DNA from: Opeltia flavorubescens
Lineage: Eukaryota > Ascomycota > Lecanoromycetes > Teloschistales > Teloschistaceae
Assembly (NCBI GenBank): GCA_000442125.1
Contig: KE546970.1
Span: 1,836,328-1,900,327, forward strand
Direction of reading: 5' to 3'
DNA length: 64,000 bases
Part shown: piece by piece, positions 1 to 64,000 of the stretch
Numbering within the stretch: the first letter of the stretch is position 1
Layout of the letters: every line of letters starts with the position of its first letter
Notes under the pieces: generated by a model
Seen by the model: only the letters and a program-made list of their open reading frames with translations
Databases searched by the model: none
What the model was told of the DNA's origin: nothing
Position numbers and translations under genes: made by a program

Positions 1-1652
1 GCATCGATACAGAAGATATCCATGATGCTTGCATCATCCTCAACAACTTAGCTACGGAAGGTCCAGAAGACCCGAAACTTCAGAGGAGGCTCCATACACT
101 CGCTCAACTGACACTATGCAAAGATTGGCATCAGGACCAGAGGTGGCAGGTAGTGCAAAATTGGACGGCTGTCGTACAGGAGTGGATGAATGAGAAGGGG
201 GAGGTCTTGGTACTCCAGAAAGAGGCTCAAGCACGCCAGAAGAAGATAAGCCAATTGGGGACCCGTCTCGAGGAACAAGACCAGGAATTGAAAACCTCAA
301 GGTCAACATGCGCGCATCAAAGACTATTGCGATACGCAATGGAAGATAAGTTCTCGGAAACAACTAAGCGCCTGAACACAAAGTGCCAAGAGTATGAGGA
401 GCTTCAAGCTCAGGTTACAGAGAGCAAAGAATTTGGCAGCCAGATGGAGGCAAAATGGAAGTCTGCCCAGAAAATGGTGGAAGTAGCCAACCGTCGACTA
501 ACAGAGTCAGCGGAGGAAGCAGAAACCTACGCGAACGATCTTCAAATTATCATTGACCGAGGCGCCAAAGAGATTCAAGACCTTCGAAAAGAACTCGAAA
601 ATGCGCAAATCAAGGCGGAGGAAGAATCGAGTGGAAAATGGGAGGCCTGGGACCTGGAGCGAATCGAGCAACAGCAGGAGCTGGAAAAGTTACAAAAGGA
701 TCTTATCGCTAAGGAGGCAGTCCTTAAGATGACGAATGATGAGCTGCAAAAAAAAGTCGCGCAACGGAAATTGGATAGCGAGCAAGCGATCGGAAAACTG
801 CAAATTCTTGATTTTCAAATTCGTCGTTTGCGTGCCGAAGGAGACGAATCTGCCAAAAGAGCAACGAATCAACAACGGCGGCTGCAACGTCACATTAAGA
901 GTTTGCAACATGAAGTACAGAAAAGAAAAGAAGAGAATCAGAACCTAGAAAATGACGTCGAGACCTTGCGGATAGAGCACTCCAATTCGACTCACGAATT
1001 CCAGCAATCCCTTGACGCTTCCACTGCGCAGATTGACCGACTGAAGACAGAAACCCGTGAAGCAAAAAATCGGGAGGAGGCACTGCAACAGGATATCAAA
1101 CAGCTGCAGACACAATTTGACACTGTTCTCGCAGACTCCAAGGCCGAAGGAGAGCTTTTGCAAGCAGAATTCCTGACCCTACAAGTGGAACTCTCCAAAG
1201 CCAGACATGGGTTGGATGAATCTACAACCCAAACCAAATTCCTGCAATCTCAACTCGAACACACCAAGGATGAATTTTTGAAAGCCCAGGATGACCAACG
1301 GAAGACGGTCGAGCATCTAGAGTCCGTCCTAGAGGTGGAAGAAAAGAAAAGCCAAGGACTTGCTTGCGACGTCGAGCGCATATCACGCGAGAAAGAGAGT
1401 CTGGCAGATGATGTTGAGGAAATCAAGGTGAGTAGTTTATTTGCCGCTCCATGTGATCATGGGGATTGGTGGTGGATACAGGCTAACAAGATGCATTCAC
1501 AGCGTCGTCTGAACGAGTTAAACCCCTCTGGTCTTGAGAGAGGATGGTTGCTCTTGCTGAGTCTGCAGCCTTGGAAGATTACATTTCGGAGCCTGAAAGA
1601 TTTTGAAACTGGAAAATCCTGTCAAGTGGAAGATGCGGCCCAGCAAGTATAG
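1..1652 (+). CDS. Coiled-coil protein, 5' end outside the window
   Basis: The frame is open from base 3 to the TAG at 1650-1652, so the true start lies upstream. The first ATG-like codon near 153 is a GTG and is not a credible eukaryotic start. Residues from about 60 onward are almost continuously Glu/Lys/Gln/Leu-rich with heptad-like spacing, predicting a long parallel coiled coil of the kind found in tethering, cytoskeletal or spindle proteins; no specific family is recognisable. A candidate intron lies at 1428-1502 (GTGAGT donor, CTAAC branch, CACAG acceptor; 75 nt, in frame, so the open frame also reads through it). After it the coiled-coil character stops, and a different frame gives a more natural but stop-interrupted tail, so the 3' end is uncertain. 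No enzyme motif is visible. Confidence 0.65.
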   Translation, partial: IDTEDIHDACIILNNLATEGPEDPKLQRRLHTLAQLTLCKDWHQDQRWQVVQNWTAVVQEWMNEKGEVLVLQKEAQARQKKISQLGTRLEEQDQELKTSRSTCAHQRLLRYAMEDKFSETTKRLNTKCQEYEELQAQVTESKEFGSQMEAKWKSAQKMVEVANRRLTESAEEAETYANDLQIIIDRGAKEIQDLRKELENAQIKAEEESSGKWEAWDLERIEQQQELEKLQKDLIAKEAVLKMTNDELQKKVAQRKLDSEQAIGKLQILDFQIRRLRAEGDESAKRATNQQRRLQRHIKSLQHEVQKRKEENQNLENDVETLRIEHSNSTHEFQQSLDASTAQIDRLKTETREAKNREEALQQDIKQLQTQFDTVLADSKAEGELLQAEFLTLQVELSKARHGLDESTTQTKFLQSQLEHTKDEFLKAQDDQRKTVEHLESVLEVEEKKSQGLACDVERISREKESLADDVEEIKVSSLFAAPCDHGDWWWIQANKMHSQRRLNELNPSGLERGWLLLLSLQPWKITFRSLKDFETGKSCQVEDAAQQV

Positions 1653-3078
1653 CAGATGTGTGCTGATGGACCCAGCAATTGGTAAAGACATCAAGTTTTA
1701 TAGCGCGTTTTTAAGTCATCTCTTGTGCTCTGTATTTATATGGGCAGGGTTATTGCGTCAATGAAGGAAAAACTCGAATCGAAATTTTGAATCACCCTCT
1801 ACTATCATCAATGAGAGCGTCGTAGTCCTCGTTCAGGAGCAGAATGAAAAGGGGGATGTCTAGATCCTTGTCTCAGGATCTGAAGAATCGAACTGCCCAT
1901 GACCATTCTTTCAGTTGTGATAGGTGTCAAATTGTAAATCTATCAAACGATTCAGGCGTTTGTTTACCCGGCTGACTCTTTTGGTCAAGGTGTGGAACTG
2001 TGACATTACAGAAAATATTGATCGAGCGTTATTAGTACATTTATAAGCTGTCAAGTCCTGTATATGAAACGCGACTGTCTTCCTTGCCAATGGATTTAGC
2101 AAGGTTATAGCAATTTCTCTTCGATCTATCACGATTGAGATTGGCAATAGTAGGATTACATAAAGTTGGAGGAACTATTGGATACAGGATGGCAAGAATG
2201 TTTGATCTTGGTAAAGAGTCGTGCAATCCTATTTTGGTGTATCCTCGCGATTGTTGAAGGCTCGAAATCATCGATACAAACCTCCCTACTCGGACTTTAG
2301 TGTCATGGAGCCATCCAGTGCATACGCTTGGCCGGAAACATTGATGTTTTCCGCTTTTTTTTCCAGCGCTGAAGTATGTTGCTCAAAGAAATTATCCTGG
2401 ACCTTTGATCGTTATAGAATGCAGTCACCCAAAAAGGGCATTAATGACTGAATGGGTGTAAAATTTGGAAATGTGTCCATTATAAGAATGTATACAGATC
2501 CCAACTAACTCCCTGTAGACTGATCAATCGCTGCAATACATTCGTCAGGGTCTTATATACGAGATTTAACTTGGTTGTTGTATGACAAACGTTGTGGCCT
2601 CGCAAATGATCGGTGACTAGGGTTCCCTGAATGAATTCAACGTGAACCACCAATTTAGCTCAGCCTCGGTATTGGAAATGCGGTTGTGGCGCGCTCCAAA
2701 AGTCTCTTTTCGGTGGCTTCTCGCTTGGCTAGCCCAATTTCGGACCAGCGGTGTGCCACGGCTGTCCCCTTTTGTCAAGCATCATAACGGTCTCTTTTGT
2801 AGACCAGAAAATCTTTTCCAGAAAACTCCTCGACCAATGATAGAGTGCACACGTGTACCATTACTGTCAAGGATCCCTAGAAATCATGGAGTGGACGTCC
2901 TCTGGGCTAGAGTATTTGAAGCAGCTCACGCGCCGTTACCTCTGGATACTTTTCGACCCCAGTGGAGAGCATAGCGCCTTCAGCGTTCGCGGTTCCTACT
3001 CCGTTAACCTCGAACATTCAGTCGTCCCGTACACAACTGTCCTGATATCACAGCAATTCCGGGACTCGCTACACCAAG
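1653..3078. other. Intergenic, no supported gene
   Basis: Short open frames occur here (for example 2642-2974 and 2853-3116, +) but none has a signal peptide, domain, credible introns or coding-like composition. The last few hundred bases presumably contain the promoter of the secreted protein that starts at 3079. I see no tRNA, rRNA or repeat structure. Confidence 0.5.
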
Positions 3079-4103
3079 ATGCGAAGCTTCGCTATCTGGG
3101 CTTTCTGCCTTTTTAGCAGCAATGTCGTGAGCGCAACAGGGTGCAATGCCGATAAGTATGGTTGACTGTCATTCCTTGGTAACAACTCCAGCTGACAATA
3201 ATCCACCAGCTGCCTCCGTGCTCTTTTCCCGACGCAAAGTCCAGCGGCGTACTCCTCAGATGCCGCCTTCTGCGCAACCTACACCAAGACAGTCAACACT
3301 CGAACCATTGGATTTCCGAGTAGAGCCTCCGCCGCTTGTGGTACAGCGCCGGCACGCTACAGCTCAGCTTGTTCTTGCAAGCCACCGTTGACCTCGATGA
3401 CGACTTCGACGACGTGAGTGTCTCCAGGGCGGTTTCAACAAGGATCATTCAGGGAAACTATCGCAGATACCCATATAGGACTGACTTTGGATATTACTAC
3501 AGTACCTCCAGAACCACTACCTCAACCACTTCCACCACATCATCCACACCTACCCCGACGACCTCAACCTCAACATCCACCACCTCGTCATCTACCACAA
3601 CATCTTCCACAACCTCATCAACCAGCCCCGCCTGCACTCCCACCCGCCCCTTGGGTGACGCTGTCACCAACGGCGGATTCGAATGCGGTCTCCCACCCTG
3701 GATCTCCCAAAGCATCTCCGGCACCACCTACGCCATAACCCCCCCCGGCGACGCCTCCACCTACGCCTATGAGTTCGACCAAGTCGGCCCCGTGTCCCCG
3801 ACCGTAGGCCAAAACCCCGCCTCCCTAAACCAAGATCTCAGCACCGTGGCCGGAGTCTCTTACAACCTGCGCTTCCGGACCTACTTCGACAAATGCACCG
3901 GTAGCGAGGGTTTCGTTGGTGTGAAGATCAACAATAACCCGGTCTATACGGTTGATTCGTGCGATAATCCGGCGGGGCAGTTCAATGATAATTTGGTGCA
4001 GTTTTTCGCGACGGGGTCTGATAATTTAAGGTTCGAGTTTTTGATTGGGGAGACACCGGCTGTGGTGAAGATTGATAATGTTAGCGCGGTGCCGTTGCAT
4101 TGA
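3079..4103 (+). CDS. Secreted protein with Cys-rich head, Ser/Thr linker and CBM-like domain
   Basis: Three exons fit perfectly: 3079-3155, 3210-3413 and 3503-4103 (introns of 54 and 89 nt with GTATGG/GTGAGT donors, CTGAC branch sites and CAG acceptors), giving 293 residues. Residues 1-19 form a signal peptide ending VVSA. Residues 20 to about 85 hold six cysteines starting with a CNADNC motif, a head common to fungal secreted proteins of this type. A Thr/Ser-rich linker of about 50 residues follows, then a C-terminal beta-rich domain beginning near VTNGGFECG that resembles the carbohydrate-binding-like (CBM4/9, galactose-binding fold) domains of fungal extracellular proteins. Likely an O-glycosylated secreted or wall-associated protein; ligand and function are unknown. 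The open frame beginning at 3336 is only exon 3 plus intron sequence. Confidence 0.8.
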
Positions 4104-5078
4104 GGTAGTGCCAGTGTCTGGACGTAATGATAGTCGTGCTCAGTAGGATATATTGCTATGGAGGTGGGTAATGACTGGTACATGGATAAAAACATATCTC
4201 AATCCATTTCCGCTAAGCGGCGTGACTGACAGTGTTTGGCGAGAAGGTGCAGTGTCTGCAGATCAAGGACAGTCATTATTCCAAACCTTTTCTGTACTCT
4301 CTGCTTTTTCCATTGTTCGCTTTCCTTTTTTCTCTCTTTAGTTTTCCTCCATATCTCTGCCATCGTTTCCTCATGCCTGTCTCTGCTCAATCGGATTTAA
4401 TCTTGGGCTTGTAAACGACTCCGGCATAGATTGAGCAGATCCCCTTCTTGCAGCACGCTATGAGAAAGTGCGGAGCATCATACATTGCTGGGTAAGGTAT
4501 GTCTGTCATGTTTTCATTTACTCCCTCGATACCGAAATTGTAGCTAGAACAGAGTGCTTTCTACAGTCGTCGTACCGCTTGAAGAATAAAGTCTCGTATT
4601 ACCTTGGGGCGACCAGTGGCCTATAAGAGTGCGGGGTCATTGCAACACCTAATCACAGTTGTGCAGGAGCTCGGGACTGAGCAGATCAAGGTCATTGGCT
4701 GAGATTCCGAACACGCAGATTGTGGCTGCACCACGCTCGTGCGATCTGGATCTCCGAGCCGAGTTCTTGGCTGTGATCGCTCCAAGCGGACCTGTCACAT
4801 AACTCGTAGCTCGCAATCACGTGATACGTGTTTTCGTTGCGCGCGGAGAGTGAAGCACTGTCAGCATTTGGCTTGAAGCCATTGATGTGGCGTGTGTTGT
4901 ATGCCATTGTCAAGAATGCAGCTTGTGTTTTGATAAATACCGCTGCTAGAATACATACTCTCTGGAGTGATCAAATCCGACCATTCAGCAGTCGTTTCGT
5001 GCCACTTACGTCCAGGAACGCACATCGACTCCCAAAATCTCTTTCTTTCTGGCTTGAAATCGCTGCGAGTGAAGTAAG
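4104..5078. other. Intergenic, no supported gene
   Basis: Only short overlapping frames on both strands, with no domain, signal peptide or splice-consistent extension. It holds the 3' flank of the CBM-like gene and the upstream region of the small secreted protein at 5079. Confidence 0.5.
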
Positions 5079-5630
5079 ATGTATTATTTGGCACTATTCC
5101 TGTCGCTTTTCTCTCTGCACCTCATCCCCGCTACTGCGCAAAACTCAACTTTACCTTCCGCAACATTATTCAGTAACTACATCGTACGCGCTTCCACCCC
5201 TCGCGACACTACGACCCTAGCAATCAAGACCTCTTTCCTCTTCAACCATCTCCTGCTCTACTACACATCCCCTACCATCGCTCTCCCAGAATCCTCCTTC
5301 GCCTCCCTCTGCCTTGATCTCTGCATCTCCTACATCCCCAACTCCTCCGCTATCCCCCTCTCTACCCTCGAGGATTCTAACGCCCCTTTCCCGGACTCAT
5401 ACGTCTCCAACAGGACGGGCCCCTGTAAGAGCTTTACTGTCGATCAAGGGAAACCGTTTCCGCCAAATCCTGCCGATGAGAGGCCGAGGTGGTATTGTGA
5501 GGCTTTTGATCAAGCGCTAGCTGAGGATCTGAGCGACTTTGAGCCTGTGAATACGACGGATAGCTATTTGTATGGGTTGGGGGTTAATAGGGGGTGTGCG
5601 GAGGGGCAGGGGTGTTATCGCGCTTTTTGA
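5079..5630 (+). CDS. Small secreted protein, six cysteines
   Basis: A single-exon frame of 183 residues. The first about 20 residues (MYYLALFLSLFSLHLIPATA) are a clear signal peptide with a plausible cleavage before QNST. The mature part has exactly six cysteines: two in the LCLDLC segment, one in GPCKS, one in RWYCEAF and two in the GCAEGQGCY tail, so three disulfides are possible. Several N-glycosylation sequons (NST, NSS, NRT, NTT) are present. No transmembrane segment or enzyme motif. It fits the general profile of a fungal small secreted or effector-like protein, but size, secretion and cysteines are the only grounds; no family is recognised. Confidence 0.7.
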   Translation: MYYLALFLSLFSLHLIPATAQNSTLPSATLFSNYIVRASTPRDTTTLAIKTSFLFNHLLLYYTSPTIALPESSFASLCLDLCISYIPNSSAIPLSTLEDSNAPFPDSYVSNRTGPCKSFTVDQGKPFPPNPADERPRWYCEAFDQALAEDLSDFEPVNTTDSYLYGLGVNRGCAEGQGCYRAF

Positions 5631-6827
5631 GGCGGCGTAACGGGGGATCGGTTCGTGACCTTAGGTCTTGGGCAAGGCACTGATGGGGAGTTCTTTCACG
5701 TAAACTAGCTGGGAAAGTAGGACTCGATTGTAGAGAAGTCAGGAATAGATTCTCGATATAATAGAGAAGCGAGACGAGAGCTTTTTTTGGCCAAAGTTCA
5801 CGGCACTTACGAAGATCGTTGTAGCGTTGTATTGCAGATTCCTGACGATTCCTGACATAAAATTTATTCATTTCCCACTCAAAATAATGTCTCATTTCCA
5901 CTTACAACTTAACAGATTGATGCAGGACATTGTGGGAATTACTACCTAAGGTCACATACATGTAAGGTCGTTATGTGAAATGAACGGTTTTCAAGATACT
6001 CACAACTCCATCGCACCAGCCAAAAGGATCACCGAATGCTAGCTACAATAGAATGTAACTCTCGCTTAGACCCACAATTGCTCCGGAAGAGATGCAGTCT
6101 ATCTGGTAATGCTGAGGCCAGAAAATATCGGGGTGTCCTCTATTGACATTCTTGTTCATCCACAAACCCGTCTTCATATTGATTCTTCTCGGATCGTGAT
6201 CCGAGTTTCTCTTCAAGCGGCCAATTGCTATCAAGGAAGGAAACAGCCCGTTGTTGAATTGAATTCGTTTAGGTCAAAGCTAGCCAGACCTGGGCAATGA
6301 TGCTTCCCGCCCCCTCAATGGATACTTTCGAACAATTCCCCAGACAGATGAATCATCACGATGTGTCAAAATAGTGCTTTCGTATTAGCGAGGAGCTTGC
6401 ATCAGTCAGCACGGGAACCTAGGTACTTTGAGGACTTTCCTTGTACCAGATTAGAATGAAGCTCCGCGGCTGGGCAGGTACCATAAATACGTTCGACGAA
6501 ATGCGGTGGTGATATTGGCGATGGCGCTTGATAATCAAGATCTGGCCCTTTTAGGGCGGAATTAGACACATTGAGTCAAGTTCTGCTGTCATTTTTCGCT
6601 TGCTATCGTGCGAGAAGGGTCGGAGCTTTTGCGCCTTCGTTTATTCAATATAATCTGCTATTTGTCAGCCTACGCCTATCGCGAAGCTCAAGACGGATGG
6701 ATTCTCGATTACTATCCCCCGGGAGGATGGAAATGCTGAAGTATAAAAGGCAGCACGCTTCTCGACTAAAGAACCAGCCAGGTCAGATTTACTCTCTTGA
6801 ACAAAAGATCATAGCTCTCCTCTCACG
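5631..6827. other. Intergenic, upstream region of the gene at 6828
   Basis: No supported coding region. Open frames at 5584-5901 (-), 6109-6300 (+) and 6571-6867 (+) lack any protein-like feature. The right end contains a TATA box (6742-6748) and the presumed 5' UTR of the next gene. Confidence 0.5.
6742..6748 (+). promoter_or_regulatory. TATA box of the gene at 6828
   Basis: TATAAAA stands 80 bases before the ATG at 6828 in an otherwise mixed-composition stretch. A canonical TATA box at this distance suggests a strongly or conditionally expressed gene. Confidence 0.55.
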
Positions 6828-8034
6828 ATGCATCGGCTGTCTCTTTGTTTCCTTACGGTCGCGGTAGCATTTGGCGCCGTCGCTTTGCCCACTATCGACG
6901 ATGAATTTACCGCCGTCGTTAAAGAGACAGGCCTCACCACACGTGGCGAGACTTCTGTAGGCTTTTACGACAGTGAACTCCATAAGCGCTGGGTCTATCT
7001 CATCTACCTGGCCATCGCCGCCGCCCAGATTCTTCCTAGCGGGATTTCTCTTGCCATCGGCGTTTACTCCTTTGCCCGCTCCATTTACTCCATCGCTAAG
7101 GATTGCAACAAACCTAGTGGCGGACAGCAGATTGCTGATTGTATCATGAGCTGCTTAGACCTTCTACTCGCTGGATTCTTAAGCGTCTACAAATACAAAA
7201 GCGGGTAAAGAAGACTTATCCTACCCATGTTTATGAAGATGAGTATTGCTGATAAGTACAAGAATTTCCCGCGACGTCAATGGCTTGCATACCTATGCCG
7301 TCTCTGATCATCAAACCCTCTCCTCTGTATCATTCCATGCCCACATCACCCCTATCAATGGCTCCCTCATTCTCGCTTCAGTTCAAAGCCCCAAGAATGG
7401 CGAATGGGAACGTCATGCAACTGTTTACGAAGGCGATTTTGCGACCCATCATCTCATGTATCGCCAGGCACATGAGGAGATCCTCGGCCACCCCAATGAC
7501 GGATCTTTCCACCATTATCAACTCAAACCAACTCCTGAATTCGTATCCCGCGTCAAAAAGGCACACCCGCAAAGCAAGATTGGGAAACGCTTGGAGAAGA
7601 GCTCGTACGGGCTGGTAGCGGATTATCTATGGAAGGATGAGTTTGTCTCACGAGTCCCCTTCCTGCACATTCAACGAATTGATTGACTGATTAAAATGCC
7701 TTTTTGTAATAGAAACTATGGCATTTGAAAAGACTTCCATGATGCCGCATCCGGCTCCAACGCCGGTCATGCGGTCGGTCAATGGATGAAAGATAATGAC
7801 TCTGAGGTTACCTGCGCTGTCCCGACTGAAACCCTCGGCACTCATGGTGGAAGTATTACAAGCCATGGGAATCAGGGTATCATTGCCTACGGTAAGTGCA
7901 TCTATTTGATAAAGAACTACCTAGCTTCATCAGTGAAAGTTATTGTATTGATAGAATTCTTAGGATGGAATGATGCACCATACAACTTCAATGGTAGAGC
8001 AGGGGGCTGGGTTGGGCAGTGTGGTGGTCCATAA
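6828..8034 (+). pseudogene. Secreted/membrane protein of unknown function, apparently broken by a TGA
   Basis: Best model has four exons: 6828-7204, 7263-7640, 7713-7891 and 7964-8034. Intron 1 (GTAAAG, CTGAT, CAAG) and intron 3 (GTAAGT, TTAG) are well supported and keep phase. Intron 2 (GTTTGT donor at 7641, TGACTGAT branch, AATAG acceptor) also keeps phase, but exon 3 then meets an in-frame TGA at 7726-7728, seven bases before a clearly coding stretch beginning DFHDAASGSNAGHA. No alternative splice pair I tried skips the stop. The full product would be about 334 residues: signal peptide (1-20), a KR site near 53-54 followed by a hydrophobic segment (about 55-85), a central domain, and a C-terminal domain ending GGWVGQCGGP. 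Family unknown. A functional shorter protein ending at 7686 cannot be excluded. Confidence 0.55.
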
Positions 8035-8441
8035 ACGATGATAAGGCGCTGCACATAGTTGATGGACCGTAGAAGTATTCCGAGAATTTTGCAAACAATG
8101 ATTGTTGAAGGTGGAAAATTTCTGAAGGCATGCTGGGTCGTTTTGTGGGGTCAAAACTTGTTGCAATCTAAGGATATGGCTACAATTATCCTAATATATC
8201 AGCTTTTTCGAATGCGGATGTTGGTTCAATTTTTGTATTATTCTCACGTTTCAGAGCGACAGCTCTCAATGCTGAGCCCAAATACTCGGCGGCAAAACAG
8301 ACTCCTCTCATCGCTAAGAAGCAACACAATCCCGATTGCCAGACGGGTTACAAAATTGATATGTCGCTAACAATCGCGATAATTGCTTGACAGCGTCCTA
8401 GAGCAATACAAGATCATTCCCGTGATTCAAACACTTTTTAT
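8035..8441. other. Intergenic between convergent genes
   Basis: A short spacer between the plus-strand gene ending at 8034 and the minus-strand gene ending at 8442. It should hold both 3' UTRs. The frame at 8059-8370 (+) has no protein-like features. Confidence 0.5.
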
Positions 8442-8972
8442 TTATGCTGCAGTGTTCTTGGATGTCGTCACAGCAGTCTCATTCCCATCAGACGAGGCCG
8501 TCAACGTCCCTCCACGTAGTCTTTCTACCGTCACCGTTATAAAATTCCCATCACCTAGCCAGATTTGGCCACCCATGGACTCTTGAGGTCCATAACCAAG
8601 AGAACAAGCTGACATGATCTTACTCGTGGCGATATTGATGGCCAGCCAGGAGCTGTAGTCCGATCGATGGAATTGCAGATCGACAGTGATCTGGCAAGAG
8701 TTGTATTTCAAAGTTTTAGGCAAGATGTAGGGATCTGGATTTTCGTTTTGGTCCCAGCGAAATGTGTGTGGATCAACAAGGGTTGGCAATTGGACTGCGG
8801 CGCGTGCACAGTCGTTCATCCTTGCACGTCGATTCATCGTTCCGGGGGTGTCGAAGCATTGGTATGCAAGATCATTGATAGCGGCTGATTTGGTGAATGA
8901 GGTGGGTAGAATCAGGCAAGCCATTGTTATTGTCGCGAATACAGCATGTTGACTTGATGATGACAGGCGCAT
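8442..8972 (-). CDS. Small secreted protein of unknown function
   Basis: The open frame extends up to 9119, but the second methionine (ATG at 8972-8970) is preferred because it starts a good signal peptide (about residues 1-30, hydrophobic core around VFATITMACLILP). The 176-residue product has cysteines in a pattern familiar from a widespread group of fungal small secreted proteins: C in YQCFD, C in NDCARA, C in YNSCQITVDL and C in SACSLG, with a conserved-looking SW-x-x-I segment (SSWLAINIA). Four cysteines would allow two disulfides. No catalytic motif is visible and the role is unknown. A TATA-like run lies about 125 bases upstream. Confidence 0.65.
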   Translation of the reverse strand: MRLSSSSQHAVFATITMACLILPTSFTKSAAINDLAYQCFDTPGTMNRRARMNDCARAAVQLPTLVDPHTFRWDQNENPDPYILPKTLKYNSCQITVDLQFHRSDYSSWLAINIATSKIMSACSLGYGPQESMGGQIWLGDGNFITVTVERLRGGTLTASSDGNETAVTTSKNTAA

Positions 8973-9094
8973 ACTGATATAGGTGGTAGCGATTGTAGGA
9001 ACATCGGCTTTTTTGCAGTATGCTGAAATACGGAAGTTCTGCAGAGGCGCAGGATCGGATGTGCGAGTAAGGCATCTGGCTGCAGCTGGATATG

Positions 9095-9102
9095 TATATA
9101 TA
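9095..9102 (-). promoter_or_regulatory. TATA-like element upstream of the minus-strand secreted-protein gene
   Basis: An eight-base alternating TA run (TATATATA) lies about 125 bases before the preferred ATG at 8972. Position and sequence suit a TATA box, but alternating TA runs are common by chance. Confidence 0.3.
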
Positions 9103-9692
9103 GGTAGTTGTAGGCGCACGGCCTGATATGCTTCGGCTGTCGCTTGAACATGTAAGAAATGCAGCCTGCAGCTGAATGGTTCATTAATGATGCAAATACT
9201 TCGCTCTCAAGCCCCTCTTATCCAAGCACGATATATCACATCAATCTAGCTGGTCGACGACCCTAGGTTGTCTATATCATTCTTCTATTTTCCCGTTAAT
9301 GTTCCGAATTGTTCCTCACGAGAAGCATATTTAAAGCTGTCTCGATGCTAATGTGTGCATGCAATACGAAGGTTGATTGACGTGATTTCATTTGCTCTCT
9401 GGTGTGAATCGCTCCCATTGAAGTGGTAAGCGCAGTATTATTATTAAAAGAAGTACGTGACTTTATAGCAGATCACCCAAGTCAAGGCCCACCTGTATTG
9501 AAAGATAGGCCATTCGGTCATACTCGATGACAAGAGAGTCTCGTTGAGTTAATCAAGTTATCGTCCACATGATGAGTCTGTTACGTGTGATCCATTATTG
9601 TTGCCTGTATTTCCTGTAAATGAAGACAGCCAGCAGAACGAAGTATTCCAACATCCCAAGATCTCGCTACTCCGAGCCAAAAGACCTGAGAC
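9103..9692. other. Intergenic, no supported gene
   Basis: Upstream region of the minus-strand gene at 8442-8972 and 3' flank of the minus-strand gene at 9693. No coding or structural signal seen. Confidence 0.5.
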
Positions 9693-11077
9693 TTATGGGT
9701 TCTCGGGTCCCGGACATGCTGCATCAACAACGACTGTGTCGAGCGCTGCACCTGGCGCTGGCAAGCCTTGCTGCTGGGTGCTTGCGCAGAACTCAACCAC
9801 CTGATCTCGAAGCTTTGCAGATCCTATACATAGGCCCGCCCAAGATCTCCTGACGGTATTCGGGATTTTCTCAACAACTGCTAAGAAAAGGTTGAGGGTC
9901 AGCAGTTCCCATCGTTTGAGTTGCTGTTCTTCTTGGTCGAGTCGCCGCAACACAAGTTGTAGCGTTACTAAGAGACCTGCGCCGAAGATGGCCAAACCAA
10001 ATTTGATACCGCCTGGTAGAAGATCAGGTTGGGCAAGGGGGATGTACATGGTGCCAGCAAAGATGGCTAGACTACCGACAACGGCGATGGTATTATAGCA
10101 ACACTGTCCGCTCCTCTCCGTATATCTGAAGAGTAGGCTTCTGGCTCCACCTACTTGGTCGTCACATATGAAAGGCGCAAGCGCATCCTCAAGACTATCG
10201 ATCGCTGCTCTGACTCTGGATTTCGTGTATGAGATCAACGCGGTTGGCGATAGATTTTCGAGAGAGGCGTGAATTTGCGCGATAGAAGCCTTGTTGACTA
10301 GTTCTCCTGTGGGCGAAATGAAATCCCCCGCAATAGTACTTGCACAGGTATAGTTGGGAATAGAGATATTGTAACTGCTGCCGTCCTCTCCATAAGTGGC
10401 GGAATATGTGAGGTATCGAGGAAATGAGATTGAATGTTTGTTGAACGGTACCCTCTGCTTTAAGCTTCCAAGATTGGCTACTGGGCATATCCACATAGTA
10501 AGGTGCTGGCTCGAAGTGTCGATATTCCGTATACTATTCAGGCAGTCTGTATCAGGTTCATAACCGGTGTAGGTGAATACTTGAGAATTAGATTGTGCCA
10601 TGAGCTGACCGAGCGTCAGATCAGCCATTAAAGCGAGCGAAGATTGATTGGTAACGACTGAGAAGCCACGCACGATGGGCTAACCGGGCCCTCTATAAAT
10701 GTGACCTAGAACGAGAGTGAAACTCTCAACATGGCAAAAAAGTGAAGGCCCAAAGTCCATAGTGTGGCAATTACCACAAGTTTATGGGCGAGAAAAAGAA
10801 GGCAACGCGCTGTCCACATCCGCACACCGAGCTGCATGATCTCGAACAAGGCGACGACGGAATGTGCTGAAATTTGGAGCGTCTGCTGCAACTCGATGCT
10901 TTGGTTTTGAACAGGTATCCAGAAGCAAGGAGTCCATGGCCACATGTGGGTGTTTTCTTGCCTGCAGGTTCCCTCATGCCAGAAATTATTGGTTGTGCTA
11001 AACTTGACACAAGGGGCTGGAAATGAATGGAAGTAAGTGGCTCGGCAAGCGATCTTGCATACGCAAGCCTTGTACAC
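9693..11077 (-). CDS. Membrane protein of unknown function, two adjacent helices
   Basis: The major exon (about 10,679-9693) encodes some 328 residues. A Cys- and Asn-glycosylation-rich, probably extracellular part is followed by two hydrophobic helices close together (near residues 193-214 and 220-242 of the open frame) and a cytosolic tail with a basic, Gln/Glu-rich start. The exon has no ATG at its start and joins an upstream exon in another frame (up to about 11,077) carrying APCVKF, a tryptophan-rich patch and a further hydrophobic segment. A phase-0 junction from 10,724 to 10,679 (intron 10,723-10,680, GTTTCA donor, TTAG acceptor, 44 nt) fits but the donor is weak. The 5' end is not resolved; an ATG at 11,103 could be used through another intron. 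Family not recognised. Confidence 0.5.
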
Positions 11078-11103
11078 GACTTTGCAGGAGATGGACCACT
11101 CAT

Positions 11104-11831
11104 TGTTAGGCGCGGCAGCGAGTGAAAAAGCAGGGTCAGGGACCTGCTTTTACTGCTAAAGAAAATGAGAAGTCTAACCCTTTAGAACTCGACGCCGTTT
11201 TGAATGGAATGATGCAGGAACATCATTGATATGATTGGTTGCATCCAAGACCGCTCGGGATTCTACAAGTCATGAGAGTTTTGTGATAAGTGGAGCGTTT
11301 TTGGTCTACTTCGAAGGACAAGCCGATTTCTTATACTCTTTCGATATCAGGTATCCCATGCCTGGCGAGTCGACAGGAGATATGAACGTGACTATTGTGG
11401 CAGTGTCAATACGTAAGAAGTGGAATAAGAGAGAAAAGTAGTTATTTCATTCCAAAATGAATTCTTCAAAGTAGATTTCGACCGCCAGAAACAGGATAAC
11501 AGATGGTACCAAATCTCATGCAGTATTAAAATAACAGCGGCTTGAAACTATTGCAGCTAACAACCGCCGTTGGTATACTTGTATTTCAAGAGACATGACA
11601 TTTTTGTATGAAAATCTATACCGCTTACAGGGTCGAAGTTTAATCTATATCTCCGAAAATAGATATATCAAACCCTGCAAATGCTACGAGAGACGCTACA
11701 ATAAAGGTCTAAAGAGGATATTGTACATACTGGCTCTTCTGCCACGAAAACCTTCGTACCCGTGTCCTGTTCTGGTCTTGGGTGGACCGGCTCACGCATC
11801 GCCACCACAATTCTTATCTTCGATGGAGTCA
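11104..11831. other. Intergenic, no supported gene
   Basis: The frame at 11,235-11,441 (+, 68 residues) has no signal peptide or domain, and 11,595-11,837 (+) is AT-biased and featureless. I see no RNA gene or repeat. Confidence 0.45.
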
Positions 11832-12675
11832 TCATGAGGAATGTTTTCTTTTCCATCCTCGAACCCCAAAGATTACTGCGACGATGACTTCAATACCTGG
11901 AATGACGACAAATACAGCAATCGTATCAGCCTTGCTCATATTGGTACCACCATCGCTTTTGATATTGATAGCGCTGTTCGGAGATGGGGTAGATGAGGAG
12001 GATCGCGAAGGCACGGAAGATGGTAAATTGGTCGTAGATGAAAGAGTGGAGGAGTGGCCAGATCCTGAATCTGTTGATGTTGAATCTTCGTCAGTAGTGA
12101 TTGGAGCTGCTGCGAAGAGAGTCGATCCTGGGTGCGTAGAAATCGTGGTGGAGTCGGAATAAGGGGTAAGAGAGGAGGAAAGAGTGGCGCCACTGGCGGA
12201 AGATGATAGTGAAGCCTATGTGTCAGTCAGAAGCGATAGGATAGTCGGCGTTACCGCCTGCATTGGCCGAGCTGCTACTGACACTGGGACAGTCCACACT
12301 GTAGGAAGTAATACCCATACTTAAACAATGCCCCACTGCAGCGATGGTCGCATTATCGTTGCAGTACGGACTAGCATACACGGTCACTTCGGTAGCTACT
12401 GTCAGCGCTTATGCTTTAAGGCTCCTGGACACATGAATACCTAGGCAGCCCGATGCGACTTGCATCGTTTTGACACTGTTGGCTCCGTTGGGCATGGCTT
12501 CACACGTGCCGTCGGCCGCTACTTCGGCGGTGGAGACATTGGTGAGATGACTCTGACATGATGAATCGCGAAAAGCGGATATCATGGTTATATCGGCGGC
12601 TAAGGTCACCGTATTGTATGAGTATGGTATCACCAGCGTCGCGAGTAGAAGTAATTTGATATTTTTCCAGGCCAT
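11832..12675 (-). CDS. Single-pass cell-surface protein with Ser/Thr-rich stalk
   Basis: Three-exon model: 12,675-12,441, 12,395-12,283 and 12,215-11,832, about 243 residues. The product has a signal peptide (1 to about 27), a Cys-containing ectodomain with two related halves (SSCQSH...GCLG, then SPYCNDN...GHCLS...DCPS), a long Ser/Thr/Pro-rich stalk (about 116-205), one transmembrane helix (about 215-234) and a short basic tail RGWKRKHSS. This is the architecture of fungal wall-stress-sensor or mucin-like surface proteins (Mid2/WSC-like in layout only; no WSC domain is visible). Intron 1 (GTATTC, CTGAC branch, TAG) is sound. Intron 2 needs a GTCAGT donor to keep frame; the more canonical GTAACG at 12,254 would give a 39-nt intron and a frameshift, so that junction is the weak point. 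Confidence 0.65.
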
Positions 12676-14612
12676 AGAAGTCGTTGTAAAGAAATGGAGA
12701 AGAGGTACTGTATAAACTAGTTAACATCGTCGGATATGGTCGGTGCTGAAGTTTTGTTTGCTTTCTATGGAATGATTGTAAGAGGATGGCGTTTTGAAGG
12801 GGCGAGTGACTTGGTGTATGCAGTGAGCCGTTGACAAATCCAATGCATTTCATTTGCCCTACACCCTCCGCAACATCAGCTACGGCACACTGAAGATGAC
12901 ATCGCACAGCCTGGCTGTATCGCATTATTAGCACGTAAATATAGATTTACGATATCGAAGGGTCAAGATTGTAACGGCGTGCAGCCTAGAGGTATCACAC
13001 AACAGCTTCTAGTAAGAAGGAAATAGAAATCCATTGGCTATGTTGGAGACCGTCCGCCACCTGCTTACCAGAGACGTCGCATTCACGATACAGCAGCTGA
13101 AGTCTGTAGCAGTCAGTTCACGTCGTTGCCGTCAGCCCCTCATACTGGTGGTCGTGGCATTCGTTTTGTACTGCTCATGGAGAAGTAATTATATAGAGGC
13201 TTCTACAAGGAAAAGGAAACGCACGGTTAGAGATTGAGATGGTGAATGGAAATGCACAGCCCGCTGTGCGCGACTAGCCTGATATAAACTGTGGTTTTAC
13301 CTCCATTGTCTCGACCTGCGCAATATTGTAAATTTTGTTGCCATGATGCATCNCCCCGCCATTTTTCCTATCGCAGACGCACAATCATGCAGAGTCTGTG
13401 CCGTTTATTTCACCCCACTCGGTGTAACATCTGCCATACTTTGTTCAATTGCGAGACCAGATTGCTCTCAATCCCAATCTTTGATTAGACCCCTCAGTGA
13501 GATTGCATCTAAATTTTAAGTATATTGATCAAAAACCCTCTCAAACGCAAGATAGCACTTATGGATCGGTGTATGTTATCGGATATCTATTTTGATTTTC
13601 CAATCCACCACCAGGCAATTGGCGGAAGACTTCTTCGCAGACGATGGTTCACCGTTATGTGTTCCTGAAGCAACTCATTTCCCTCAAGCATAATGTTGCC
13701 ATGCCCTTCGAAAGCAGCTATGAAAGAATGCGCTTCCAGGTATCACCCTCTTTCAGATTGATAGATGTACACTAGACAATATAAAAGCAGCCTTACTCGA
13801 GAAGGCGTATGAGTTGCTGTGGATGGAAGATAGTTCGAAGTCTCCACGGACGGACAGCCTGAGAGGAAAGTGTGCAGACCTATATTGCTACAGCAATCGT
13901 GCAGATCATGCTAGATCTTCAATGGGCCCACTGCTTGTGCAAAACGTTCATCCATTTTTGTCGTGGGCTTTCCGCAGCGATTGATCGACCGTTGCTCAGC
14001 TTCGACCACCGTGGACTCAGTTTTTCCAAAAGCCCTTAGGGACTGCTAATAGATATATATTGTTCTCAAAAAGAAGCTGTGACTTACATCCTCGTGAATG
14101 ACTTGGTTAGACAATTTTCTTCGAACCAATATCTCAGGCGACGATTATGCATTACAGTACATTCGGTTCGCCTACTTATATTCGGCCTTTAGGGCTGCTT
14201 TCCTGGATTTGAGAAGACTATATCATGATGCACAAAACAAAGGACGAGCGGGGCTTCGAAAATGCTTGTCTTGAATGTGCAACATGGATCATAACAGCAG
14301 GTCCCACTTTTGTGCAAGCTACAACACGCTGGGTATCGCTGCAAACATTCCAACGAACTATCTACTGCCATGTTCATGAGATTGCTACACGAGATCCAAG
14401 ACCATTATTTGCAATATTTGCGTAGAGATCAAAAGCGATGCCGGCCCATTCGCCCTTAACCTCACCAGGACGACTAAGTTCACCATAATCTTGCTGTGTT
14501 CCACGCTTCACCAATCGACATCGTATCCATCTTGTTCCGTGTCAGCCCTTCAAGCTACCATGGAAGACAAATCGGAGCATCTGAACAAATTTCGCCGTCG
14601 AAATAATTTTTC
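12676..14612. other. Intergenic, about 1.9 kb without a supported gene
   Basis: Contains one undetermined base (13,353). Open frames such as 13,034-13,237, 13,291-13,488 and 14,225-14,425 (+) show no protein-like features or splice-compatible extensions. Possibly a degenerated gene or long untranslated/regulatory DNA; nothing specific can be supported. Confidence 0.45.
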
Positions 14613-16222
14613 CTAAGCTGCATGTTCAATTTGTCGATTTGATTTGGAGGAGAAGGTAACAGGCATCCTGGTCACAACGCTTGAAGGACGAACGACGAGA
14701 AATACAGCTATACACACAGGTACTGCCACAACGAAGTATATCCAAAAAAGCCTTCCTCCAGGCGCAAAATTCCCGGCCATACTAAACAGACTCGATATGA
14801 ACGTCAGGGGAACAAATACGAGAGCCAGATACGTTAGTCGTTTGATATTCGCTGTTTCCATGAGCGAACGCCGACTGTCTACGATCTGAATAAGAGAGGC
14901 GACAATAGAAACCGTGAGCTCAATCCTATGATTGTATACATCAATACAAGATAAGATATGTTCATAGTCCTTGATCAACGATGCGTTAGACTCGGCACCG
15001 TCGACTTCCGGACTTCGTTCCTTGAGGAAGGTTATGACGTAGCGGATCTTGTGGGATGTTCCCATATTCTGGCGGGACCACCGTTGCAGGGCATACAGGT
15101 CTGCATTGAGGATCGATATTTGCTCTAATTCTTCGGGGAACGAGTCAGGCCGATATTCATATTTCTTGACCAAACGATGAACGACCTCCAGATATATCAT
15201 CCATTCCGCCGCAATCACTTTCAGTGGATAGTATGCGACGGAAAATAGTGACGGACACTCTACGCTGAAACCTGGAGGCCACTCTCGAGCTAGGTAAAAG
15301 GCTATGTTTTCAAGAAGAGAATTTGGACCGAGCTGAGTTTCGGGTTCGTCGATATCATGGAACGATGGGCCGGAACGAAAGTCTTCTAGTCCACCCTGGA
15401 AGAGCCGAGACTGGATTGAAATCCTACAACGTTTGTCATCATCCACTTGCCTGAGTAAGTATGTGTCGTTTATAGGTGGATCAAGGAGGATAATTCCTAG
15501 CGCACTGTTAGCTTCCACCCGAAATCAGATCACATCAACCGACCAAGCCAGAGCCCATCTTTGGTTGACGAAAGCAATATGGTGCAGCAATGCCGAGCTA
15601 ACCTGATGTCTGCACCACGAGTCCCCGGAGCGGCGACGTGTCGGGGGACGTTCATGTCGCGGCGCAATTTGCCAGTCACTCCAGGACAATCAAATACAAT
15701 GCTGCGATAGTACTGAAGAGAGATGAAGTTTTGGGACTTTGCCAGCGATGGTAGAGTGGTCCTGTAAGGCCTCCTCGTTGCTGTGTCCGACTGCGGGACA
15801 TCTATATGCGTTGCGAAGAAGAAAGGATCAATATTGAGTGCTGATCCAAGAATCTCAATGATATCCGGGCATAAGTCTTCGACTAGCAAAATTCGGCCAC
15901 GAAGCTCGCGAGAGCTGTCGTTATTGAGCTTGCCGTGGAGCAACCCTTTCAGAGTCTTGGTGTCCAGATCCTGAAGATTCGAACGCCCAGGTGCCGAGGA
16001 AATGTCCAGACAGGCAAGTCGACAAGAGTCAATTGTAAAATTCGAATGATTGAGGAATTGCGACAAATGATGGAGTGACGGGTTTCGGTGCGCCCTGGCC
16101 GTTACGTAAGCGCTGTAAGACCTTTTGGGCTCTTCAACGCGCTGAAGTGTCATCGTAGATAGCGAATGCTTCAATACAGGTTTGCAAGATTGCCTTGACG
16201 TGATGCCATGGCGATGTGTCAT
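14613..16222 (-). CDS. CorA-like (Mg2+ transporter superfamily) membrane protein
   Basis: Two exons: 16,222-15,603 and 15,504-14,613 (intron of 98 nt, GTTAGC donor, AACAG acceptor, phase conserved), giving about 503 residues from the ATG at 16,222; ATGs at 16,153 or 16,453 are alternatives. The N-terminal half carries the fungal CorA-like signature: a segment reading GRILLVEDLCPDIIEILG followed by NIDPFFFATHI, later a patch around LQYYRSIVF. The C-terminal half has a long helical region (heptad-like, SLIQIVDSRRSLMETANIKRL) leading to two transmembrane helices, TYLALVFVPLTFISSLFSM and LFWIYFVVAVPVCIAVFLVV. The GMN loop that defines true Mg2+ channels is absent (the loop reads SMAGNFAPGG), so transport of Mg2+ should not be assumed. 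This degenerate CorA-like class is common in filamentous ascomycetes. Confidence 0.75.
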
Positions 16223-16458
16223 CGACCGGGATGATTCAATTCTGGGCTCGCAGGCAGGAAAACGGTTGAGGATTTCGAGGTTCAGACAGCTCACTTGAGA
16301 GTGAATATCGAGAACCCCGCTCCGCCTTACAAATATTGACAACGCAATATACTCTACCAATCCAATTGCAACATCCGAGCAGGCAGAAGTTGAGGATCCA
16401 GCCTCGCGAGCTATACGAATACGCTTTCGATTGTGCGCTACCCTGCATGCCACCTGAC

Positions 16459-16704
16459 TTAGTGCGCGAAGTTGGTGTAGTGGGGTTTAAGGCTTAGTTT
16501 TTCGAGGTGAGGTGACTGGTTTATATGAAGGGTACGTTCCTTCCTATTGCCAGTGATCTTAAGGCCAAGGATCTTCCTCATCTCCCCCGGGTCCTTGACT
16601 TTGAAGATTATCTGGAACTCTTTCTTGAAACATTGAATTGTTCGTGACGCAGATCCGACATCATCAACGTACAGCAGAAGAATCATGCAGCGATCACTGT
16701 TCAT
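16459..16704 (-). mobile_element. Ty1/copia reverse transcriptase fragment
   Basis: An 81-residue fragment contains the copia-type RT signature LLLYVDDVG followed by FKKEF..IFKVKDPGEM.KILG and the downstream R.LHINQSPHLEKL segment. Only this middle piece of RT is present; no protease, integrase, RNase H or LTR is nearby. It is therefore a relic, lying between the CorA-like and UstYa genes. Unlike the repeats beyond 22 kb it keeps normal base composition, so it escaped heavy RIP, perhaps because it is too short. Confidence 0.8.
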
Positions 16705-16896
16705 CGCAGGTGTGGGTTAATCAGCCATTACCAAAATTCCATGTTGGAACAACCTTTGACTCGAACTCAACTATCGGATCTAATCCTACGCGGTTCTATG
16801 AATATATATATGCTTGCCTGGCGCCATATTTAGATTGCCCCGACGATAATGAACCCTCCGGATGTTATCGTCATAACTCAACCAGGAACTAACATT

Positions 16897-17906
16897 CTAG
16901 ATCTCGTCGGCCCTAGTGATTTGAGGGTAGAAATCCGGCAAGTCCTTCTCCATATGATTCTTAAACCAAACCTTGACGACATCAGCGTAACCGGTTTCCT
17001 TGGTGCAGAATTTGAATCGCTCATGCTGGTCCAAATCCTTTGCATGTTCACTGAGATAGCGGTAGCATGCTGTCAGGTGCGGCTGCGCTGCCCACTCGGA
17101 GAGCTTGGCCCAGCTTCGGCACATACGCGTTTGCGTGGGAAGATCCTTTTGGTCCGGGAAGGAAGTGTAATGGGGTGTATCATCAGCACTGCAGATAATC
17201 GCATCGCGAACTGCGTCGAGACAGTGAGTAATATGACTGAGCTCGTACGTCTGGTTTCTGCCGAGATTCCATTCAGTTATACTCATATGAATACTTTTCT
17301 GTGCGCTATCAGTATCGATATATTGAATCATGCCCTGTCGATAGTAACTTACTAGGCAGTGGAGATCATGAAAGCCGCTCACGTAGAATATAGACTTGTT
17401 TTCATCCCAGGGGAAGCGCCCCGAGATAGTTGGGAGACCTTCTTTCTTGACGAATTCATCGGTCAAAGCAAGCATTCCGGTGTCGATGTCGATACTTGTT
17501 TCCCATAGCTTGCTTGCTTCTTCTAGATTGGTGCTCGAGTAAGGCGACTTCTTCAAGTAGGGTCGTGGGGTATCCCGAGATAATTTGGCTAGAATCATGA
17601 GCTTTGGGTCTCGACTTCGAGGGTTGACTCACCCCAATGAGAAACATCCGACGGTGAAGACATCCAAAGCACCGTCACGATGACAATCAAGACGATGTTC
17701 AGAGAAGCGGAAGCCAAAATGAATCCTTTTGGCCCGGCGCCAAAGTCTCGCGGGTGAAGCCATCTCAAGGCAGGCGGTTTGCCGCTCAACATACTCTTCT
17801 CTTCTTCACAGTCATCTTCAGGTAGGAGCCGACTGTAGCTCTTGCTACCTTGGTAGGGGAAGACCATCTTTCCTGAGATCAGATTTGAAAGAGTAACACT
17901 CAGCAT
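16897..17906 (-). CDS. UstYa-family (DUF3328) protein of a putative RiPP cluster
   Basis: Three exons: 17,906-17,633, 17,588-17,353 and 17,298-16,897 (introns of 44 and 54 nt, GTGAGT and GTAAGT donors, phases 1 and 0), 303 residues; the ATG at 17,867 is an alternative start. The layout is that of UstYa-type proteins: a short cytosolic N-terminus, one transmembrane helix (about 61-82) and a lumenal domain with two HxxHC motifs, HDLHC at 165-169 and HITHC at 192-196. The second continues into LDAVRDAIICSADDT, the typical family extension. Family members with both motifs are known to carry out oxidative macrocyclisation of Kex2-released peptides in ustiloxin, phomopsin and asperipin pathways. 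It lies about 1.1 kb downstream of, and on the same strand as, the repeat precursor gene. Both motifs are intact, so it looks functional. Confidence 0.88.
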
Positions 17907-18979
17907 TGCTTTTCAAGACGAAAACGATTTTAGATATGTTTTATCAATTTGTCTAATAGGAGCTTGCCAACAGAATAGAATTTCTAGCTGAAGGAGGACC
18001 TACACCAAAAGGCCAGAATCTTGCCAAGAGAGCAGGGAGTCTTGCGCGATTTCAAGTCTTCTTAGACATGGCTTGGCACTTCAAAATGCAGCCAGATAAC
18101 CCGCATGAGTTATGCATATCGACCAGTCGATATGTCTCAGTACTGTGGGAAAATTAATAGAATTGGGGTCGTCAGTGAACATGCAGCGCCTGATTCAGTG
18201 TTCATTCGGTGAAAGACAGCTGTTACCATAACGATAAGTTGCAGTCGTGGCCGGCTGCATCTATGTCTGGCCAGGAGACTACATTATCTAAGACAGCATA
18301 TTTCTTCGGACCCAAAGTCGCCGAGCCAGGCAGGCCGAGACTGCTTTCCGGGTCGTGACTTAACGCCAATGATATTGCAGCCCTGCTACCTAACCACGCA
18401 GCCTCGCTACTGTGTTACATTGAAATGCAACGAGGGTCGCTAAGAGGGGAAATATTTTCCCAAAAGGGTTCTCACTCCGAATGACTGCAGTGTTCCAGCC
18501 ATACACTTAGTCTCCGAAGTCTGGTATTCCAAATAGGTATGCGAAGTCAATCTCATAATTGAGAAGCTAACGCAGTATCTCGGCGGCTACAACGGTCGAG
18601 GTGCCTCCAGAGCGACGAATTAGGAGCTCCAAGCAAGCTGTTTCATTTGGTAGAGGTCTGCATGAGTCGCCTGCTTTGAAACGAGGTCCTGGGTACTATA
18701 CATCTATGGCTTTGCTCATGCGCTGCACTCATTTGATGTTACCATTTGCTTCCTCCACAAAGGAGACTGGGCTGGAGTAAATCAACGTTACAGACAGATA
18801 TTTAGACGATATACTGGATAGCACAGGACATCTGTATGGAGACGTCGTTTCAGCTTGGCAAATGTATTAGGCTGTCATAATTTCGCGACGGCAAGACACT
18901 CGCTACTCGTTTTAGAAAAATCCCATCAAAATCAAACCCCGAATCACTACTCGAAACCGATCCTGCCGAACGCAGGTTC
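17907..18979. other. Intergenic spacer within the putative RiPP locus
   Basis: About 1.07 kb between the UstYa-family gene and the precursor gene, both on the minus strand. No open frame of useful length on either strand and no repeat is evident. It should contain the promoter of the UstYa-family gene and the 3' UTR of the precursor. Confidence 0.5.
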
Positions 18980-19400
18980 CTAGTAGACGCCCACAACTGA
19001 GGTGTCGTCCGCCACACGTTTGTACACACCGACCACTAGCCAGTCAAGTCAGTAAGCTTACCACATGCTCTGGGGAATCATTTTGGAACCTTCGGCATCG
19101 ACAGTCTCGCGTTTGTAGATAGCGGGCACTGGACCGCGGGAGTCAGCTTCGTACACCTTCTCGAACCCAATGTACGTAGCTGACCTGAGGAATCAATGGG
19201 CTCGCGCTTGTAGACACCAACCACTGAGGCATACGAGTTAGCGATAGATCTATGTTCAAGTACATGGACGGCAAACCTTGAACATCGGCAGGCTCACGCT
19301 TGTTGACGCTTACGGCAGATTTCGTGAAAATGTTGGGGAGCGGACCGGCAAGGGACAAGCCGGTGAAACCGATGAAGGCGACGAGGAAGGATGAACGCAT
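18980..19400 (-). CDS. Kex2-processed repeat RiPP precursor (dikaritin-like), exon-per-repeat
   Basis: Four exons: 19,400-19,277, 19,223-19,185, 19,128-19,090 and 19,035-18,980. The three introns (53, 56 and 54 nt) begin GT, contain CTAAC/CTGAC branch sites, end CAG/CAG/TAG and are all phase 1. The spliced product has 85 residues. Residues 1-18 are a signal peptide. Lys-Arg pairs occur at 34-35, 47-48, 60-61 and 73-74, exactly every 13 residues. Each of the last three is preceded by a five-residue Tyr-ending core: VVGVY (42-46), VPAIY (55-59), VVGVY (68-72). A final VVGVY (81-85) ends the protein without KR. Spacers are acidic (EPAD, EPID, ETVD, VADD). Signal peptide plus KR-separated repeats with Tyr cores is the hallmark of fungal dikaritin/KexRiPP precursors matured in the secretory pathway. 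The two middle exons are both 39 nt and code one repeat each. Without splicing the repeats are invisible. Product chemistry and activity are unknown. Confidence 0.85.
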
Positions 19401-20282
19401 CTTTAAGTGTGTTCCTGTGGTAATGAAAGCTTTATCGTGTATAGGCGACTAAAAGCTACTAGGAAGAGACGTTTTTGGATGAGTGGAGTTCCTAGAGTTC
19501 ACAATCTAGTGGAGGAAAGAGGGTGCTCTTATGTTCAACCGAGTCTGCAAACATGCAGGTGGAATCATCTGCGTAGTTATGGTTGAAGAATAACGGACAG
19601 GCGTGGATTGTGGAGATGCTCGATTTTCCGTACGACGCAAGGGTCAACCATGTATCTGCAGAATGGATGCAAGGCATGTGAGATAGTTGATCTGGACCCA
19701 GTATGGTTGAATTTCCGATGCCACGCCAAGTCCAGACAGCCCAACAAGTTGAGATTTTGGTATGCGGGAAGCTTTCGTAGCTTTTCAGGCTCAATGCACT
19801 ACATCGATGGTTGTAGGACGGACTCATATAGCCTCACTAGCCGGCGTATGACCGCATCTGCGTCCATAATGGTGGGACCTACCGCAGCCAAACATGTCAG
19901 ACATTACATCTTGGCATTCCTTTTGCAGTGATACACAACCAGACAGTCGGTTCTCACAATATTCAACCACGTCCACAAGATTGCAGCCATGATGCAGCTT
20001 TATTCAACGAGAACCAGGCCAGTGGATCTTATCTTTCATGCGAGAATACGCACAAGTGACAGAGCTGCACCTATTTAGGAAGGAGGATTCGGTGATCCAC
20101 TCTCTCTTCCGAATTCAACCTATTTTAGCGAGCATGTCTCTTACTTAGCTAAGAAGGGCCACGAGGTTTATTATAATGAATTCCACGCCGGCAGTTGTAT
20201 AACCGGCAGTTGTATAACCAGTTCATTCTTTCTCGAAAATCATGAATAGCTAGTCTGACACCCCCATTCTACCTCGCCGAAG
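19401..20282. other. Divergent promoter region of the putative RiPP locus
   Basis: The minus-strand precursor (ATG at 19,400) and the plus-strand HxxHC protein (ATG at 20,283) are transcribed away from each other across this 880-bp region, so they could share regulatory sites. Frames at 19,492-19,827 (-) and 19,608-19,931 (+) have no protein-like features and are treated as chance. A perfect tandem 15-bp repeat lies near the right end. Confidence 0.55.
20188..20217. repeat. Perfect tandem 15-bp repeat upstream of the HxxHC gene
   Basis: CCGGCAGTTGTATAA occurs twice back to back, ending 65 bases before the ATG at 20,283. Paired CCGG(C) blocks at fixed spacing resemble binding sites of Zn2Cys6 cluster regulators. 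No other copy was found by eye in the locus, so an operator role is only a possibility. Confidence 0.6.
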
Positions 20283-21023
20283 ATGAACGAAAAAGATCAC
20301 CGACCATCACATAACGTCTGCGATGTGATCCCGGGCGTGAGACGAGCATCATACGAATCAAATGGCCATGACCAGCCACTTCTCGCGGGAGCAGAGAACG
20401 GCTTGTTCCCAGAAATGTCATATCGGGATGCTAAATTGATAGTGAAGTTCTGGTCCAAGTATACCAGGAGCGTTCTCTATCTCGTCTTTGGGGCTATTGC
20501 AATTCTCGCAATCGGATTGGTGTCGCTAGCCGCAGCCAACTTGACTACGATCAAACGACCCACTGCGACTCATCTCCCAGTGTCGATGGACGAGAACGCC
20601 TGGCTCGGCTGCGGTTCTACACCACAAGAAGCACGCGCTCTGGGCTGTGTATTCGACGTCATGCTCTCATCCTGGGTCCAAGCTCGATGCCATGATCGGG
20701 ATCACATGGAGGCACAAATGTTGAAGGTGCAATTTCCATGGTTCCGCGACAGAAACATGACCGAGCCTGTGCTGGAGGAGGAAGTGAGGCTTGGTGAATA
20801 CGGTATCTTGTATCTCTACCAGAACTTTCATTATGAGCATTGCATGTACATGTGGAGGTTACAAATAAGAGCTTGGAGAGGAGGGTTGCCAATTGATAGT
20901 GGTAGCTGGGATATGGGACATATTGAGCATTGCGCTCAGTGGATGTTGAATCCGAAGCTGCATTACCCTAGGTATGAACCATTTTCCATTACTTCGCCGA
21001 TGCGAGGATATAATATCCCTTGA
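20283..21023 (+). CDS. Membrane protein with two HxxHC motifs (UstYa-like layout)
   Basis: A single-exon gene of 246 residues. A cytosolic N-terminus of about 60 residues precedes one transmembrane helix (about 64-86). The lumenal part opens with AWLGCGSTPQEARALGCVFD, a signature of a large, poorly described fungal family (Cys-Gly near 110-111, GC-x-FD near 121). Two HxxHC motifs follow: HYEHC at 183-187 and HIEHC at 213-217, 30 residues apart, nearly the same spacing as in the UstYa-family protein next door. The order TM then paired HxxHC matches UstYa (DUF3328), though the surrounding sequence differs. It is divergent from the precursor gene, and a role as a second tailoring enzyme of that peptide is a reasonable inference, not shown. 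Start chosen as the first ATG; no intron is needed. Confidence 0.75.
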   Translation: MNEKDHRPSHNVCDVIPGVRRASYESNGHDQPLLAGAENGLFPEMSYRDAKLIVKFWSKYTRSVLYLVFGAIAILAIGLVSLAAANLTTIKRPTATHLPVSMDENAWLGCGSTPQEARALGCVFDVMLSSWVQARCHDRDHMEAQMLKVQFPWFRDRNMTEPVLEEEVRLGEYGILYLYQNFHYEHCMYMWRLQIRAWRGGLPIDSGSWDMGHIEHCAQWMLNPKLHYPRYEPFSITSPMRGYNIP

Positions 21024-21479
21024 GGCCTATAGCGCGCTCTGAACTTTGCAACATTTCTCTGATAAGGTTGGAATTCCTTGCCTGTAGAAAGGATACGTTC
21101 GAATCGCCGATTATAGGTTTACTTCTAGATTTGGTACTGATGTAGCCTATAGGAACTTTACAAAAGTACACCTTGGGTTTTTCAGATGTGGCAGTCCTTA
21201 CGTACCCAAAATACAATGATCGAAAGTGTAGAGCACTGAAGTTTGGCAATTGCATGAGCCTCGGCGTTTTTAAAAGATTATTACTCAACGACCAATGGCC
21301 TAAATAGGTTTGTATTGATACTCTGAAGCATTGAGATATCGAGGTTTCCAAGGGTTTATCCTACAAAACTATTGGAGCCTTTTGCGCGGATGACTCGCAC
21401 CATATGTATAAGCAACCTCCTACACCACTTCTTAATCTTCTTAACAACGTACATATTGCTCGCGATATCACTCTTTGGT
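21024..21479. other. Transition region, no supported gene
   Basis: Between the HxxHC gene and the recognisable Tc1/mariner transposase. The right half probably belongs to the transposon 3' end in a badly decayed state; no frame is convincing. Confidence 0.45.
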
Positions 21480-22080
21480 TTTCTTCCGAAAGGGAATATT
21501 ACTAACCTCGCGTTTTGAATAATACCAACACGGTTCGATCTCGGTTAGATCAGGTGAGTTGCTAGGCCAAGGAAGCACGGTCAACCCCGGTATACCTTGG
21601 AGCTCTTTTTGGTGCCGGGTATAGTGTGCGCCGGCGCCATCTTGTACCAGGTAGGCCTCACCGTACTCGTCGATAATCTGACAAATGAATGGAATGAGTA
21701 GAGGCTTTGAGACGCACGTTTGGTAGCGATACCAATCGATCCATCCTTTGAGGTTCTTACCCCTTTCCTGTTTGCGTACTATTGTCTTATTTGGACGCTT
21801 CCGCTGACGATTAGTGATTGGTTGATCTGGTCCAATTCCTCCCTCCTGATTTGTTGTTCCACCTCATATAGACGATTACAGTCGTCTAGATTCTTTTTAG
21901 CGGCCTCCACTTCATCCTGAGTCTCCTTGTCGAAGATATAACATGGCCCCCAGCGATATCGGTGTCGTACATGTCGGTGTTATTGACGGCGAATAGGATC
22001 TTCCCCTGCTTGACCCTTTCTCCCCATTTTGGCGGTATTGATAGTGGATGGCTAGAGACGCGACCCGATGAGGGAGCGGC
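21480..22080 (-). mobile_element. Tc1/mariner-type transposase relic
   Basis: Reading the minus strand, three frames joined by small frameshifts give recognisable transposase. The segment near 21,660-21,520 is the best: LVQDGAGAHYTRH (second catalytic Asp of the DDE/D triad) followed by LTVLPWPSNSPDLTEIEPCW, the hallmark third-acid region of the IS630/Tc1/mariner superfamily. Upstream, 21,730-21,930 encodes a Lys/Glu-rich helical linker (KETQDEVEAAKKNLDD...), and 22,080-21,970 gives WGERVKQGKILFAVNNTD before a frameshift. Stops occur near 21,807 and elsewhere, so it is dead. Terminal inverted repeats were not found. It abuts the start of the AT-rich compartment, whose first 50 bases or so still have normal composition. 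Confidence 0.75.
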
Positions 22081-22099
22081 TAAATATCGCTTGCAATTG

Positions 22100-22965
22100 A
22101 TTTACTCGTCGGAATAGATTGGGGATACCTATACCCAACCCGTATTCAACCCGGCGTGGGTTAAATTCGAGTTAGGTTTTCGACGAATTTCTAAAATCTA
22201 TATAAGTTAAAATTTTAATAGGTTAGATTATATTTAATCTAAAATTTTAATCTATATTTTATAATAAAAAATTATAGTAATAATTATAATAGTAAAATAT
22301 TTTATTTTTTTAAATTTTTTATAAAATTTTTATTTTTTATATATTTTCTATTTTTTTAATTAAAATTATATTTTTAAAAAAAAAAAAAATTTTATTTATA
22401 GAAAATATAAAAAAATTAAATATTAAAATAGTTAATATATAATTTATTATTTTAAAAAATAAATTTTATATTTAAATTAATATATTAAATATATTTTTAT
22501 AATTTTTTAAAAAATTTTAAAAGCTTTTAATTAAATATATATATTTTATTATATAATTCAATAAAAATTTCGCGAATAATTTATTAAAATAATTATTTAA
22601 AAAATATTAATTTAATTAATATTTATAAATAATAAATTTTATAAAATATAAAAATTAATAAAAAAATAAATATAAAAATTATTATAAATTATTAAAAATA
22701 ATATATTTTTTTTTTCTTTTAAAATTATATAATAAAAAATTTAATATTTTATAATTATTTAAATTTTATTTTTAATTTTTTATCTAATTAATTTTTAAAA
22801 TATTAATAAAATTTTTTATTTAATTAATTTAAATAATTATTTATTTAATAATTTAAATAATTATTTTTTAATATTTTAAAAAAAATTTATTAATCGATTT
22901 ATTTAATTTATTATTTTTAATAGATTCTATAATTTTTAAAATCGAATTATATTATTTTAGTTATT
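22100..22965. repeat. Direct repeat, copy 1 (about 870 bp)
   Basis: Homologous to 32,620-33,490 in the same orientation. Landmarks shared in order include the ATACCCAA start, the cgggtt/cgtgggtt block, the tttcgcgaataattta block (22,568 here; 33,088 there) and the final tagattctataatttttaaaatcg block (22,921 here; 33,449 there). Beyond 22,965 the two copies diverge. The copy at 32.6 kb is less degraded. The pair could be LTRs of an about 11.4-kb element or two copies of another repeat. Confidence 0.6.
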
Positions 22966-23477
22966 AGTATATAATATTATAAAATTATTTAAATATAAAT
23001 AATAAAAATATTATTAAAAACTTTAATATAAAATTTTAAAACTAGTCGATTAAAATTTTTTTTAATATATAATTTTAAAATAAATATAATAAAATTATCA
23101 ATAATAAAAATAATATAAAAAAATTTAAAAATAATAAAATTATATATATATTTTTTTAAAATTTTTATATAAATTATTTAATATTATTTAATTATTTTTA
23201 TTTTAATATTCGAGTTCTTATATATTAAATAATTAATTCGATATTTTAATATTAAACTATTATTAATATTAATTATAATATTTTATTTATAAAATTTTAA
23301 AAACTTTTATTTTAAATTATTATAGTTTATTTTTTATTAATAAATTACAATTAAATATTTAAATAAATTTAATAAAAAAATATTAAAAAAAAAATAATAA
23401 ATAAATAATCTTATATTTTATAAATAAAAAAAGCCCGATATTTTTTTAAAAAAATATTTTTTAACGATTTTATTTTA

Positions 23478-23830
23478 TAATTATCGAAATTCTATCGAAT
23501 TATTAATAAAATATTAATTATTTTAAAAATTAAAAATATAAATTTTATTTTTATTATAATTATAAAAATTAATTAGAATATTTTTTTTAAATTATATCGA
23601 AATATTATCGAAAAATTATCGAAATACTATCGATTATTTATTTTAAAATAAATATTATTTTTAATTATATAAAATAAAATATATTTAAAGATTTTTAAAT
23701 AATTAATAGAAATTATATCGAAATTTTATCTAATATCTATTAAAAACCCAGCTAATATCTATTGGAATCCTATCTAATAATATTTATCGAAAATCTATTT
23801 AATATCTATCGAATTTCCATTAATAATAGT
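23478..23830. repeat. Degenerate short tandem array rich in TATCGAAAT/ATCTATC
   Basis: Roughly ten imperfect copies of motifs like tatcgaaatt and taatatctat follow one another. The units are too diverged to give a clean period by eye. Confidence 0.4.
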
Positions 23831-25370
23831 TTTTATCTCGATTAAAAATTATTTATAATTTTATATAATATATATATTTTTATTTTTAAATTCTAATTAA
23901 TTAACTTTTATAATTTAATAGTTATAATATTCTAGTACAATTCTATTTTAATTTATTTTTATTTTATTTTGTTTTAGTTATAAATATATATAATAGATTA
24001 AAATTAAATATTATCTAGAAAAATTTATATCCGAATTATAATAGAAATATTCAGGTTTTTTTTTAACGGGATATAAAATAAAAAAAAAATTATTATTTAT
24101 TATTAAATTAAATATTATATACGTTTTTATTATATTAATAAAGCTTAATTTTTTAATTATTAGTTTTTTAATAGTATTTAATACGAAAATTATTTTTTTA
24201 ATTTATAATAAAAAATTTATTTAAATCTATTATTATATAATTATACTTGGACTATTATTAAAAAAACTAGCTAGAAGTTTATTAATATAAGGCGGTAATA
24301 TTTTAAAAAAATAATATTATTAAATATAAATATAATATTTTTTTTTATTATTAAATTACTATAGATAAAATTATTAATAAAATATTTCTATCGATTTTTT
24401 ATTTTAAATTAGAATTTTATAGTTTTTAAAATTTTAGTTTTTTTATTATAATAATTATCGATTATCGAAACTTTAATTATACGATTTATATATTTTTTTT
24501 TAATCGATTATTCTTTATTATATTTAATAACAGTCGCTGGTTTTTTTAATAAAATAATAGGATTTTTATATATTCTAATAATTTATATAAAGCCGATAAA
24601 AAAAATTTTTTTATAAATAAATAAAAATTTAAACCGCTAGAAATATTAAAGTAAAAGAATAATTAAATATATTAATATAACTAATTTAATAATTTTAAAT
24701 CGAATTAAAAAATACAAATAAATATTAAATTATAATATAAATTAATAAAATAATAAATTTAAAAAAATAAATAATTAAAATATATATTAAAAATAAAAAG
24801 AAATATATTAATTAATTTTAGTATAATATATATATACGGCTAGTTATATATTATAAAAAATATAATAATTGAATTATTATAAAAAAAAAAATATTTTAAT
24901 TAATATAATTAATATAATTAAAATAGATAGAATTAATAAATTTTGTATATATATTAAAATAAACTAAATATTTAAATATCTATTAATAATTCAATTTTTT
25001 TTATTAATTTATTTATTTTTATATAATTATTCTAGTAATAGGTATAAATTTAAATAAATTTATTATTTTTAAATTAAATATAATATTTATTTTTTACTAC
25101 TCGATATTTATTTATATAAATAATAATAATTTTATTAATAATAATAATAATAATAAAATTTTATATTAAAAAAAAATATTTATATTAATTTAAATATTAT
25201 CTAAATTTTTTAAAATAATATTTAATATAAATATATTTATTAGAATTTAAACTCGAGTATTTCGAATTTTTATATAAATATTTTATTATTAAATTATAAA
25301 GGTATAATATAAATTTATTTTTATATTTATTTAAATATTTATTAATATTATTAAATTTTTTAATTATAAA

Positions 25371-25514
25371 TTCCGATTTTTTTTTAATCGAATCTATATT
25401 TATTTTTAATTAATCTAATAAAAATAAACTATTTTTTATAAATTCCGATTTTTTTTTAATTAAATTTATATTTATTTTTAATAAATTTAATAAAAATAAA
25501 TTATTTTTTATAAA
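25371..25514. repeat. Tandem duplication, 72-bp unit
   Basis: The block starting ttccgatttt at 25,371 recurs 72 bases later at 25,443 with few differences over the whole unit, including the ataaaaataaa tail. Two copies only. Confidence 0.75.
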
Positions 25515-28500
25515 TTTAATACTTCAACTATTTATTAGAATATAAAATATATATAATATAAATAATAAATAATTAAAAAATTAATTGCTAAATTTTTATA
25601 AAATCGCTGTAAAATATATAAAAATATTAAAACGCGCTAGATTTAATCCGATAATAATATTTCGATATATATTTTCAACGGTATTTTATAATAGAACAGT
25701 AATAAATACCTATAAAAAATATAAAAAATAGCGTTTTTATTATTAGTAGCGCCGGTAAAAAGCTTTAAAAATAGTAGATATTTAATATATATAATTTGTA
25801 TATATTTTATATTTTTTATTTTATATTATAATATTTTATTATTTATTTAATTAATTCTAGTTTATATTATAATTATATTTTTCAATTTATTTTTTTATAT
25901 CTTTTTAACTAATTAATTTATAGTATTATTATTTAAATAAATATATATACCGATAATAGTATAATTTATAATTCGAAGTAGCTATAATAATACAGCGTTT
26001 ATATATATAAAAACGTGGAGAATATATATAAAAATATATAAAAGGGTATAATAACGAGAAAAGAGTATATAACGGCGAAATAAAAAATAATAATATTTAT
26101 TTTATATTTAAACGCTTTTAAATATTTATTTTAAATTAATTAAAATTAAATTAAATATTAATTAATACTATTTTAAATTTATAAAACCTTTTAAAAAATA
26201 TTATTAAATTTATTAATATTTATTATTTTTTTTAGCGCTCGATATAAATTATAAGAATAAATATAAAATAATTAATATATATAATAAAAAACGTATTTTT
26301 ATTATTATTAAATTTATAGATAAAAATTATTTTTTTTTCTTTTATTATTATAAATTTTTTGATTATATAAATAATAGTATTATATTTTATAAACTGCAAT
26401 AAATTTATAATAAAATCTATTTATAAATTATCTATTAAATAAACTTTTATAAAAATATTTTAAACGTTAATTCTACCTAGTTAAATATTTAATCGCGCGA
26501 TTTTATCGGTAATTTATAGATTATATACGTTTTTTTATCGGAATAGATTAGATTAAACCGAATTTTAATCTGGTTAATCCTAATTTATATAGATTAAATT
26601 TTTTATAAATTAAAATAGAATTTTTATAAATTAAATTAGAGTTTTTATAAATTAACCCGAAATTTTATTATATTAATATATTTATAGAATTTTTATAGTA
26701 AATATTATAGTAATTTTATAATAATTTTTTTTAATAGTAAATATTATAGTAATTATTTATTTAATTACTAGTTTTTAATTTTTTTATTTTTTATTATAAT
26801 TTTATTATTATTTTATCCTTTATCTTCTATTATAATTTTATTACTATTTTATTCTCAACTTTTTAATATAATTTTATTATTATTTTCTTTATTTTTTATT
26901 AAATTTTTATTATTATTATTATTTAAATTTTTTATTTCCTTTTAATTTTTATTATTTATTATTTTATAATTAATAAATTTAGTTATTTTAATAATAATAA
27001 TATCTCGGGCTTATAATTCTTATTTTATTTATTTTTATATTTTTTTTTATTATCGTTTAAATATTTTATATTATTCCTATTTTTATATTTTATATTATTT
27101 TTATATATATAATATTATTTCTAGTTTAAATATAAAAAAAACAAAATTATATATTTATACTAATAAAAAGTACAGATAATATTATTTAGAAAAATTAATA
27201 TAATAATAATAATTTAATTATATTTATTTATATTTAAAAACTATAAAATATATAATTAGCTATATATTTTTCAATAAAATAGTAATATATTTAATATAAA
27301 TAATAGCTATATTTAATACTATAAAACTTATTATAAAAATAATCGAATAAAAATAAAAATAATTTATTTTTAAACTATAATATTAATATAATAGAAAATA
27401 TTTTTAAAAAAATATATAAAACGTTTTTTTTAAAATAAAAATTTTTTAAAATATAAAACTAGCTAGTTTTAATTTTAATAACGGTTTTAAAAATTATATT
27501 TTAAATAATTTCGCGAATTAAATAAAAGAATAGTATAAAAGAAATTAAAAATTTAATAGTTTTTTATTATTTTTTAATTTTTTAAAATATTTTAATTAGA
27601 TTAATATTAAATCGAAACTTAATTATTATAATAATTATTATAATTTATAATTAGGTTTATATTTATAAATATATTTTTATAAAAGTTTTAAATATTTAAC
27701 GAGTTACTTATATAGTATTTTATTTATTGTTTTTTTAGCGGTTATTTTAATTAGGCGCTTTTTTATTAAAAATATCTATAGTATAAATATTAATATTAGG
27801 ATATAAACTAAAAATTAAAATTTTATTTTAAAAAAAAATATAAAGTAAAAATCTAGCTAATTTTTAAAAATAATTGATTTTATATACTAAAATATATTAA
27901 CTTGTACTATTATAATAATTATTATAGAAAATAACTAATTATATAATAATTAGAAATTTTAATAATAAAAAATTAAAGGATTAAATAGATAAAAAATATT
28001 TATTAAAAAAAAAAAAAATTTTAATAAAAGATTTCTTTTTTAAATCTATAAAAATAATAAAAGTTTTTTAATATATTATTATTAATCTAATTATTTTACT
28101 ATAATTTCTATAATTTTTATCGAATTAATTAAATTTTATTTATATCGGTTAAAATAGTATAAATTTATTATATATTAAAATTAAAATATTATAATAATTA
28201 TTATAATAGTTTACTTTATAAAAATATTTAAATAATAAAAAAAATTAAAATTTAGTATTAGCGGGTATATTTAGCGCTAGTAAATTATAAGATTTTATAT
28301 ATTTTATATTATTTTATATTTTTTATAATTATTAACTTTTTTTCTTTTATATATATTAATTTTTTAAATTTTAATTTTATTAATTTTTATTATTAATTAA
28401 TTATAAAAACTAATATAATTATAATATAAATTAAAAAAAAGTTTATAATATAAATACTTTTATTATTAAAAAGTTTAAAAAATAAAAAAAAAATAAATAA

Positions 28501-28699
28501 AAAAAATATTAATATATTATTATATAATTAAATTTTTATAATTTTAATTAAATTTATTAATATTAATATAAATTTTAATAAAAATTTTTTAATTTAAAAA
28601 AAAAAAAAAACTATATTTTAATTTAATAAATATTAATATAAAGTTTTTAATATAAAATATATAAAATCGAATATTTTTTTTTTTTTTTTTTTTAATATA

Positions 28700-29080
28700 T
28701 TATATTAAATAAATTATTATAGTAATTTCTTTAATATATATTTAATATAGAATTTATAATATTAAATATAAATAATCGATTATTTTTTTTTTCTATTATT
28801 TTTATATTAATAATATTATATATCGAAATTTATTAGAATAATTACTTTAATTTATAGCTATTATAAATATTATATTATAGAATATATAAAATCGATTTAT
28901 TTATTCTTTTTTTATTTTTATTTATTTTAAAATATAGATTATTATAATAATTACTTTAATTTATAATTATTATAAATATTTTATTATAGAATATATAAAT
29001 TTTTTTTTTTTTTTATTATTTTTATTTATTCTAGATTATAGATTATTGCAATAATTATTATAATTTATAATTTATTATTA
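28700..29080. repeat. Tandem array, about four units of 107-115 bp
   Basis: The segment taattactttaatttata...attatagaatatataaa repeats near 28,834 and 28,942, with partial units before (about 28,719) and after (about 29,048). Between units lies a T-rich stretch. A local satellite or transposon-internal repeat. Confidence 0.55.
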
Positions 29081-32000
29081 TTAGAACCTATAATTTCTAA
29101 TTATAATAAATTAAAAAAATTAATAGGATTTTAATTAAAGTATAAATTAGAAAAAAAATTAAATTAAAATTTATATACTAAAAAAATAAAAAAATATTTA
29201 AAAAATTTTATTCTAGGAAAAATAAAATTAAAGAAAAAAAAAAAAAATTAATAAATAATTTTTAAAGTTAAAAATATTATAAAAAAGATTAAAAAATATT
29301 AGAATATATTTTTTAAAAATTAAAAAATAATAATAATAGTAGTAATATAATTAAAAATCGAATAATAATATATTATAATAATTTTTATAATAGTATAAAT
29401 ATTAAAATAATATTTTTAAAATTATTGAAAATAAATATATAATAATATATATAATTTAAATCGGAGATAATTATAATTTTAAAAATACGCGTATAAAAAA
29501 TAATAGGAATATATATTTTTTAAATATTTTAAATAATAAAAATAATAATAATAAATTTTAAATATAAATATAATAATTTTTATATTAATTTAAAATTTTA
29601 AATTTTATAGTTATAATATTAAAATCTTTTATTAATTATAAGAATAAAAGCGAATATATATTTAAAAAAACTAACGAGAAATTATAAAAAAAAAATCGAT
29701 ATATAAAAAATATTTTTATTTTATTCCTTTTTAATTTTAATTTAAAAAAATTTTATTTTATTTAAAATAAATATATTAAAGTATATATTTATAAATTAAT
29801 ATATTTTAAAAATTATTATTTTAATTTTTATCGCTATTTAAAAAAAGTTTTAAAAATATTAATAATTTTTAAAATATAATTATAGTAATTATTATAATAG
29901 ATATTTTATCAATAATTATAGAATAAATATATTAATATAAATTTTTCTCTATTTTATAAATATTTTTTATTTATTAAAAAAACTATTTTTTAAAATATAA
30001 TAATATACTATAAAATATTCTAAAAAAAAACTATAAAAAAAATTAATATAAATTACCAGATTTTATTTAATAATAGAAAAATAAAAAAAAATATTTTTAT
30101 AATAATTAATTTAATATAAATCTAACGGTTAATAATATAAAAAATATTTATTATATTTTAAATATAGATTAGTTTATTAAAAAGGTATTTTTAATAATAA
30201 AATATCTAATAAATAAAAATAACCGTTTATTTTTATATAATAAAAAAACGTATAAATATATAAAATATATTATATTAATTTAATAATATTATAAAAATTA
30301 TTATAAAATTAAAATTTAATTATTTTAATTAAAGTTTTTTAATTTTTAAAATATTATTATATTAAATTTAAAGGAATTAATATTATAAAAAAAAATATTT
30401 ATAAAAAATATATAAATTATAAATTTAATATTATAAATATAAAAATATTTATTAAAAAAATATAATTTAAATTTTTTTAAAATTTTATTTATTTTTTATA
30501 TTTATTAATTTTATTATTTAAATTTTTTATATTATTAAATTTTTTAATTAACTTTTTTTTAATTTAATAATATATATTTTATTTATATTAATTAAAAACT
30601 ATTATAATAGAATTTTTTTTTTAATTTATTTTTTTTCTTTTATTATTATTTAATACAGTTTTTTATTTATATTATTCTATTTTATTTTTTTGAAATTTTA
30701 TAATTTTTAAAAAATAAAAGTTTAAAAAAATAGAAAAATATTAAAATAATAAAATCGAATCTAATAAAAAAAAATTTTTTTTATTAAATTTATTTTAACC
30801 GAATAATATTTTTTATTTAAAAATATTATAATATTTATAAATAAATTTAAAAATTAAAATTATATTTTATTATTTTAAATTAATTTTTATTAAAAAAAGT
30901 TTATTTTTTATAAATTCGAATAAAAAATTAAAATTTTTAATTTTAATATTAATTTATTTTTTTTTAATTTATTATAATATTTAAAATTTAATTATTATAA
31001 TAATTATTATAATTTATTTTTTTATTTATAGAAAAGGTTATAATATAAAAAATTTTTTTATATACTCGCGGTTTTTTTTTATTTTTTTAAATATTAAAAT
31101 TAATTAAAAGTAATACTATTATTTAAAATAAATTTTTATATAAAAAATAATTATTTTTTTAAAAATATAATAAAACTTTAAATATATTTAATTAAAATAA
31201 AAAAAATTTTAATTAATTATTTTTATTTAATAAATAATAAAAAATTTATTTTTATTTTTATTATTTATATAATCTACCGGTTTTTTTATTAATATTATAT
31301 TTTAACTAGATTTTTTATTTTAAATTTCTTTTTTATTTAAAAGTTTATTTATAATAAAATTTTATAGAATAATATATTTATTATAAATAATTTTTTAAAA
31401 ATAATATTAATAAATATTTATTTTTATATAAATTATTAATAAATAATATAATTTATAATTATTATATATTCGATTAGTAATTAAAAAAAAAATTTTATTT
31501 ATAATACTAGCTATTATTATATTAAATAAATTTTATATTATTTATATTAAAATAAAAAATTAAAATTTTAATTTTATTTATTATTATAAAATAAACTTTT
31601 TAAATTTATTCAAATTTTTATTAAATAAAAAAAAATCTATAAATTTATATTAATAAAAGAACTATTTATTATAATAATTATTATAATATTTATATATATT
31701 ATTTATAATATTTATTAAATTTTATTTATTATTTTAATTATTATAAAATTTTAATCGATATTATTAAATAAATTATTTAATATTATAATATTTAAATATA
31801 TTATAATTTATTTATTTAATTATTTAGTTATATAAAGTTTTTTATTTTATTTATTAATATATTAATAATATATATTTTCAAAATCTATTAATAGATTTTA
31901 ATTTAAAAAATATTTATTTTATTATTATTTTAATCTATAAATTATATAATAGCTAAAAATAAATAAAATAAAGTTATTTTTCTATATAATAGCTCGAGAT

Positions 32001-32619
32001 CGGTTAGAATTTAGTTATAATAAATTTAAAATTTTTTATAAATTATATTAATTATATTTATTATAATTTTTTTTTAAATTATTTTTTTTATTTTTAATAG
32101 ATTTTTAATAATATTAAAATAATTAAATAAACGATTATATATTTAAAAAAAAAATAAATTATAAAAATTCGGATTATATTTAATATTTTTATAAAAATAT
32201 AAAAAAATTTTAATATTTAAATAAAATATTAAATTTAATTTTATTTATTATTATTTAAATAAAAATATTCTATTTTTTTTAATTAATTGAAAAATAAATT
32301 TAATTCCGTTTATAAATTATATATATAAATAAATATATAATATATTAAATTCTATTAATTAGTAATATTCTAAAAAAATTTTAATAAATATTAAATTCGA
32401 AAATATTTTTATTTTTTATTTAATAGCTTTTTAATAAAAAAATTATTTTATTTAAATTAAATTTTTTAAAATTAAATATTATTAAAAACATTTTTATAAT
32501 TCCCGTTTATATTAATATAAATATTTAATTTATATATTTTAAAGATATTATTATAATTTATAAATATTATTAATTAAAAAATCGAATTATTATAATAATT
32601 ATTGAATTATTTAATAAAA

Positions 32620-33490
32620 ATTACTCGTTAAAATAAATTAAAGAAATCTATATTTAATTTATACCCAATTTAATATAAATTAAATTCGGGTTAAATTTTC
32701 GATAAAATTTTAAAATTTATATAGATTAAAATTTAAATAAATTAAATCGAGTTTAATTTAAAATTCTAGTTTAATTTTTATAATAAAATATTATTGTAAT
32801 TATTATAATAATAGAATATTTATTTATTTTAAATCTATTATATAATTTTTATTAAAATTATATTTTATATTTTTTTTAGTAAAATTATATTTTTTAAAAA
32901 AAAAATTACTTTTTTTAAATAAATTATATAGAAATTAAATATTAAAGTATTTAATATATAATATATTATTTTAAAAAATTATTTTATATTTAAATTAATA
33001 TATTAAATATATTTTTATAATTTTTTAAAAAATTTCGAAAGTTTTTAATTAAATATATATATTTTTTTTTTATAATTTAATACAAATTTCACGAATAATT
33101 TACTAAAATAATTATTTAAAAAGTATTAGTTTAATTAATATTTATAAATAATAAATTTTATAAAATAAAAAAATTAATTAAAAAATAAATATAAAAATTA
33201 CTATAAATATTTAAAAATACTATTATTTTTTTTTTTTTTTTTTTAAAGTTATATAATAAAAGATTCGGTATTTAATAATTATTTAAATTTTATTTTTAAT
33301 TTTTTATTTAATCGGTTAACGGGGTATTAATAAAATTTTTTATTTAATCGATTTAAATAGTTTTTTTTTTTTAATTTTTCGAGCGATTATTTTTTAATAA
33401 CTAGAAAAAAATTTATTAATCGGCTATTTCGATTTATTATTTCTAATAGATTTTATAGTTTCTAAAATCGGGTTATATTATTTCAATTAT
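32620..33490. repeat. Direct repeat, copy 2 (about 870 bp)
   Basis: Same-orientation partner of the repeat at 22,100-22,965, at an offset of about 10.5 kb. It retains more G and C (for example ttaacgggg near 33,318 and cgggtta near 33,470), so it is younger or was less exposed to RIP. Confidence 0.6.
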
Positions 33491-34837
33491 TTTTATATAA
33501 TTATAAAAACGGATTTGTTAACTTTAAAGTATAATTATAAAAATTTAGAAGTTTTCGACCTTTTATTACTAAAATTTTCCTATTGTACTACTATATTCAA
33601 AATTTATTTAATTAGAAAACTTCCGGTTATAAATTTTTATAAATAGTTCTTTTTTTTAATTTAAATTTATTTCCGATTATTTTATTTATATCTTTTATTA
33701 ATTATATATATTATAGATTTTATTCTATTTTAATATTTATTTTTATTTAAAGGATTACAGGTAATTAATATTATTAAAAGTAGGTAAATTAATTATATAT
33801 CGTTAAAAATATTAGCACGGTTTATTATAATATCTATTATTAATTTAATTATACTAGAATAATTTTTATCGATTTAATTAAAAGAAAAAACGTTATTTAT
33901 TAATATTTTCTTTCTTTAACTCCTTTCCTATTCTATACCCTAACCTATTTTTTCTTTTATTTTATTATTCCCTTCCTACTTATTACCTTTACTCTATCTT
34001 TTTCCTTTTATTTTTTATATTTTATCGAAAAAAAAAAGTCTTTATTAACTTTAAAGAACGTCGTTAGTTTAATACTAGATAAAAATAAATCTATTACGCG
34101 AACTATATTATACGTTATAAGATATAATATAATTCTAATATATTTAATCTGGCTATTATTACTTCTACGGAAGATACTCCGGATATATTACAGCCGCCGG
34201 TACTAATATTATTAAAAAATATATTAGTTTAAAATATTTAAATATTTAATATTATAATTTTAAAATAGAATAAAATAATTTTATTTAATTTTTAAAACCC
34301 GAGATTTATTCGATCCTTTTATTTATTTTTAATTTTTTATTAGAATAATTATAAGCGATTTTATTATTATTATTTAATAATATTAGATTAATATCTATTT
34401 TTTATTAATTAATAATATCTGTTAAAAGTAATTTAATTATTAAATAATATATTAACTTCTATAAATATATTTTAAATATTTAAAAAGCCTTTTATATTTA
34501 TTATAACTTTTTTTTTTTATAACGGTTATCTATAAATTTAAATTAAATAATTATAATTTTATTTTTTAATCCCCTCTAACTTAAAACCGAAAGCGAGGAA
34601 TTTAACGTTATAAATAATATTATAATCTATTTTATAGCTTTTATTACCTCGGGTTGTTTCTAATTCTAAGCGTAAATTAAACGTATTTTTTTTAGTTTTT
34701 TAAGTCTGCTTATCCTAATATAAATTAATAGCTAGGTCTCGCGAGTAAAAAATCCCTCGCTAGCTTCTTTTATATATAGCCGAAACTTTTATACCGATTT
34801 TCTTTCTTTAATTACTAACGATCTAGATAGTAATAAT

Positions 34838-35047
34838 ATTGCGGCTATACCGTATAGGCAGAAGGCTAATAGGGCAGGTAGAGCTGAATGGCTACCGTGG
34901 CTCGAAGGAGGCCTTTTAAATATATTTACCCAGTTGGGTTTAGCGCTTTTTGGCGTCTATACTTATTTAGTTATAGATTTTATAAATAGATAATTTCTTA
35001 CCTTTAATATAATACTATTACCTTATATCTATTATACAATAAATAGT
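34838..35047 (+). repeat. 5' LTR of the gypsy element
   Basis: Matches 41,826-42,036 throughout, including the block around cagttgggtttagcgctttt. It has kept more GC than its partner. Terminal TG/CA dinucleotides are not intact, probably converted by RIP. Confidence 0.7.
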
Positions 35048-38000
35048 AGTAATTAAAAGTAACCTGTATAAAATACGATACTATTAACTTCCGTATATAT
35101 ATACTATTAATTATTATATAGTACTAGATTTTTCGGGTAGGCCTAATACTCCTCTATTTATTAAACCACCGCTTCTATATTAAATACTCGGTTAATAGAA
35201 TTAATTAAAATATACCCTAGTTTCCAGTCCTCCTAGTAAAGTTCTAGGTACCTTCTATAATAATTCGGAGGACCTAACCGACCTCGCTATTATACCAGTT
35301 CTTATTATAGCTGTTTTTTATATTAAAAAGTTCTAAAAGTATATCGAGCGGTTTTTAAAATAGGATCGGGCCTTTACGATAATCCTTAAAGCTTATACCG
35401 ACTATATTTATAAAAAAAGTCCAGATCTATACTATTTCTTAATATAGAAATCTTCTAGTAGTTAAATAATTTAAGCCAGTGTAATAAAAACTAGTATAAT
35501 TTTTATTACTATTTATCCTACGGATTAGAGCAAGTATCTACAGATTTTTACTAAAATAATAAGCGATTTCCGTAATAATACTATTATAGTTTTTAAAAAC
35601 GAAAGCTTTTAAGTCTACGTTTAAGAGCTAGTTACGAATTTTACCTAGAATAGTTTAAGCCTTTATTTTTACTTTCTAGGCTCGCTAGAAAATTTATAAC
35701 GGTTTAATAAATTCACGAATATTACTGAATTTATTAACGCGTTTAGGTAGCGAAACTATATTTTTAGTATTAAATCCAGCCTACTTTATTTAATAAAATC
35801 GGAAAGAAGCGTTATACCGCCGCTAAATATAGCAGGAATTCTACTATAATAATAGTAGAATAGATCTATAGGTAATAATAATCCGCTGTAGTAGTAATAA
35901 GCTTTTTTAAATAAATAACTGTTTATAGACGCCCGTCTAGTTTAATTATTAGAATTTTTTATATAAAACTTCTAAAATTAATTAATTACTATACCGGTAA
36001 ATCTAGTAGCTATATTAGCTATTACCAAATTATAATAGAGGGCTTATAATATTAGTCTATTCTAACTAGATAATAATAAATAGCCCGTGGAATTTATAGA
36101 GTTGTATAATATCTATTATAATATATATACTTTCACGTAGCGTATAAAAATTAAATATAAAATAATAAATATATTATTAATACGTTATAATCTGGATTTT
36201 TATCTATAGGGCGAAATAGTTATATAGTTTACTACTATAATTAATAAGTTTATCCGTAAGTCGCTGCGATTAGATAAAAGTATTAAGCTATAGTATATAT
36301 TTTTTAAAGACTATTTCGGCGAGCTATTATCTACTGCGCTAGTATAGCTAAAATAGATATATTATACTATTAACGATATATAGGCTTAAAAGAACCCTTC
36401 GGAATATTTTAATAATATTATTATTAAGGCGAAAAACGTAAAAATAATACCTATTAAAAATACTTAAATAATAATTGGTATTAAATATTTTAACGCCCGG
36501 CTATAAATATTAATTTCGAATAAAACTATAATAACTATTATTAAAACCTTCTATAAGTTCCTTTAAAATAAGAAGAATAATTAATTCGATATTTATAATA
36601 GTAATAAAAACCGTAAAGCGTTAAAACTAAATCCTTTATAAAAAAATAAAAATAAATAATATAAAGGAATAATAATATATCAATCGCTATAAAATAACTT
36701 TTTTTATACGCTTAAATATTTATTTACGTACCCGAGCTATATATAAAAAAACTAACCGAATATATTTTCTACTATATACTAATACCGGAATCTTTCTACG
36801 GCTCTATAAGCTCTACTAATTAAAAGCAAGCCTGGTATATAAAATAATCAGTATACTACCTAAAATAATCGTTAGTAATTTCCGCTTAAAGCGATTGCTC
36901 CGCTGTAATAAAATTAAACTAAAAACTAGTAAAGTTATAGCTATTAATAGTATAATAATAGCCGGAATCTATATAGAAGCCGCTAGTTAAATAACTAGTA
37001 AGTTTATTTCTAATAGAAAGCTTCCAGCGAGTAGGTTCCAGTCGATAAAATAGAATAGTATTAGAATTATAAAAACGGTTTCTATTAATTAACGGATTTT
37101 ACTAGAGCTGAATATATAGTAAATAAAGAACTTAATAAAACTTTATATACTACTATTAAAAATCCTAACTAATATAGTAATACGGTAGAATTCTACTCTA
37201 TTATAGTAAAGCGCGCGGAATCTAAATTAGTTAAAATATACTAATATAATAAATATAACGAAATTTTTAAATTAAATAACGTCTTATATCGGTATTTACG
37301 CTCTGGTTATAGTAAAAAACTACTTTTAGCTATAGCTATTACGGTTAAGCTAACTATTAAGCTAAATATTCTACTAATACTAGCGTAAATTTATTTAAAA
37401 CTAATTAAGCTATTTAAAAATACGCTAGAAATTATTAAATTAGAGGTTATTAAATAACTGCTATTATAAGTATTCTAATTGATTTGTTTAATTATAAAAG
37501 ATACGTTAATAGCAAGTTTTACCTTTCGAGAATATCGTTATATAACCGTAGATATTCGCTTATAATTAAATATAAAAAATTATAGCTTTTATTAGAATAT
37601 AAACTATACGATAAGTCTGATTAACCGAAAATTTCTATTAAAATAACTACCGTATACTATAATTTAGAAGATACCAGCTTTTATAACTATTAAAGGTATT
37701 AATAAAAGACGATATAATATTACTAAATTTATAATTATCGAAATTTTTATACCTAATAAAAAAGTTATAAAGCTTGCTATTATTATATACGAGCTCTATT
37801 TAGTGGACAATCTAAGCGCTAATATACTTATTAGTATCGATATTATAAAATCTAAAGATATTAATATATATTTATCTATAAATATAATAACTATTAGCTC
37901 CTATAATAATATAATAGTACTAATCGCTACTAATATTAAAGGTACTAGAATAAGCGTTATTATTTATAATACTTAATATATTATAATACCGCTATACGCT

Positions 38001-41000
38001 AGTAAAGCCGTTAAAATTACTAGCCTATGCTAAAAACCTCTAAACTTTCTATAAAACCGTAACTTTATTTATAAATTAAAAATTTTAAATACCCTCGCTA
38101 GCTATATATATATTGTGGATTATACTTTTAAATAAGTCTATATTTGAAATAATTCGCTATTTTTTATTTAATTAGCTGCGAAAACTTAGCTAGGTACCGT
38201 TTATAAATACAAGGCTAATAAATACTATTAAATTAGCTTGGAAAATTATAAACTGGCTATTAAAGTACTAAAATAAAAGCTCGAATAGTTTTTAAAAAAT
38301 TTTAAATACTGTATAATAGCCGTTATAATAGTTATTATAGCCCTAAATACTATTATTATACTATTTATTAATTTTAATTATTAGATAGAAGTAGTATATT
38401 CTATAAAAGTAATAATTTTTAGAATATAAACTAAACGAGCTGCTTTAGCTACTTTAATTAAATAATACCCGCGTTTATAATAAAATACTGGTAATATAAT
38501 TAATATACCGGAGTTAGAGTATATAGATATTCTATTAATAGAAAATTAGGAATAGATCTATAAGCCTAAATAAGCTTATATATACCTAGTTAGTATCTAT
38601 AATAAAAAAGTTATTAATAAAGCCTTTAATAAATTTTACAAATAAAATCGGATAAAATAAACTACTATAGCCACTCTATTTTCGTTTTCTTGCTTTATAG
38701 TTTAGAAAAAGACCGATTAGAGTTTTAAAGACCGTATTATTATTAATATTTAAATATTTAATAAAATTATAATATTAGATATTTATCTAATTTTATTATA
38801 AATAAAAATTTTAGCGTAAATTTATAGCGTTAAAATCTTTTTTATAATAAACTTTATAAGCTTTTTTTATTAATAATAGATTAACTAGTAGTATTATTAT
38901 CGTCTAATTATAGTTTTATATTAAGGGTAAAAAATATTTAAAGTATCGGTAATAGATTATTGAAATTTACTAGCTTATATATAACGGATAATAAATAGAA
39001 TTTTACGTTTATTTCGCTCCTTTTATAAAGCTTATATTAATAATATTATAGTATTTTCCTTTTTAATAAAAGAATATATAGAGTATTTTAACTAGATTTT
39101 TAGCACGCTCGATATTATAAATTTGTATTTATTATCTATAAAATTATTTATTAGCTATACGTCTATATATTTATTAGGCTAGAAAGTTAATACTTTCGAG
39201 TTTATTATAGCGAAAAATAAGCTAGAGGTAATTTTAAAGCTTTCGTTTTTATATATACTCCGATAGCTGGAAAAATATTTAAGCTTAATAGGCTACCTTC
39301 GATAGTATATTAATAATTATACAACTATTATAAAATTACTTTAAAAACGTAAAATTTATATAAACCGTAATATTACCGTTAAAAATAACGCTCGTAAAAA
39401 AACTACTACCTAGAGTCTACTAGTAGTATCTATATTTAAAGAGCTTAACGCGTTTTATTATCTATAGAAGCTTTTTTTATTATTATCGATTCTAATCTAT
39501 TTTAATAAAAGTTTAGTATTATATATAGATCTGGACGCTAGTAAAAAGTTTAGTTTTATAGCCTATATCTATTATAATATAAACGAAGCCACCTATAAAG
39601 CAGGCGAAGAACCTAAATAGAAATCTAAACGATCGATTCTATTCTTTAGCCGCTTACTATTAGATATTAAAATACGCTACTAGTCTACGGAATTGGAGGT
39701 TACAGGTATTATTTAGATAGTTAAAAAGATCCGTTATATAATCGAAGTAGTTAAATATATTATTATTATCTATACGGACTATTTTACCGCAGTTAGTATT
39801 TTACGCTAGACTAGTTTAAATATAGTATCCGTAAAAAAGTTTAACTTCTATTTAATATAAACTTTTAAATATTTTTAATATTTTAAATTTAATATTTACT
39901 ATAAGTTTAAGGTTATAAATACGGTTCCAGATATACTATTAAAGCTCGCTAGCTATAAATACCGCTTAGAAACGGACGAATCGCTAGATATAAAGACGTT
40001 TATAGTATATTACTTCCCGGTAAGCCTAATAGAAATATTAGTTAAATTCCGCTAACGATTAATCGATAAATACGCTAAAAAAAGCTATTGGGCTAAGGTT
40101 AAAAAATTTGTTAAAGCTAATATAAAGCTAGATAATAATACTATTAAACTGCCGTATTATATTATTAATATATTATTTTATTTCGACGATAATAAACGAG
40201 GCTTATATTTAGTAATACCTATAAATATAGAAAAGGAAGTATTCTAGCTAATATATAATAAAATAGGCTACCTCGGCTATATACGCACGTATAAATATTT
40301 AACGGAAGGTTTTTATATATATAATATATCAATAAAGCTATATAAATTTATTTACTACTACTTATAGTATTAAATCAACCAGATATCTCGCTACCGCCTA
40401 TATAAAATCCTACAGCTAGTATTCAGCCTAGCAAGACCGTTCTATACGCTTACTATTAATTTTATTCTTATTCTATCGAAATTATATAAAGGGTACGATT
40501 ATTATATATTAATAATAAATAAATTTATTAAAGCAGTTATCTATATATTTAGAAAAACTATTTAAAGCGGTAAATAATAGGTTAAATAACTATTAAATAG
40601 ACTAGTAAAACTAAATTAGAGCGTATTATAGATAGTAATTTTAGATCGCGATAAAAAATTCGTTAGTTAGCTATAATACTAGATATTTAAAGTATTAAAA
40701 ATAAATCTATAATATTTTATTATTTAATATCCGTAAATCGATAATATATTAGAATAGTTTAATTAAACTATTAAAATTATTATATACTATTATATTATTA
40801 TATTAAACGACTCTAAACTATAGCCTATTATTTTTTTACGAATATTAGCGGTTTTTAATAATTTTATAAACTATAATTCTATATTTAAAATATTTAATTA
40901 AATATTATTTAAATTTAAAACTCGCGAAATATTAGATCTTTTATACCTATTAAACCCTAAATAAACTATTTAACTAGAAGATACGCTAGGCTCTAAAACT

Positions 41001-41825
41001 CCCGTCGACGCTCCCGTTAAAAAACCAGCTGTTTTTTTAACTATAATATAAATAGCTCGTCGCTGTAACCCGATTACTTCGAAAGTTAATAAGCCTATAA
41101 ATATACCTATAGCACGGAATACTATAATATCGGTAACTATAGAAAAATACTAGCTTATATATATTAATATTAAAGATACTATTGCTTTTATTATAATAAA
41201 AATAAAAGAATATTATAATATATACTATTAACTAGTTTATTTTAAGGTTAGTAATTTCGTAAAAATATATTTATATCGAGGCTATAATATATTAGAGCTT
41301 ATTTTTAAAAAGATTAAATAATAGCTAGTAGGTTTTTTTAAAATTATCGAATATATTAAACTATTAATCTACCGTTTAAAACTACTACCTATTATAAAGA
41401 TTTATAATATAATATCGATAGTATATCTAGAGCCTATTATTAACCCTAGCGATAATCCCTACTAGCGCTACCGTATACCTATACCCCTAATTGTTGTTAA
41501 TAATAATAAAAAGTTCGAAATCGAATAAATCCTTTATAAGCGCTTTATCCGTAAAAATAGAGGTTTTTTTACTTAATATTTTATTCGTTAGGTTAATTAT
41601 AAGTCTAAAAATAACTAGTAGATATTTAAATACCGCTTAGATAATATTAAAATACTAATAAAAGAGTATAAGCGCCGTTTTAACCCGAAATCGGCTTTAA
41701 ACTATAGTAAAACCGTTAATAATACTAATACTAATATTAAATAGTAGAAATAAGCTAAAAAGCCGCTTATTAGCGAGGAAAAGCCTATTATTAAAAGTTA
41801 ATAGCTTTATTTGTTACCGGTATCT

Positions 41826-42036
41826 ATTATAGCTATATTATATAAGTAGAAGGCTGATAAAGCAGGTAGGATTGAATAGCTATTATAGCTCGAAGAAGGC
41901 CTTTTAAGTATATTTACCCAGTTGGATTTAGCGCCTTTTGACGCCTATATTTATTTAATTATAGATTCTATAGGTAAATAGTTCTTTACCTTTAATATAA
42001 TACTATTATCCTATATTTATTATATAATAAATAATA
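41826..42036 (+). repeat. 3' LTR of the gypsy element
   Basis: Partner of the repeat at 34,838. Most differences are C-to-T or G-to-A, for instance gctaccgtggctcgaagg there versus gctattatagctcgaaga here. It lies about 140 bases downstream of the chromodomain region, as expected. Confidence 0.7.
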
Positions 42037-45000
42037 AAGAAAATAGTAATAATAAAAAAAATAATATTAATAAAAAAGATAATAATAATAAAAAAAAAAT
42101 AACTTTTCCTTTTATATATAATTTTTTTTATTACCTCCGAGTTATTATTAATAATAGAGTTTATATTATTAAAAATAATAGAGCCGCTTTTTTTTCCTTT
42201 ATAAAAAAAAAAAAATTCGAATAAAAATATAAATTTAATAAGCTTTAAATAATTAAAAAAAATTTTAATAATAATAATAAATTTTTTAATAATAATATTA
42301 AAAAGTTTAAAGACGATAATAAAAAATTAAAAAAAAAGGAATAGAAAAAATAGGAAGCGTAGGAAGCGTAAAAAGCGTAGAAAAAATAAAAAAAATAGAA
42401 AAAGCAGAAAAAATAGAAAAAATAGAAAAAACCCGTAGGCTAATATTTAAAAAAAGATATAAAGTTTATAATTTTACTATAATATTAAAATCCACGTGTA
42501 TAATATATTCTAAATTTTTTTTTTAATTTTTAAAAATATTATATTCTAAATAATAGATTTATATAAAAAATAAAAACTATTTATTATTATAATAAATTCG
42601 TTTCTATATTTATTATTTTTATTTAGTTTAATTTTTTCTAGAGTAATTAATATACTCTAGCGATAGTTTTTTAATTTTAGCTTAAAAGTAGAATTCTATT
42701 AATTTATTATTTTATTAAAATAAATCGAAATAATAATAATTTCTTTTTTTTTTATTTATAAAAGGATTTTAAAAATATAAAAATATATATAATAACTTTT
42801 ATAAAATATATTAGAAAGAATTACTAGCCGGGTAAAAGATATTACCCGTTTTAAATTATATTTAATTCGAAGTAAAATATTTTTATTATATATTTAGGAT
42901 AAATATTTGGATTTAATAATAATAAAATATTAATAGTTTTATTATTTATATTATTATTTTAATTATTTATAGATTTATTTTTATATTTAATTATATCCCG
43001 CTTTATTTAAAAACTATTATATAAAACTAAAGAGTTAAAATTAAAAATCTAGAATTAAATTTATATATATAATTTTATATTAGATATAATATTAGAAATA
43101 GAAGTAAAAAATATTTTATATATATTTTTTTCTTTAAACTGCCGGTATTAAAAAAAACTATATATATATTATAAAAGAAGTTAGAGAAAAACCGCTACTA
43201 TTTTATTAAAAAATAATAAATATTATAAATTAATTAAATTATCCGCCCCGCTTTAAATATTATTTATAATAATAAAATTTTATAATATTATCCCGTTTCT
43301 TATATAAATACCTATAATAAAACTAATATAAATAAAGGAAAATTAATAGACGTTTTTTATTCTATTTCGATTTATTATTTTATATTATTTTAATAAAAAA
43401 TTACGCGTTTTATTAAAATAATACCGGGTATAAATAACCGACTTTAATTATTATTAGTTACNGCTTAAAATTTAAACTCGAGATATATAATAATTATTTA
43501 GTTATTATACGCGAGAACTTTTTTTATTATTTAAACGAGCTTTTTAATACGTTAAAATATATTTTATTTCTATATAAAATATATATAAGTTTCGGTTTTA
43601 ATAAGTAATTTATTAATAATAAACTATATAGTATTATTTTATTAAATAAAATATATTATCTAGATAATTAAAAGGAGATTTTTATTTATCCTATTTCGTC
43701 TATTAAATATATTTATATAGACTCCTTCCCGTTTTAATTAATACGAGATATAGTTTTTATATTTATATATCTAAATAGGTAAAACGACTTCCGGATATAT
43801 AACGAGTTAATAGATAATAAATTATATAATATTATTTTTAACGCTTTCGTTTTCCCGGTTAAAAACGGTTTTTTAATTAATAAAAATTACTATAAAGTTT
43901 TAAATTATAGTTAAAATAAAATTAATTATTAATAAAAAATCTATATTAAAGGTCTAAATATTTTTTATAATTTTAATAGCGAGTATAAGCTATTTTGAGC
44001 TCGAAATAGATTATATATATTAAATAGGTTAATATTAGAGAAGTAGTATTAGATTTCAATTATAATTTATAGCTTTTAAAAGTTAATTATTAAAGTTTTA
44101 TAAAATTTTATAATATATTATAAATATTATATTAGTTTTATAATATTCGTTAACCTTTTATTAGAAATTTAAAATAAACTCGCCGATTTATAGCTTTTAC
44201 GCTCTATTATACCTATAAAAAGCCCGATATTATTAGTTAATAACTTCTATTATATCGATATTTTTAATATTAATTCTAATAATATAGCCTTTAATATTTA
44301 TTATCGCTTTTAGATCTTTAATACTATAAAAATAATAAAATTTATAAATATTTAATTTAATTAATAGTTTTTTTTTTTAAAAACTTTAATTATTTAAATA
44401 AAAGCTGCTTTAAAATTAAAAGTTATTTTTTTTAAATAATAAAGCTTTAATAGCGTAGCCGTTTTTATTTTTATATATTTTATTTGCTTTATTTTTAAAG
44501 GAATTAAGTTTATTTAATTTTTTATTTTATAATTATTTTAATAAAAGCTATAGTAGCGAATATAGGCTAGATTTAAAAACGAACCGCGCTATAAATTTAA
44601 ATACCGGACTATTTAATAGTTTATCGGGGTAGTTTCGTTTTTTTATAATAAATTTTTTTAGAAGGGTCTTCTTTATATAAAGTCCGGTGCTTTTTATACT
44701 TTTTATTTTATTAATACTTTTTAGCGACGGTTTAAAATCTACCGCGATATTATTAAATATTTTATCTATTATAATTATATTTTCGTTTAATTACAAATCG
44801 ATTTTTTTAAAATTAAAAATACTTTTTTAATACCCGGCTTTAAAGAATATAATTTCGCTATTTTTAAAATTCTAAAAAACGCTATTAAAATAATAATTTG
44901 TATTTATATTTAATATATATAAAAAATTCTTGCGAATTATATTATATAACGTTTTTCTCGCGAGAAGGCTATAAAAAAGTATCGATAATTTCTATATTTT

Positions 45001-46160
45001 ATTTTTAAATTATAAAAATATAGTTTAAAAAAATTCTTTTATAAAATTATTAAAAGAGTTATCGATTTTAAACTATATATTATAATTTCTCGTTTAATAA
45101 TTTTAAATTTAAATTCTAATCGAGATTATTACTTTAATAATTACTATTTTAATAAACTTTAACTAGATTATATAAAAGCTTTATTTTATATTTTTAACCG
45201 CGAGAATAATAAAAAACCGTATATTTAAAAATAATAATTTTATTACTAGCTTATTTAATATATTTTTATTTTTATCGAAAAAACTATTAATAATTATTAA
45301 ACAGGTTTATAATAAAATATCCTCGCTAAAATTATATTTTATAAACTGCTAATTATTTTTATATATAATAACTTTAATATTAATATAAAATATTTTAATT
45401 ATATTAAATAGAAAATTTTTACGCGGGTCTATAATAAAAGTATATAATCTATTTTTACTCGTATTAAATAGTTTATACTAGTAGTTCCTAATATTATATA
45501 TTCGGAAACCGTTATACGCTATATTTAAATAGGAGATAATATAAAAAAAAAAATTAAAAAATTTCGAAAATTATATAAAAACCGTAATAAAACCCGATAA
45601 ATTCTATATAAACTTATTCGAAATAATATTTTAGATATAGATATTGGTAATAAATATCTCCGTATTTTTATATTTAATTATATATAATTTAATAATAATT
45701 TAATTAGAATAAAAAAATTTTTAAATAAATATAATATTAATTTTATAAAGGAGTCTATTAATAATAATATATCTATTAGTATTACGGATATCTTCTTTTA
45801 TAATAGTAATTATAGATTTTAAAAAAAAAATAATAATAATAAAATAAATAGTTAGTTCGCTATTAATATAAATATTAAAAGGTATATATATATAAAATTA
45901 GTAATAAATTTAAAATTTCGGTATATATCTTAATTAAAAAAATCGATAAAATTAATATATACCCCCCCCCTATTAATCCGAGCTAAAAATCTCTAGAATA
46001 AAACGTAGTATCTCGCTGAATAATTGATTGGAATTTAAAAAATAAGTTTTTTATCGTTTATAGCTAATAACGATAATAAAAAAATAATAAATAAAAAGTA
46101 ATAAAGCCTACGGATATTATTAAATAATAATATTAATAGAATTTTAATAAATTTAATAGT
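42037..46160. other. Degraded DNA, origin not recognised
   Basis: Contains a purine-rich run with repeated aggaagcgt/aaaaagcgtag and atagaaaa units (about 42,340-42,430) and moderately degraded DNA at 43.2-45.8 kb that may have been coding, since TAA/TAG dominate among stops, but I could not match a family. One undetermined base lies near 43,462. Confidence 0.35.
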
Positions 46161-46164
46161 AAAA

Positions 46165-48155
46165 TATAACGGAACGAGAATTTTATTAAATAATAATTAA
46201 AATAAATAAAAAAGCTCTATAAAAATAAAAAAAAAATATAAAAATATAAATATTAATAAAAAACGGATAGTTTTTATAATAAAAAATAGAATAAAAATAT
46301 TAGTAAATAATAATTTTAAAAAAGTAAAAATATTATAAAAGAATATAACTTTTAAAAAATAAAATTCTTTTAAAAAAATAAAGCAATTATCTATAAATAG
46401 AATTTAAAGGACGTTATTAATTAATAATATTTATAGCTATTAAAGGTTTTATTTATAAAAAATAGGATTTATAAACGAATAATAATATAAATAAACTATT
46501 TTTTTTATTTTACCCTTTTTACTCTATCTACTATTCTATTTTACTATTTTTTTTTTTATACTAACGCTACTATATTTTTATATATTAGGATATTAAAATA
46601 TATATTAAAATTCGCTTTTAATTTTTTATAGTTAATAGTTATATTTAAAAATATTAGATAGAGATTAGATTTAAAAACTAATTTAGGTTACTTCGGCGTA
46701 TATATTATTGTATTTAATAATTGCCGATATTATTATTAAATAATTTTATAGCCGTTTATAATAATATTTTATTTATATAAAATACTAATAGTCTATAAAT
46801 TACTTCTAATATATTAGTTTATATAAAGTTAGTTAGAATTTTTAAACTTTTTTTTCTAAACGATTTAATCGCGCTAGAATTATATTAAAAAATTTAATAT
46901 AATAAAAAGCTTTAATAACTCGAACGACCCTATTATAATTATACTAGTAAATATTCGGATTTTAGAAACGTCCGTTAATTTATAAAATTTATACCCGTAT
47001 ATATTATTTATCGATTTTACTTTTATTTAAAATATTTTTTATATTATTTAAATACTAATTCGAATTGTATTCTATTTAATTAATAACCGCGTTTTTAAAT
47101 TACTTTTTTTTTTTTATCTAATTTACAATTTCTATTATTAATATATTAAAGGTTTTTTTTTTTCGATTTTTTAAATTTTTAAAAAAAGTTATACGAATTT
47201 ATATAGCACTTTTTAATAAGTTAATAGTATTTAAAAATATAGTTATTTCTATATATTCGCTTTATTTATATTTTAACTACTAATTATAATTATCGATTTT
47301 TCTATAAATAAAAACTAGGTTCTATTTTAAATGGATTTTTAAAGTATACAATTTTTAAAAGGGGAATATTTTTATTTATATATATTTATTTATTTAATAG
47401 TAACGTTATAATATATATAAATTAATAAATATAAATATTTAAATATAAAAATAGGTGGATTTTAAACCGCGATATAGAATAATATAAATTTTATTAAATA
47501 ATAACTTAAATAAATATAGAAATTATTTACTAAAAAGTCCTTTAAAAAAATACAGGTTAATAAATAAATAATTTTTTATATTTTAAACAAATTATATAAA
47601 TAAAAAACCGTATTAATATATTATAAAAAATAGTTTATTAAAAAATAAATTATTAAAAAATTATTATTATTTTCGAATATATATAAATCTTTTATTATTT
47701 TTAATAAAAAGCTGCGATTATTTAAAATCGGATTAATTCTAGTATAAATATAAATTACTAGTCTTTTAAAATACTTTAAAATCTTTTAATCTAATAATTT
47801 TATAATATATCTAGCTGTATATATTAATAAATTTACGGGATATATTATCGCGGAAAAATAATACGAGAATAAGCTATTTTTTTATTTTTAGAGGCCTATA
47901 TCTAATAAAAAAATAGGTTTAGATTTAAAAGTCCTATTTTAATAAAAAATAATCTTTAAAATTTTCTACTAAATATAGAATTAATTAATTAAAAGGCGTA
48001 TTTATATTTTATTCTAATAAAAATATTACCGATATATATATATACTACTTTATTTATTCTAGATACTATTTTTTTTAATTATTTTATATAGCTTTAACGG
48101 ATTTTAAATTTTTTAATATAATAAATAAGTTAAAGTATTTAAAATATAGTAAATA

Positions 48156-48195
<40 letters not shown>

Positions 48196-50325
48196 ATATT
48201 TATTATATTTATACCGCGTTAAAAGATTATATATTACTAATATTTAGTATTAATATTAATAAATAACTAGTAAAGTTTAAAAGTTATTCTAGATATTTTA
48301 TAATAATTAGCGTTAAAAAAGTAAGAACGAAATTTAAAAACTATAGCTTATATTTTAATATATATCTATAAATTAACCTTTTTATCTATAAAATATTTTA
48401 AATAACTTTTATAAAAATTACTATTAATTTCTTTAAAATTTATTAAATAATATAAATTTAAAAAATAAAATTTTAATTAAAACTTGAATTTTTAATATTA
48501 AATTAGAAAATTTCGCCTATATATTATATAGTAACTCGGCTAGTAAAACCGCTATCTATTAATAATATATCTATAATTTATATTAAGTTATTTTTATATA
48601 TATAAAGTTCGCCGGTATATTTCGATAATTAAATATTGGAATATTAGGTACCTATATAATAGGATTTAGATTTTTTTTACCTTTTATAATACTACTTTAA
48701 AGCGAAAAAAATCGAAATTTAAAGCTTTTATTATTATTAATAATTAAATATTTAACTATATATTAGTAGATAATAATATAATAAAGTTTATAATTATTAT
48801 TTATTTTTTTAAATAATTTAATAAATAGTATACTAAAAGTATTATTTAACGCCGGAAACTTCCGTAATAAATATACTATATAGGCTATTTATAAATTCCG
48901 AGCGTAATTTATATAAATAATATATATCTAGATATAATTAATTCTAATATATAATTATAAGTTAATTATATATATAATTGGGTAGTTTACCTATTAATAT
49001 TTTTATAAAATTTGAATTTATATATTTATAAATAGTTTTATTTTTATATTATTTAAACGAATTATAAATATATATTAAACTAAAACCTATTAATCTACTA
49101 ATTTAATAGTATTAATCTAATTAGATTATCAGCTTTATTATACTAAATATTAGGTTATTTGATTTTTTTTTATAAATTTTTCTTCGTAATTAATTTATTT
49201 ATATATATATATATTTAATTAATTTAATTATTATTAGCTTTCTTTATTTATTTAGCTATTAGAAGCTATAATAATAAATATATATACTTTTTAAATCTCT
49301 AAATAGTAATATTAGTAAAATTATAAATTATTTCGGGTTTTATAGCTTAATTTATATAGGGATTATTAGGAATCTATAAAAAGAAATCAGAAATAATACT
49401 ACCGGGCTATATATTAAATTAGAGCTTTATTTTAACGGAATTACTATATAGATTTAATATATTATAATCTATTTAAAAAATAAGTAGGATTTTAAATAAG
49501 CGTAAAAACTAGTAGTAATATTAGAATATTATATTATTAAAACGGTATATAATAGTTTTTATCGAATATTTAGGTTCTACTAAAATTAAAAGCTAAGAAT
49601 CTACTATATAATATTTTAACTAGGCTATTTATACGATAAAATACTATATAAGCGTTATAAATATATATTCACGCGGTCTAATTATAAAATCTAGAAGAAT
49701 CGGGAGGATATATAATTAAAACCCGGAATTTTTATTATATTAAAGGTTTAAAATTTTTATTTCTATTTTTTATTCAATTTTTTACAATTAAATAAAGCTA
49801 TTAAATTAATTTTATCGCGTTAAATTTTACTATTTATATCCTATTAACGCGATTTTATATAAATAGCGGGTAAAAGGTTATTAAAAGATAAAATAAGAAT
49901 TTTATTAAATAATAATTTCTAAAAAATCGAATAATTATAAAAAAATAAAACTATTTTAAAATAATAAAACGATTATCTATAAATAAAACTAAAAGGATAT
50001 TATTAAATAATAATATTTATAGCTATTAAAAATTTTATATATATAAAAGTTAATAAGCGAGTAATAATATAAATAAGCTATATTTTTAATATTTTTTTTC
50101 CCGCTATATTTTATCTACTATTTTATTTTAGATTTTTTTTCTTTTTATATTAATACTATTATACTTTTATACTTTAGAATATATAATATATATTACTATT
50201 ATTTTATTTAAAATAAATATTAAAGTTCGCTTTTTATTATAAATATTTAATAGGTATTTTTTTTAATTTAAAAAAAAGCTTAAATTTAAAAATTAATTAA
50301 AATTATTTTAATATAAATATTATTA
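46165..50325. mobile_element. Putative second LTR-type element (unclassified)
   Basis: Similar direct repeats occupy about 46,165-46,710 and 49,880-50,325. Shared landmarks are the tattaaataataa block, then a stretch reading aatatttatagctattaaa, then cgaataataatataaata, a pyrimidine-rich ttactctatctactatt block and a ttcgcttttta block. The right copy lacks some 130 bases. The internal 3.2 kb is too RIP-degraded for domain calls. An A tract of 32 lies inside at 48,161-48,192. Confidence 0.45.
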
Positions 50326-53300
50326 TATAAATATATATAAATACGATTATTAATCAACCGCGATCGATTTATATATAATAGTCGAAGATTATTAAAAGTT
50401 ATAATATTTATTTATCCGTATTTAGATTACGGTTAAACTATAGAAAATATTTTTTAAAAATATAAGCCTAGATATAATAGCGTCCATATATTATAAGCGT
50501 TCTATAACCAGCTCTATAAGAATTATTAAAGTTTATAGCCTTTTATCTAATTTTTTTTATCTATATCAATATTATTATATAATAATATTAGCGGATTTAA
50601 TTTAATTATAATACTCGCTAATTAAATATTAATAGGCTTTAATATAAATAAATAATTATAGCTTTATAGCTAGTAGATATTATTTAAAAAAGCTTCGAAT
50701 TTAAAAAATATAATTTTATATATTTTAATTATCGCCGATATTATTATTAAATAATATTCTAGTTATTTTTAATAATATTTTATTTTTAATTTATCTCGTT
50801 TTGTTTAAATTTTATTTTATACTTATTTTTTTTTATATAAATTTTATATTTTCGAATTTTATTTTATTTAATTTAAATATTATTTTATAGTAGTTTTATT
50901 AAACGAAATATATTAATTTATTTTTTTTTTTTCTTTTTTACTTTATTTTAAACTTTATTCTACCGCGGTTTTTATTAATTAAAATAAACTTTTATTTTTT
51001 ATTATTTATTTAAACTTTATTTTTTTTATTTACTATCCTTTTAAAATAAATAGTATATATTATAATATTAACTAGCGCGATTACCTATTAAACCGGGGGT
51101 ATATAAATTTTTTTTTTTTTTTCCGCTCTATCTTTTCTATATTTACCGATTTCTATATTATTTTATCTATTAATAACTATCTTCGAATTTTTTATTCCTT
51201 TTTTATATTTTATATACTCTTTTTTTTTTCTTTTATTATTAAACTAATTTTTTTATATTATATTTATTACTAACTAGTTAATAAACCTTTAATAGATTAA
51301 TAATCTAGTTTTTTAATTGAATTATTATTTAATAATATCGGCTTTTTAGAAATTTTAATCGTTTTAGCAGTAGCTAGCCTATTACTTTTTCTTTTTAGTA
51401 TAATAATTACTAACTTTTTAGAATTTTTATATTACTAATTATAATACGCCTTTTATAGACTAATATAGATAAATATAATTTTTTTACCGCGATATTATTA
51501 TTTAATAATATTGCTTTTATAATAAATTTTTAATTTATTCTATTTTTTTTTAATTATATATCCGTTATTTTTATAATATTACCTATTTAATTTATTATAT
51601 AATTATTAGGCTAAATTATACGTATACGCTATAATAAATACGTTATATTCCTGGTTATATTATTATTTAATAATATTAGCGCTTTTATCGCGTTTTTTTA
51701 AATTATTTACTATTAATATCCTTTATTATAATAAAATAAAGGACTAGTAAAATAGTTTTTTTTAAAAATCGGGTGGCCCGGTTTAAAATATCTAGCGAGA
51801 TAAACTCGAAGCCTATATTAAAAAAAAAAGCTAAATAAAAAAGTTATACGGACTATAAATAGATAATAAAAAGCGCGTATATTTAAATAATTCGAAATAA
51901 CTCCTTTAATATTTATATAATAGATATTATATTTAAATCCAGTTTAGTAGCTTTTTATAATTATATCGATTTAATTTTAATATATTATTTTATTATTTTA
52001 TTTAAAGAGAAATATATTTTTTAAATATTTAAAATATAGTTTTAATTATAAGAATAAAGGTTTTTTATTTTAGAAAAAAATACTAAAATAAAATAATCGT
52101 TAATAAAAATTTATAAAATTTTAAAAAAGTATTAAATATTTAAAAAGAAATAATTTATATATTAAATATTTTAGAATATTAACGCGATTAAAAAAATAGA
52201 AAAAAAATATTTTTAATAGATTTAAAAAATTTATAAATTTATAATAGTTTATTTAAAAATTATATAGAACGATTTTACTAGAAAATTAAACCGCGAGTTA
52301 TTTTATAATTATACGGCCGAAAACTAGAATTACGTTTTTTTAATTATAAAATATTACTAGTATTAGATTTATATTAAAAGAAAAACCGAAAATAAAAAGC
52401 TTTAAAATAAACTAACCGAATTTTCTACTTTTATTATTAATAAAAATTTAGCGATTGGCTATAATATTATTAAATAGTTAAAATCGTTATTATTAGATAA
52501 TAATAAACCCGAAGATTTATATATATTTAAAATATAATTATTAAATTTAAAAAAATTAAAGGATAAAAAAAAATTTTTTATATAAAATAAAACCGCTAAA
52601 ATCGATATAAATACTAATATAATCTGATAAAAATATAAAACCCGTAGTTATAATATATTAAATATTATAAAAAAGAAATTACGGCCTATAATATCGCTTA
52701 AAATTTAAACTAAAATTATAGCGTGATTCTTTTAGTATATTTATATTTTTTATTTTTTTAAAATTTAAAATATTGTTTTAAATATAAAAACGGTAATTAA
52801 AAAAAAAAAAAAATAAATAAATACTATTTTATAAAAGCTATAAAATATAAAAAATATTATATAGTAAATACTAGCGGATAAAATTATAGTAGATTATATA
52901 AATAAATTAACGCGATAAAAAAAAAATAAATATTAAAAATATTATAAGCGTTTAAATAAAATTAGCGCCGTCCCGTTTTTATATATAAAAATTTATTAAA
53001 TATTGGGTTTGAATCTTTTAAATTCTATTTTTTTTTATAACTCGCCCGTTAAATTAAATTTTTAGTAAATATAATTCTTTATATAGATATTAAAAATTAA
53101 AGTAATATTTTTTAGTTATCTACTAGTAAATAATATTAGTTTAAATAAAATTAGATTAATTTTTTCTTTAATTATTATAATAGCGATATAAATAAATATA
53201 TTAAAATTAAACGATAAATTTTTTTATATTATCGCTATAAACCCGGTAAATATTATTATCTAATAATATTTGCTTTATAATTTACCTTTTATACTTTATT

Positions 53301-56300
53301 TTAGCCGAAAGTTATTATCTAATAATATTCGGTTATATTCTTTTACCTGTTATATTTTATTTTAAAAGTTATTATTTAATAATATCGGCCCTTATAATAA
53401 CTCTCCTATTTAGTAATTATTTAAAATTATCTACTAATATAATATATTATCTCTAGATCGGAACCCTTTTATTATTTAAATTAAAATAATATTTTTTAAA
53501 ATTATAAAATCCGAAATCGAAATCGAGATTAAAATAGGAATAAAAATAAAAAAGAATATAAATAAAACTATTAATTCCGTATATAATTATATATATAAAA
53601 AAAATTTAATTATTATTAATTAAATCGCTATTTATAAATATAAAACGAATTTTATTCTATTTTCTTCCGCGGGTATTAATATCTAGAAGTAAAAAATCGA
53701 TAAAATACTAAATTTAAAAAGACGCGTGTAATACTTCTATAATAATTTATATATAGTTATATATAAAGTCAATCAGTAGAAAACCTTTAAACTATATATT
53801 ATTTATTTTTTTTATTATCTGGAATTACTATTAAATAAACCCGAAATACGTTTTATTATTATTTTAAATATCTATAATACCTGAAATACGCGTTTTATAG
53901 TTATTTAAACCGATATATATAGCGGTAAAAATATTAAATAAAACGGGGAAAATCTTAATTTAATAAATAATAAAGAAAACGATTTTAATAATATCGAACC
54001 GAGTACTTTTAAAATAGATCGTTATTATTATTATTTTAGAATATTTAAGCGTTTATAAATATTTATTGAATAAATATTATATAAATACTATTATTAATAT
54101 ATATAATAGAATAGCGGATAAAATCTAATATTTCTAATCTATTTTAATATAAATCTATAAAGCTTTATTATAGTTTAAAATACTAAAAATAATCTAGTTT
54201 ATTATAACGCCTATAATAAATAAAAATACGGATTTCTAAAACGCTTTTAATATAATTTATCGAAAAAAAACCGCGGTAGACTATAAATATAAAATTTTAG
54301 AAAAATATAAAACGGCTAAAATTAAGATAATTAAATAAATATTATTAGCTAATAAAATTAATAAATATCGCTAGCTATTTTATTTTAATAATTTTTTTAA
54401 ATTAGCTCGAATTATTTATAATAAACTTTTAAACGTTTTTTAAACTTATAAATTCCTATTTTCTATTCTATTTATAATATATTTAAAATATACTACTATA
54501 ATAATTATTGATAATATTAATAAAATTAGTATTTATATAAATATAAAAATTCTTTAAATAAAATAGATTTTTATTAAATTATAATAGGGTCGGAAAAAAA
54601 CTAAAAAATATACTTTTATTTATTAAAAATACGCTATAAATTTTAATAGAAAAAAAAATAAAATTAATAAAATATAATATAATATTAAAGTTTATTAACG
54701 TTTTATATATAATAATATATATTCGGATTTAAATATCTATAGAATTTATTAAAATAATCTAGTAAAATATATAAATAAATAATATAATTACTTTAATTAA
54801 AATTCTAAAATTTTTTATTTTTTTATATAAACCCGACTGGATAAAAAACTTTTTATCTATATAGTAAAATTTTTTTCTCCCGAATTTTCTTCTTCTAGAT
54901 ACTTCTAGTAGAAGTTATTATTTAATAATATCCGTCTCTTTTTTTTATTATTATTTTATTATAAAAACTTTTAGAATTAATAGTTATAAAATCGATTTTT
55001 AATAATTAAATATATTATTTATTATTTTATTAAATTCCGGATAACTATTAATATTATTTATAATATTTATATAAAAAATAATAGAAAACTTTTAATTTTT
55101 TACAAGTAGCTAATAATTTAATAACTGGTTAAAGTTTTTTTAGAATTTTTTAGCTTCGATATTTTAATAATTTAATCCGCGTATAAATAAATAAATAAAA
55201 AAGCCGCCTTTAATCGATTTAACAATCCTAATAATCTAGTATAAATTATATTAGCTAGTCCGTAGACTTTAAAAACTATAACTAATATATAAAAATATAT
55301 TTATAATATACTTTTTATTAAAGTTTTTATTAATATATAGTCGATTATTTAATATTATAGCTATATTTTTTATATTAAATAAATAAAATAAATTTATATA
55401 TATATTTTAAATATAAACTATTTCTATAATTAATACTATATAGCTTTTATTATAAATAAATATATTTTTATTATAGCCGCGTAAACTTAAATTATAATTT
55501 TTAAAATTTTTATTATAGAATATTATACTATTTATTTAAAAGTCGAGGAAAACGATTATATAAAATATATTAATTAATATATTAATATCTAGATATTAGT
55601 ATTTTATATCTATTTTTTCGGATAATACTTCTTTTAAAATTAATAGATTTCTATTAAAAATATAGCGCTAAAAAATATTCTATTTATAGAATACAAATTT
55701 TATAAAAAATACCGATTTATTATTTTTTTTAAAAATATATACTAATTAAATATTTATTATACGTTTTAAATTACTTCTTTTATAACTTTTAAAAAATACG
55801 ATATCCTATTCTATAAATTAATTTTATATTATTAGCTAATAATTTCGAGTTTTTTTTTATTAACTATTATTTTAATTAATTCTAATTTCTATTTTTATAG
55901 AAATAGTATCTTTAATATTCTTCGGGCCGTATAGATTATATCTATAAAGATTTTTATTAAACTAATTAAAAAAGCTTTTAAATCCGCCTTTTTAATATAC
56001 TCGAATATTATAAATAATAATAATACAAATAATAAAAGTAATATTTATCCTAATAATAAAATAAAAACGGATAAATATATAGATAAAGATAATAATAATA
56101 AATTTACTATAAATAAAAATAGAGATTATAGTTTATTTAGCGATAATAATATCGATTTTATAATATATATAAACGAGTTTAAATAAAATACTACTATAAA
56201 AAGTATAGCCTAAATCAATTAGAAAAATAAAGCAGTTTTTTTTTTTATAGTTCGAAATAACGAAATAGATATTTTAATAGATAATTATTATTTATTAAAT

Positions 56301-58100
56301 ATATTTAATATTTAATTAAATATTTTTATATTTTTTTTTAAATTTAATTTATTTTATATTATTATAAAAGTAGTTATAAATATTTAATTATCGCGTTTTC
56401 GCGAGCGTAAAATAAATAGTTTTAATTCCTTTTATTATTTTTATTTATTATTATTATTTAAAATATATTTTATTATTAAATTTATAATAAAATTTTTTTT
56501 TATATTTCTACCAATTATTATTATCTAATAATATCCGCGTTTATAGGCTTTTTTTTTTTTTTTATATAATTTACAGTTTCTTCTATTAATATAATAAAAG
56601 TTTTTTTTTTATTTTCCGAATCTTTTAAATAAACCGTGCAGTTTTATATAATATTTACTAAAAAATAACTATTATTTAAAAGTATATTTACCTTTATATA
56701 TTCGTTTTATTAATACTTTAATTATTTATTATAGCCGTCGATTTATTTATAAATAAAACCAGACTTTATATTAAATAGATTTTTTTAATATTAAAAACGC
56801 GGTTTTTAAAAAAAGAAATCTTTAATATATATATATTTTATTTTTATAGTATCGACGTTATTATATATATAATTAAATAAATATTAGCCTTTTATAGTAA
56901 ATTATTAAAGTTATTTCTATATAAAAGCTATTATTAATACTAATTTTAGAAATTATTCTATTAGTAGTTATACTAGATATATTTACTATTCCGTATTATT
57001 ATTATCTAATAATTTAGAAATTTTAATATATTTAATTCTAGCTTTATAATATAGTATCTCTATATATATTCTAGTACTTTCTATATAATATTCTTATATT
57101 ATTTCTTCTTTTATTATAAATATTTTTATATAATTTTTTAATTAGTATTTATAGTATTTTATTTTTTTTAAATTTTAATTTTATATTTTTTTCGATTTTT
57201 TTATTAACTTATTTCTTTCCGGCTCCGTTATTATTGTATATAGCTAGCGTTATTATACTAGAGCTTTACCTCGTTAAATTATAGATTTAAAAATTATCGA
57301 AATAAAAAAGTATATTTATTGAAATATTTTAATATAGGCGAATATAAAAATATAAACTTTAGAATTTAAATAATTCGAATTTTATCAAAAATATTTAAAA
57401 TTTATATTATTTAAATATAATAGTTTTTAAAAATATAATAACCCGTTTATAATTAAATATAACTCGGGCTATAATAATTTAATTACTAATATTATATATA
57501 TTAAATTTTATAAATATTTATTCGATTAAAAATAATTTTATTCGCGTTTAATTCTATCCGAATATTTTTTCTATAAAATATTATAAAAGGCTCGAACTAT
57601 ATAAATCCCTTTAAAAAATACTATTAATATAAAATCCGATATTTAATATTTAATTAATTATTATAGATTTTTCGATAATAGAATATTTAAAATTTAAAGT
57701 TCTAAAAGATTTTATTATATCGGAAGCCTATCCTATATATATTTATAATTGAGGGCTGAATTATAAAATTTAGGTAAGCGCCTTATAGAACTACCGGGTA
57801 GCCGAAGAATTAAATTATAAAAAATCGGGGGGACTAAATAATAAAGCTTCTATAAATCGGATTTAAATTAATAATAACTTTAATTAATAGATTTGGCGAG
57901 TGTATTAAAACGCACTTTTTCGATTTCGCCTATTAGATTTAATTATAGTAGGTACAAACTGAGAAAATATTATTAAAAAATATTAATAGGGGATATTAAG
58001 CCGCCCTCTCGCGCGCTAAAATTTAAATTTAACCTATATATACAATTTTTTTAGAGTAGATAATATTTTCGATTTCTTTTTATACTTCTATATTTTTTAT
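50326..58100. other. Degraded AT-rich DNA with a dispersed palindrome
   Basis: No domain was recognised. At least nine copies of a near-palindrome with core TATTAT-YTA-ATAATA occur here, some with CCGA/TCGG outer arms; the clearest is 53,305-53,332. Other copies include 50,734-50,757, 51,320-51,342, 51,491-51,513, 51,656-51,680, 53,249-53,273, 53,368-53,389, 54,914-54,934 and 56,514-56,537. Confidence 0.5.
53305..53332. repeat. Best copy of the dispersed subtelomeric palindrome
   Basis: Twenty-eight bases with CCGAA at the left and TTCGG at the right flanking the TTATTAT..ATAATA core, so the inverted symmetry extends well beyond the AT-rich centre. Base composition alone does not explain the G/C arms. 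Confidence 0.55.
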
Positions 58101-58199
58101 CTTTTAAAATAGCTTTACTATATATATAACTTGGATCCTATTTTTATTTATATTTCTATCCTTTTAAAATAGATTAATTCTTTATTATATCGTTTTAAT

Positions 58200-60500
58200 A
58201 GCGAGTTATATTCTATAAAATATACGAATATATTATTTAGCCTAGTAATATAGTAGAGTATCTAAAAGGGTATTATTATAAAATTTCTAGCAAGAAAACT
58301 TTAAAAATTAAGCGCGAGATAAAAGCGACGTCGGTTATTTAAAATTCTATAGATTTTAAAGTAATTTAAAAGCTGGATAAGCTTATTTTAAAATTAAAAG
58401 TATATTATAATATATAAATTTATACAGCTAAACCTATCTATTATTTTATAATATTAGTAGTAAGTATTTTAAAAAACTATTATACCCGAGAATATTCTAA
58501 ATTACAAATATATTCTAAATATAGAGTATAAAAGTCCTATTATAATTTTTAAACTCGGGTTAAATACTAATAGATATTTTTATTATTATAAGGCAGTAAT
58601 TACTTCTATATTAACTTATTAGCGTCGGCTATTAATAAAACCGATAAACTTATACCTATTAATATAATAGTAGCGGCTAGATAACGGGTTCGGGATATAT
58701 AACGGGCGTTAAAGCGGAGAATAAAAATAGAAATTAAAAACTATTAAAAAGGTATCGAATTTATACTATAGCTAGAAATAATAGGATAGCCTAAATATCT
58801 CTAAAGATTGAACTAGTAAAAATTAATAGATTTAGTTAAGACCCCAAATATAAAAAAGGAACCGCTAGTAAATATTATATAGGATACTATAAATAATATA
58901 CTTTTATATTACTAGTAGATGGTTAAAAAATAAACCAGATATTTTTTATATATTAAGGTCGTACGTAATAAAGCTAAATAAACCAAATATCGTCCTCTAT
59001 AGCTATATATAGATCCCGAGGCTCTAAAAGACTATACCCGACTATAAAAACAGATTCTCGCGTTTTTTATTCGCACCCGGGCTTAAAAAAACGAAGGGCT
59101 AGTTTATAAATTTTAAAAATAGGAAGTATTAAGGTTTAAAGCTATTATTTAAAAAGTATAACGGATTTGCGATCGATATATCCGGCGTAAAAATAGAGAT
59201 CGGTTAAATAATAATAGTAATAATAATAGTAACCCCGCTAGTAATACTAGTAGTAATAATTTAAATAATATAATATTAAATTAAATTAAATTAATTCAAT
59301 TATAAAAGTTATAGATTGTATATCTATAATTTTATCTAGTATTATTAGTATAGAAATACCGAGGCTATAAGTATAAATTACCTATAATATATACTATAAC
59401 GGTTCTAGTAGTCAAGCCTAAAAAATAGCGCGGGGTTAATTAATATCCCCCTATTATATTCTAGATTATTAAAATAACGCGGTTTATAATAATTTAAATA
59501 GTATATTAATATATAAACGAAAATTATAAATATATCAAAAAAAAAATATTTAATTTATTAAATCTAATAACTAAACTAGTAGATCGGGTTATAATTAAAA
59601 AGAGTTAAAAAGCGATATAATAAATCTTCGATCGCTATAGCTATAATATAAAGATTATTAGGATTAATACCGTATCTGGTAATATCGATTAAATAAAAGA
59701 TTAGATTTAATATAAAGAATTCGAGTTTAGTATAGATTAATTATAAAGTATAGTATATAGCTTAGTATTCGAGATCTATTAAATATTAAAAAAGATTTTA
59801 TATATATTCGAAAAAGATTTCTTTAATATTCTATAATATTAATTATAAAATAATCCTATTTAAAAAGGTATCGAATATAATTTTATCTAGAATAAACGAA
59901 ACCTATAACCGGTAGATAATTAAATATAGTTAATCGATTGTTTAATAGTATTAAAGATCTTATAATAATACGGTAATATTATTAATCTATATAAAAATCG
60001 AAAATAGTATAAGTTAGTCAATTAATACTATAAATTACTAGTAATATTAGTATAATAAATATAGGGATAAAATACCCGTAGACCCGAGTTTTTAAATATA
60101 TATAAATAGAGTTCCAAAAAAAGTCAAGACTATAATATATTTATTAATAGAAGGTTCGGTAGTAATATTCTATAAAGTAGCTAAATAGAGTTAGTTATAT
60201 ATTATTATAAAAGATATAATATTAACAATAATATAAAAGTAATTTATCGCTTTTTACTATATAAAATAGGTATATTAATAGTATAAAACGTATAGTTAAT
60301 ATAGCCGGTATAAAATATTTTATAAGAGATTTATTATAGAGGATAATATCGACGGTAATAGAAGTTATAGTATATTAATATCTATAGGCGTAAATAGACG
60401 CCGGTATAATTAAATTAAAAAATAAGAAACGCCAGTAAAAAAGCGTTAAGGAAAAATTTAACGTTATAGCTATAGCAAGATATTAATATCGCTATTAGCC
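58200..60500 (+). pseudogene. RIP-degraded coding region, possibly a telomere-linked helicase relative
   Basis: On the plus strand one frame (for example codon start 58,919) runs for hundreds of bases with only TAA and TAG stops and no TGA, and the codons between read as normal protein with charged and aromatic residues. That is what RIP leaves of a real gene. Legible parts include EALKDYTRL..QILAFFIRTRA (about 59,020-59,090) and, near 59,700-60,250, a region that from memory resembles the segment preceding the helicase domain in fungal telomere-linked RecQ-type helicases. Position and orientation toward the telomere suit that idea. No helicase motif is readable, so the assignment is tentative; a retroelement is the alternative. 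Confidence 0.4.
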
Positions 60501-63030
60501 GAAAATATCTATATAAAGGCGAAAAACGAATAAAATATAATAAAAAAAATTGGGATAATAAAATTTAAAAAGATAAAATTAAGGATATATAAATAAAATA
60601 CAATATATATATTATAGGCCTTGTATATATATATAATATTCGAGAGTAAGATAGAATAGTAAAGGGAATACGGTAGAAATTCCGAAAAATTAATAAAAAC
60701 TAATATCGTTTACTAGAGTTCTAGGTTTTTAAAAAAAGTAAAAGAAAGTATAAACTAGCGAGATAAAAAATAAATATTAAAAGCGGACGCTATAAATAAT
60801 ATCGACGATTATAAACTATCGATATAAATATAAAACTGCGGAAAATAATATAAAATAAATAAGCGAAGTTCTAAAGGTCCTAAAAAGTTATTATAAAATC
60901 TATTATAGCCGGTTAGAAACGTATATTAACTATTATACCTATTAAAAGGGGGAAAAGTTTATTATTTATATTATTAGCGTTTTATAGTAAAAAAGAAGTT
61001 AATATTATAAATTAAAATTCCGTTAAATTTTAATAAATAAATTATTAATCGATTTATCTAGATAATAATTTTATTAATTATATTATAATAAAATTTATAT
61101 CGACGATATTAGGAAATAAGTATTAAATATAAAAAATAAAACCGACGGAGTTTACTAGATAATACTAAAATTGTATTAATTACGCTCGAGTCTATTTATA
61201 ATAACGATTTTATCTAATTTATAAATTATATTTAAAAATAAAAACGATTGGATCGGATTATTATTAATAAATATTATATAGTATTAAACAATTAACTGGA
61301 TTTCTAGCCTCGATTATAAAAATTAAAAAAGCTAAACCGGGTCTAAATTTCTATAGTAATATTAACCGCTATATTACCTCTATTAAAAAAAAATCGCTTT
61401 ATAAAACGGATATAGATTTAATTAAACGATATTTAAATATTCCGAATTATAATTATACGAAAAAATATTTAATATTAAATATATTATATTCAAATTCGAA
61501 TATTATAAAAATAAAAAAATAAATTATTATAAATAATCCAAAAAATTCGAAAAATATTAACCGGTAATAAAAAGTTTATAGTTTACAGCGGTTCGGTAAA
61601 AAATTACTAGTTATTAGCGGAGTCTATTAATTATAAAATATATTTCTATAATACCGATAATAAAAAAAAAAAATTCTATCGGTTTTAATATAACCAGTAA
61701 TATAGTACTATTATTGCTATAAATACTTTTAAAATTAAAATTAATATTTTCTATATTTAATAAGTTATCTATATTAGCGAGCTATAAATATTATTTAATT
61801 ATAATTAGAAGAGTGGTTATATAAACCGGGATAAATAAATAAATAAAATAATAGTAATTTAAAGCTATATAAAGAGATAAAATTAGGAAAAATCCTTTAT
61901 AAATATAAAAAATTAATTGGTAAAACAATATTTAAATACTTTATATAAATAGATAATATTAAATATATATATAAATAATAAAAAAAATCGAAAAAAATAT
62001 AAAACGGGGGAAAAATTATATAAAAGATATAGTTTAGAGGTAGTAGCCGTAGATAATATTTTTATCAGTTATTATCGATTTCCTATTTCTATAAACCTAT
62101 TTTTAAATAGATAACTATTATTATAAGCCTCTCGAATTATTTCTATTATAAATAAAAGTATAATTATAAAATAATATAAATAGAAAATCCGCGAATTATA
62201 AAAAAAAATTTAAATATTATAAAATTTATTAAATATATTTTGGGAATAATATATATATTATTTATTTATAAAAAAGGTAGGTAATTAAAAGTATTATATA
62301 TTTTATTATATAAAAACAGAATATTAAACGATTAAAATAGATTATAATCGATAAAAAAAGCGGTTATAAAAATAAAAAGAATTAGCGCGGTTCGGAAATT
62401 ATTACTAGTATTTTCTATTATAAATATAATACAATCGATAATAAAAATTAGCGGGAGTAGATAAAACGGGTATATACGAAATAATCTCGAGGAAAAAGAA
62501 TTACTAATATTAAAATATAGCGGTAGAGAATTTAAAGGTATTAATTTATTTTAAAAATAAATTTCGGAAATAAATATAAAAGCGAATACTAGTAGAAATA
62601 ATATAAAAAGATATTAGTTAATATTAAAACGAACGAGTATAATAAACCAGCGTAGATATATATTAAATAATAATAAAAATTTAAAAAAATTTATAATTAA
62701 AAAAGGATAAATAAAAAAATAAAATTAAAAATTAAAGAAGTCGAATAATCGATAATATAGTTATTAGATTAATTTAAAGCTAAATTTAAAAAAAAAAATA
62801 AATAAAAAATAAAAAATTATTTAAAAAAGTATTATAATTATTAAATTATTTATAATTTTTAAATTTTAGAATTAAAAAGCTAGAATATTCTAGTATTCGG
62901 CGCTAAAAAAATATTTTAAACTATAGGAAATTAAATATAGCTATAGTTTATTAACTAATTAAAAAATATTAAAAAATTTTATAATAATAAAAAAAATAAA
63001 ATATAAAAAAATTTAATTAAAATAATAAAA

Positions 63031-63077
<47 letters not shown>

Positions 63078-63928
63078 AATATATAAAATTAAAATTTAAT
63101 AGATTCGAATTCAATAATAATTTATTTAATTATTATTATTTTTATTTATTTTAATTTATATTTCGAATTTAATTATAGTAATTATAAATTAATTAAATTA
63201 ATTTTTTTTTAAATAAAAATAAAATTATAAAATAATAGAACTAAAAAATTCGCGGAAAAAAAAAAGAGGATAAATATAAAAAAAGTTAGTCGATATATTT
63301 TAAAAATAATATATTAAATATTCTTTAATAAAAAAATCAAAAAATTTAAAATATAATAATAGATTAATAGATAATTAAATCGAATTTCAATTAATTAAAA
63401 AAAAAACTATAAAATTTAAATTTAAAATAAATTTACAAATTTTTTATATATATTTTAATAAAAATATCAGATATTTTTTAATATCGATAAATAATAATAA
63501 TAAATAAAACGAAAATATATAAAATAATTTTAAAAAAAGTTAAAAATTTATATTAAAATATTTAATATTAAAATATAAAGGTTAAAAAAATTTAAAATTT
63601 ATTTTAATTAAAAATAAAAATATAATAAATAGATATAAAGACGAAAATCGGTAGAAATAAATAAATAAAAAAAAATTAATCGATATTAAATTTAAAAAAT
63701 AGTTTAAAATAAATAGAAAAGATTATTAAAAAAGTATAAAAATTTAAAAAATATTATTAATAATTATAAAAAAAGAAACGAAGATAAAAAATTTCAATTA
63801 TTTAAAAAATAAAAAAATAAAAAAAATTAAAATTAATTTAATCGAAAAAAATACGATAATAAATTTTATAAATAAAAATATATAAAAGGAAAAAAAAACA
63901 AAAAAAGAAGAATATATACGATAAAAAG
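60501..63928. other. Telomere-adjacent AT-rich DNA
   Basis: Increasingly AT-rich toward the end, with no readable domain. Contains an A tract of 43 (63,033-63,075). The last about 800 bases are very A-rich on the plus strand, an asymmetry that stands out against the more balanced A/T composition earlier. Confidence 0.5.
63033..63075. repeat. Homopolymeric A tract, 43 bases
   Basis: Uninterrupted A run about 0.85 kb from the telomere. Its length may be approximate because homopolymers are error-prone in assemblies. Confidence 0.7.
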
Positions 63929-64000
63929 TTAGGGCTGATTTAGGGTTAGGGTTAGGGTTAGGGTTAGGGTTAGGGTTAGGGTTAGGGTTAGGGTTAGGGT
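63929..64000 (+). repeat. Telomeric TTAGGG array, right chromosome end
   Basis: One isolated TTAGGG (63,929-63,934), then CTGAT, then ten uninterrupted TTAGGG units (63,940-63,999) and one extra T at the window end. The G-rich strand runs 5' to 3' toward the end, as required for a right telomere. The array likely continues past the window or was trimmed in assembly. Confidence 0.97.

Follow-up and report, generated by a model that had tools for sequence, protein, structure and literature searches.

A probable KexRiPP-type locus of a lichen-forming fungus, with an UstYa gene beside a KR-repeat precursor modelled with introns in its cores

We identified, in a 64,000-nucleotide stretch of DNA (hereafter the window), what is very probably a KexRiPP-type locus with two genes, belonging to a lichen-forming fungus. 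In this reading, the product of the first gene would be a precursor cut by Kex2 and Kex1, and the UstYa enzyme encoded by the second would cross-link its tyrosines. The source fungus is probably a member of the Teloschistaceae. The precursor cores, VVGVY and VPAIY, and the layout of one intron per core are new relative to the literature surveyed, precursors described only in subscription journals (including gigA) aside. An earlier note on this DNA, made from the sequence alone, had described the precursor without giving its strand, which is the minus strand, and did not mention the UstYa neighbour, which is the strongest support for a RiPP locus. The locus offers a concrete precursor-enzyme pair and the genome four more candidates, so that assignments of core to product become testable.

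Structure of the precursor gene

Table 1. Features of the precursor gene, its UstYa neighbour and candidate sibling frames at other UstYa loci (positions of the siblings are those within the named locus)
Feature	Position	Strand	Remarks
KR-repeat precursor gene, ATG to stop	18980..19400	-	85 aa once spliced; ATG starts at 19400, stop codon ends at 18980
Exon 1: signal-peptide-like start, pro-region, first KR, first spacer	19277..19400	-	signal peptide by eye
Intron 1, 53 nt, phase 1, GT-AG, donor GTTTGC	19224..19276	-	branch site CTAAC 18 nt before 3' end
Exon 2, 39 nt, symmetric phase 1-1: core VVGVY, KR, spacer	19185..19223	-	spliced model
Intron 2, 56 nt, phase 1, GT-AG, donor GTCAGC	19129..19184	-	branch site CTGAC; alternative donor 19175
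Exon 3, 39 nt, symmetric phase 1-1: core VPAIY, KR, spacer	19090..19128	-	spliced model
Intron 3, 54 nt, phase 1, GT-AG, weak donor GTTCCA	19036..19089	-	branch site CTGAC
Exon 4: core VVGVY, KR, spacer, C-terminal core VVGVY, stop	18980..19035	-	last core without preceding intron
UstYa (PF11807/DUF3328) gene, 290 aa, HDLHC and HITHC	16897..17867	-	exons 17867-17633, 17588-17353, 17298-16897
Candidate sibling L023	8036-8500	+	eleven PEPGVGF-type cores
Candidate sibling L028	723-792	-	Trp-ended repeats
Candidate sibling L014	1755-2043	+	24-residue repeats
Candidate sibling L012 (C17)	1852-2014	+	27-residue repeats with di-His

The splice model (Table 1) reproduces what the earlier note had proposed, namely three GT-AG phase-1 introns, four exons, 85 residues and Lys-Arg (KR) pairs in a 13-residue register. 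In all three introns a CTAAC or CTGAC begins 17-18 nt before the intron end. Each intron splits the codon of the Val that opens a core, and every core but the last has its own exon boundary at its start. The KR pairs start at residues 34, 47, 60 and 73, a spacing of exactly 13. The units that follow them are EPADVQ-VVGVY, EPIDSS-VPAIY, ETVDAE-VVGVY and VADDTS-VVGVY, in which the same four cores appear as had been reported before, and the protein terminates with the last of them. The N-terminus, MRSSFLVAFIGFTGLSLAG, looks signal-peptide-like when judged by eye. The GC content at the gene is normal, and the four exons contain neither stop codons nor frameshifts.

The repeat had also been said to become visible only after splicing, and the arrangement of the exons agrees with this: all three genomic frames are used, one by exon 1, a second by exon 2 and the remaining one by exons 3 and 4, while intron 3, which preserves the frame, nevertheless carries in-frame stops. 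Introns within each repeat are one possible route by which annotation loses such precursors, and the earlier expectation that automatic gene callers would overlook this gene is plausible. Because exons 2 and 3 are each 39 nt long with phase 1-1, skipping either would remove exactly one 13-residue unit and keep the frame. It is conceivable but rather unlikely that alternative splicing tunes how many cores are made and in what proportion VVGVY and VPAIY occur, which would make the gene a combinatorial RiPP precursor. If so, the introns would also interrupt a tandem DNA repeat that is prone to slippage. Duplication of a whole exon-intron unit is not supported, as the similarity between intron pairs did not exceed that of shuffled sequences (the score was reached in fractions of 0.26, 0.89 and 0.14 of the shuffles).

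Introns in each core look unusual. No description of introns in each repeat of such precursors was found in the literature, of which the coverage was thin for subscription journals. Introns are not mentioned in the accessible part of PMC6339444, and the word 'intron' is absent from the main text of PMC7329392 on KEPs, whereas the window precursor is modelled with an intron in three of its four cores. The 'intron-less' sequences of mushroom KEP genes were amplified from cDNA, according to the portion of PMC9769878 available, which indicates that some KEP genes have introns.

Splice models, codon changes and controls against chance

Splice models were enumerated from the ATG at 19400 with GT-AG introns of 40-110 nt, a YTRAY branch site and at most four introns. 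All four KR pairs were kept in 10 of the 907 models. Every one of these 10 contains introns 1 and 3 as modelled, and what varies is whether intron 2 starts at 19184 or 19175 and whether a further 3' intron is added. The donor at 19175 leads to a protein of 88 residues in which the exact 13-residue register is lost. The three donors (GTTTGC, GTCAGC and GTTCCA) do not come close to the GTRWGT donor consensus, and that of intron 3 is the weakest. A GTAAGC inside intron 3 looks stronger, but its use would leave a 26-nt intron and a frame shift.

The copies of the repeat differ from each other in a manner expected of coding sequence. Among VVGVY copies 1, 3 and 4 with their KR codons, all six variable columns are third codon positions, a pattern with P 1.3e-4 if variable columns were random over the 21. 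Because the VVGVY and KR copies vary only at third positions, this comparison of the repeats argues that the modelled frames are translated.

These codon changes also bear on the explanation that KR codons and splice-like signals fell into this order by chance, which we consider exceedingly improbable. GT and AG are common, and a length of 501 nt holds 66 candidate introns. Furthermore, the KR detector used here (at least three KR sites with similar upstream pentapeptides, by which other repeats could be missed) produces false positives. Three groups were detected in the window, namely the precursor, a Lys/Arg-rich stretch at 42354-42372 (plus strand) and a group at 219-783 (plus strand), of which the latter two were taken as chance. 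When the detector was applied to the surroundings (up to about 9-10 kb) of the genome's 14 other UstYa places, 26 loci in all, a group at L015, which is AT-rich with stops in its context, was dropped as chance, and Lys/Arg-rich stretches of L028 also triggered it. Reversed sequence gave a group at 2 of the 26 loci (L033 and the true repeat locus L014). In contrast, none of 260 Markov-resampled 10-kb loci had a group; the window locus was left out of this control and of the reversed one. Base shuffles of the 26 loci, each shuffled twice, yielded no groups.

A spaced pattern of Tyr-Lys-Arg codons likewise speaks against chance. In the whole genome, pairs of TACAARCGY 70-100 nt apart have four exact matches, compared with one in the backwards control, and they occur at two places only (two in the window precursor and two at C17:19.4-19.6k), both of which adjoin an UstYa gene. 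The Trp version of the pattern has one genome match, at C6:1719514, which is not beside an UstYa gene, and none in the control.

It is also possible, but distinctly improbable, that the precursor has recently decayed and that the repeat is a relic whose splicing or expression has been lost, an explanation compatible with a past function of the kind proposed here. The weak donors fit such decay, as do the RIP-mutated block, about 2.8 kb away and reaching the contig end, and the lack of the precursor protein in the database searched, although that search was blind to the intronless sibling L023 as well. However, the exons are intact, the changes in the cores are confined to third positions and the GC content is normal. 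Moreover, the UstYa gene is intact and probably transcribed.

The UstYa neighbour, the rest of the locus and a proposed pathway

Past the stop codon of the precursor, the first gene recognised on that strand is the UstYa gene, which follows after about 1.1 kb and contains both HXXHC motifs. Its spliced product of 290 aa is identical to the database protein P0001, which matches PF11807 with 68.7 bits (cut-off 25). P0001 lacks the 18 residues that retention of the in-frame intron 2 would add (308 aa), and its source label 'lgn' presumably stands for Logan. Since P0001 is intron-free and its longest contig is 1,177 nt, it appears to derive from mRNA, and on these grounds the UstYa gene is probably transcribed. 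Relatives of the UstYa protein were found in Calogaya, Squamulea and Gallowayella (71, 69 and 63% identity), which are orange lichen fungi of the Teloschistaceae; it is from these names that the source fungus is placed in that family. A second relative in Gallowayella is 66% identical over half the length, and distant matches of 31-33% identity include Xanthomendoza and Rutstroemia. Comparison with solved structures gave no credible match (the best, E 0.44, was an unrelated synthase).

Pfam scans around the precursor covered 1-24.6 kb of the plus strand and 1-22.6 kb of the minus strand, in which short exons could be missed. They recognised the UstYa gene, a CorA-like Mg2+ transporter, a piece of a DDE_3 transposase and one sub-threshold RVT_2. 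The CorA-like match, the only transporter-like one near the precursor, lies in the second of two open frames at 14613-16486 (minus strand), which follow the UstYa gene on its strand at a distance of about 400 bp; to our knowledge, this type is not an exporter familiar from such RiPP clusters. The transposase piece, at 21485-21728 (minus strand), scored 28.7 bits against a Pfam cut-off of 28.6 and is near the edge of an AT-rich block. This 42-kb block (22200-64000) has a GC content of about 4-27% per kb and terminates, together with the contig, in TTAGGG telomere repeats. Its RIP indices were extreme, at 1.17 for TA/AT (0.69 in the genic part) and 0.16 for (CA+TG)/(AC+GT) (1.29 in the genic part). 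Its boundary is sharp, at about 22.15 kb, and the precursor is about 2.8 kb away. A similarly low GC content in Cladonia has been attributed to RIP, as stated in the accessible text of PMC12542154.

No methyltransferase and no second UstYa gene were recognised in these scans of the locus, the other UstYa gene of the contig being 0.9 Mb off, and Pfam recognised no reductase near the precursor. Tyrosinase is likewise absent from the neighbourhood; of its only genome matches, at C6:859,892 and C3:1.64 Mb, the nearest is about 1 Mb off on the contig of the window and the other is on a different contig. The S41 peptidase has no genome match at E 1e-3. With neither a tyrosinase nearby nor an S41 peptidase in the genome, release of the product would need other enzymes. 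A Kex2-type P_proprotein match was detected at C3:1456047, with one stop within the matched frame.

We infer in vivo splicing, cleavage and cyclisation of the precursor, as well as the boundaries of its mature cores. The precursor would enter the secretory pathway through its putative signal peptide. Kex2 would cleave after every Lys-Arg and a Kex1-type carboxypeptidase would trim the KR, which would leave four 11-mers, each composed of an acidic spacer and a Tyr-ended core (VVGVY three times and VPAIY once). The neighbouring UstYa oxidase may then cross-link the Tyr to another residue, after which the spacer is probably removed. This pathway is suggested by the adjoining UstYa gene, by the Tyr at the end of each core and by the association of DUF3328 genes with KEP genes and with Tyr in the repeats that PMC7329392 reports. 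The cores VVGVY and VPAIY named in the earlier note are present, but to regard them as the final cores is a further assumption, since Kex2/Kex1 trimming gives 11-mers.

An alternative is that the gene encodes the precursor of a mating pheromone, or a secreted peptide that Kex2 processes and that stays unmodified, and that the UstYa enzyme serves something else. A signal peptide followed by KR-separated repeats is the general plan of KEPs, and DUF3328 genes were found near only 22% of them (Umemura 2020, PMC7329392, from the accessible text). Nevertheless, this alternative is unlikely, because the first gene recognised after the precursor on its own strand is UstYa and the repeat is Tyr-ended. 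According to the same portion of PMC7329392, counts of DUF3328 genes peak next to KEP precursor genes, Tyr-containing repeats are more frequent with a DUF3328 gene nearby than without (65.6 and 38.2%), and almost all mating-factor KEPs, with three exceptions, have no DUF3328 neighbour. In addition, nothing resembling the MF_alpha core exceeded the cut-off in the genome; the single match (contig C7, E 0.81) was below it, with a 13-position model of low power.

Known systems and repeat frames at other UstYa loci

Taken as a Kex2-processed RiPP-type precursor, the gene has similar units between its Kex2 dibasic sites. It shares KR-separated near-identical repeats, a Tyr core and an adjoining DUF3328 gene with the KEPs that have a DUF3328 neighbour in PMC7329392, as far as its accessible text describes them, and its signal-peptide-like start would correspond to their signal peptide. 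As in the ustiloxin and phomopsin clusters, a KR-repeat precursor is combined with an UstYa-type oxidase, but unlike in those clusters the window locus has no tyrosinase or methyltransferase recognised nearby and the genome no S41 match. The core of asperipin-2a differs from the window cores in sequence and length, and its clusters carry accessory genes. The window locus departs from this type in having no reductase recognised by Pfam and only the CorA-like match as a possible transporter. Asperipin-2a clusters contain a single UstYa gene, as stated in the available part of PMC7329392, the same count as here.

Whether the locus belongs to the dikaritins depends on the definition. In the broad sense it does, because an HXXHC-bearing DUF3328/UstYa gene is close to the precursor. 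We do not call it a dikaritin in the five-gene sense of Ding, as quoted in the accessible portion of PMC12048977, because neither a tyrosinase nor a methyltransferase nor multiple DUF3328 genes were recognised there. The earlier assignment as a RiPP-type KR-repeat precursor is therefore upheld by the UstYa gene nearby, and that as a dikaritin only in the broad sense.

The repeats of GigA are 27 residues long, compared with 13 in the window precursor. The epichloecyclin precursor GigA has a signal peptide, to compare with the signal-peptide-like start here, and resembles the window locus in its repeats bounded by kexin sites and in the UstYA-like cyclase of its cluster (PMC8982410, accessible part). 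In lichens, the RiPP clans R1 and R2 (PMC12048977) have an UstYa-type signature gene in Lecanoromycetes, as here, but the part of that survey available describes no conserved-repeat precursor in its two clans, whereas the window locus has one. The intron-split layout might partly explain why the survey reported none.

Of 11 candidates sharing words with the precursor protein, none was a relative at E up to 1, and the intronless L023 control likewise had none among 5,467. The empty search is uninformative because this sibling also returned nothing. Against its own genome, the precursor gave three matches, all inside the window. Pfam assigned the protein to no family at E up to 1, and an NCBIfam match was rejected as chance (12 bits against a cut-off of 2000).

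A search of the 34.4-Mb assembly for UstYa gave 19 matches, which were merged to 15 places, one of them in the window. After K/R/E-rich peptides were filtered out, KR groups remained at 5 of the 26 loci around the other places, and four were kept as plausible. We regard these four sibling frames (Table 1) as candidate RiPP precursors of the same fungus. In L023 and L028, a Met with a signal-peptide-like stretch is in frame, an aromatic residue precedes the KR and a core forms the C-terminus, as in the window precursor. L014 and L012 have no clear signal peptide in the repeat frame, and the repeat length of L012 is that of GigA. None of the four has introns in its repeats, and the window gene is the only intron-split one detected. 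Of the 15 UstYa places, ten are in the terminal 100 kb of a contig; with both ends of the 23 contigs counted, such terminal zones make up about 13% of the assembly.
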